Shown piece after piece: positions 1 through 35,333 of a stretch of DNA of 35,333 nt. How positions within the stretch are numbered: position 1 is the first letter of the stretch; each line of letters starts with the position of its first letter. A program made the translations under genes and the position numbers. Under the pieces are notes generated by a model. It saw nothing but the letters and a program-made list of their open reading frames with translations, did no database searches and had not been told where the DNA came from. The DNA is from a virus, in IMG/VR virus record IMGVR_UViG_3300028388_002506, positions 1 to 35,333 of that record; one strand, given 5' to 3'.

Positions 1-61
1 GCGCAATAGTGCCCCTTGGAACCGAACCCCAAAGGGGAAAGCCTCTGTTACCGCGACCGAC

Positions 62-679
62 TCACCTGCCATAGGATTGCACCCGGGCTAGGGCCTGGGT
101 GCGTGCCGCCTCGGAGCTCAGCTCCCCCCGCCTCAAAGCCAAAATGTCGAAAGGTACCCCAGCGCAAAGCTGGGCCGCGCAAGACTGCGCCAGGGGGCAC
201 CGGCCGCACACCCCTGATCGGGGATGATAGCCATAGGTGGTAGAAAACATCCCCGCCATGCAATCTGCCGCTCTACCATCCTTCAAGAATTGTTGTTTGA
301 GCAGCTCGACCGCTGGGAGAATGTCCACATTCGGATCAAAGCCAACACCTGCCGGCTGGGCTTGCCGCTGCCGGAGCTCCAACATCCGATAGTCCGCGCA
401 ATCGGGAAACTTGCGCAGGTGCTTTTCAGACTCCAGGTGGGCGCGCTCCAGCTTGGGGGCGTAAAGCCACCGGCGACTGACAAACAAGGAGCAAAGCCAC
501 TCACGCGCCGCCAACCCGCGGACGCTGCACCAGGCCGCCATCGACTCGAACAACTTGAGGCGCGCAGACGTGGCTTTCATCTGCCGCAGGTATGGCCGCT
601 CGGCCCGCATCCGCTTGTAATTTGCGGTGTGGGCCTTGTAGAACAGATAGTCCCCAAACAGCACTTCCGCTTGCGCCAT
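62..679 (-). CDS. Unknown protein with C-terminal Cys4 cluster (205 aa)
   Basis: The ATG lies close to the preceding stop, with GGCGGAG within that gene's last codons. The first 130 residues are helical and basic, with many Arg, Lys and Tyr (FGDYLFYKAHTANYKRMRAE, SMAAWCSVRGLAAREWLCSL). Near the C terminus is CGRCPLAQSCAAQLC (Cys158, 161, 167, 172), a four-cysteine arrangement that could bind zinc or an iron-sulphur cluster, followed by FDILALRRGELSSEAARTQA. I do not recognise the family. Partnering with a helicase and the metal-cluster motif suggest nucleic-acid handling, but this is only inference. The frame closes at 62, and nothing else is read in the last 61 bases. Confidence 0.5.
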   Translation of the reverse strand: MAQAEVLFGDYLFYKAHTANYKRMRAERPYLRQMKATSARLKLFESMAAWCSVRGLAAREWLCSLFVSRRWLYAPKLERAHLESEKHLRKFPDCADYRMLELRQRQAQPAGVGFDPNVDILPAVELLKQQFLKDGRAADCMAGMFSTTYGYHPRSGVCGRCPLAQSCAAQLCAGVPFDILALRRGELSSEAARTQALARVQSYGR

Positions 680-684
680 GGGGC

Positions 685-1029
685 CTACTCCGCCAGCTGA
701 TTGCGGAGCTCCGCTTTCTCGGCGGCGCTCAGCACCTCGTCGTGATACACATCGATCTCGACGGTGGACCCGTCCAGCAGGGCCTCTTCCCGCTTACCGG
801 CCACCAGCGTGCCCCGGTGTACGCGATACGACGTGATCAAGCTCATCAGCTGGGCCACCTCGTCGGGCCATTGAAGCGCGTCTACCAAGTCCAGGGCATT
901 GAACACCAGATACTTGCGGCCGCTGGCCTCCAAAAAAGACTTGAGATGGGCGGGGCTCTGCATCGACACCCGCGCCATCGCCTCTTGCCTTTCCTTTGAA
1001 GAAACACCCGCCGTCGGAAGGTCAACCAT
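685..1029 (-). CDS. Unknown 114-aa protein
   Basis: The ATG follows AAAGGAGA, a strong site. The soluble protein is Leu/Ala/Glu-rich. Its first 60 residues are helical (KERQEMARVSMQS-like, with QSPAHLKSFLEASGRKYLVF), the middle has ALQWPDEVAQLMSLITSYRV, and the end is charged (SAAEKAELRNQLAE). No domain is recognised. Its TAG is five bases before the next ATG, so it is the first gene of a pair. Confidence 0.55.
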   Translation of the reverse strand: MVDLPTAGVSSKERQEAMARVSMQSPAHLKSFLEASGRKYLVFNALDLVDALQWPDEVAQLMSLITSYRVHRGTLVAGKREEALLDGSTVEIDVYHDEVLSAAEKAELRNQLAE

Positions 1030-1057
1030 AGCAGTCTCCTTTAGCCCAATGTGTGCA

Positions 1058-1103
1058 AGAAACCGCCCCAGCGCCGGGGACAGGGGGGACCGACGCTGGG
1101 GCG
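1058..1103 (-). terminator. Terminator-like hairpin after helicase gene
   Basis: Minus strand CGCCCCAGCG (1103-1094) pairs perfectly with CGCTGGGGCG (1073-1064), 10 bp, with a 20-base loop. GTTTCTTG follows, a short interrupted T-run. It lies 36 bases after the helicase stop and 35 bases before the next ATG. It may end the helicase transcript or act in the leader of the next gene. Confidence 0.5.
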
Positions 1104-1115
1104 AGAATCATAACA
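1104..1115 (-). promoter_or_regulatory. Tentative extended -10 promoter element
   Basis: The minus strand contains TGTTATGAT (1115-1107), an extended -10 form (TGnTATGAT). No convincing -35 lies 17 bases upstream. It would start transcription just ahead of the hairpin at 1064-1103 and the two genes at 1029-62. It is a single-motif guess. Confidence 0.25.
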
Positions 1116-1139
1116 CCCGGCCAGCATAACACAGGTACG

Positions 1140-2687
1140 CTAGGCCGAGCAACGATCCTCACCTCCATTAACGCTGAACCCCCTATTTCCGGCAACTCGA
1201 TCCAACCAGCCCGGAAAATCCCGGGCATGATCCAACACGTCCACCTCAAAGGTGGGCTCACTCCAATAGACCGCCAGCCGGGCCTTACTGTGATCCAGGA
1301 GCTTGCGGTGATGCCGATCCGCGAAGTCCACCACCAGCGCGTCCCTCTTACCCGGGACGGCCGTGGCCGACCGGTAGAGGGCCTGGACCAAACTCACCTC
1401 CGCCTGCTCCCCCCGGGCCAGCACCAGCGCATCCGTGGTAGGCAAGTCCACCCCTTCCCCCAAGATCGTTGTGCCGATCAGCACCTTGATCTCCGCCCCG
1501 TCATCAAACGAGGCCAGCGCCCGGGACTGCCGGTCCCGGGCCATGTCCGTCGAAACAAACTCGGCCACGTCGAACTCGGCGCCCTTGGGCGCCCTGGGCA
1601 ACAAGGCCTTGAGAATGTCCTTGAGCATCCGGCCCTGCCGCTTTGTCCCAACAAGGACCAGCGGCCGCCGCCCCGCCTGGACCAGCATAAGCGCCGCGTG
1701 GGCCACCATCTGCTGCCGGAGGGCGTGCTCATGGATACCATGCCGCCCATGGCCTGTCTGGAAGTCTGGCGGCACCCCGCGAAGCATAGGTCCTCCAACC
1801 GGGATAAACACCGCCTTGGACGGGACCAGGTGCCCCAAGGCCACAAGATCCTCCGAGCTCACCCGATGAATCACCCGCGAGATCAGCGCGTGCATCGCCA
1901 GCGCATCCGCGCCCGATCGAAAATGCGTCCCGGTCATGCCGAACCGAAAATAGACGTGGGGGCACCGCTGGAACAGGCGCTTGTAGGTCGGCGCCGCCGC
2001 GTGATGCCACTCGTCGACCACCAGCACTTGCCTTGTGGAGAAAAACTCATCGGGTAGACCCGCGGCCGTGGCCGCGGTGCAGACCACCACCCGCGCCAGG
2101 CCGGCCGCCGCCGCATTTTTGGCGCCGATCAGGTGGATCGCGTAGTTCTTACCCACCAAATCCTCCAGGGTAGCCACGGTCTGCCGGACGATCCGATCCG
2201 TTGGCGCCACCCAAAGCGTCGGCCGGGCCAGGCGGCGCACGATCTCGGTCATGGTCCGGGTCTTACCCGACCTGGGCGGCATGTCCAAGATGCCCCTCCC
2301 CGCCTCAATCGCCTTTTCAACGGCCTCCGCCTGGTAATCGCGCAAAGGGATCTCCCGGGGCTCCGGGATGTCCCCCTCCGGCACCTCCCTGAGATCCTGG
2401 ACCTGGACCTGATAGCGGTACTTCGCGCAATGGGCCAGCACATGGGGAAGCAGCCCCGTCGGAAACCACGCGGGCTGTGTTTTCGGGGTGTGAAACAGTT
2501 TGACCCACCCGTCCCATCCGCCGGCCTCACCGTCGGCCCACGGGAGCTGGGCCATGGTGATGCCCATCCGCTCTGCGGTCTCCGCCTGGGGCGTCGGGTA
2601 CCGCAGCTCCAGATCCAGGACATGGCGCAAGAACGGATCCAATCCTAACAGCCGGGTGCGCTCGTTATCGACGCTGAGATGGATCAC
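1140..2687 (-). CDS. UvsW-like SF2 DNA helicase
   Basis: The GTG start follows GGGAGGG. The 515-aa protein has SF2 motifs in order: a Q-motif-like LRDYQ (115-119), Walker A PPRSGKT (137-143), Ia APTDRIVRQT, DEWHH as motif II (225-229), GMTGT as motif III (250-254), a motif IV-like VLVGTKRQ, motif V IGTTILGEGVDLP (404-416), and a motif VI region QALYRSATAVPGKRD (435-449). The N-terminal about 110 residues are extra and unlike plain helicase domains. The layout resembles UvsW, the T4 helicase that unwinds branched DNA, but motif VI lacks the usual Gly-Arg-x-x-R pattern. It sits after the late operon with two unknown genes. Confidence 0.72.
   Translation of the reverse strand: MIHLSVDNERTRLLGLDPFLRHVLDLELRYPTPQAETAERMGITMAQLPWADGEAGGWDGWVKLFHTPKTQPAWFPTGLLPHVLAHCAKYRYQVQVQDLREVPEGDIPEPREIPLRDYQAEAVEKAIEAGRGILDMPPRSGKTRTMTEIVRRLARPTLWVAPTDRIVRQTVATLEDLVGKNYAIHLIGAKNAAAAGLARVVVCTAATAAGLPDEFFSTRQVLVVDEWHHAAAPTYKRLFQRCPHVYFRFGMTGTHFRSGADALAMHALISRVIHRVSSEDLVALGHLVPSKAVFIPVGGPMLRGVPPDFQTGHGRHGIHEHALRQQMVAHAALMLVQAGRRPLVLVGTKRQGRMLKDILKALLPRAPKGAEFDVAEFVSTDMARDRQSRALASFDDGAEIKVLIGTTILGEGVDLPTTDALVLARGEQAEVSLVQALYRSATAVPGKRDALVVDFADRHHRKLLDHSKARLAVYWSEPTFEVDVLDHARDFPGWLDRVAGNRGFSVNGGEDRCSA
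1167..1198 (-). repeat. Imperfect direct repeat, copy A (within helicase 3' end)
   Basis: These 32 bases lie in the last codons of the helicase and encode AGNRGFSVN on the minus strand. They match 2958-2989 at 27 of 32 positions. The two copies are about 1.8 kb apart and lie at the two ends of the helicase gene region, in the same orientation. Confidence 0.6.
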
Positions 2688-2711
2688 GCGCCCTCCCGCT
2701 CCCCGCCAAAC

Positions 2712-2777
2712 AAAAATGAGCTCCCAGGGGGCCGATTGGGGGGATGGGGGGAACCCGCCGGCTATCCCTGGGAGCTC
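2712..2777 (-). terminator. Probable terminator upstream of helicase gene
   Basis: A perfect 12-bp inverted repeat (GAGCTCCCAGGG at 2777-2766 and CCCTGGGAGCTC at 2729-2718, minus strand) encloses a 36-base G/C-rich loop. The T-rich run ATTTTTG follows at 2717-2711 on the minus strand. It could end transcription of the late operon. The large loop is unusual for an intrinsic terminator. Confidence 0.55.
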
Positions 2778-2957
2778 TATGCGCTCCGAACTCCGCTCTA
2801 TTCTGCTGCAAGACGCACCTCTAGCCTTAATACCTCAAGATCCATTGGATCCAGTTTGACCTACTTGTCGCACTCCTGTCCTCAACAGAGCTGATCCCAA
2901 TCCCATGCAAAGCATCCCGAAGGGAAAGGGTAGCGCGAGTAAGCGAGAGCTACTCTC

Positions 2958-2989
2958 ATTAACGTTGAACCCCTCGTTTCCGGCAAGTC
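2958..2989 (-). repeat. Imperfect direct repeat, copy B
   Basis: These 32 bases match 1167-1198 at 27 of 32 positions, on the same strand. On the minus strand in the same frame they would encode AGNEGFNVN, compared with AGNRGFSVN near the C terminus of the helicase. In this copy the frame is closed by a TGA ten codons upstream, so it is not translated as part of a gene. Confidence 0.6.
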
Positions 2990-3022
2990 TAAAACGACCC
3001 CCCAGCCTAAATCACACCTAAA

Positions 3023-3041
3023 TTGTTAGGATCACTAACAA
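3023..3041 (-). terminator. Weak AT-rich hairpin after u-spanin-like gene
   Basis: The minus strand has TTGTTAG and CTAACAA (7 bp perfect) separated by five bases, followed by TTTAGG. The short stem and AT content make it a weak terminator at best. It lies 14 bases after the stop of the u-spanin-like gene. Confidence 0.35.
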
Positions 3042-3054
3042 AGAAAATTTCAAC

Positions 3055-3528
3055 TCACCAGGCCTTTAGAGTCTCCCGAGCCCCCCAGATCACCCCAACT
3101 GTAAGGATAACCGACACCGTAGCCACGAAAGCAGGGTGCTCGTACCAGGGAGGGGAGCTTGCCTCCTCCAGCCTTGTTAGAAGCAATTTCCTTTCCGATT
3201 CCCAAGCCTTAGAATCAATCTCATGGAGGCGCTTCTCCAGGTCCAGCTTTAGGTTTAGGCGCTTTTCTTGAAATTTCAGCTCTAAATTCAAGCGCTTATC
3301 GCAGAAAGTTGCCTTTTGCCCCAAATCGATCGCCAGATCTACGCTCAAGAGCTGCCCGTCAAAGGGCGCTATCTCGCCTTTAGAGAGCTCCTGAGCACAG
3401 TTTTGGGGATTCGTAGGGTCACAGTAGGGTTCACCCTGGGCAGGGCATCCTAGCGTCATTAGAGCGACGAGGATGGCTCTTTTAGCGCCCAGCGCGGACC
3501 AGGAACTTTGCCAGCTTCTCCGGGTCAT
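3055..3528 (-). CDS. u-spanin-like lipoprotein (lipobox, coiled coil, C-terminal membrane segment)
   Basis: Translation starts at the ATG at 3528, within the preceding gene. Residues 1-28 read as a lipoprotein signal: basic N-end, hydrophobic AILVALM, then TLGC with Cys28 as the lipid-modified residue; the -4 to -1 positions M, T, L and G are unusual but allowed. A Pro-Phe-Asp-Gly-Gln-Leu-Leu segment follows at about 55-61, then a long charged helix (about 75-120), and a hydrophobic C-terminal segment at about 132-149 (FVATVSVILTVGVIWGA). A lipid-anchored N terminus plus a C-terminal membrane segment is the u-spanin plan of phage T1 gp11, which bridges the two membranes. As the preceding gene could be an i-spanin, the two may act together or one may be wrongly read. 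Confidence 0.55.
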   Translation of the reverse strand: MTRRSWQSSWSALGAKRAILVALMTLGCPAQGEPYCDPTNPQNCAQELSKGEIAPFDGQLLSVDLAIDLGQKATFCDKRLNLELKFQEKRLNLKLDLEKRLHEIDSKAWESERKLLLTRLEEASSPPWYEHPAFVATVSVILTVGVIWGARETLKAW

Positions 3529-3787
3529 GCCGCAGCTCCTTAGCCTGGGCCGCCTGGGCGGCGTCCAGCGCGTCCAGCTCAGCCCGGTATTGATCTTCTA
3601 GGACAGAAGCCGCGGCTTCTGTCCCCAGCTGGGCCTTGAGCTTTCTGGCCTCAGCTTGGGCGTCGATAGCCGCGAGCTCGGTCCGTACCCAGCGCGCCGG
3701 GTTTTCCCGGCGCCGAAAAATCCCCCAAAGGATCCCGATGAGCAGGACCCCCAGGGGGATGTACCAGTGATCGCGAAGCCAGGTCAC
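3482..3787 (-). CDS. i-spanin-like protein (N-terminal membrane anchor, coiled coil)
   Basis: The ATG overlaps the previous stop. Residues about 8-24 form a membrane segment (WYIPLGVLLIGILWGIF), followed by RRR and then a helical, charged region from 35 to 95 with Ala-rich heptads (AAIDAQAEARKLKAQLGTEA, YRAELDALDAAQAAQAKELR). This is the i-spanin architecture: inner-membrane anchor with a periplasmic coiled coil. The next gene starts inside this one, in another frame, with a 47-base overlap, as in overlapping spanin pairs. No enzymatic residues are seen. Confidence 0.6.
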   Translation of the reverse strand: MTWLRDHWYIPLGVLLIGILWGIFRRRENPARWVRTELAAIDAQAEARKLKAQLGTEAAASVLEDQYRAELDALDAAQAAQAKELRHDPEKLAKFLVRAGR

Positions 3788-4125
3788 TTTTTCAGCTCGT
3801 CACCGGGATCAGATTCCGCGCCCATGTCCAGCTGGGACAGCTTGCCGTCCTGGTACCGCATCCGAATTGCCTTGACGGCCTTGCCTCCTAGAACGTAGCC
3901 CAGGAGCGCATAGAACACCTGGAGCATCCCCGGCGGGAGCTCCACGACCTCCGCGTCCAGGACCGCACGCCGCCAAACCCAGACCATCGCGCAGGTCACG
4001 ATCAAAAGGAGCACCCGGCCGATCGACATGACCATCCGCCCCTCTTTCTCTTCCATGACCAGCGATCCGACGTACTTGTAGATCCAATCGCTCAAGCACT
4101 TGCCTACCTTCTCGTACCACTTCAT
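3784..4125 (-). CDS. Holin-like small membrane protein
   Basis: The start overlaps the previous stop (ATGA). The 113-aa protein has a basic N terminus (MKWYEKVGK), a hydrophobic segment at about residues 36-51 (GRVLLLIVTCAMVWVW), a second at about 66-82 (GMLQVFYALLGYVLGG), and an acidic C terminus (ESDPGDELKK). Small proteins with two membrane segments and charged ends directly before spanins are commonly holins, which open the inner membrane. A phage membrane protein unrelated to lysis is the alternative. Its last bases overlap the next gene's ATG. Confidence 0.55.
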   Translation of the reverse strand: MKWYEKVGKCLSDWIYKYVGSLVMEEKEGRMVMSIGRVLLLIVTCAMVWVWRRAVLDAEVVELPPGMLQVFYALLGYVLGGKAVKAIRMRYQDGKLSQLDMGAESDPGDELKK

Positions 4126-4460
4126 TGCTTATCCTTTCCCGGCGGCGCTTCCTCCGCCGTTTCCGTCATCAGGACTTGCCCCAGATCTGCCAGGAGGGCC
4201 GCTTGGAGGGCCTGGTGGCCGGCCTCTTCCTTCTCCAACCGCTGCACCTGCTCCTGGGCCTTCCCCAAAGCCAAGGATGTCCGCTCGATCCCGGTCTGCG
4301 CGTCCAAGATCTTCTTGACCAGGTAGCGCCCCAGGTCCGTTGTAGGTTGCCGTTTGCCGTTGAGGGCCTCCAGCGCCAGCTGCCGTTGCATCTCCTGTCC
4401 GCGTTGCACTAAGTCCAGCGGCGCCTCGGTCATCGTGGGTTTTTCTTTCGGTTTTGTCAT
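4122..4460 (-). CDS. Small coiled-coil protein, unknown
   Basis: The 112-aa protein begins with a Lys/Pro/Glu stretch and contains long helical segments (QRGQEMQRQLALEALNGKRQ, AQEQVQRLEKEEAGHQALQA) with heptad spacing from about residue 50 to 100. There is no signal peptide or membrane segment. Only weak Shine-Dalgarno (GGGGTG) lies upstream of the ATG. Its stop overlaps the holin-like gene's ATG by four bases, so it belongs to the lysis group by position, but its own function is not recognised. Confidence 0.5.
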   Translation of the reverse strand: MTKPKEKPTMTEAPLDLVQRGQEMQRQLALEALNGKRQPTTDLGRYLVKKILDAQTGIERTSLALGKAQEQVQRLEKEEAGHQALQAALLADLGQVLMTETAEEAPPGKDKQ

Positions 4461-4492
4461 TGATCACCCCGTAGGTTGTTGAGGGACTGACA

Positions 4493-6535
4493 TCAAGCGA
4501 TGGAAGTCCAATAGGGAATGTAGGCTATCGTGGTGCCAACATAGATCTTGATAAAGCCAGCGTTGTTGTTGCTGCCGGAAAGAACGTCGCCGGCGCCTGC
4601 GGTGGTGGATCCCGTGTCGCTCGTAAAGGTGGTAGTCGAAGCCAGGCCCCCGGGACTCGCCACGTCGGCTCGCAAGTATGCTGCGCGAACACCGCCATTA
4701 ACGTCCATGAAAGAAAATTCGTCTCCGCCATTCCGATCGAAGGTCACCGCGAGCGAGTCCCCAATACCCGAAGACCCGGAGGACCAGAGCTGGAGCTTGC
4801 CCTCATCAGCAGAGCCGAAGATGAATTTCCACTGATCGTAATCCGTGCCCACGCCGCTATCACCTTGCAGCATAAACCCGGATCCCCCAAAGGGCGCAAA
4901 AACCCGCACGTAGTCGACGGCTTGACCATCGCGCTGGATGTCTAGTGCCGTAACTGGGTTTGCGTCATTCGCGTCCCGCATTTGAATGTCAAGCTTCCCT
5001 TGATAGAAATCAATCCGCCAGTTTTCTTCATCCGCGGCAGACGCGGTGGACTCGATGTCGATGAATGTGTGTTGGGCCAAAGCGCCCAGCGACAGGCTCT
5101 CCCAGTTTTTTCTCCCGGTGGACTCCTCCTCATAGCAAGTACCCAGGCGGGCGTCGGTGTCGAGGGGGATCAGGTCTCCTTGCATTTGTATTTCATCGAC
5201 GCCGGTGCCGGCCTCCCGCACAAAGCGCATTCCGATTACCGCCACCCCGAATGCGTCATTCCAGGTGTAAAGCGTAAGCGTGGCGCCGGTCCCGCCATCG
5301 TTTGCGCAGCGTAGCTCCCAGTATTTTGCGTCCGTGTCCGCGTCCGCGTCCGCGATCCAAATCTTAGCGGGATTGCCCACATCACCCATAACCCCCAGCA
5401 CTTCGGCCCACATAGAGCTGGCCCGATGCCCCGAATGCGTACCAAAGCTCCAATCGCCGATTGCGCTGGTCACGTCGTTAACAAGCTCCAGATTCCGTGT
5501 GAGATACAGATCTCGCCACCCAAAGCCAGGATCGCCCAAGTCATAGGTGTTAGCGGCCCCAGGCCAACAGCCGCCGTTCCCGCCATCACCCTCACCAACG
5601 AACATGACTTCCGTTCCATTTTGCTCCCAGATCCACCACCGGAGGCCAGCATCGCGCTGGACATAAACCTTCATGTCGGTGTCCCAGCGCATCGTGGGAT
5701 CGTTGCCGCTGTCTTCCAGCGCAAGCCCGAAGTCGGCGTCACCCACATTCAAGCGGTCCTCCGTCGGGTCAGCGTCAAAGCCCACGTTCAGGCCGCCGAT
5801 GTCCCTCGAATACCATTTGCGGAGGCCCCGACCTTTGATGTCTTCCAGACATTGCCTGGTCGCGGCCGTGAACATTTGCAGGTCGGAGACGCCGTAAGCT
5901 CCGCGGTCCGCATTCCGATCGTTGGCGCTCCCTCCGCCATCCGAGGACCACCCGGACTCAAATGCCGTGGTAGCGCCTTCGTCGCCCTCGAAGAACATGG
6001 GCCGTTTTTCGTCCAGGGAGGAGATCGCCCCGGCGGCTACCGTGACTTCTCCGATTTTCAGCCATTCCGATCCCGGGGTGCTCGATTCGATCCGGGTGGA
6101 CCAGGCCGGGCTTTGCCGGGTGTTGATGGTCTGGATGTACTCCTCACCGGCGCCGGCGGGATCCCAAAACACCCGCGCCTCCGCGTCGGATGCGTTGAAG
6201 TCGAATCGAACATAGATCCCGTAGGTGCCGTTGACGTAGCCGCTCACGTCAATGATCTGAGAAGCATCCCCGTCCGTGGTGAGCATCCCGTATTGGAGCT
6301 CGCCGTCATAGCGGGTCGCCAGGATCGCCTTGCCTCGGGTAACCTGTATCTGGGCGCCGGCTGGGTTGGACAAGTCGAACCCGGACAAGACCCATTTGCG
6401 GCCACGGGCCGGGTCGCAAGCGAACTCGCTCAGGAGCTCCGCCCGGTGGGTCACCGGGGTGTTGGCGGTGAAGCGGAAATCGTCCACGTCGATCCGCTCA
6501 TTAGACTCCACTCTGATCTTTTTTGCTCCGCTCAT
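4493..6535 (-). CDS. Tail fibre protein
   Basis: GAGGAG precedes the ATG. The 680-aa protein starts with a baseplate-attachment domain (FTANTPVTHRAELLSEFACD, VLSGFDLSNPAGAQIQVTRG), then repeated beta segments with acidic turns, including NTYDLGDPGFGWRDLYLTRN, a motif like the 'W-x-x-L-Y' shaft-junction pattern of some phage fibres. The C-terminal end GFIKIYVGT..IAYIPYWTSIA resembles the 'I-x-V-x-G-x-x-x-Y-I-P' terminus seen in many fibre proteins. A hexamer tandem repeat encodes ADADADTDA (about residues 396-404). It is probably the receptor-binding protein, but no separate chaperone gene is visible next to it. Confidence 0.7.
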   Translation of the reverse strand: MSGAKKIRVESNERIDVDDFRFTANTPVTHRAELLSEFACDPARGRKWVLSGFDLSNPAGAQIQVTRGKAILATRYDGELQYGMLTTDGDASQIIDVSGYVNGTYGIYVRFDFNASDAEARVFWDPAGAGEEYIQTINTRQSPAWSTRIESSTPGSEWLKIGEVTVAAGAISSLDEKRPMFFEGDEGATTAFESGWSSDGGGSANDRNADRGAYGVSDLQMFTAATRQCLEDIKGRGLRKWYSRDIGGLNVGFDADPTEDRLNVGDADFGLALEDSGNDPTMRWDTDMKVYVQRDAGLRWWIWEQNGTEVMFVGEGDGGNGGCWPGAANTYDLGDPGFGWRDLYLTRNLELVNDVTSAIGDWSFGTHSGHRASSMWAEVLGVMGDVGNPAKIWIADADADTDAKYWELRCANDGGTGATLTLYTWNDAFGVAVIGMRFVREAGTGVDEIQMQGDLIPLDTDARLGTCYEEESTGRKNWESLSLGALAQHTFIDIESTASAADEENWRIDFYQGKLDIQMRDANDANPVTALDIQRDGQAVDYVRVFAPFGGSGFMLQGDSGVGTDYDQWKFIFGSADEGKLQLWSSGSSGIGDSLAVTFDRNGGDEFSFMDVNGGVRAAYLRADVASPGGLASTTTFTSDTGSTTAGAGDVLSGSNNNAGFIKIYVGTTIAYIPYWTSIA
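5328..5351 (-). repeat. Hexamer tandem repeat in tail fibre gene
   Basis: Four near-identical six-base units (GCGTCC, GTGTCC, GCGTCC, GCGTCC on the plus strand) encode ADADADTDA in the fibre. Changes of one unit keep the reading frame and alter the number of Ala-Asp pairs. Confidence 0.6.
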
Positions 6536-6547
6536 GCGCTAAGCTCC

Positions 6548-9043
6548 TCAGGATAACGGCTCGAATACTGGGATCACCCCTGCGACCGTCAGATCGTCCA
6601 AGTAGGCCTCCACAAATTCGAGTATATCCGACAGGTAGAAGGGGTAAAGCTCATACGTCGCCGGCGGCCCCGCCGTCAGCACTTCATTCTCCGCAGCGGA
6701 GTGCGCCGCCTGCGCGGATAGAACGTCGGTGTGTTGGACATCCAACCAGATCCCGGACCCCCAGAGGCTTTCGCGCAGCGTCCCCACGGCGCCGGCCAGA
6801 CTTCCCGCGTCCGATAGCACCCAGTCCAACCCCGATTCAGTGGCGAAAGCCGGATCCAGCCGGTAGGCAAGGTCCTGCTCAACAGCTAAGGTGCTCACGG
6901 TGACCTCGCACACGTTGGTTTTTTGGGCAACGGGCGAAGCGAAGGACTCCAGGTCCACCAGGGTTTCAGGCTCTAGCAGTTTGTCGATCGTGTAAGACCC
7001 ATCGTTACCCAGTGAGCTCCCGGACAGCACAATGGTCTTGCCCAGATCATCGGGGAATTGAAAAGCATCGGCGTCATCGATCACAACCCGTGAGCTGGTG
7101 GTCACGTCCGCGTAGTCGGGACGGAGCGGTCCCTCCAGCGTAACTATGCCCGGGCTAACGTAGGTGGCGACGACAAAGCGGCCGTTGTTGTTCCCGCCCT
7201 GGGCGTTGGTTATGGCGCTATCTGTGATGCAAATCGCCTTCCCCACGTCGCCAGCGCCTAGTTCCGGTGTACCCAGGTTATCGTCAAATTGCGTCGGGTT
7301 GGCCGTGGCCACGGTGCCCGCGGTCCCGTAGTAAGCCCAGAAGTCCTCCAGGTTGTTGAAGGCCACCGAAATCTCTTTCACGAAAAAGCCTAGCGTGGAC
7401 AGCCCCGATAAGCACCCGAAGTCTGCGTAGTGCCCAGAGTCCACAGCAAAGGCCGTAACCGCCTGCGACTCCTCCAACGAACCATTCACCCAGAGCTCCG
7501 CGATCGTGCCGTCCGAGATCACCGCGATGTCATGGAACTCATCTCGATCGAGCTCGACCGCAGATCCTAGCACGCTCGATCCATCAGTGAGCGCGACCTT
7601 GAATGTCGCCCCCGTGGTGCCCTGGATAATAGATGTTCGCACCTTCCGCGCCCCGTTGGCCGCGCCCCATTGGAGCTGAGCAGCGCCGGTGCCCAGGGCG
7701 GCCCCGGTAGGGATCGCGATCAGCGCCCGCATCGAAAATTTCCCGAAGCCCGATGAAAGCGCGGCGCCGTCCGCATCACTGACCTCATAGTACACGGTGC
7801 CCCCGGTCGAGATGAAACCCGTATAGAGGCCAGGGTTATTAGCGACGGCGGTGCCCTCCGCCTCCGAACCCGCGTATGTCCAGGGGTAGCTCGTGGTTCC
7901 TTCCGGGAATTCCGCCGAGGCCGCCGAAGGAATCTGAGATCGCAGATCAAAGTCAGCCTGCAAAGGGTGTGTTTTGATGCGGTTGACCCGAAGGGGCGCC
8001 GCACCCAGCGTAACCGACCCCAGCCCCGCGTCCACCTCCACGGTCTCTAAGTCCCCCAGGTAGGCTTTTCCAGCCGGCGTGTCACTCTCAAAGTAGGTCG
8101 AGCTGATCCTGATAAACACGCGGCCCGGGTAGAGCACCCGGTCCTCGTAGATCTCATAATTTCCGGCCCCGACCAGGGCTTCTAAAGCCAATTCCAGCCC
8201 ATAGACGGTCCCCTTAGGGTTGTAGGCCAGGGCCTTGATCACTTCCCGGAATTGATCATCATCCGAAAACATCGGCAACCGTGAAACGCCGATATTCCGC
8301 CCCAAGGCGTAGAGATCCGCGCCCTCGGCATAGTCCACCAGGAGGGCGCGTCGCAGCAGGTCTAGCGCGCTGTATGCCCGGGTAATGTCTACGACCACGG
8401 AATCGTCGCGGTGGTCCGTCGCCGCGCCTGCTATGCTGGCGCCAGCCTGGATATGCGTGATCCCCGTCAAACTGGAAATGGTTTTCCCTGTGTAGGCGTA
8501 CTTGACACCATCGAGGGACACCAACCCTGAATCCTCCCAGTCCAGGGTGGACTCAACTAGAAACGATGTGTCCCCCTGGGCCGCGACGGCGGTAAGCCTG
8601 GTCATGCGTAGCCCGGCAAGCCCGTTGTTGGCCTCGCCCATCACCCCCGTCAGGGCCTCTAAGACCCCCAGGTCTCCGCGTTGTCCCGGAGCCGCTGGCG
8701 CGATAAAGTCGAGGGTCAAACCGCCTGCATCCATCGGATTTCCGGCCGCGTCCAGCAGGGATGCGCTCACGGTGACCCGATAAGTCTCCCCTTCCGACAT
8801 GATCCCGGACAAGCTCAGCACGACGTAGCTGGGTGTAGTACCCGGCCCCAGGGTGACCGCGGTGACGGATACTGCATCGCCGGCGCCCGTCGGCGCCACG
8901 GTGTAACTTCCCGTTGAACTCAAAGCCGCATTCGCGGTCATGGCTTCGTCAAAAATCACCTGCAAGCCCAGGCCTGGAAAACCCACGCTGTCCAGGGAGG
9001 GACCTATACCGGTGCCCGTGCCGCTGCCGGAAAGAGGACTCAT
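6548..9043 (-). CDS. gpI-like baseplate/tail protein with Ig-like and lectin-like extensions
   Basis: This 831-aa product begins with an Ig-like domain (about 15-115; LGLQVIFDEAMTANAALSST, YVVLSLSGIMSEGETYRVTV) similar to the end of the upstream protein. Residues about 225-320 match the gpI/tail protein I core: GADLYALGRNIGVSRLPMFS, DDQFREVIKALAYNPKGTVY, GLELALEALVGAGNYEIYED. P2 gpI is under 200 aa, so the remainder is additional. About residues 400-570 have a concanavalin/LamG-like appearance (KFSMRALIAIPTGAALGTGA, FHDIAVISDGTIAELWVNGS). Two small beta modules follow (ITNAQGGNNNGRFVVATY; LSGSSLGNDGSYTIDKL). It probably links baseplate and fibre. Confidence 0.65.
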   Translation of the reverse strand: MSPLSGSGTGTGIGPSLDSVGFPGLGLQVIFDEAMTANAALSSTGSYTVAPTGAGDAVSVTAVTLGPGTTPSYVVLSLSGIMSEGETYRVTVSASLLDAAGNPMDAGGLTLDFIAPAAPGQRGDLGVLEALTGVMGEANNGLAGLRMTRLTAVAAQGDTSFLVESTLDWEDSGLVSLDGVKYAYTGKTISSLTGITHIQAGASIAGAATDHRDDSVVVDITRAYSALDLLRRALLVDYAEGADLYALGRNIGVSRLPMFSDDDQFREVIKALAYNPKGTVYGLELALEALVGAGNYEIYEDRVLYPGRVFIRISSTYFESDTPAGKAYLGDLETVEVDAGLGSVTLGAAPLRVNRIKTHPLQADFDLRSQIPSAASAEFPEGTTSYPWTYAGSEAEGTAVANNPGLYTGFISTGGTVYYEVSDADGAALSSGFGKFSMRALIAIPTGAALGTGAAQLQWGAANGARKVRTSIIQGTTGATFKVALTDGSSVLGSAVELDRDEFHDIAVISDGTIAELWVNGSLEESQAVTAFAVDSGHYADFGCLSGLSTLGFFVKEISVAFNNLEDFWAYYGTAGTVATANPTQFDDNLGTPELGAGDVGKAICITDSAITNAQGGNNNGRFVVATYVSPGIVTLEGPLRPDYADVTTSSRVVIDDADAFQFPDDLGKTIVLSGSSLGNDGSYTIDKLLEPETLVDLESFASPVAQKTNVCEVTVSTLAVEQDLAYRLDPAFATESGLDWVLSDAGSLAGAVGTLRESLWGSGIWLDVQHTDVLSAQAAHSAAENEVLTAGPPATYELYPFYLSDILEFVEAYLDDLTVAGVIPVFEPLS

Positions 9044-10476
9044 GGCGCCGCCTCCACTAGATGGATTGTGAGAGTGTACGTTTCCGCATCCTTTTGCTCC
9101 GTGGTCTCCAGATCCACATAGCTCGGATTAGTCGCGGACTCCGGTGTGACCGACACGACAGATAGAGCAGGGCTGAACTCGTAATTCAACGCATTCCGCA
9201 AAGCCGCGTTGTCCAAGACCGGCACCGTGAAAGTCACTCGCCAGGAGGTCGAAGACGTGCTTACCACTGAGGCAATGTCAGCCGCCGCCGAAGCGGACGC
9301 GGCCTCTTTTTCCTCGATATATCCTTGATGCTGCCACACCATGTCATCCGGGTGCGTAGGATAGAGCATGGCCGGATACTCCGTGCCACTTGTGCTGGGC
9401 CACGGCCCGACTGCGAATTTCAAATCTGTTTGGTTATACATGCGACACAGCGTCACCCGGTAGTATTCCGTATCTGGCCCTTTGTCCACGACCAGCGTGT
9501 CTCCGTGAGCCATCAGATCGCAGTCTGCTGAGATCACATACGGCAGAGTGGCCCGGACCTGCTGCCCGTCCATGTACGCTCCGTCGTAAAGAGCTATCGC
9601 ATCAGCGATATAGAACCCGTTTGGAGTAGGGTCCATGTCTGCGAGGCTCATTTCTCCGCAGTCGTGATAACGGCAAAAAGCTGCGGCTGGATACAGCCGC
9701 CCACGGATCGAGTTGCACACCCACGCCTCAGTAGAGCCTTCGTAAATCACGACAGCGATGATCGCATCCAGCCCTACCAGCGACCCGGCAGAAAAGCTCT
9801 GCGTCACCCCAGACAAAGTGAGACTGGTCCCGTTGATCTCTTCCAGGGTCACGACATCAACGTGCGCGTCTTCTAGCGCCTCGCCATCCGGGGTCTGGTT
9901 CATAATGTGCAGCTTTTGTTTCACTCGAAGCTGTCCTGTCAGGTCACGATCCACCGTGACTGTCACTTCCCCGGTGTCGGATAGATCGCTCACTAACCTC
10001 CCGACGCCGGCAAGCTCTGGGACTATATTGCGGAGCGGTAGCCCGAACCCGAGAAAATAATGAGTCGCGCCCTGCTCTGTGAACATCCAAAACGAATACT
10101 CATCCACAACGCAAATCCACTTCACGTCCGTCGTGTCGTCGATCTGAATCAATCCGTTACGAGCGGTCAAAGCTCCCTGGTGTCCGGTGTGACTTGTCGG
10201 GGACCAGTCGTAATACGGATAATACGTCGGCTGCAAAACACTCTCGTCGATCAAAATCCAAATGTCTGTATCACCCTTGTTTGCCCCAGACCCCAGGTTC
10301 CGATCTCCAACTGAATGATAAACGTACTTGTTCGCAGCAGGGGTGTCGGCTAGCTGCCATGCGGCCTCACCGTTGCTGATTACGGATGCCAGTTTGGACC
10401 GTATCAACGCCGCCAGGGTCGCACGATTTGTCGTGCCAGAAATTGTGCCGCTCGAAAATTGTGGATTCCGGGCCAT
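9040..10476 (-). CDS. Baseplate/appendage protein, paralogue 2 with C-terminal Ig-like domain
   Basis: This 478-aa protein is a duplicate of its neighbour: SVGDRNLGSGANKGDTDIWI, YYDWSPTSHTG, TVTVDRDLTGQLRVKQKLHI and MNQTPDGEALEDAHVDVV match in order. Its extra C-terminal about 90 residues (SSTSWRVTFTVPVLDNAALR, LSVVSVTPESATNPSYVDLE, AETYTLTIHLVE) read as an SbsA/BIg-type Ig-like domain. The same kind of domain opens the next protein. It ends in ATGA overlap with that gene. Function is unknown; context places it in the baseplate. Confidence 0.6.
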   Translation of the reverse strand: MARNPQFSSGTISGTTNRATLAALIRSKLASVISNGEAAWQLADTPAANKYVYHSVGDRNLGSGANKGDTDIWILIDESVLQPTYYPYYDWSPTSHTGHQGALTARNGLIQIDDTTDVKWICVVDEYSFWMFTEQGATHYFLGFGLPLRNIVPELAGVGRLVSDLSDTGEVTVTVDRDLTGQLRVKQKLHIMNQTPDGEALEDAHVDVVTLEEINGTSLTLSGVTQSFSAGSLVGLDAIIAVVIYEGSTEAWVCNSIRGRLYPAAAFCRYHDCGEMSLADMDPTPNGFYIADAIALYDGAYMDGQQVRATLPYVISADCDLMAHGDTLVVDKGPDTEYYRVTLCRMYNQTDLKFAVGPWPSTSGTEYPAMLYPTHPDDMVWQHQGYIEEKEAASASAAADIASVVSTSSTSWRVTFTVPVLDNAALRNALNYEFSPALSVVSVTPESATNPSYVDLETTEQKDAETYTLTIHLVEAAP

Positions 10477-10477
10477 G

Positions 10478-11584
10478 TCACGCCTCGCTTATCGGGCCGA
10501 TGGCACAATACATTTCAGCGTCCACAATGCCTGCTCTTGGGAAACACAAAAACTTCTGGTCCGGATCACAGTCCTTGTAGATCACCACCCCCAGCCCAAG
10601 TGCGTCCCGTGGGACACCGAACAGAAATTGAGCCCGTCCCATCGGCCTATCGTAGCCACCGACTAAACAGCACACGGAGACCGGCCACATATACCATGCC
10701 CCGGTGCATCCTGGTCTTGTCTCAGTAATTGTCTGCGTGACCTTTGATCCTGTGAGAACTTCGAGGTCATAGGTAGTAGAAATCGGCGTCCCATCCGAAC
10801 GAACAGGGCCATACCCGACATCAGAACTAACCGTGAACATCGCGCACCGTGGAGCCCAGCCGATCAAAGACCCGATTTCAAACGGCGTGCTCGTAATTCC
10901 AGATACCGTGACCGATGATGATCCAACAGCCACCACCGTCACGATGTTCACATTCGCCGTTTTTAGCGCCTGCCCATCAGGCGTCCGGTTCATCAGCCAC
11001 AGCTTTTGGCCAGCTCTGATCTTTCCAGTCAAATCTCGGTCGAGAGTCAAAGTCTGCACTCCGGTCCCGGAGGTCGCTACTGACAGCCTGGCAATCCCGT
11101 CCTGGTGATAATCGTGCTGGATGGGCTGTCCGATCCACACGACATTCGATCCGTCCTCCTTCGCAAATAGCGCAATCTCATACTCATTCACGATCATCCA
11201 CCAGCGAACACTCGAATACCTTTCAAACAAAAAATTGCGTTCAGTGGTCGCCACATTCCCGGTATGACTGACTGTGCTCCAATCGTAGTAGAGCCGGATA
11301 TAGATGTACCCAGTAGACGTTGCCCGGAGCCGTAGAAAAATATCGGTATCACCTTTCAGGCCAGCACCGCCAAGGCTTCGGTCGCCAACAGAGTGCAGAA
11401 TCTTGTCATAGGTATCCAGATCGTCATACACGTCCCATGCCTGCACACCATGGCTTTGGAACGACGTGATGGCCGACAGAATCGCATTGAAGAAATTGTA
11501 TGTCGGCCACCCTTCCGCTTCGGAATAGTTGCCACCACCCTCGCGGGATTCGCCTGAAAAAAACTGTCCTGCTGAGCGGGCCAT
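10478..11584 (-). CDS. Baseplate/appendage protein, paralogue 1
   Basis: I take the ATG at 11584 (ATGA overlap) rather than the GTG one codon earlier; this gives 368 aa. No known family is recognised. The protein is aromatic- and beta-rich and shares spaced motifs with the next protein: SVGDRSLGGAGLKGDTDIFL, YYDWSTVSHTG, ARLSVATSGTGVQTLTLDRD, LTGKIRAGQKLWLMNRTPDG. Several of these (GDTDI, YDWS..SHTG, DRDLTG) occur in both proteins in the same order. The C-terminal end is Cys-rich (CCLVGGYDRP, KDCDPDQKFLCFP). It may form part of the baseplate edge or a fibre base. The pair arose by duplication. Confidence 0.55.
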   Translation of the reverse strand: MARSAGQFFSGESREGGGNYSEAEGWPTYNFFNAILSAITSFQSHGVQAWDVYDDLDTYDKILHSVGDRSLGGAGLKGDTDIFLRLRATSTGYIYIRLYYDWSTVSHTGNVATTERNFLFERYSSVRWWMIVNEYEIALFAKEDGSNVVWIGQPIQHDYHQDGIARLSVATSGTGVQTLTLDRDLTGKIRAGQKLWLMNRTPDGQALKTANVNIVTVVAVGSSSVTVSGITSTPFEIGSLIGWAPRCAMFTVSSDVGYGPVRSDGTPISTTYDLEVLTGSKVTQTITETRPGCTGAWYMWPVSVCCLVGGYDRPMGRAQFLFGVPRDALGLGVVIYKDCDPDQKFLCFPRAGIVDAEMYCAIGPISEA

Positions 11585-11985
11585 CACAGTACCTCACGAT
11601 CTACCGCCCGAGGCCCGGTCTTGAACCAAGGTGTGAACAGCCGGCGCATCGCGTAAACCTTTGATTGGAACTGGCGCTGAGTCACGGCCACCGCGCCCAC
11701 AAGCTGGTCCGAAGTAGCGTCATCTTGATCCACGACGGTCACCGTGTACGGCCCCCCGGGAGCGAGGACTGGGGAAAAGCATTTCAAGGTGTCAGCGGTC
11801 CAGGGGTACACGTCAAAGCCCTGGCCCGCCTTACCGGAAGGGCACCCAGGATCAGCAGCCGTCCCTAGCCCGCCCAGGTACACCCGATAGCGGTGCTGGA
11901 CCGTGAAGGCGCCGGAGAGCTCCAGCTCGGTGCCGCCATCCTCGGAGATCGTTGCCGGCGAAATACCTGTCAAAGACGTGGCCAT
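11584..11985 (-). CDS. Ig-like (IPT/TIG-type) structural protein
   Basis: The ATG shares one base with the previous TAA. The 133-aa protein begins TSLTGISPATISEDGGTELE, closely resembling IPT/TIG Ig-like domains that open with 'I-x-P-x-x-G-x-x-x-x-x-x-G'. Residues about 10-95 complete a beta sandwich (VYLGGLGTAADPGC; YTVTVVDQDDATSD), and the end is basic (FQSKVYAMRRLFTPWFKTGP). In tail operons such domains decorate baseplates and tube proteins. It is followed by two paralogous genes and overlaps the first by four bases. Confidence 0.6.
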   Translation of the reverse strand: MATSLTGISPATISEDGGTELELSGAFTVQHRYRVYLGGLGTAADPGCPSGKAGQGFDVYPWTADTLKCFSPVLAPGGPYTVTVVDQDDATSDQLVGAVAVTQRQFQSKVYAMRRLFTPWFKTGPRAVDREVL

Positions 11986-13607
11986 TAGGTCACCGTGACA
12001 TTCGCGTCCGTGGTCCGGGCCAGCTGGTCATCCAGCAGCACCACGTCCGCGGCGGGGGCGGTCAGCGTGCAATTCGACACGCCGGCCACGGCCATGATTT
12101 GAGCGATCAGTTGGTTGCGCACCACATCTCCGGAGATCCCCAGCCCGTTGATGTAGGCTTTGATCGCGTCCTCCACCGCCGCGATCACAGAGGCCTCCTC
12201 GTACCCCGCGGCAACAACCAAGGACGCGGTAACATTCTGCACCAGGACAGAGGGCACCAGGACCGTCACCTGGACGCCTGCGGCGCGTAGTCCGGGATAT
12301 GTGGCGCGGTCATCGGGATCGCCGTCCACCACCAGCTGCGCCAGCGCGATCAACCCTGTGAACCGCTCATACTCCGCGAAGACTGCTTCTCCGGCCACCA
12401 GCGCCGTCACAAAGTTGATCTGCCCGCTGGCCCGGTCCAGGTAGTAGTCGGTCCCCTCCGTAAGTACCCCCCGCTCTGAGCTGAAAAGCGCGTAGCCCGC
12501 GGCGGAGTGAATAGCGCCGTATTGCAGCGCCAGGTATTCTTCCCCGCCGACTGCGGTGTCCGCCGGCGGGCCGGCCAGTCCTTCGGTGACGCACTCCATG
12601 TTTTTCCTGGAGGTCGTGGCGCCGGTGGGGATAGTCAAGGACCCTGGATTTGCAATCGTGACCGAGACCCCCGGGGTAATGCCGGTGACCTCAAAGAGCT
12701 GGCCATCCGACACTAGGCCGATCCAGTCGCCGACGGAAACCTCCGAAGTATCCGCAGAGGTAACAGTGGTGGTCCCCGCCCAGGTGTAGGTCGCCGTGAG
12801 CTCTGTGCCTCGCACGTCTTCGCTAGTCTGAGCAGAACCCGTGCCGTCGTCAATGTAGAGGGTCGCAGTCCCCGGGGACAGCGGGTCCTCCACCGTCTTA
12901 GCGAAAAGGATGGTGGCGCCCGTTGTTTCATCCTGGAGGCCCAGCACCCCGCTTTCCAGACCGGAGACCGTAGAGCGACTCAAGCCCGCGATGTACTCCT
13001 TGAGGCGGGCACGGAAGGCATCATCGGACTCCTGGTCCGCGCCGTTGATGGTCGGGCTTAGGTTGATCACCCCATCCACCCCGGACGGCTTAGTCGCGAA
13101 GGCGATGATGGTCTGTGAGGCCACATTCCCCGCAGCCCCGCCGGCAGCGGCCACCACGGGCACCAGGCCGGAGTCTTGGCCCACGCTATGCCCTGAGATC
13201 AATACTGGACTCACGGCCGTGATGCTGCCGGCCGCGGTGGTGACGAACTCCTCCCCTCCGGCGGTCTTGACCTTTGTGCCCGCCGCGATTGCCGTGGTCC
13301 CCGTGGTCCCCGTGCGGAAAAACACGACGTTGCCCGTCGCCTTAACCGCTTCATTCCGCGTGATGGTCGCCGGCTGGATCTCCGCGGCCCGTGCGTCCAG
13401 GTCTTCGCCAGTCGCGGTGTCGATCGAAAACAAATCCAGCAGGAGCGTCATCGAGAAATAGATCTCGGCATCCTCCTGCGCCGCTGCCGCAAGAATCTGC
13501 TTTGCGACCGACGTGTCCGAAATATCGGACAACGCTGTCCGGGCAACCATCTTCGCGATCATGCTGGCGATAATCTGCTGATAGCTCTTGGGGGCGAATC
13601 GGGGCAT
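11985..13607 (-). CDS. Baseplate J-like wedge protein (gpJ / gp6-like)
   Basis: TTTAGGAGACAAGG precedes the ATG. The 540-aa protein carries the gpJ signature: N-terminal helix (YFSMTLLLDLFSIDTATGED), then 'LDARAAEIQPATITRNEAVKATGNVVF', given here in halves, a beta domain (TTGTTAIAAGTKVKTAGGEE), ADQESDDAFRARLKEYIAGL, and a C-terminal end with VEDAIKAYINGLGISGDVVR and QLIAQIMAVAGVSNCTL. Between about residues 255 and 420 there is an extra beta-rich insertion. gpJ-like proteins form the ring of wedge arms in the baseplate. Its TAA shares a base with the next gene's ATG. Confidence 0.85.
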   Translation of the reverse strand: MPRFAPKSYQQIIASMIAKMVARTALSDISDTSVAKQILAAAAQEDAEIYFSMTLLLDLFSIDTATGEDLDARAAEIQPATITRNEAVKATGNVVFFRTGTTGTTAIAAGTKVKTAGGEEFVTTAAGSITAVSPVLISGHSVGQDSGLVPVVAAAGGAAGNVASQTIIAFATKPSGVDGVINLSPTINGADQESDDAFRARLKEYIAGLSRSTVSGLESGVLGLQDETTGATILFAKTVEDPLSPGTATLYIDDGTGSAQTSEDVRGTELTATYTWAGTTTVTSADTSEVSVGDWIGLVSDGQLFEVTGITPGVSVTIANPGSLTIPTGATTSRKNMECVTEGLAGPPADTAVGGEEYLALQYGAIHSAAGYALFSSERGVLTEGTDYYLDRASGQINFVTALVAGEAVFAEYERFTGLIALAQLVVDGDPDDRATYPGLRAAGVQVTVLVPSVLVQNVTASLVVAAGYEEASVIAAVEDAIKAYINGLGISGDVVRNQLIAQIMAVAGVSNCTLTAPAADVVLLDDQLARTTDANVTVT

Positions 13608-13616
13608 CCTTGTCTC

Positions 13617-15611
13617 CTAAAGGGCAACCTGCAAGGGCTTAGACTCCGTAAACCCGCGGATAGCCACGTCCAGATCAACGGTCACCTTATCCGCTTGTTC
13701 CGGATTATCAGGCGTGGCCGTCGTGAACTGGACCCGCCGAACCGCTGCAACCCGCGGATCCTTTGTGAGAGCCTCCGACAACCGAAAGCGGGCGGTCTCC
13801 AGGTCCACGGGCAACAGGCGCAGGGCCACAAGGGGATCCACCCCGACTTGCTGGTACAGCGGATTAGTCCCCCGGTCCGTGATCACGCGAGAAACCAGGG
13901 CTTGCGTCAGGTTTTTGACCCCCGAGAGCGTCTTGAAGTCCTCGGACCCATGGTCCGCGTCGATTGCGATGTCGTAAACGGCCCTAGAGCTCCCTGCGGC
14001 GCCTGTGATGGCCTCCAGCTCCAGGTCGGTCCCCAAGAGCTGGGCCTCGACGCCCTCCTCCGCAGGGACGCCCATGACGGGCACAAGGGGCAAATCCAAA
14101 ACCGAGGGTTTGGTCGACGGGATCAAAATCTTGCTCCCGACGCCCAAAGCATTCGGGAAGGGTAGCAGGTCCGCGCCGGTGGCCTGCCCGGTAACCACGC
14201 TTGCGGCGCCAGACCCTCCAACCAGAGGCGCGCTTGCTTGCGCGTCAATAAACGGCGGCTTGAGGCCGTTGATCAACGCGATGGCCGGCCACTTGCGAGC
14301 GTTGCCCAGGTAGCGTGCCGCCAAGCTGGCCAGGGTATCCCCTTGGCCCAGCTCCACCTGCCGGGCGGATAGGTAGCTATCTTGCCCAGTACCCACCTGG
14401 AGCTGGCCTTCCATGGCCTGCACGTCCCCGGGAGTCAGCGCGGTGCCCAGGGCGTCCGCGGCGTCAAGGGTCGTGGGCGCGGCGCTAGCTTCGGCCGCCG
14501 CTTTCCGTTCTGCCGAGACGCTTAGCCGGCTGGACTGCGCCGACAGCTTTTGCTTGATGGCCACGTCCAGGGCGGGCTCGAAGATAGAAGGGAAGGCGCC
14601 TACGAGCTCCAATCCGCTTTGCAGCTGAGAGAGCTTGTGATCTACCACGTCCGGGATGGTCCGGGCTTTATCCGTAAGCTCATTGAAGGTCGCGACAACG
14701 GCCCGGGCCGCCTCCACACCCGCGATTACAGATTCAACGATCTGATAGGGGATGGCGGTGATCAGGTCAATGGTGCCGGCCAGCAGGTCGCCGAGGGCGG
14801 AAGTGATGGAAATGGCAGCGTCCAGGATGTCATCGATCGAGTTGATGATCCCGCGCAGCTCGCCCACAAAGGCGGTCAAATCGTTTATGGCGCCGGCCAT
14901 CATGGCGAATGCCCGCCGCACGGACTCCAGCGCATCGCGGAGGGAGTCAAGCCAGTCCTTGTCCTCAGAGAAATCGACGTTAAGCGCCTCCGCCTTATCC
15001 ACCACCAGGAGCTCGATCCGATAGCTGTAAGCGAAAGGGGAGCTTGCATCTCGGGTCAACGTGAAGTCCTGGGGGACCACCAGCCAATGTTCTTCGTCTT
15101 TCGGATTATGGAAAATCAGATGGGTGTCGGCGGCGGTGGATGGATCGCGTTTGAGATCGGCGTAGGTCCGGAATACCGCGTCCTGGAGGTACTGGAAATG
15201 CCGCTGCCCGCTTAGCTTGTCCAGGATGATCTCGGGCAGCGCCCGTCCGTAACTCTTTTGATCATTGCTCAGGATCGCAGGGAAAGCGTCCGCCTTATTG
15301 ACAGGGAGGCGCCGGGGTTTGAAACCGGTCTGCCCGCTGAGCTGGATGGTCCGCTGGACAATCCCATTTTCTTCAACGTAGAGTCCGCCGCCCTGGGTTT
15401 GGGTGGCCTCGACAGTGAAAGGCTCGGAGATGGTGTACCCGGAGGGAGGCACTACCAGCGGGAACACATAGCCCAATGCAGCGCCGACGGTGCCGACCTG
15501 CCGCGGGACGCGCATCTCAAAGTAATACAGGTACCGGCCCAAGAACTTATCGTCCTCAGTGAGCTTTTGCCGGGTCTGCTCTTTGATCAGCTCAAATGTG
15601 CTTGGGGGCAT
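13617..15611 (-). CDS. Baseplate fusion: adaptor + LysM + gp25-like wedge domain
   Basis: AGGAGGAGCG precedes the ATG. The 664-aa product has at least three parts. Residues about 1-200 are beta-rich (YLYYFEMRVPRQVGTVGAAL, EENGIVQRTIQLSGQTGFKP), like tube-adaptor proteins. Residues about 220-390 form a long helical stretch. Residues about 418-455 have a LysM pattern (VELGQGDTLASLAARYLGNA, then WPAIALINGLKPPF). Residues about 560-655 match the gp25/gpW-type wedge domain (NLTQALVSRVITDRGTNPLY, ARFRLSEALTKDPRVAAVRR). In T4, LysM-containing gp53 and gp25 are separate wedge proteins; here both are in one polypeptide. The fusion is inferred from sequence motifs. Confidence 0.65.
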   Translation of the reverse strand: MPPSTFELIKEQTRQKLTEDDKFLGRYLYYFEMRVPRQVGTVGAALGYVFPLVVPPSGYTISEPFTVEATQTQGGGLYVEENGIVQRTIQLSGQTGFKPRRLPVNKADAFPAILSNDQKSYGRALPEIILDKLSGQRHFQYLQDAVFRTYADLKRDPSTAADTHLIFHNPKDEEHWLVVPQDFTLTRDASSPFAYSYRIELLVVDKAEALNVDFSEDKDWLDSLRDALESVRRAFAMMAGAINDLTAFVGELRGIINSIDDILDAAISITSALGDLLAGTIDLITAIPYQIVESVIAGVEAARAVVATFNELTDKARTIPDVVDHKLSQLQSGLELVGAFPSIFEPALDVAIKQKLSAQSSRLSVSAERKAAAEASAAPTTLDAADALGTALTPGDVQAMEGQLQVGTGQDSYLSARQVELGQGDTLASLAARYLGNARKWPAIALINGLKPPFIDAQASAPLVGGSGAASVVTGQATGADLLPFPNALGVGSKILIPSTKPSVLDLPLVPVMGVPAEEGVEAQLLGTDLELEAITGAAGSSRAVYDIAIDADHGSEDFKTLSGVKNLTQALVSRVITDRGTNPLYQQVGVDPLVALRLLPVDLETARFRLSEALTKDPRVAAVRRVQFTTATPDNPEQADKVTVDLDVAIRGFTESKPLQVAL

Positions 15612-15661
15612 CGCTCCTCCTGGTCCCTAATGTCGGGGAATCCCAGTGATCCGTCAACATC

Positions 15662-15871
15662 TCAAAGGATGGCCTCGCCGTCCGTTTCGGTCTCGGCATT
15701 GTCCAGGATGTGCTGGAGCGCGGCTACCACCCCGACCGAGATCAGCTCCGCCAAAGGGGCAAAATCAGCCTCCGTGGTATCCCCATTGGGCGTGGTCGGG
15801 TATTGAGCGACCGCCTCGGTCTTGATCGCGGCCTCGATCGCCGCCTTAGCCGCCGTCAAATTCATAGCCAT
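15662..15871 (-). CDS. Small baseplate-region protein (69 aa)
   Basis: AAGGAGG precedes the ATG; the gene sits between spike and LysM-gp25 genes. The sequence is helix-rich with an early NLTAAKAAIEAAIKTEAVAQ, a short Pro/Thr loop, and FAPLAELISVGVVAALQHIL. Short proteins with an ending like 'A-I-A-x-x-V-V-x-H-I' occur in many phage tail operons at this position. This sequence fits that pattern, but the family has no known function that I can name. Confidence 0.6.
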   Translation of the reverse strand: MAMNLTAAKAAIEAAIKTEAVAQYPTTPNGDTTEADFAPLAELISVGVVAALQHILDNAETETDGEAIL

Positions 15872-15880
15872 GGGGCCTCC

Positions 15881-16963
15881 TTAGCCGTCGGGCATCGAAA
15901 TCTTTGTGGACTTCACGGCCGCCGCCAGGGACGGCGCCGCCAACACCGGCGCCGGGGGTACTGTCACCGGCACCACGGGCACGGGCGGCCCAGGGGCCGG
16001 GATCAAAGGCGCGATGTAGGTGCTGGGATTTGCGTGGACGTGGGTGTCGAACGTGTTGAGTTTGGGGAGCACCACGGTGTCCCACCAGGATTGCAGCTGC
16101 TCAAAGATCGCAGCATGGACCGCCCCGTCCCCCAGTTTCAGAGCGGCATTCGCGTCTTTTTCCGTGAGCTCCAGCGTAGCGCCCTGAGCGACTTTGACCA
16201 CCACGCCGTCCTTGCTATTTGTGATCCGCATGACTTCGTTGGGGGGTTCCGCGCCCATGTCGTAGAAAATCACTTCATGGAGGGCATCCTGGGGCAGCAC
16301 ATGGGTTTGCGCGCCTGATCCGTCCGTTGGGGGGGCGGGCTCTGCTCCTGTATCCGCGAGCTCCCCGTTATTCGCCCTGGAGGTGTCCACCGTCCAGTTG
16401 CCGGCGCCGTCTACGCCATAAAACGCACCATGGTGCTTGATCAGATCAGGATCCCCGTCGGCTACCGTGAGTTTCGTCCGCCGGCCCAGGGCCGCATCCT
16501 CCGGCGCTCCAGCATCCCGGGCAGGGTGCGGAAGGCCCCGCAGGATCACCGGCCGGTCCAGCGAGTTGCCAATGAACCCGATCAACACATGATCCCCGTC
16601 CAGATCAGCGGGGTTAGACGTTGAGTTGAGCTCATTGCCCGAAATGTCCACCGTAGCCGCCCGGGGTTTCCAGATTCGGCCCCGGTGCATCCCCCCGGTA
16701 GGCTGGGCCACCAGGACGTTTTTCAGGCCCATCCAGCGGCCCCGGACCCCCGCATACACGAGCACGTCGCAATACACCGCCGAAGGCACGCTGCGGTCGT
16801 TTCCGGCCATCGGGTGGCCATCGCTGTCCGAGACATAGGTGGCCAGGACCACACCCGCCATGAGGGCGCCCTGGGCGTCTAAGGGGTCGATGTCGCCGAC
16901 CCGACGCATTGCCAAGCCGGATTGAATCCGGGTGCCCCTGCCCACTTTTCTCGATTTGCCCAT
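15881..16963 (-). CDS. Baseplate spike protein (gpV-like, OB fold)
   Basis: AGGAGGGATC precedes the ATG. The 360-aa protein has an N-terminal beta region with DLDGDHVLIGFIGNSLDRPV, followed by LRGLPHPARDAGAPED, the pattern of a gpV/gp5 OB fold ('V-L-I-x-F-x-x-x-x-x-x-P-x-I-L-G'). A beta segment about residues 245-285 (PNEVMRITNSKDGVVVKVAQ) looks like the start of the triple-stranded beta helix. At about residues 312-318 is FDTHVHANPS, an H-x-H motif such as binds an iron at the tip of P2 gpV. A Pro/Val-rich tail of about 40 residues follows, so the motif is not at the very end. The spike pierces the outer membrane. Confidence 0.75.
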   Translation of the reverse strand: MGKSRKVGRGTRIQSGLAMRRVGDIDPLDAQGALMAGVVLATYVSDSDGHPMAGNDRSVPSAVYCDVLVYAGVRGRWMGLKNVLVAQPTGGMHRGRIWKPRAATVDISGNELNSTSNPADLDGDHVLIGFIGNSLDRPVILRGLPHPARDAGAPEDAALGRRTKLTVADGDPDLIKHHGAFYGVDGAGNWTVDTSRANNGELADTGAEPAPPTDGSGAQTHVLPQDALHEVIFYDMGAEPPNEVMRITNSKDGVVVKVAQGATLELTEKDANAALKLGDGAVHAAIFEQLQSWWDTVVLPKLNTFDTHVHANPSTYIAPLIPAPGPPVPVVPVTVPPAPVLAAPSLAAAVKSTKISMPDG

Positions 16964-16971
16964 GATCCCTC

Positions 16972-18501
16972 CTACGCGGTGCCAACTTCGTAACCGTAAT
17001 TGAGCGAATCCGTGACGAGCTTAGGGACAGAATACGCGGCCGACGCCTTTTGCAGCGCGGCTAGGAGCTCTGCATCCTCGCCAGGCCAGCCGCGGGTGAC
17101 TCCCAGGGTGGTTCGCGTCCCCCGACCAAAGGACCAGGCGTTAGACACCTGCTCGACGTAGTAGGTCTCTGCCCGCTTCACGTCGCCCCAGATCGCGTTT
17201 GGGATCTTCACGCGGCATCCCACCCGGATGTCAGGCCGGCCGATCCCTAGCTCCAGGGTGCCGTTGTATTGATAGGGCGCCACCGCGTACCAGTCGCGGA
17301 TTATCCGCCGTTGAATCTCAGACATGACCCCGAAATCCAGGTCATCGGGCGCTTGGTTCGACTGCACGTCATGGCGGCGCATCCCGTGGACCTGGTAATC
17401 CTCCCGGTCGATCAGCGGGGCCAGGATGGTTAGGGCCTCGGCTCCCATAGCCTCTGTATGGATCTGCGAGGCCACGAAAACCGTGTTGAACCGCTCCAGC
17501 CCGCTGCGCCCAATGTCAAACTCCACGATCTGCTGCGAAGGCACAATAAACGTAGGCAGCTTAGCCCACTTGTCCTGGTAGCCTTTGATCTTCACCGCCG
17601 GGTCCACCACGGGAAAGGGCTTGTCCCGGAGTACCACTGTCATTTCTTGGGCCGCGTCCCCCAGGGGCAGCGGATCACCGTTGCCGATGCGGCTTGAGTA
17701 GGGATCGCCGTCGGGCAGCAGGTCCGCATAGAACTCAGTAAACATGGGGTCGCTATACTGCCGCGCCAGATTCCAAAGCGTGTCTTGCTGGACATAGGAC
17801 GGGTTGAACCCTTTGCGCGCCGGGATATTCTGGAAATGCTCCGTCGAGAATGCGACGGACAGCAAAAAGCTCCCCGGGTAGGCGTCGGGCATCGATCCGG
17901 GCACAGCCCACTTTGGCCCTTTATTCTCGGCCAAGGACTCCAGGAATTTTTTGAGGTAGATCTGGACCGCTTCAGCCGGGCTCCCGACGACCTCTGGAAG
18001 GCCTTGCATAACCTGGTTTGCGATCGCCTCGGTCACCAGGTCATTATTCGCATAGGGAGAAAACCAGACCGGGGTATTTTCCCAGATTTTCGACCAGTCC
18101 TGCCCCGTGATCGTGAAGGCTTCAGCCGTAGCCCCCGAACCGCTCACCACCCGGCGCCGGCGGATCTCGGAGACCAACCCTCGCATGGTGTGCCAGGGGC
18201 GGTCATGGCGCCAAAATACGATGTCCACCCAGTCATCATCGTCCAGGGCCGCCAACAGGCTATCGGTCACCCTGGAGGGTTTGAGCATGATCGAGAATGT
18301 ACCCGGCCCGCCGTCCAGGGCCTTCGAGGTGGTTACCTGCAACAGGGAAGGGTGCGCATCCGAGGGGCGCCGACCATCCAAACGGACTGGACCCGCGACT
18401 GCCTTGAGCAGCGTCGGATTATTGCCCCGGGCATAGAAAGTCACCTCGGCCCAGCTGGTCTCGGACCCCTGGAAACCTGGACGTGGATCTTGTGTCAGCA
18501 C
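16972..18501 (-). CDS. Baseplate hub protein (gpD / gp27-like)
   Basis: A GTG start lies just after the tape measure's stop. The 509-aa protein has the hub hallmarks: an early segment LLQVTTSKALDGGPGTFSIM with a beta-barrel pattern, then SEIRRRRVVSGSGATAEAFT and ITGQDWSKIWENTPVWFSPY, which resemble the tube-like double barrels of T4 gp27 and P2 gpD. The C-terminal half (ADLLPDGDPYS; LELGIGRPDIRVGCRVKIPN; AETYYVEQVSNAWSFGRGTR) has the 'beta barrel before the trimeric spike' pattern found in gp27/gpD. It would connect the tube to the spike, which is encoded next. The catalytic lysozyme domain of T4 gp5 is not present here. Confidence 0.72.
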   Translation of the reverse strand: MLTQDPRPGFQGSETSWAEVTFYARGNNPTLLKAVAGPVRLDGRRPSDAHPSLLQVTTSKALDGGPGTFSIMLKPSRVTDSLLAALDDDDWVDIVFWRHDRPWHTMRGLVSEIRRRRVVSGSGATAEAFTITGQDWSKIWENTPVWFSPYANNDLVTEAIANQVMQGLPEVVGSPAEAVQIYLKKFLESLAENKGPKWAVPGSMPDAYPGSFLLSVAFSTEHFQNIPARKGFNPSYVQQDTLWNLARQYSDPMFTEFYADLLPDGDPYSSRIGNGDPLPLGDAAQEMTVVLRDKPFPVVDPAVKIKGYQDKWAKLPTFIVPSQQIVEFDIGRSGLERFNTVFVASQIHTEAMGAEALTILAPLIDREDYQVHGMRRHDVQSNQAPDDLDFGVMSEIQRRIIRDWYAVAPYQYNGTLELGIGRPDIRVGCRVKIPNAIWGDVKRAETYYVEQVSNAWSFGRGTRTTLGVTRGWPGEDAELLAALQKASAAYSVPKLVTDSLNYGYEVGTA

Positions 18502-18503
18502 GG

Positions 18504-20825
18504 CTAATTCCCCAGGATAACGCTAAGAATATCCCACATCGAGGCGTTATCCTTGCCGCTCACCCGCTCCACGGCATCGGCAAAGCGCCCCAGGCCGTTG
18601 ACCACCCGATTTAGGATCGAGTTTTTCTCGCCGGCAAGCTGGGCGAACGAATTTGTCATTTTAGTCGCCGAGACTTCCATCTTTTTGATCACACCGATCA
18701 TGCGCGACCCCACCGCCAGCTGCTTATTCTGGATCTCAGCTTGCTGGCGCAGATTAGGCCCCATGCGGGTGATCATCGCCTCTGCGGCCTTGGCGAGTTG
18801 CGCTGGGGTCTGGAGGCTCCCTGCCAGGCCTTCGCCGGCCTTGCGGCGCCCCCGCTCCGCGTCCAGGTAAGCCTGCTCGTCATCCGTGAGCTGGCGCCCT
18901 TCGGCCCGCTTGCCCAGGAGGGACATCTCCCGGGCACCCACCTGAACGCCCATTTTGCCCAGCTGGCGACGAGCGAATAGGCGCCCACCGGCACCGCCCC
19001 CGCCGGTTTGGACTAGGCGTTTGATCAGCTCAGGGGTGGCCCCGCCCGACTTTTGCATCTCCTCCATGCGGATAAAGGCCTGCTCGACCTCCCGGGCGCC
19101 ACCGCTTCCCGTGTAGCCCCCAAAAAGCTGCATGAGCATGAGATCAAGCCCGCCCGTCGGTCCGCGGGCGCCCATGCCCTGGACGTGCTGCTGGATGCCA
19201 GCGCCCACGGCTAAGGCCCTGGGCATCTGCAAGCCCCCCTCGCTCAGCTCGGAAGCAATGCCTTTAAGCGACTGCTCGGCCATGGGGATGCCCGTTTGGC
19301 GGAATTGATCGATCCCCGCGGCTACTTGCTGGAGGTATTGGGGCACCTCAGAGCCCACCAGTCCCAGCCGCACCGCATTGGTCAAGGCCAGCTGGAAGGC
19401 TTCGCCCGCTTGGCCATCCCCGCCGACCAGGCCCCCACGCCGGCCTGCCTGGAGGAACTTGCCAGACAAGCCCGGATCCACCCCGAATAGGGTGTTGGCC
19501 GCCATAGCCCGGGGGAGGATGCTTTGGGCCTGAGAGCCGCCTAGACGGCCCCCACCGGCCTGCAAGAGCATGGACGCCTCTTGGGCCGCTTCCTGCTCGC
19601 TCAAGCCCCTCAGGCGACTCCCTAGCCGCCTCAGGTCCCCAAAGGAGCGAGCTTCGTCGAGTTTTTGTTGGGCTTCACCGATTGCGCCCCGGCGCTCCAT
19701 GATTTTTTCGTTATACGGGGCCAGTCGTTCCCAAACTTCGCCGGTGGCCTCCCGGCGGAGTCGCTCGTCCTCCGATTCCCCCCTTTCCGGCCACGGGGGA
19801 GCGGGCGTCTTTCCCAGGAAAGCCGCTTTTTGCGCATCTGACGGGCCGCTTGGTCCCCCAAAGGTGTCGGTCACTACATCCCAGCCGCGGTCAAAGGCCC
19901 GACCGCGATCGGTGCCCGGTGCGGCGCCCCCCAAGCGCCGAATCATCCCCTTGGGCACCTCGGTCCAGGAAGGCTCATAGGATTCCCGGACTGCGGCGGC
20001 CGCCTCTTGGAGCGGCATGGGGATCTTGACCTCCGGGTAAGCCTCCCGCGTGCGAGCGAGCCCTGTTTCCGCGGCCTGGATTTCTCGGAGCTGCTGGGGA
20101 CCACCTAGCATGGGCGCCATGGCCACCTTTTGCCGCTGCCACTGGAGCGCCTGCTCCGCATAGGCGGCGCTGGTACCCAGCATTCCGGATAAGATGCCGC
20201 CGCCGGGGAGAGCGGCCAGGGCCTCCTGCATTCCAGGCAAGCCCGTGAAGGCCGCATGGCCGATTCCGCGCATCACGCCAAAGCCGCGGCGAAAGCCTCC
20301 GCCGGCCATCTGCCCGGCCATCTGCGCGCCCATACCCTGCCCGCGTTGGAGGAATAATCCCGCCGGCCCGGGCATAGCGGTTTGCGCAAACCCCTGTCCG
20401 AAGGCGGCCAGGCCCTCTTTGGTTGCCTGCTTGCGGTAATCCAGCGCGTCCTTTCGGGCTTTGGCCACCCGCTCCGCCGCGTCGGCTTCGTCGGCGTACA
20501 GCTGCCGAAGTAAACGCACCTCTTGGGTCAACCCCCGGGCCGCCTCCTTGGCCTTGTCCATGCGCTCTTGCTGCGTCTTCCAGGCTTCACTCCCCTGATC
20601 GGCGATGCCCTCCATGGCCCGGAGTGCGTCAACCTGCTCCTCCGTGAGGCCTTTGATCTTGGCCTGCAAACCCGATATGCGGGACTCGACCGCGGTGTAC
20701 TTCTCCGCCTGGGCCTTCAGTCCGTCAAGCGCGGCCTGATTCAAGCCGGTGACTTTCCGCATCAGCTTGTCCATGCCGCGGGACTCTCCCCGCACTACCA
20801 CGTTTGTCCTGGTTTCTCTTGCCAT
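18504..20825 (-). CDS. Tail tape measure protein
   Basis: This 773-aa protein directly follows the chaperone pair, the universal order. It begins with a basic segment (ARETRTNVVVRGESRGMDK) and long amphipathic helices with heptad spacing (about residues 35-140). These are followed by a Gly/Ala/Met-rich middle (about 140-260), a helical region, another Gly-rich region (about 440-640), and a helical end with NSFAQLAGEKNSILNRVVNG. No transglycosylase or peptidase motif is seen. The number of residues sets tail length; at about 0.15 nm per residue, a family rule of thumb, the tube would be about 115 nm. The many Gly-Gly-rich stretches are unusual for a tape measure, which is normally helical throughout. 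Confidence 0.85.
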   Translation of the reverse strand: MARETRTNVVVRGESRGMDKLMRKVTGLNQAALDGLKAQAEKYTAVESRISGLQAKIKGLTEEQVDALRAMEGIADQGSEAWKTQQERMDKAKEAARGLTQEVRLLRQLYADEADAAERVAKARKDALDYRKQATKEGLAAFGQGFAQTAMPGPAGLFLQRGQGMGAQMAGQMAGGGFRRGFGVMRGIGHAAFTGLPGMQEALAALPGGGILSGMLGTSAAYAEQALQWQRQKVAMAPMLGGPQQLREIQAAETGLARTREAYPEVKIPMPLQEAAAAVRESYEPSWTEVPKGMIRRLGGAAPGTDRGRAFDRGWDVVTDTFGGPSGPSDAQKAAFLGKTPAPPWPERGESEDERLRREATGEVWERLAPYNEKIMERRGAIGEAQQKLDEARSFGDLRRLGSRLRGLSEQEAAQEASMLLQAGGGRLGGSQAQSILPRAMAANTLFGVDPGLSGKFLQAGRRGGLVGGDGQAGEAFQLALTNAVRLGLVGSEVPQYLQQVAAGIDQFRQTGIPMAEQSLKGIASELSEGGLQMPRALAVGAGIQQHVQGMGARGPTGGLDLMLMQLFGGYTGSGGAREVEQAFIRMEEMQKSGGATPELIKRLVQTGGGGAGGRLFARRQLGKMGVQVGAREMSLLGKRAEGRQLTDDEQAYLDAERGRRKAGEGLAGSLQTPAQLAKAAEAMITRMGPNLRQQAEIQNKQLAVGSRMIGVIKKMEVSATKMTNSFAQLAGEKNSILNRVVNGLGRFADAVERVSGKDNASMWDILSVILGN

Positions 20826-20826
20826 G

Positions 20827-21189
20827 CTAGTCCTCGTCGAAGTCTGGGATCCGGCCTTCCGCGAATTCTCTTTCCCACTTGTCGATCAGGGCATCCTCAT
20901 CTTGATCCGTATCCTCGTCGAATATCGAGTTGAGCTCCCGCAAACGCCGGTGGAGCTCACCCGCATTGTCGCCGACACCATATTGATCTTCCAGCAGCTC
21001 CAAGATCTCATCTCGCTCCACCAGGAGGTCCTCCAAGATCTCCTGGTTCAAATCCTCCAACGTCCGGGACAAGAACAAGGGATGGTTCCCGGGCAGCTGG
21101 TATTTTTGACTCCACCATCGGCGGAGGCGCGAAAGCTCCTGCTGGTACTCAGTCTGCGCTTTCCTCTTGATCAGCTCCGAGTCCGTGAA
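20827..21189 (-). CDS. Tail assembly chaperone, frameshifted extension (gpGT-like)
   Basis: This frame has no acceptable start of its own. A TTG at 21078 would drop the residues RRWWSQKYQLPGNHP just before it, which look conserved and belong to this family. Read through a +1 shift from the upstream frame it adds about 119 residues to 144, a 263-aa fusion. The added part is helical and strongly acidic (LEDLNQEILEDLLVERDEIL, ending in FDED). In long-tailed phages the G and GT forms coat the tape measure in a fixed ratio. Its TAG is one base before the tape-measure ATG, as expected. Confidence 0.7.
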   Translation of the reverse strand, partial: FTDSELIKRKAQTEYQQELSRLRRWWSQKYQLPGNHPLFLSRTLEDLNQEILEDLLVERDEILELLEDQYGVGDNAGELHRRLRELNSIFDEDTDQDEDALIDKWEREFAEGRIPDFDED

Positions 21190-21619
21190 ACGCCGCCTCG
21201 TGGGCCATCACCTCCTCGAAGATGGCCTGGAGGAGCGACAGATCGATCAAGGCTTGCAGGTCCTTGGCCCAGTCCGGCCGCGTGACCAGGGTATAGGTCA
21301 TGTGCGAGACCATCAGGTTGATGTCGCTTGTCGTGATGTCCAGCGCATCCTGGGGCATCCCTCCGCTCAACTTGGCCCGCAGCACCCCGATCATCTGCCG
21401 GGTTTGGATATCCGGCACCTCATTGACAAACTCCCCCTTCCATACGCGCCCCCGCCGGTCCTTCCAATCCAACTGGAAGGTGTAGCGCCGTTCCTGCTTA
21501 GGATCGGCTTTCGGTTGGGGCTTTTGCTCTTGGGCCGGCGAGTCCTGCTTAAGCTCGTCAACCTTGAGGTGATCGGGTTTCAGACTTTCCAGGGTCGTGT
21601 CCAGCTTGGCTTGGTCCAT
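21149..21619 (-). CDS. Tail assembly chaperone, upstream frame (gpG-like)
   Basis: The ATG follows a perfect AGGAGGT site. The protein is 156 aa. Residues 1-45 are charged and disordered (Gln, Lys, Pro-rich). Residues about 46-145 are a compact domain (RRYTFQLDWKDRRGRVWKGE, VSHMTYTLVTRPDWAKDLQA, LSLLQAIFEEVMAHEAAF) like the short 'G' products encoded before the tape measure, which bind the tape measure during tail assembly. The frame ends at a TGA after only 12 residues of a charged tail (HGLGADQEESAD). A second open frame overlaps this end, suggesting that a fraction of ribosomes shift into it after residue 144. It is needed for assembly but is probably absent from virions, as in the family. 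Confidence 0.78.
   Translation of the reverse strand: MDQAKLDTTLESLKPDHLKVDELKQDSPAQEQKPQPKADPKQERRYTFQLDWKDRRGRVWKGEFVNEVPDIQTRQMIGVLRAKLSGGMPQDALDITTSDINLMVSHMTYTLVTRPDWAKDLQALIDLSLLQAIFEEVMAHEAAFHGLGADQEESAD
21187..21190 (-). promoter_or_regulatory. Probable +1 programmed frameshift site (UUU C) in tail chaperone
   Basis: At codon 144 (minus strand UUU, 21190-21188) the next base is C, so tRNA-Phe can re-pair in the +1 frame on UUC without mismatch. The +1 frame is open from 21207 to 20827, and it contains RRWWSQKYQLPGNHPLFLS, a 'W-W-Y-x-L-P-x-N-x-P-L' pattern like the 'T' part of tail chaperone pairs. No ATG or GTG start precedes this stretch in the second frame, and the only TTG has no visible ribosome binding site. 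A -2 shift, as reported for Mu, would give the same frame and cannot be excluded. Confidence 0.55.
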
Positions 21620-21671
21620 TGCTACCTCCTGGGCCTAACATCGCACGGGCGCCGGGAGGCGGCAATATCTC

Positions 21672-21719
21672 AAAAAACGCCCTCCCAACAGGCGCGGGGG
21701 ATCACCTGCCAAGAGGGCG
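21672..21719 (-). terminator. Strong intrinsic terminator between tube and chaperone genes
   Basis: Read on the minus strand, the 5' arm CGCCCTCTTGGCAGG (21719-21705) pairs with CCTGTTGGGAGGGCG (21692-21678). All 15 positions pair, counting four G-U wobbles. A 12-base loop separates the arms and six T residues (21677-21672) follow directly. This is a textbook rho-independent terminator and lies in the only sizeable gap of the tail module (21620-21745), 27 bases after the tube stop. It probably reduces transcription of chaperone and downstream genes relative to sheath and tube. Confidence 0.85.
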
Positions 21720-21745
21720 CTAAGCCCAGAGGTAGCACCCTGGGG

Positions 21746-22204
21746 TTACTCGCCGGTCTCGTCGACCATCCTAATCGCGTTGAACTCGACCTCGGATCCT
21801 ACGATCCCACGAGCGTCCACGCTCCAGTTGAAGCTGGCGATCTTGACCTGCTGCAACGTGGCCAGGGTCTCGCCGGTCTTGGAATCCTCGATCGTGGCCA
21901 CGAGCTCGCCGGTCGTGAGGATGTTTTCCAGGTGCGTCCGGGGATCCTGGGCCACGGCGGGGAACCACCCGGCCTTTTTCAGGGTCTCGCCGACGATTCG
22001 GAACATGCTCGCGGTCAACGTGACTCGGTACCCGACGGGCACGAACTCCTCGACCTGGACGTTATCCAGGACTTCCATCGGCTCATAGGTCACCTGCTCG
22101 GAAACCGAGACGTTGCGGGCGTAACCGATCTGGACGCCCTGGACCTTGAATCGAGCCCTGGCCCCTGTGAATACGGCGCCCTTTTGCTTATCGCTCATTG
22201 CCAT
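21746..22204 (-). CDS. Tail tube protein
   Basis: The ATG follows AAGGAGCTGAACG, a strong site. The 152-aa length and position just after the sheath are typical of contractile tail tube proteins, which form hexameric rings that guide DNA. The pattern is beta-rich: ARFKVQGVQIGYARNVSVSE, MEVLDNVQVEEFVPVGYRVT, and the C-terminal WSVDARGIVGSEVEFNAIRM, with an 'E-F-N-A-I-R' ending similar to other tube proteins of Bacillus- and Mu-like groups. The middle LTASMFRIVGETLKKAGWFP is the characteristic helix. Sheath and tube are the last genes before a strong intrinsic terminator at 21672-21719, which fits the need for many copies. Confidence 0.87.
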   Translation of the reverse strand: MAMSDKQKGAVFTGARARFKVQGVQIGYARNVSVSEQVTYEPMEVLDNVQVEEFVPVGYRVTLTASMFRIVGETLKKAGWFPAVAQDPRTHLENILTTGELVATIEDSKTGETLATLQQVKIASFNWSVDARGIVGSEVEFNAIRMVDETGE

Positions 22205-22215
22205 CGTTCAGCTCC

Positions 22216-24543
22216 TTACGCAGACTGCTGGATCGTGACCAGGTGGAAGGTCGAAGCCACGAAGTTGATCGGAAGAACTGGCGCCATTTCCAGCTCGACG
22301 CTCAAGACGTCGACCACCAGATCGATGTTGAGACTCCGCCAGGCCACCAGAATTTGCTCGTCGATCAGGAGGCCGGCCAGGTTGACTACGACACCCTTTG
22401 CCGAATTGATCGTGCCGGAAAACCCCTTGCGGCCAACCACCACTTCCAGGTTGGTCCGCAGGGTGTAGGCGGCGTAGCTCGCGGCCTCCACCACGGAGGC
22501 CTCGCAGTAGGCCAGATTGTTCGAGGTGAGGTGGGTGGTGTTGTTGCGCACCACACGCCTCCCGACGCCCTCGACCTCCTCCAGGAAGCACAAGCCCGCC
22601 TGGATCATCTCTTCGCCATCGTCCACCGGGTTCCAGGCGCCGGATCCGCCCGCCTGCCGGAGGCTCAGCACGTTGGCATATTTGAAGGTCAGGGGGGTGC
22701 CGATCGGGCTGCCCGCCTGCATCCCGGCGATCGCGGCCGCCAGGTAGGGCGGATCGAATTCCTCCCGCTCGCCGGCGGTGTTGTACCGCTCGATTGCCTG
22801 CGCGACCGCCCGGGTGTACTTGGAATTGAGATCGATGATCTGCGATTTGATCTCCGCCTTGCTGGCCAAGTCGGTCCCACCTGAATTCAGGAGGCCGACC
22901 ACCACGTCCCGCTCCGACCGGCCCTGTCCGCACATATAGGCGGCGTGGGCATCCGCGGCCGCGTGGACCGAAGGATCATAGGTGAGGGGGACCACGGTAT
23001 TGACGCGCACCTGCTTGAGCAGATTCAGGGCGTCCTGCCAGTCCTGCGCGGTCGTGGTGCCCTCGACTCCGCCTGTCAGGTAGACCGGGGCGGTGGTGTT
23101 GCTCGGGGCTCCACCTGCGGCGCCCGTCGCCACCGTGGCGACGATCAGCGCGCTATTGTTTTCGATCCAATCCTGGATCGCCCACAGATCCGCGTAGAAA
23201 TCCGGGGCCGCCGGGGACAGACAGCTCACCGGGCCAGCGCCGTCGGTGGTATTGTCCAAATCCGCAGGGTCGAAGCTGGTCAGGCCGGTGTTGATGTTGC
23301 AAATGAACCCGTAGGTGGTGGCCACCGGGGTCCGGGACTTGGCGTTGAAGTAGTCCGCCACCTTTTGCAAGGTGTTGTGCGTGGCCGGGACCGTGCGTGC
23401 GGCTTCGGCGTTCAGCGTGACCGCGGTGGCCGCGGCGACCGCGCCGTAAGCGAGATACTGGAGCTCCGACCATTCCGCGACCCCCGGCACCGGGGTCGTG
23501 CCGTTCAGCGTGATCTGCTCCAGCTGGGCCGCGCCGGTCTTGCTCAAGCCGACCAGGACCAGATCATCGGTGGATGCGCCCCCTGCGACGGCCGTGACAG
23601 CGCCCTGAGCGACGTGGGTGTCCTCACAGGCGACCAGGCCCGCGGTCCCGTCGGTGCCGGCAGCGATCGTCAAGATCGTCGCCGGGTCATCGTCCGAGAC
23701 GGTCACGGTGCCGACTGTCGTACCCACGATCCGGGCCCCCAGCACCGCGGACATCGACACCTGCCCCGCCTGAGAGCTCGTGCCGTCCAGGGTGAAGGAC
23801 TCGCTCACGGCCGCGGTGCCGGCGGCGTTCAACCCGTACACGATCACCTGCATTCCCACGTCAAGGGCGTTGGAAGACACCACGTCCAGGACCGAGGCCG
23901 CGCTCGGTTGCGCCGTGATCTCCGAGTCCAAGCCCGACTCTTGCCGGGTGCCGGTGGCCACTACCGCGCCGCCGGCCTCGACCTCCGCGATCATCGCATC
24001 CCAGCCGGCGCCGCTGTCCACATAGGACAGATCGAACATCGAGTCACCGCCCAGATCATCCTTGACCTCGATGGTGTCCTCGAAAGTGATGGTCAGGAGC
24101 TTGCCCTGATTCGTGCCATCCGCGATGGTCACGTTGATCTGCGACGTGAAGGCGCCATAATCGGCGCTCACCAGGTCGAGGGCGTCCCCGTAGGTGTTGG
24201 CCAGGCTCCCGCTGGACTGGGTGGCGGGGTTGACTTTCATCGCGATCACTTGCGAAGCACCGCCGGGGATGTCCTGATCCTTGGAGGGCGCAAACAAAAT
24301 GTCCATGACTTCGCGCAGGGGGCCGCTGCGGAACAGCTGCCGGCCCTGCTCAGGCTTGGTCACGCGGATCAGATCTGCGGGCTCGGTGATCTCAGAGACC
24401 GGCTTGCCGCCCACCGCTTCGCCCAAGACCGCGACGATACCCGTGGCGCCCAGGCCTACGGACTCCAGACCCGAGGCGTCGATCACGGAATAGCTGCCGG
24501 GCCGGTAGAGCAACAGGCCGTTGAAAAACAGGGACGAGGGCAT
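22216..24543 (-). CDS. Contractile tail sheath protein with duplicated inserted beta domains
   Basis: AAAGGAGTG lies upstream of the ATG. The protein is 775 aa, larger than common 390-500 aa sheaths. The N-terminal region (RPGSYSVIDASG, GATGIVAVLGEAVGGKP) matches sheath starts that bind the tube, and residues about 480-775 (VYLTGGVEG, DWQDALNLLKQVRVNTVVPL, TLRTNLEVVVGRKGFSGTIN) match the conserved C-terminal domain and the arm that links neighbouring subunits. Between about 212 and 385 are two successive beta sandwiches that look like copies of one another: VIVYGLNAAGTAAVSESFTL and LVLVGLSKTGAAQLEQITLN. These would project outward. The sheath contracts on injection. Its presence establishes myovirus morphology. 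Confidence 0.92.
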   Translation of the reverse strand: MPSSLFFNGLLLYRPGSYSVIDASGLESVGLGATGIVAVLGEAVGGKPVSEITEPADLIRVTKPEQGRQLFRSGPLREVMDILFAPSKDQDIPGGASQVIAMKVNPATQSSGSLANTYGDALDLVSADYGAFTSQINVTIADGTNQGKLLTITFEDTIEVKDDLGGDSMFDLSYVDSGAGWDAMIAEVEAGGAVVATGTRQESGLDSEITAQPSAASVLDVVSSNALDVGMQVIVYGLNAAGTAAVSESFTLDGTSSQAGQVSMSAVLGARIVGTTVGTVTVSDDDPATILTIAAGTDGTAGLVACEDTHVAQGAVTAVAGGASTDDLVLVGLSKTGAAQLEQITLNGTTPVPGVAEWSELQYLAYGAVAAATAVTLNAEAARTVPATHNTLQKVADYFNAKSRTPVATTYGFICNINTGLTSFDPADLDNTTDGAGPVSCLSPAAPDFYADLWAIQDWIENNSALIVATVATGAAGGAPSNTTAPVYLTGGVEGTTTAQDWQDALNLLKQVRVNTVVPLTYDPSVHAAADAHAAYMCGQGRSERDVVVGLLNSGGTDLASKAEIKSQIIDLNSKYTRAVAQAIERYNTAGEREEFDPPYLAAAIAGMQAGSPIGTPLTFKYANVLSLRQAGGSGAWNPVDDGEEMIQAGLCFLEEVEGVGRRVVRNNTTHLTSNNLAYCEASVVEAASYAAYTLRTNLEVVVGRKGFSGTINSAKGVVVNLAGLLIDEQILVAWRSLNIDLVVDVLSVELEMAPVLPINFVASTFHLVTIQQSA

Positions 24544-24554
24544 ATCTCACTCCT

Positions 24555-24938
24555 TTACTGTGTCGGCCGGGTCTTGTAGGCCTGGAGGGCGTCTCGCCAT
24601 TCCTGGACCGTCAAGGGGCCAAGGTTGTTTCGCTTCGCGTAATGCTTGAATCCTGCCAGTTGATCCCAACGCGGTCCCGCTATCCGCAGAAATACCTCCA
24701 AGCGCACTTTAGGCTTGACCGGTTCTGCCGACTTTGCCGGCACGGGTTCTACCGGCGCGGTCTTCGACTTGGATTTCATCTTGCCCGGCTTCGTGGGTTT
24801 CTCCGCCTTGGCAGACTCCGGCGCAGGTACCCAGTCTTTTTCGTCCGGGGCGGAAGTTTCTTCGGAAGCGGGGGAGTCAACGGGGGCATCCTCCGCCGGC
24901 GAGTCCAGGTCCAGATCCTTCTTTTTGCGCTTACTCAT
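24555..24938 (-). CDS. Lys/Pro/Glu-rich protein upstream of sheath, unknown
   Basis: This 127-aa protein overlaps the preceding gene by eight bases. Residues 1-80 are highly charged and disordered, with repeated Lys, Pro, Glu and Ala (KKKDLDLDSP, PAPESAKAEKPTKPGK). The C-terminal about 45 residues are folded-looking (RIAGPRWDQLAGFKHYAKRN, then LTVQEWRDALQAY). I recognise no family, although short proteins with a comparable C-terminal helix pair occur just before sheath genes. The disordered segment is consistent with a protein that binds another structural component. The function is not known. Confidence 0.5.
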   Translation of the reverse strand: MSKRKKKDLDLDSPAEDAPVDSPASEETSAPDEKDWVPAPESAKAEKPTKPGKMKSKSKTAPVEPVPAKSAEPVKPKVRLEVFLRIAGPRWDQLAGFKHYAKRNNLGPLTVQEWRDALQAYKTRPTQ

Positions 24939-25590
24939 CTTCGTCTCCCAGGGAATAGGGCACTAGCTGATCTCTCACGTCCCCAACATCGGCGAGACTG
25001 CCGGATCTGTCAACGTGTAACCCGTCCACCTTCCAGGCCCGCCCTAGCTCAGAATCCGGCAACGCCCGCGAGAATTCCTGCTGGCAAGTGAAGACCAGCT
25101 GCCGTCCGAAAATGTGCTCCGGGATATAGCGGGGATCTGGGGCCAGATCGGCGCCGGAGAATCGAAATTGAAAGGCGTTCAGATCATCCACCAGGTCCCG
25201 GAGCGCCGACAACAGGATCTCTTTGACGATCTGGTAGTAGGCCGCCGTAATGTCCGGGTGCTCTGTCAGGATAACCAGGTGAAAGCGGTATTCCCAATTC
25301 GAGCTCACGATGTCCTCGCCGATGTCGGTCATGCCGGCAAAGTCCCCGATCCAGCTGTCCGTCTCTTGCTCGCTTGCGAGGATTATCGCCACTAGCGGAA
25401 AGTCCGCCGCCTTGCGCGGATAACCCGTCACCACGGCCAACCCTTCGGCCGCCAGGTAGGCTTTGATTTTCGCCCGCTCAGTCGCCTCGATCGGAAATTG
25501 GAGCTCGAACAAGGGATCCAACAGGTCCGGATTAGCCTTCGCCGCGGCTACGCCGGCGGACAGCACGTCAAACAAAGCGCGGTGGATCAT
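24931..25590 (-). CDS. Tail terminator-like / tail completion protein
   Basis: The 219-aa protein overlaps the preceding stop by ATGA. It begins with a helix (IHRALFDVLSAGVAAAKANP), then has strand-helix alternation: FPLVAIILASEQET (strand), NWEYRFHLVILTEHPD (strand), AAYYQIVKEILLSALRDLVD (helix) and QLVFTCQQEFSRAL (strand). This fold order matches the tail terminator family (phage lambda gpU, T4 gp15-like), in which a hexamer caps the finished tube and joins the head. Its position immediately before the sheath region agrees. There is no direct sequence motif, so the call is by secondary-structure reading and gene order. Confidence 0.55.
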   Translation of the reverse strand: MIHRALFDVLSAGVAAAKANPDLLDPLFELQFPIEATERAKIKAYLAAEGLAVVTGYPRKAADFPLVAIILASEQETDSWIGDFAGMTDIGEDIVSSNWEYRFHLVILTEHPDITAAYYQIVKEILLSALRDLVDDLNAFQFRFSGADLAPDPRYIPEHIFGRQLVFTCQQEFSRALPDSELGRAWKVDGLHVDRSGSLADVGDVRDQLVPYSLGDEDE

Positions 25591-26432
25591 GATCCCTCCA
25601 ACAGAGCGGCGATCAGCTCCGGCGCCAGGCGCTCAATAAACCGCGCCACCTTCTCCGCCAGGTGGCGCGCCGGGAAGGGCTTGCGAATCCAGCTGCCATC
25701 GTTCACCGCGGTTGAAATGGTACGAAATGTTATGTACTGCGACTGCGCTGGGCCGCCCTCAGAGTAGGTGTGCTCCTCGCGGATCATGCCCTCGTAAATG
25801 TCGCTCTTATGCGCAGTCCCCGTCGTGGGGTTTCGGAGCGCGTAAGCACCACCCACGCCCGCGGGGAGCTTTTTGTCCTCCAGGGGCGCATAGGCGTCCC
25901 GGTAGGCCGTCAACGCCTTCGCCTGGGCGTACACCTCCGCCCCCATGCGCTTCCAATTCCCCACCGCGGCCTCCTTGGAGTAGGCCTTACCCATCTCCAG
26001 CCCCGTTGCCTTCCCCCTGGGCGCCTCTTTCGAGCCCGGGGTGGTGTGCCGGAAGGGGATGGCCCGGTAGAAGTCCCCGTCCTCGGTCTCGTACATCCCC
26101 CGCCCGCCGGCGCCAGGCTCTTTGACGGGAACGCGGCCCGGGTCCAGGAGGAAATCCCGCATGTCCTGGGCCGGCGCCCCATGCTCCAGCATGTTCGGGA
26201 GCTCACCCACTAGAGCTACCACGGCCTGCCCCGGGGACAGCTCCGGCTCGTGGATCGCGTTCAGGTAGTCCAGGCGGAAAGAGGACTCTGCGAGCTCCTT
26301 AGCGCCAAGGCGCTGCCACTCCGCGTAGCCCGCAGCCGCCAGATCTCCGACCAGCTGATCGATCATCTCAGGGGTCGCAACCTGCTTTAGCGACAGATTG
26401 ACCTCCTGCTGGATGTCGGCGACTTTGATCAT
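25587..26432 (-). CDS. HK97 gp10-like / virion morphogenesis neck protein
   Basis: A longer frame opens at 26633, but its first 67 residues are Gly/Pro/Ala-rich noise lying inside the upstream gene. The ATG at 26432 makes an ATGA overlap with that gene's stop, giving 281 aa that begin MIKVADIQQEVNLSLKQVAT. The C-terminal end (WIRKPFPARHLAEKVARFIE, then RLAPELIAALLE) has the 'proline-alanine, then amphipathic helix' ending of gp10-like and Mu gpG-type proteins, which finish the head-tail joint. The middle contains a conserved-looking region with YEGMIREEHTYSEGGPAQSQ. The size exceeds plain gp10 (about 130 aa). Its last four bases overlap the next gene. Confidence 0.55.
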   Translation of the reverse strand: MIKVADIQQEVNLSLKQVATPEMIDQLVGDLAAAGYAEWQRLGAKELAESSFRLDYLNAIHEPELSPGQAVVALVGELPNMLEHGAPAQDMRDFLLDPGRVPVKEPGAGGRGMYETEDGDFYRAIPFRHTTPGSKEAPRGKATGLEMGKAYSKEAAVGNWKRMGAEVYAQAKALTAYRDAYAPLEDKKLPAGVGGAYALRNPTTGTAHKSDIYEGMIREEHTYSEGGPAQSQYITFRTISTAVNDGSWIRKPFPARHLAEKVARFIERLAPELIAALLEGS

Positions 26433-27250
26433 GATTGCACCAGGAAATCGTAGCGCAGCATGGCCTGGAGGGGCAGATCCCGGGGGTTGCCCGTCGGCGT
26501 CACCAGGTTTTTCGTTTTGAGCTTCCGCGAGGTCATGCGGATCACATGCGGGTGCTCCACCACGATAAAAGCAGGATGGCACAAATAGTGCGCCGACAAC
26601 CGCACCGCCCCCGGTTCCTTCCCTGGCACCCACTGGAGCTCCCCGTCCGCAGTCACGATGTAATCGGCCTCAGGCTCGAAGACCTGATCAACCGAGCGTA
26701 GCAGGTTAACCCCGGTGGTGCGATAGCGCAGCGGCACCTGGGCGCCGGTGCTGTATTCCACCACCTCGGTATAAACGATCTGCGGGTCCAGGAGCGTGAT
26801 TCGGTCATAGTACCCGATCTTGTTTTCGGCCCGCACCGTGCCCATCATCGTGCCCGAGACCCACTTGCCTGTCTGCTCCCAGGGCTGGGTAACCGCGGTG
26901 ATGTTGACCACCATCGCCCTGATCAGTAGGGCGCCGTTATCGTCAACGAGCGCCTGCTGGCATTCGTCCAGCACATAGTCGGCGGTGCGATCAGCCTGCA
27001 CCCCACCCTGGGGGCCAAAGTAGATAAACCCCCGGCCCCCGCACAGCGGGCACGTCGGGTCCGGGTCGCTCGACTGGGAAGCTATTGGCGCGCAGGGGCA
27101 AGCTCCCGCCCGCTCCCAGGCCGCCAGATAGCCTTTGGTTTCGATCGCCAGCGCAAAATCGTCGGGCTTGAAGTCAACGCGCTTACCCGCTTCTTTCGTT
27201 CCTGCCGGGATGCCTAGCACTCCGGCCTGGGGCATGGTGATCGTGGGCAT
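26429..27250 (-). CDS. Zinc-ribbon neck / head-tail joining protein
   Basis: This 273-aa protein carries a CPC (Cys51, Cys53) and CPLCGGRG (Cys67, Cys70) pair, a four-cysteine zinc ribbon with a Gly-rich knuckle. The ribbon is preceded by WERAGACPC and followed by beta strands (FIYFGPQGG). The rest is beta-rich, with an AEN-KIGYYDRITLLDP segment and LHYLC-like strands near the C terminus (VRLSAHYLCHPAFIVVEHP). Proteins with this layout often sit between adaptor and completion genes in myovirus genomes, and its neighbours here match. It has no catalytic signature. Its stop overlaps the next ATG by four bases. Assignment to the neck is from context. Confidence 0.55.
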   Translation of the reverse strand: MPTITMPQAGVLGIPAGTKEAGKRVDFKPDDFALAIETKGYLAAWERAGACPCAPIASQSSDPDPTCPLCGGRGFIYFGPQGGVQADRTADYVLDECQQALVDDNGALLIRAMVVNITAVTQPWEQTGKWVSGTMMGTVRAENKIGYYDRITLLDPQIVYTEVVEYSTGAQVPLRYRTTGVNLLRSVDQVFEPEADYIVTADGELQWVPGKEPGAVRLSAHYLCHPAFIVVEHPHVIRMTSRKLKTKNLVTPTGNPRDLPLQAMLRYDFLVQS

Positions 27251-27253
27251 CGG

Positions 27254-28270
27254 CTAGACCACCGTGATCCGAAGACCCTTGAAGTATTTGTGCAGCATCG
27301 GCAGTAACTCCTTGATTTCCTTGGAGTATTGGAGCAAACGTGCGCCGTAACCGGCGTTTGTGGCGCTGCTCGTGGTGTTGAACCCCATGGAGAGCCCGTC
27401 CATAGACAAATTCTGCGATGCAATCCCGGCGCCGCCCAGCAGGTCGCCGGCGATGTTCAAAGGCCCGAAGCTGGCCCGCTTGCCGATCAGCTCCTTGAGC
27501 ATCGGGGGCACCTCCTCCAGGCCGGCGGTGTAACTCACTCGGAAGGCGTCCGGCACCCGACGCGCTCCGCCGTAGATCAGGGGCATCCAGGTGCCCGCGG
27601 CACCGACCATCACCGTCCCGATCGAGCCCGTGCCCGGGAGGAGCTGGAGCTGCCCAGACAGCTTGTCCGGGTGAATCCAATCCGCAGGGAAGTCCTGGAC
27701 CACGACCTCCCCGGGCAAGACCAGCTTCACAGAGTCCACCGCCAGGAGCGGGTAGTGATACAGGTTGATCCAGATATATTGCTCGTAGTCCTCCCTGTAA
27801 TAATCGTGCTTCTCATCCGTGATCGTCTTAGGTCTGATCGGGATGTCCAGGCGCATCTCCGCCCAGCTCACCGCGGCTTTGATCGCGAACTCAAACAGGC
27901 TATCGGGGTAGTCCTCCCCGGCATCATTCGTTAGGTCTAAGCCGAAAAGGAAAAACTCCTTGAGCTCCGCAACCGACATGATGTCGAGAGCGGGATCGCC
28001 TTCGCCCTGGATAGCCTCGGACTGGCCCGATTCCAGGGCCGACGTGGGGTTGAAATACGAGGACTTGTAGTAATAGTCCTGGTCTCCCGCCTCGTCGACA
28101 AACTCGTAAGCCGAGACTGCCGGGTCCAGGGTCAACCGGGTGGACGGCGTGGTGAGCTCTGAATAGGTCCCGGAAATCCCCGTGGTGGAGCGGTAGATCT
28201 TGATCTGCGTGAAGGTGTCCAGGACTTGCTCGATACTGGGCACCACGATCTTTAGGGTGATAACGGCCAC
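27254..28270 (-). CDS. Head-tail connector / adaptor protein with N-terminal beta domain
   Basis: The start is GTG, with GAGGAC just upstream. Residues 1-95 look like a fibronectin-type beta sandwich (VPSIEQVLDTFTQIKIYRSTTG, read in parts, and YEFVDEAGDQDYYYKSSYF). From about residue 100 the protein is helical, with 'LFEFAIKAAVSWAEMRLDIPI' as in HK97 gp6 and SPP1 gp15-type connectors, which have a helix bundle that packs under the portal. The C-terminal part (NTTSSATNAGYGARLLQYSKEI, read in parts, then LHKYFKGLRITVV) is a typical insertion and tail. Its position just before the zinc-ribbon, gp10-like and terminator-like genes fits a neck role. At 338 aa it is about three times the size of plain gp6, because of the added N-terminal domain. 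Confidence 0.65.
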   Translation of the reverse strand: MAVITLKIVVPSIEQVLDTFTQIKIYRSTTGISGTYSELTTPSTRLTLDPAVSAYEFVDEAGDQDYYYKSSYFNPTSALESGQSEAIQGEGDPALDIMSVAELKEFFLFGLDLTNDAGEDYPDSLFEFAIKAAVSWAEMRLDIPIRPKTITDEKHDYYREDYEQYIWINLYHYPLLAVDSVKLVLPGEVVVQDFPADWIHPDKLSGQLQLLPGTGSIGTVMVGAAGTWMPLIYGGARRVPDAFRVSYTAGLEEVPPMLKELIGKRASFGPLNIAGDLLGGAGIASQNLSMDGLSMGFNTTSSATNAGYGARLLQYSKEIKELLPMLHKYFKGLRITVV

Positions 28271-28271
28271 G

Positions 28272-28526
28272 CTAGTCCTCCTCGTCTGCCCTCAACATCA
28301 CAGGTTTTAGTTGATCTGCCAAGGTCAGAGGGCGCCTCTCAGGCGCAGCGGAGCTCTCAGGGACGTTTTCCCCGGCCGAGCCGGCACCAGGGGCCACCTC
28401 GTCCGCCAAAAGCCCTGGACGGGCTATATCCGCCTCCAGCAGAGGCCGGAAATCGGTTGCCAGGCCTGCACAGTCGCCGGTCCCCGCTTCGCCCAAGCCA
28501 AAGGTTAGAATGCCCGCTTGGATCAT
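28272..28526 (-). CDS. Small Ala/Pro/Glu-rich protein, unknown
   Basis: A longer frame opens at 28601, but the start is placed at the ATG at 28526 because it makes a clean ATGA overlap with the preceding stop. The extra 25 residues would be basic and unlike the rest. The resulting 84-aa protein begins with IQAGILTFGLGEAGTGD, has a central region rich in Leu and Asp, then a Gly/Ala/Pro/Ser-rich disordered segment, and ends with LADQLKPVMLRADEED. The composition suggests a flexible small protein. No family is recognised. The connector gene begins two bases after its TAG, so the pair is co-translated. Confidence 0.5.
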   Translation of the reverse strand: MIQAGILTFGLGEAGTGDCAGLATDFRPLLEADIARPGLLADEVAPGAGSAGENVPESSAAPERRPLTLADQLKPVMLRADEED

Positions 28527-29785
28527 GGCGCCGGCTCCCGCCCGTAGACTGCGCCGTCTGCCGGGGCGCCACCCGCGTCTAGCAGGTTGTAGCGCTTCCA
28601 CTCAGTCACGCCATCGGCCTCATAGACCACCAGCTGAGAATTGGCGGCGTCGATCCAGTTTTTATGGTGATTGAGCTTGTAGTCTGCCGCCGCGGCCTCT
28701 GCCAGTGAGCCCGGGCTAGTAGCCGCGATCGCCGCCAAGGGTTGCCCCAGGATTGCCTCCACCAGGGTGTCCAGCGGGCAGATCCCAGCAGGGATCATCA
28801 CATAGGCGCTCGTGGTGTCCGGGATAACATGCCACGGGCGCTGGACCGTTGCGGTTCTAGTAGCGCCGATGTACCCCGTGACCAGGCGGGCCTGGTCGGC
28901 ACCCGTTCCAGATCGAATGAAAATAATTTGCCCTACATACTCATCGTTCCCCGCGACGGCCAAGTCGTTTAGTATTGCGGTGTCCGCGGTCCCCCCTTGG
29001 ATCAGTCCTTCATTGACATGCTCCCGTCCCGGGTCCGCAATAATCAAAAATTCGGTTGTCGCATCCGGATTGACTTTCCAATCCCGATCAACCGTAGCTC
29101 GTCGCTCGCTCCCTGTGTATTGCAAAATGAGCCGAGACTGTCCAGCGCCGGTGCCGTCAGTGAGCGTGATTAGGGCCGGGTCATAAGCGCCATCCAGCCC
29201 GGACGCACCCGCGTCCAATATGATCTGGTTTCCGTTTTCGCCCGGGCCGGCCGATGTGCCCTCGTGGATCACAGGTGAAGCGAGCTGGCGAAGTTTCCGC
29301 CCGGCCGAATTGATGGTGTTATGGTGCGCCCCCGTTAGGATGGCATCCCAAACCGCATCCTCCACGTCCTGCTTAGTAAGCGAACTCCCGCTCCCGCTCC
29401 CCTCGGCCACATAAACCAAAGCCGACACCCGGGACTCAATCTGGACGGTGTGCGGATCAGCGGTGGGTAGGAACAAGGCGCCGCCATCTTCGCGGAACAG
29501 GTCACCCTCCACGATCAGCTTATGATCCGCATTGTAAGGTAAGATCCGCCAGTCGCTCCGCAAGAAAAACGTGGTACCGGAGTCAATAGCGCCGGGGAGC
29601 GCATCGCCGCCAGCTGCCCGGAGGGGAAAGCGCACTCGGCGCAAGGCCTCTGACGATCGCCAGTCCTCCTTGCCGTCAGAATAGAGATCCTGCTTGACGT
29701 TGATCAAGATCTCGCCATTGCCGTCCGGAGGCTCGATGATCGTAATGATCCGCGTCACCGAATCGAATGTGGCCTTGGCGCCCAA
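28523..29785 (-). CDS. Structural protein with tandem beta repeats (420 aa)
   Basis: The start is TTG at 29785, supported by GAGGAG seven bases upstream and by the absence of a better in-frame start. Residues 1-130 form a domain with DLYSDGKEDWRSSEALRRV, FFLRSDWRILPYNADHKL and EGDLFREDGG, a pattern I associate with a widespread phage structural family. A linker of repeated Gly-Ser (SGSGSSLTKQDVEDAVWDAI) leads to two tandem copies of an approximately 65-residue beta unit, about 190-255 and 260-330. Matching elements are GTGAGQSRLILQYTGSERRATVDRDW and GTGADQARLVTGYIGATRTATVQRPW, taken piecewise. The C-terminal helix-rich end contains NHHKNWIDAAN. It is probably a virion component near the connector. 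Its last codon overlaps the next gene's ATG by four bases. Confidence 0.6.
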   Translation of the reverse strand: MGAKATFDSVTRIITIIEPPDGNGEILINVKQDLYSDGKEDWRSSEALRRVRFPLRAAGGDALPGAIDSGTTFFLRSDWRILPYNADHKLIVEGDLFREDGGALFLPTADPHTVQIESRVSALVYVAEGSGSGSSLTKQDVEDAVWDAILTGAHHNTINSAGRKLRQLASPVIHEGTSAGPGENGNQIILDAGASGLDGAYDPALITLTDGTGAGQSRLILQYTGSERRATVDRDWKVNPDATTEFLIIADPGREHVNEGLIQGGTADTAILNDLAVAGNDEYVGQIIFIRSGTGADQARLVTGYIGATRTATVQRPWHVIPDTTSAYVMIPAGICPLDTLVEAILGQPLAAIAATSPGSLAEAAAADYKLNHHKNWIDAANSQLVVYEADGVTEWKRYNLLDAGGAPADGAVYGREPAP

Positions 29786-29788
29786 AGG

Positions 29789-30214
29789 TTACTCCTCGTC
29801 GCGGCCTTCGGCCTGGTGCGCCTCCCATGCTTCCGCTTCCCGGTTCTCTATGCCTTCCATGCCTTCAGCTTCTACCACCGATCCATCCGGCATGAGCGTG
29901 GGCAACCGGCTGGCCACGGCCTCGTTGTGGATCTGCACCCTGGACTTGTCCAGTTTTATGACCTTCCAAGGGTCTCCGACCGGGCCATCGTCCGTCATGC
30001 GGAAATGGACTTCCCAGGTAACGTGGTAGTTCAACCAGCCGCAGAACAAGGGTTGGGCCTCAAATGATCGCTTGAACCCTTCCGCACCGTAGGGCAAATC
30101 CCAGCCTTTCTCCGAGGCGTATGCCTCGATGTCGATACCGCGCTCGGGGTGCTCCTGGGCCGCCTTGCATAGCGCCAAGAGCCTCTTTATCTGCTGGCCT
30201 TCTAGGGCTTTCAT
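29789..30214 (-). CDS. Unknown 141-aa protein of the structural operon
   Basis: The ATG is preceded by GAGGGGGAGAC, a good ribosome binding site that begins just after the previous TAA. The protein is soluble. Its N-terminal half is helical (QQIKRLLALCKAAQEHPERG), the middle has a beta region with aromatic residues (WLNYHVTWEVHFRM), and the C-terminal tail is very acidic (EGMEGIENREAEAWEAHQAE). I recognise no family. Its stop is separated from the next TTG start by three bases, and the GAGGAG site for that gene lies within its last codons, so the two are probably translated together. It could be a small structural or assembly protein. Confidence 0.55.
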   Translation of the reverse strand: MKALEGQQIKRLLALCKAAQEHPERGIDIEAYASEKGWDLPYGAEGFKRSFEAQPLFCGWLNYHVTWEVHFRMTDDGPVGDPWKVIKLDKSRVQIHNEAVASRLPTLMPDGSVVEAEGMEGIENREAEAWEAHQAEGRDEE

Positions 30215-30226
30215 GTCTCCCCCTCA

Positions 30227-32101
30227 TTACGGGTTTTCGTAGTTCAGCTCGTCCTGCGGGTTGACGGGGATATTTTGCCCCGTGGTTTTCGTGATCGTGT
30301 ATTCGACCGCCGTGTATTGGGCGCCATCATCTGCAAGGGCCACCACGATCACATCGGCGTCGGAATCCGGGGTCCTGCCGCCCTGGTTGTTGTTGGTGTA
30401 ATCGAAATCCCATCCGATGCTAGCGCCGGTCACCTGCCCGTCGATGTCGGTGCCGCCGTTGTCGTCGACGATGATCGCACCCGGAGTCTCGAACCCATTT
30501 TCCTTCACGTTGCAGCTGTCCCCCGTGGCCTCGGTGACCGGTGCAGTACCATCGTCCTTCGTTGCCGTGACCGTGTTGCTGGAAGGCGAGCCGGTGATCA
30601 ACCAGCGCCCGTTATTCGCAGTCTCCGTAGTGAACCCGGTGATCGCGATATAGTCGCCGTTCAGTAAGTGATCGAGCTTCCCAGCATCCCCAGTCCAATC
30701 CAGGGTTGCGTTGTCTCCTGACACACCCGTGACCTTCAAGCTGGTCACGTCCACGTCGGTGATATGGGCAAAATACATCGTGTAGCGGGTAGTCGCGTCC
30801 ACTTCGTCCACGATGTTGTCGGCGAAATTCAGGTTGCCGGCCGCGGTAAACGGGAAAGTCCGCTCAGTCGAGACGATCGGGATGTACTCCGAATCCAACC
30901 CGCCTTGATCGACGGTGATGTCGTGAAACACCAGATTGTTTTTGTCGTTGTTGTCGAAGTCGTCGATGTAGACTCCGGGCTGGGTGTGCAGGATGGCGCC
31001 CACAAAGCTCGTAAACGGGATCGCGAGCTTGCCATAGACCGTGCCGAAGGCATCGCCGCCCACGTCGTCATTGATGTCGCCGCTTTGGCGGAGCTTGTAT
31101 TGCGCCCAGGAGTGAATCTCTTGCAGCCGCGCCGAAACCAAGCTCAGGTCCTTCACGTCCAGGATGCGATTGAAGGCGTACCAGTCGGTGCCGATCTGGC
31201 GCTCGCCTGGGTAAGCCTCCCACGTCGCAGTCCCCGTGAAAGAAGCCCAAGGCCCGGACTCACCGCCCGTAATGGTCCCCGCTCCGGTGCAGCGCGCCCA
31301 CCGCCCGGCGCCGTCCTGGACCACATCGTCCACCGCGTAGGTGGTCACCGCCGCCGTCGTGAAGCCGTTTCCCACGATGTAGTCGATCTCCAGCTCGCTA
31401 TAAGTCACCCCGGAGACCGATCCTGAGTCCGCCACGATAACCGTGTCGTCGTCCACCACGTCGTTGTCGGCATCGTTGGCCAGGGAGACCTTGTAGGCCC
31501 GGAAAGTCAGCGCCGCAATACCCTGCTCTGCTAGCAGCGCATAGCTGGAGAAGTCCTTTTGCTCCTCCCTCAGGAATGACTTGAGGTAGCTGGAATAGTC
31601 CGGGGATCCGCCGGTGCCCTTGATCTGGATGTTCTCGTTGAGCTCGCCAGTCTTGTCAAAATTCGTGGTGGACTGATCGAAGCCGGCCACCTGGGCATAG
31701 TACGCCTGATCGGCGCCGCTGTCTTCCATAGAGCCCAGGGACACGATACAAGCGTTTTCCCGCCCATCGGTTTCGCGGGATCCAGCATCCCGGAACAAAT
31801 CGCGGGTCTGCTGGTCCGCCGGTCCCCAACCGTTGATCCAGCGGAAGGACTCGTCATAGATCATGTAGATCGGAAAGCGGTGCTTATTGAGGTCGCTATC
31901 CGTCCGCCAGATCTCCTTGAGTTTGGAATAGACGCACTTGGCGGTGACTCCGGAGGTGGCGCCAGGGGAAGCATCGCTTAGTGTCCCCTGGGCTAACAGC
32001 TGGATCGTCTTCGCGCCGGTCTGGATTTCCATCTCATCCGCACCGCCGGCTGCCGTGTCAACGACGTAACTTAGATCATCGGGGTCCACGATCTTCGACA
32101 T
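30227..32101 (-). CDS. Large conserved structural protein (624 aa), tail or head appendage
   Basis: An AAGGAG ribosome binding site lies about nine bases before the ATG. The N-terminal third contains FPIYMIYDESFRWINGWG and TRDLFRDAGSRE, followed by an acidic beta-rich stretch. This pattern resembles a family of large structural proteins I associate with uncultured aquatic phages, but that is memory, not a search. The middle has a TEWYAF-like helical region (about residues 290-350), and the C-terminal half is a series of short beta modules, one with NGDYIAITGFTTETANNGRW. It ends in DELNYENP, matching the end of the upstream protein. There are no enzyme motifs. It probably forms part of the virion; the exact position (head fibre, neck or tail) is not decidable here. 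Confidence 0.6.
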   Translation of the reverse strand: MSKIVDPDDLSYVVDTAAGGADEMEIQTGAKTIQLLAQGTLSDASPGATSGVTAKCVYSKLKEIWRTDSDLNKHRFPIYMIYDESFRWINGWGPADQQTRDLFRDAGSRETDGRENACIVSLGSMEDSGADQAYYAQVAGFDQSTTNFDKTGELNENIQIKGTGGSPDYSSYLKSFLREEQKDFSSYALLAEQGIAALTFRAYKVSLANDADNDVVDDDTVIVADSGSVSGVTYSELEIDYIVGNGFTTAAVTTYAVDDVVQDGAGRWARCTGAGTITGGESGPWASFTGTATWEAYPGERQIGTDWYAFNRILDVKDLSLVSARLQEIHSWAQYKLRQSGDINDDVGGDAFGTVYGKLAIPFTSFVGAILHTQPGVYIDDFDNNDKNNLVFHDITVDQGGLDSEYIPIVSTERTFPFTAAGNLNFADNIVDEVDATTRYTMYFAHITDVDVTSLKVTGVSGDNATLDWTGDAGKLDHLLNGDYIAITGFTTETANNGRWLITGSPSSNTVTATKDDGTAPVTEATGDSCNVKENGFETPGAIIVDDNGGTDIDGQVTGASIGWDFDYTNNNQGGRTPDSDADVIVVALADDGAQYTAVEYTITKTTGQNIPVNPQDELNYENP

Positions 32102-32112
32102 GGTGTAGCTCC

Positions 32113-33969
32113 TTATGGGTTCTCATAATTCTCGTCATTGAACATTGCCACTTTAGCCTCAGAATTAGCGTTGGGCAACGTCAAACCGTAAATGTTGCTG
32201 ATATCAGGAACGTAATCAACGTGGTGGATCAAAACGTCCACCGTAGCCCCGCCCGAATGCGTGTACGAGATCTTGTACTTCCCGGCGCCATCCGACACCG
32301 TGGCGCTTTCCAGGTGGTAGAGGACCGTGGTGGTCCCCGCGGTCACGATCGTTACCTCCGAATCGTATTCCAGGCCCACCACCTCAAAAATAAACGATGC
32401 CGAGAAGGTCACGCTACCCGCGCCCGTGGCCTCGTAGGTACTCGGATCGCTATCATAGGCTTTTGTGACCACCAGATTCCCGGTGGCCGCGGTGTAGCGT
32501 ACATCATAGTCATTGCCAGAAAAGAAAAGCGCGTTGTAGGTAGCCGTGCCTGAGGTGGTGTGCAGGATCGCCCGGCTATTGGCCAGGAAACGGCTATTCT
32601 TGATTGCGGTGTCCGTCACCCCAGGGCGCCAAAGTAGCGCCGCGCTAGTCGTAGAAACGAACCCGGAGAATGTGAGATTCCGGCACTCGACCGCGTACAC
32701 GTCCACCTGCCCGCACGCCTTGAACTCGCAATTAGTGACATAGTGCCCCGAGTCGTTGGCGAAGAGGACCCCTTCCGTGATGTATGAAAAGGTCGTGCCG
32801 AACACCCCGAGGGCGTCAATAGCATCGCTAAAGTCGATACTCCAGCCCTCGCCGAGAAACACATTATCCACGGTGAACAATGACCCTGCAAAACCCACCC
32901 GGTCGTCCCCAGTCCCGGTGGACTGCCCGATCTCCACCTGCGTCCACGCGCTGGCACCCTCAACAAATTCGAGCACCGGCGTAATGGGTTGATCCGCTTT
33001 GACCACGCGCTCATTACGGGAGCGAAACAGAGTGCGCGCTGTGCTAGACGCATCGCCGATCGTCAAAGGTCCATTGATCACAATATCACCGTCGGGATTG
33101 CGCTGGACGATCCCAAACCAGCTATCGTCCGCTTCGTCCTTCGCGATGATGTCGGCAAAACTGATCGGCGCGTCCACGAAAGCCGCGGTCACGTTGAGCT
33201 CAGTTGCCGCCAGGTCCCCAGTAGACAGCGTTAGCGTGGCCGCGGCCACTGTGACCACTTCGTACTCGCCATCGTTGCTACTCGTGCCCGAGACCACGGC
33301 CATGTCGCCAGCTTCCCAACCGTCGGTCACAAAGCTGCCGCCATCGCTCCGCGTTATGGTATCGGCCGAAGCCCCATTGTCATTGAAATCCAAACCGTCC
33401 ACCGCGCTATCACTAGAAGACACGCCGGTCACGGCATAGCTCGTGCCATATTGCATGAGGTCGATCGCGAGCACCGTTGATTTGCTGGCCGTGGCCGCGA
33501 CGTTGAACCCGACACCGATGCGGTTACAAGCGGTCAAGCTGGGCGAACCGTTCGACCGATCAGCGGCCCGGTTTCCGGCGTCCAACGCGATCAGGTGCCA
33601 GCCTTTGCCTACCCAAGCAACATCCGATCCACCGACCAGATAATCCTCATAGTCCGCGGTCCACCCTGTCCCCGATCCGATCCGGACGTAAACTCCGTAA
33701 GAGCCGGACCCCAGCACAAAGCCAGGCGTGATATACACCCAGATCAAAATGATGTTGCTTGTCGCATCAAACGTCGTGCCGCTTTTGTAGACCCCGAACC
33801 CAGAATCGCCGGTCGAGCTGGGCTGGAGACCGACCGATTGCGTGCCCTCTTTGTAGATATCGCCTTCGTCGTCCCACTTGGAAGCGTTAGCGCCCCAACC
33901 GCTCCACGTTGAAACATTTTCCGCATCGTCCCAATCGGTGAAGTCTTCGGTGATAGTGGGGACGGCCAT
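32113..33969 (-). CDS. Large beta-rich structural protein with parallel beta-helix-like C-terminal half
   Basis: I place the start at the ATG at 33969, which overlaps the preceding TGA (ATGA), rather than the in-frame GTG one codon upstream; this gives 618 aa. Residues 1-170 look like a jelly-roll or carbohydrate-binding beta sandwich (aromatic-rich, with WSGWGANASKW and GKGWHLIALDAGN). Residues about 200-260 carry a small beta module (GDMAVVSGTSSNDGEYEVV). Residues about 370-490 have short strands with 'NCEFKACG', 'NLTFSGF' and 'NSRFLANSRAIL' turns typical of a right-handed beta-helix. The last residues are NDENYENP, almost identical to the end of the next protein. A fibre or decoration role is inferred. 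The downstream gene begins 11 bases after the stop. Confidence 0.6.
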   Translation of the reverse strand: MAVPTITEDFTDWDDAENVSTWSGWGANASKWDDEGDIYKEGTQSVGLQPSSTGDSGFGVYKSGTTFDATSNIILIWVYITPGFVLGSGSYGVYVRIGSGTGWTADYEDYLVGGSDVAWVGKGWHLIALDAGNRAADRSNGSPSLTACNRIGVGFNVAATASKSTVLAIDLMQYGTSYAVTGVSSSDSAVDGLDFNDNGASADTITRSDGGSFVTDGWEAGDMAVVSGTSSNDGEYEVVTVAAATLTLSTGDLAATELNVTAAFVDAPISFADIIAKDEADDSWFGIVQRNPDGDIVINGPLTIGDASSTARTLFRSRNERVVKADQPITPVLEFVEGASAWTQVEIGQSTGTGDDRVGFAGSLFTVDNVFLGEGWSIDFSDAIDALGVFGTTFSYITEGVLFANDSGHYVTNCEFKACGQVDVYAVECRNLTFSGFVSTTSAALLWRPGVTDTAIKNSRFLANSRAILHTTSGTATYNALFFSGNDYDVRYTAATGNLVVTKAYDSDPSTYEATGAGSVTFSASFIFEVVGLEYDSEVTIVTAGTTTVLYHLESATVSDGAGKYKISYTHSGGATVDVLIHHVDYVPDISNIYGLTLPNANSEAKVAMFNDENYENP

Positions 33970-34391
33970 CACCGCCCCCCGTCCAGCGACAAGAAGCGAT
34001 CATAGCCTAGCGCCGCGCCAATAACCGCTGCGCGCCACTCCTCGGCACCAGCCGGGGGGAAAGACACCTGCGCCCCGGGCATCTCCTCGATCGTTAGCCC
34101 CTCAAAGCCCTGGGCGTCATCCCCCAAGCAATAGACCACATTCTCGGCCGGGTGCTCATAGGCGGATAAGGGCTGGGCGCCATTGGGATCAAGCCAGCAC
34201 CAGGTATGCCCCGCGAAACGCTCGTCTGCTAGCGCCTCGCGAATCGAGGTAAAGTCCCCCATATCGTTGCCTGAAAGATCAATGGTCAATCCGAATAGCC
34301 CGTACAGCGCGCCAATGTGGTTTATGAAAGCGCGGCGCCTACCATCCGCCTCTCGGTAGTGTAGCAGATAGACGCCCATGGCCTTGATCAC
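33969..34391 (-). CDS. SpoU/TrmH (SPOUT)-like protein, divergent
   Basis: This 140-aa protein starts at a GTG that overlaps the previous stop (GTGA); an ATG four codons later is an alternative. Its order of motifs resembles SpoU/TrmH-type RNA 2'-O-methyltransferases: an N-terminal NHIGALYGLFG segment where motif 1 has an N-G-R pattern, a central YEHPAENVVYCLGDDAQGF stretch like the knotted SAM-binding motif 2 (hydrophobic strand, then G-x-E/D-x-x-G), and a C-terminal AAVIGAALGYDRF where motif 3 helix residues sit. The motif 1 arginine and the Ser-Leu-Asn of motif 3, both important in active members, are not seen. It may be an inactive or specialised SPOUT-fold protein. Its place among structural genes is odd. 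Homology is inferred from motif resemblance only. Confidence 0.5.
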   Translation of the reverse strand: MIKAMGVYLLHYREADGRRRAFINHIGALYGLFGLTIDLSGNDMGDFTSIREALADERFAGHTWCWLDPNGAQPLSAYEHPAENVVYCLGDDAQGFEGLTIEEMPGAQVSFPPAGAEEWRAAVIGAALGYDRFLSLDGGR

Positions 34392-34843
34392 CCATCCGCC
34401 TTGGCCTCTGCCAGGGGAGAAGCGACCCGGACTGATCCGACTTCGATCATCTGCGCCAGGATCTTGTTGAGGGCCTGGGTATAGGCCTTAGTCTCCGTCA
34501 ACGATTCTCGCCACTCCTGCTGGAGCTCGCGGAGTCCGTCAATCTTGTGATTCAACTCCGCATGGACCACCTCATGCCCGTGGCAGTAGGAGTCAAACTT
34601 GGCTTCGGTGACCACCTTAGCAAACTCCACGAGAAAGCGGGATTGCATATCCGAGATCTCGCTTTTGAGAGCTCCCATAGTCTGGGTGCCCGCCTGGAGT
34701 CGCTTCTCCAGGAGCTCCTCATAGCGCTCCCGAGCCTTCACCCGGGACCGAGCAAACCACGCGATGATACTGAGGAGGATCAAAATGAGCGCGCCAGCTA
34801 CCGCCAGCGCGAATGTCGTGTATTCTGGAGCCGCTGATCCCAC
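34388..34843 (-). CDS. Membrane-anchored coiled-coil protein, unknown function
   Basis: This 151-aa protein starts at a GTG preceded by a purine-rich AGGAAGGGG ribosome binding site. Residues about 11-30 form one strong hydrophobic segment (LAVAGALILILLSIIAWF) followed by basic residues, which predicts an N-out, C-in anchor. The rest, about residues 35-130, is charged and helical with heptad-like spacing, and reads as a coiled coil. There is no signal peptidase site or enzyme motif. The architecture resembles an i-spanin turned the other way or a small structural membrane protein, but the gene is far from the lysis cluster at 3055-4125. The TGA stop is inside the GTG start of the next gene (GTGA overlap), implying translational coupling. 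Function is not recognised. Confidence 0.6.
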   Translation of the reverse strand: MGSAAPEYTTFALAVAGALILILLSIIAWFARSRVKARERYEELLEKRLQAGTQTMGALKSEISDMQSRFLVEFAKVVTEAKFDSYCHGHEVVHAELNHKIDGLRELQQEWRESLTETKAYTQALNKILAQMIEVGSVRVASPLAEAKADG

Positions 34844-34863
34844 GGGTGTATCCCCTTCCTTGA

Positions 34864-35333
34864 TTAGTCCCTACGCCGAGCCCAGGACAAAAAGTCTGCC
34901 GCTGTTTCTACGTCCCCGTCAGCCGCGAATGCCGTGGCCCACGTCAACGCGGTGCTCCCAGCGTCCAAAGAAAGATCGCCTGAGCTGCCGGTGATAGTCG
35001 GCACTCCCTTGAAGTCTACTATCCCACCGTCCACCTTGACGCCGAACCCGCCGTTGCCGGTGCCGGAAAGAACAAGCCCATTGTCCGAACCAATCCTGGA
35101 CCCATCTAGCACCAAAATTCCGTTGCCATCAGAGCCCGTAACATCGATCTCAACCGGGGTCACATGGTCGCACCGCTGGACGATCAAGCCGTTCTGGTCA
35201 TCGGTGTCGCCCTGGTCGTGGATTGCCAGATAGCTCACGGTGCAATAGTCCAGGTCGTACAGCTCGATTCCGGACCACTGGAAGTCGCCATCCAGGTCGT
35301 CGACCAAGAAAGCAGTTCCCCCCACGCCCCCAA
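34864..35333 (-). CDS. Beta-helix-like structural protein, C-terminal part (5' end outside window)
   Basis: The reading frame is open to the right edge, so the gene starts outside the window. A GTG at 35325 is available but has no visible ribosome binding site ahead of it. The visible part, about 155 residues, is rich in Asp, Gly, Ser and Val. It has short alternating strands with turn motifs such as VEIDVTGSDGNGILVLDGS and GVKVDGGIVDFKG, as in the coils of right-handed parallel beta-helices found in tail spikes and phage decoration proteins. It ends with a short charged tail (SWARRRD). It lies first in this window's operon, ahead of other beta-rich structural genes, so a virion-surface or fibre role is inferred. 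No catalytic residues can be named. The general fold class is moderately supported; the exact role is unknown. Confidence 0.55.
   Translation of the reverse strand, partial: GGVGGTAFLVDDLDGDFQWSGIELYDLDYCTVSYLAIHDQGDTDDQNGLIVQRCDHVTPVEIDVTGSDGNGILVLDGSRIGSDNGLVLSGTGNGGFGVKVDGGIVDFKGVPTITGSSGDLSLDAGSTALTWATAFAADGDVETAADFLSWARRRD

Follow-up and report, generated by a model that had tools for sequence, protein, structure and literature searches.

Probable +1 ribosomal slippage at a conserved UUU-C in the tail assembly chaperone gene of an uncultured family of contractile-tailed phages

The tail assembly chaperone gene described here is, judging from sequence comparison, very probably read in two ways, a +1 slippage at UUU-C giving a longer fusion protein in addition to the short chaperone. 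The window (the whole stretch of DNA analysed) is a virus record of 35,333 bases that carries the pair on its minus strand, in the order tail sheath, tail tube candidate, chaperone pair, a tape-measure-like gene of 773 aa and then further tail and baseplate genes; this gene order, sheath included, identifies a contractile-tailed phage. Most ribosomes would stop at 21149, releasing a 156-aa chaperone, and a minority, with tRNA-Phe on UUU (21190-21188) in the P site and CAC in the A site, would slip +1 to UUC and continue in the +1 frame, yielding a 263-aa fusion and a short/extended chaperone pair like lambda G/GT. A Shine-Dalgarno (SD)-like element and an RNA stem upstream of the slip codon would stimulate the shift. 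By analogy with lambda, G would coat the tape measure and T would recruit the tail tube protein. The features, all on the minus strand, are:

22216-24543, minus strand: tail sheath, 775 aa (PHROG 279 tail sheath, E 6.7e-47)
21746-22204, minus strand: tail tube candidate, 152 aa, directly upstream of the pair (PHROG 985 virion structural protein, E 2.4e-10)
21149-21619, minus strand: frame-0 gene, tail assembly chaperone, short G-like product, 156 aa (PHROG 25000, E 2.5e-9)
21191-21237, minus strand: upstream stem abutting the slip codon, CGCUCCUC (21237-21230) with GAGGCGGCG (21199-21191), enclosing an inner pairing
21207-21216, minus strand: internal SD-like element AGGAGGUGAU, a perfect 10-nt complement of the 16S 3' end
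21187-21190, minus strand: putative slip site UUU C, where P-site tRNA-Phe would move from UUU to UUC (+1); TTT in 28/29 sequences, next base C or T
20827-21189, minus strand: +1-frame extension, T-like domain, 119 aa after F144 (from alignments; no start codon before the motif)
18504-20825, minus strand: tape measure protein gene, 773 aa, directly downstream (from position and length; weak match to PHROG 167 tape measure, E 0.03)

The chaperone pair and its relatives

As in G/GT pairs, the two genes overlap and lie between tube and tape measure, and the upstream protein belongs to a chaperone family. Its identity as a tail assembly chaperone, already put forward in a preliminary description of this DNA, is borne out by PHROG 25000, which was also matched by the frame-0 products of 18 of 21 members, and by a profile match of frame-0 G to the SPO1 gp10.2 family (hhalign, E 9.3e-14). 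G and T were folded apart, as separate models. The AlphaFold2 model of G (pLDDT 87.6) led Foldseek to the tail assembly chaperones of Bacillus phage JL and Lactobacillus phage 521B; the T domain model is all-helical (pLDDT 87.4) and its fold search returned no convincing viral match. No convincing relative was found in the PDB, by sequence with G and T or by fold with G. SPO1 and HSTV-2 show the same order of sheath, tube, chaperone pair and tape measure, in agreement with the place of the tail tube candidate. In the long sheath-like protein the best-scoring stretch covers only residues 318-769, so that no best match is listed for a large part of its N-terminal side.

Homologues were collected by scanning viral contigs and bacterial genomes and, with near-duplicates set aside, amount to 28 loci beyond the window, in IMG/VR phages and in two Myxococcales metagenome-assembled genomes (MAGs). 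They come from independent contigs of many samples, with identities down to about 25-45%. When the window proteins and the G proteins of two relatives were compared by tblastn with 50,697 phage records, no match was returned; the G protein of locus L038 alone reached SPO1-like phages in tblastn, weakly, a homology later confirmed by profile comparison. The phylum to which the Myxococcales MAG belongs yielded no further copies in the 379 genomes scanned. One Myxococcales MAG (G002) contains four T-domain profile matches (L053, L054, L055 and L056) on separate contigs, and therefore several related prophages or tail-like elements in one host; those of its copies that were read have TTT CGC. In another relative, an HNH endonuclease gene (L014:4289-4696; Pfam HNH_3, E 8e-17) is inserted after the +1-frame T domain and separates it from the tape measure gene. 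The same relative has a GTG with an SD-like site (L014:3967) in overlap with the region of the frame-0 stop, from which translation of T could start again shortly before the tryptophan motif.

Frame relation and slip codon

Frame 0 runs from an ATG at 21619 to a TGA at 21149 (156 aa), and the second frame is open from 21207 to 20827 (126 codons), at +1 (equivalently -2) to frame 0 and overlapping it by 59 nt; these limits, as well as the UUU C at 21190-21187, had been given in the preliminary description and were confirmed on the minus strand. The second-frame motif RRWWSQKYQLPGNHPLF is also where it had been placed (21123-21073), and the alignments show conserved motifs in the T domain (WW..KY.LP..HPLF and DPLIDKWERE). 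No canonical start precedes the conserved W in the second frame of the window: the TTG at 21078, earlier taken to be the only one, is the first of several (TTG also at 21060 and 21051, GTG at 21021), and it holds for all of them that they do not precede the conserved motif. If UUUC is read as one Phe, the product is a fusion of 263 aa with its junction at F144 (144 residues of G and 119 of T), the length expected beforehand. The last predicted helix of G ends exactly at F144 in the AlphaFold2 model, so the shift would fall at a domain boundary.

The downstream frame is at +1 to the upstream frame in 28/28 homologous loci, in agreement with the direction first proposed, and none of these loci has both halves in one frame. 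All 28 keep the +1 arrangement and 27 of them keep TTT, which, on the sequences, places the two-frame arrangement far from chance. A lambda-type -1 shift was rejected, since the second frame is at +1 in all loci and the -1 frame with an X XXY YYZ heptamer is not what is found. Transcriptional slippage was also rejected, the site in the window having only three T.

In most members frame 0 ends with E-V-x-x-[HF]-E-x-x-F, whose last Phe is the slip codon, and in most near relatives the +1 frame resumes with F-[STAG]-[DE]. This Phe codon is TTT in 28 of the 29 sequences (the window plus 28 loci), against about 40% expected from codon usage. It is followed by C or T, which lets tRNA-Phe re-pair fully at +1; such re-pairing is found at this codon in 28/29 sequences and at each of the other overlap codons in 6 at most, which upholds UUU C as the slip site. 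The exception is L037, with TTC AAA in its place. Measured against the codon usage of each locus, TTT occurs in 25/26 (10.5 expected, P 2e-10), and among sequences below 45% identity in 14/15 (P 1.6e-5); matched Phe columns of the same genes have TTT in 9/24, 4/24, 5/12 and 11/20. Part of this conservation could be dual coding, because TTT also keeps Phe in the +1 frame. The A-site codon is CAC in the window, CTC in many relatives and CGN in some. It is not generally rare across loci, and a rare A-site codon was therefore discarded as a general driver; a rare CGN in the A site belongs to the CGN subtype and not to every UUU_C site.

Two other accounts of the overlap bear directly on these data. 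A -2 shift, as in phage Mu (PMC5009743), would reach the same frame with one residue added and had been left as an alternative in the preliminary description, but full -2 re-pairing is found in only 6/29 sequences at UUU and 2/29 at the next codon, never in the window, and the conserved slippery run of Mu is absent, so that it is now disfavoured and considered very improbable. The window being a metagenomic contig, the overlap might also come from a sequencing error or from a decayed gene; however, the same break at the same site, with both halves conserved, recurs across independent contigs of many samples at identities as low as about 25-45%, and this explanation can hardly be entertained.

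The SD-like element and the stem upstream of the slip codon

Immediately 5' of the slip codon there is strong constraint on the nucleotide sequence itself. In the window 20 nt separate GGAGG from UUU, and GGAGGUG is found 20 nt before UUU in nearly all members. Anti-SD pairing reaches -6 kcal/mol or better in 23/24 representatives and, when summed, is stronger than in any of 1000 synonymous-codon randomisations (z -6.9, 0/1000 as strong). The Glu codon inside the element is GAG in 20/20, against a frequency near 55% in most other Glu columns.

The 20 nt between this element and UUU are also more stably folded than their synonymous versions (z -6.9 and -6.4 in two folding windows, where windows elsewhere have a mean of -0.5 and an sd of 1.35), and the signal persists with strict representatives (z -4.4). 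This stretch reaches -6 kcal/mol or better in 11/24 members, and L033 has a perfect 8-bp stem in it (-16.4 kcal/mol). The window lacks the short spacer stem and has a longer one, whose 3' arm ends at the base before UUU and whose inner pairing joins GGCCAUC (21227-21221) with GAUGGCC (21209-21203); its minimum free energy is -24.1 kcal/mol in 51 nt, a value equalled or bettered by 7 of 200 dinucleotide shuffles, and its z against synonymous versions is -2.9. A duplex beside the E site may therefore form: the folding signal over the members has a z of about -6 to -7, and the stem of the window extends to position -1, but the register is variable and there is no covariation above shuffles. Fixed-register covariation did not exceed shuffles, the stem having no single register among members; the signal in the hold-out set as a whole was not significant (z -1.3); and several members lack the stem, among them the Myxococcales copies L047 and L054. 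The stem is therefore frequent, not universal. There was no sign of a downstream pseudoknot or hairpin, the region just 3' of the slip codon being less structured than expected.

The SD-like element could also be read as a ribosome binding site. In that case it (21216-21207) would serve a weak start nine nt later (ACG at 21201, ATG or TTG in some relatives), and G and T would be separate proteins. ACG is a weak initiator codon. The strongest SD-like site of the gene indeed stands at start-codon spacing from codon -11, and this codon is ATG in L023, L033 and L034 and TTG in L035, L038, L040 and L043 (7/29, with a good SD). A homologue with its own second-frame start and binding site had been named beforehand as evidence against a fusion, and such homologues do occur, but these seven keep UUU C or UUU U, and start-competent codons are not enriched at -11 (CAC, which gives ACG, in 13 against CAT, which gives ATG, in 3; TTC in 4 against TTT in 4). 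Moreover, the SD is kept with no start at -11 in L024, L037, L039 and the Myxococcales L047 and L054, and several members would have this start within a stable stem (-16.4 kcal/mol in L033) that would hinder initiation. Internal initiation also needs no UUU slip codon, although part of the TTT conservation is explained by its keeping the +1-frame Phe, and the SPO1 homologue is annotated as a fusion, against separate G and T. Initiation at -11 is the serious alternative for T, albeit an unlikely one, and could act in addition to slippage in some members.

Under +1 slippage, a duplex at the mRNA exit or E-site side would block backward movement and loosen pairing in the E and P sites. With 70S ribosomes, +1 shifting is increased and movement backwards is opposed by engineered hairpins placed upstream near the E site, and also by SD duplexes, an effect seen at a hungry A-site codon and with no RF2 (PMC6321510); the stem and SD described here resemble these engineered upstream duplexes, and the stem could act likewise. 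It is conceivable, if somewhat less than probable, that the two together make up a composite stimulator of +1 shifting that occurs in nature: the internal SD, strong and 20 nt away, would be combined with an RNA stem lying between it and the slip codon, and folding of the spacer would shorten the effective distance from SD to P site to a few nt, as in prfB, and allow slippage at UUU_C with neither a stop nor a hungry codon. Current models give no explanation for an SD 20 nt away with no stem, and the folded spacer may be what brings it to a prfB-like distance. Comparison of the loci establishes, at the level of sequence, how the two frames are related, that UUU-Y is nearly invariant, that the T domain is conserved and that the nucleotides just 5' of the slip codon are constrained; the efficiency of frameshifting and the roles of the SD-like element and the stem are inferred.

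Known +1 systems and meaning for the family

The closest known system is that of SPO1 (Herelleviridae), whose gp10.2/gp11.1 chaperone also lies between tail tube and tape measure and is annotated in its record as a +1 ribosomal slippage. Its G is homologous (hhalign, E 9e-14), the direction is also +1, and its slip site is TCC TTT CGT, the F-R position of which aligns with the slip codon of the family. It differs in the A-site codon (CGU, against CAC in the window), in a T domain that is only weakly similar, and in having neither an SD-like element nor a significant stem upstream. In SPO1 (L057:2747) and in Lysinibacillus phage LysYB1 (L058:2747) the nonamer UCC_UUU_CGU is identical to the influenza PA-X site; the LysYB1 annotation contains no join and gives two separate hypothetical proteins for the chaperone. 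In the haloarchaeal myoviruses HSTV-2 and HF1/HF2, a +1 shift in the tail chaperone has been proposed at TTT-CGC (PMC7230728); the site is TTT CGC in both HF2 and HSTV-2, and the HSTV-2 chaperone is annotated as a join. Their G proteins are not detectably homologous to that of the window, however, their hosts are archaeal, and their best SD-like site is weaker and located elsewhere. In both haloviruses the 51 nt that precede TTT-CGC are also more stably folded than their synonymous counterparts (HSTV-2, L048:15515, and HF2, L049; z -2.2 and -2.6), with no SD at that spacing.

In lambda (gpG/gpGT), as in most long-tailed phages, one mRNA likewise yields a short chaperone and an extended one ahead of the tape measure gene, although by a -1 shift on a slippery heptamer instead of +1 on UUU_C. 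Shifts of -1, -2 and +1 in the chaperones of tailed phages have been reviewed by Atkins and colleagues (PMC5009743), and the actinophage training data of PRFect include 350 forward sites (PMC10885494). The bacterial prfB (RF2) shares +1 P-site slippage with an upstream SD-like stimulator, but uses CUU_UGA, with a stop in the A site and the SD about 3 nt away, whereas the present sites have a sense codon, a distance of 20 nt and often a stem in between. Re-pairing of tRNA-Phe to UUC at UUU_C is described for influenza A PA-X (UCC_UUU_CGU; PMC3498833) and for plant amalgaviruses (UUU_CGN; PMC5052127), +1 shifts that take place on eukaryotic ribosomes, with a rare CGN codon implicated and no SD.

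Given the SPO1 homology with aligned slip codons and the halovirus TTT-CGC, the +1 shift at UUU_C is of a known kind, found here in a new environmental family. The novelty lies in the family itself, in how deeply the slip position is conserved, and in the upstream SD and stem, which are absent from SPO1-like phages. No phage paper describing such an SD and stem was found in the open-licence literature searched, which is not proof of absence.

Far less is understood of +1 frameshifting than of -1, and in bacteria it mostly depends on a stop or a starved codon. The approximately 28 natural, diverged versions of this site, in which the A site holds a sense codon and the SD and stem upstream are constrained, constitute a ready test series for how upstream duplexes may push ribosomes forward. 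The T domain would be missed by gene finders that look only for -1 shifts, and one conserved slip position links the SPO1-like phages to a large uncultured group of contractile-tailed phages.
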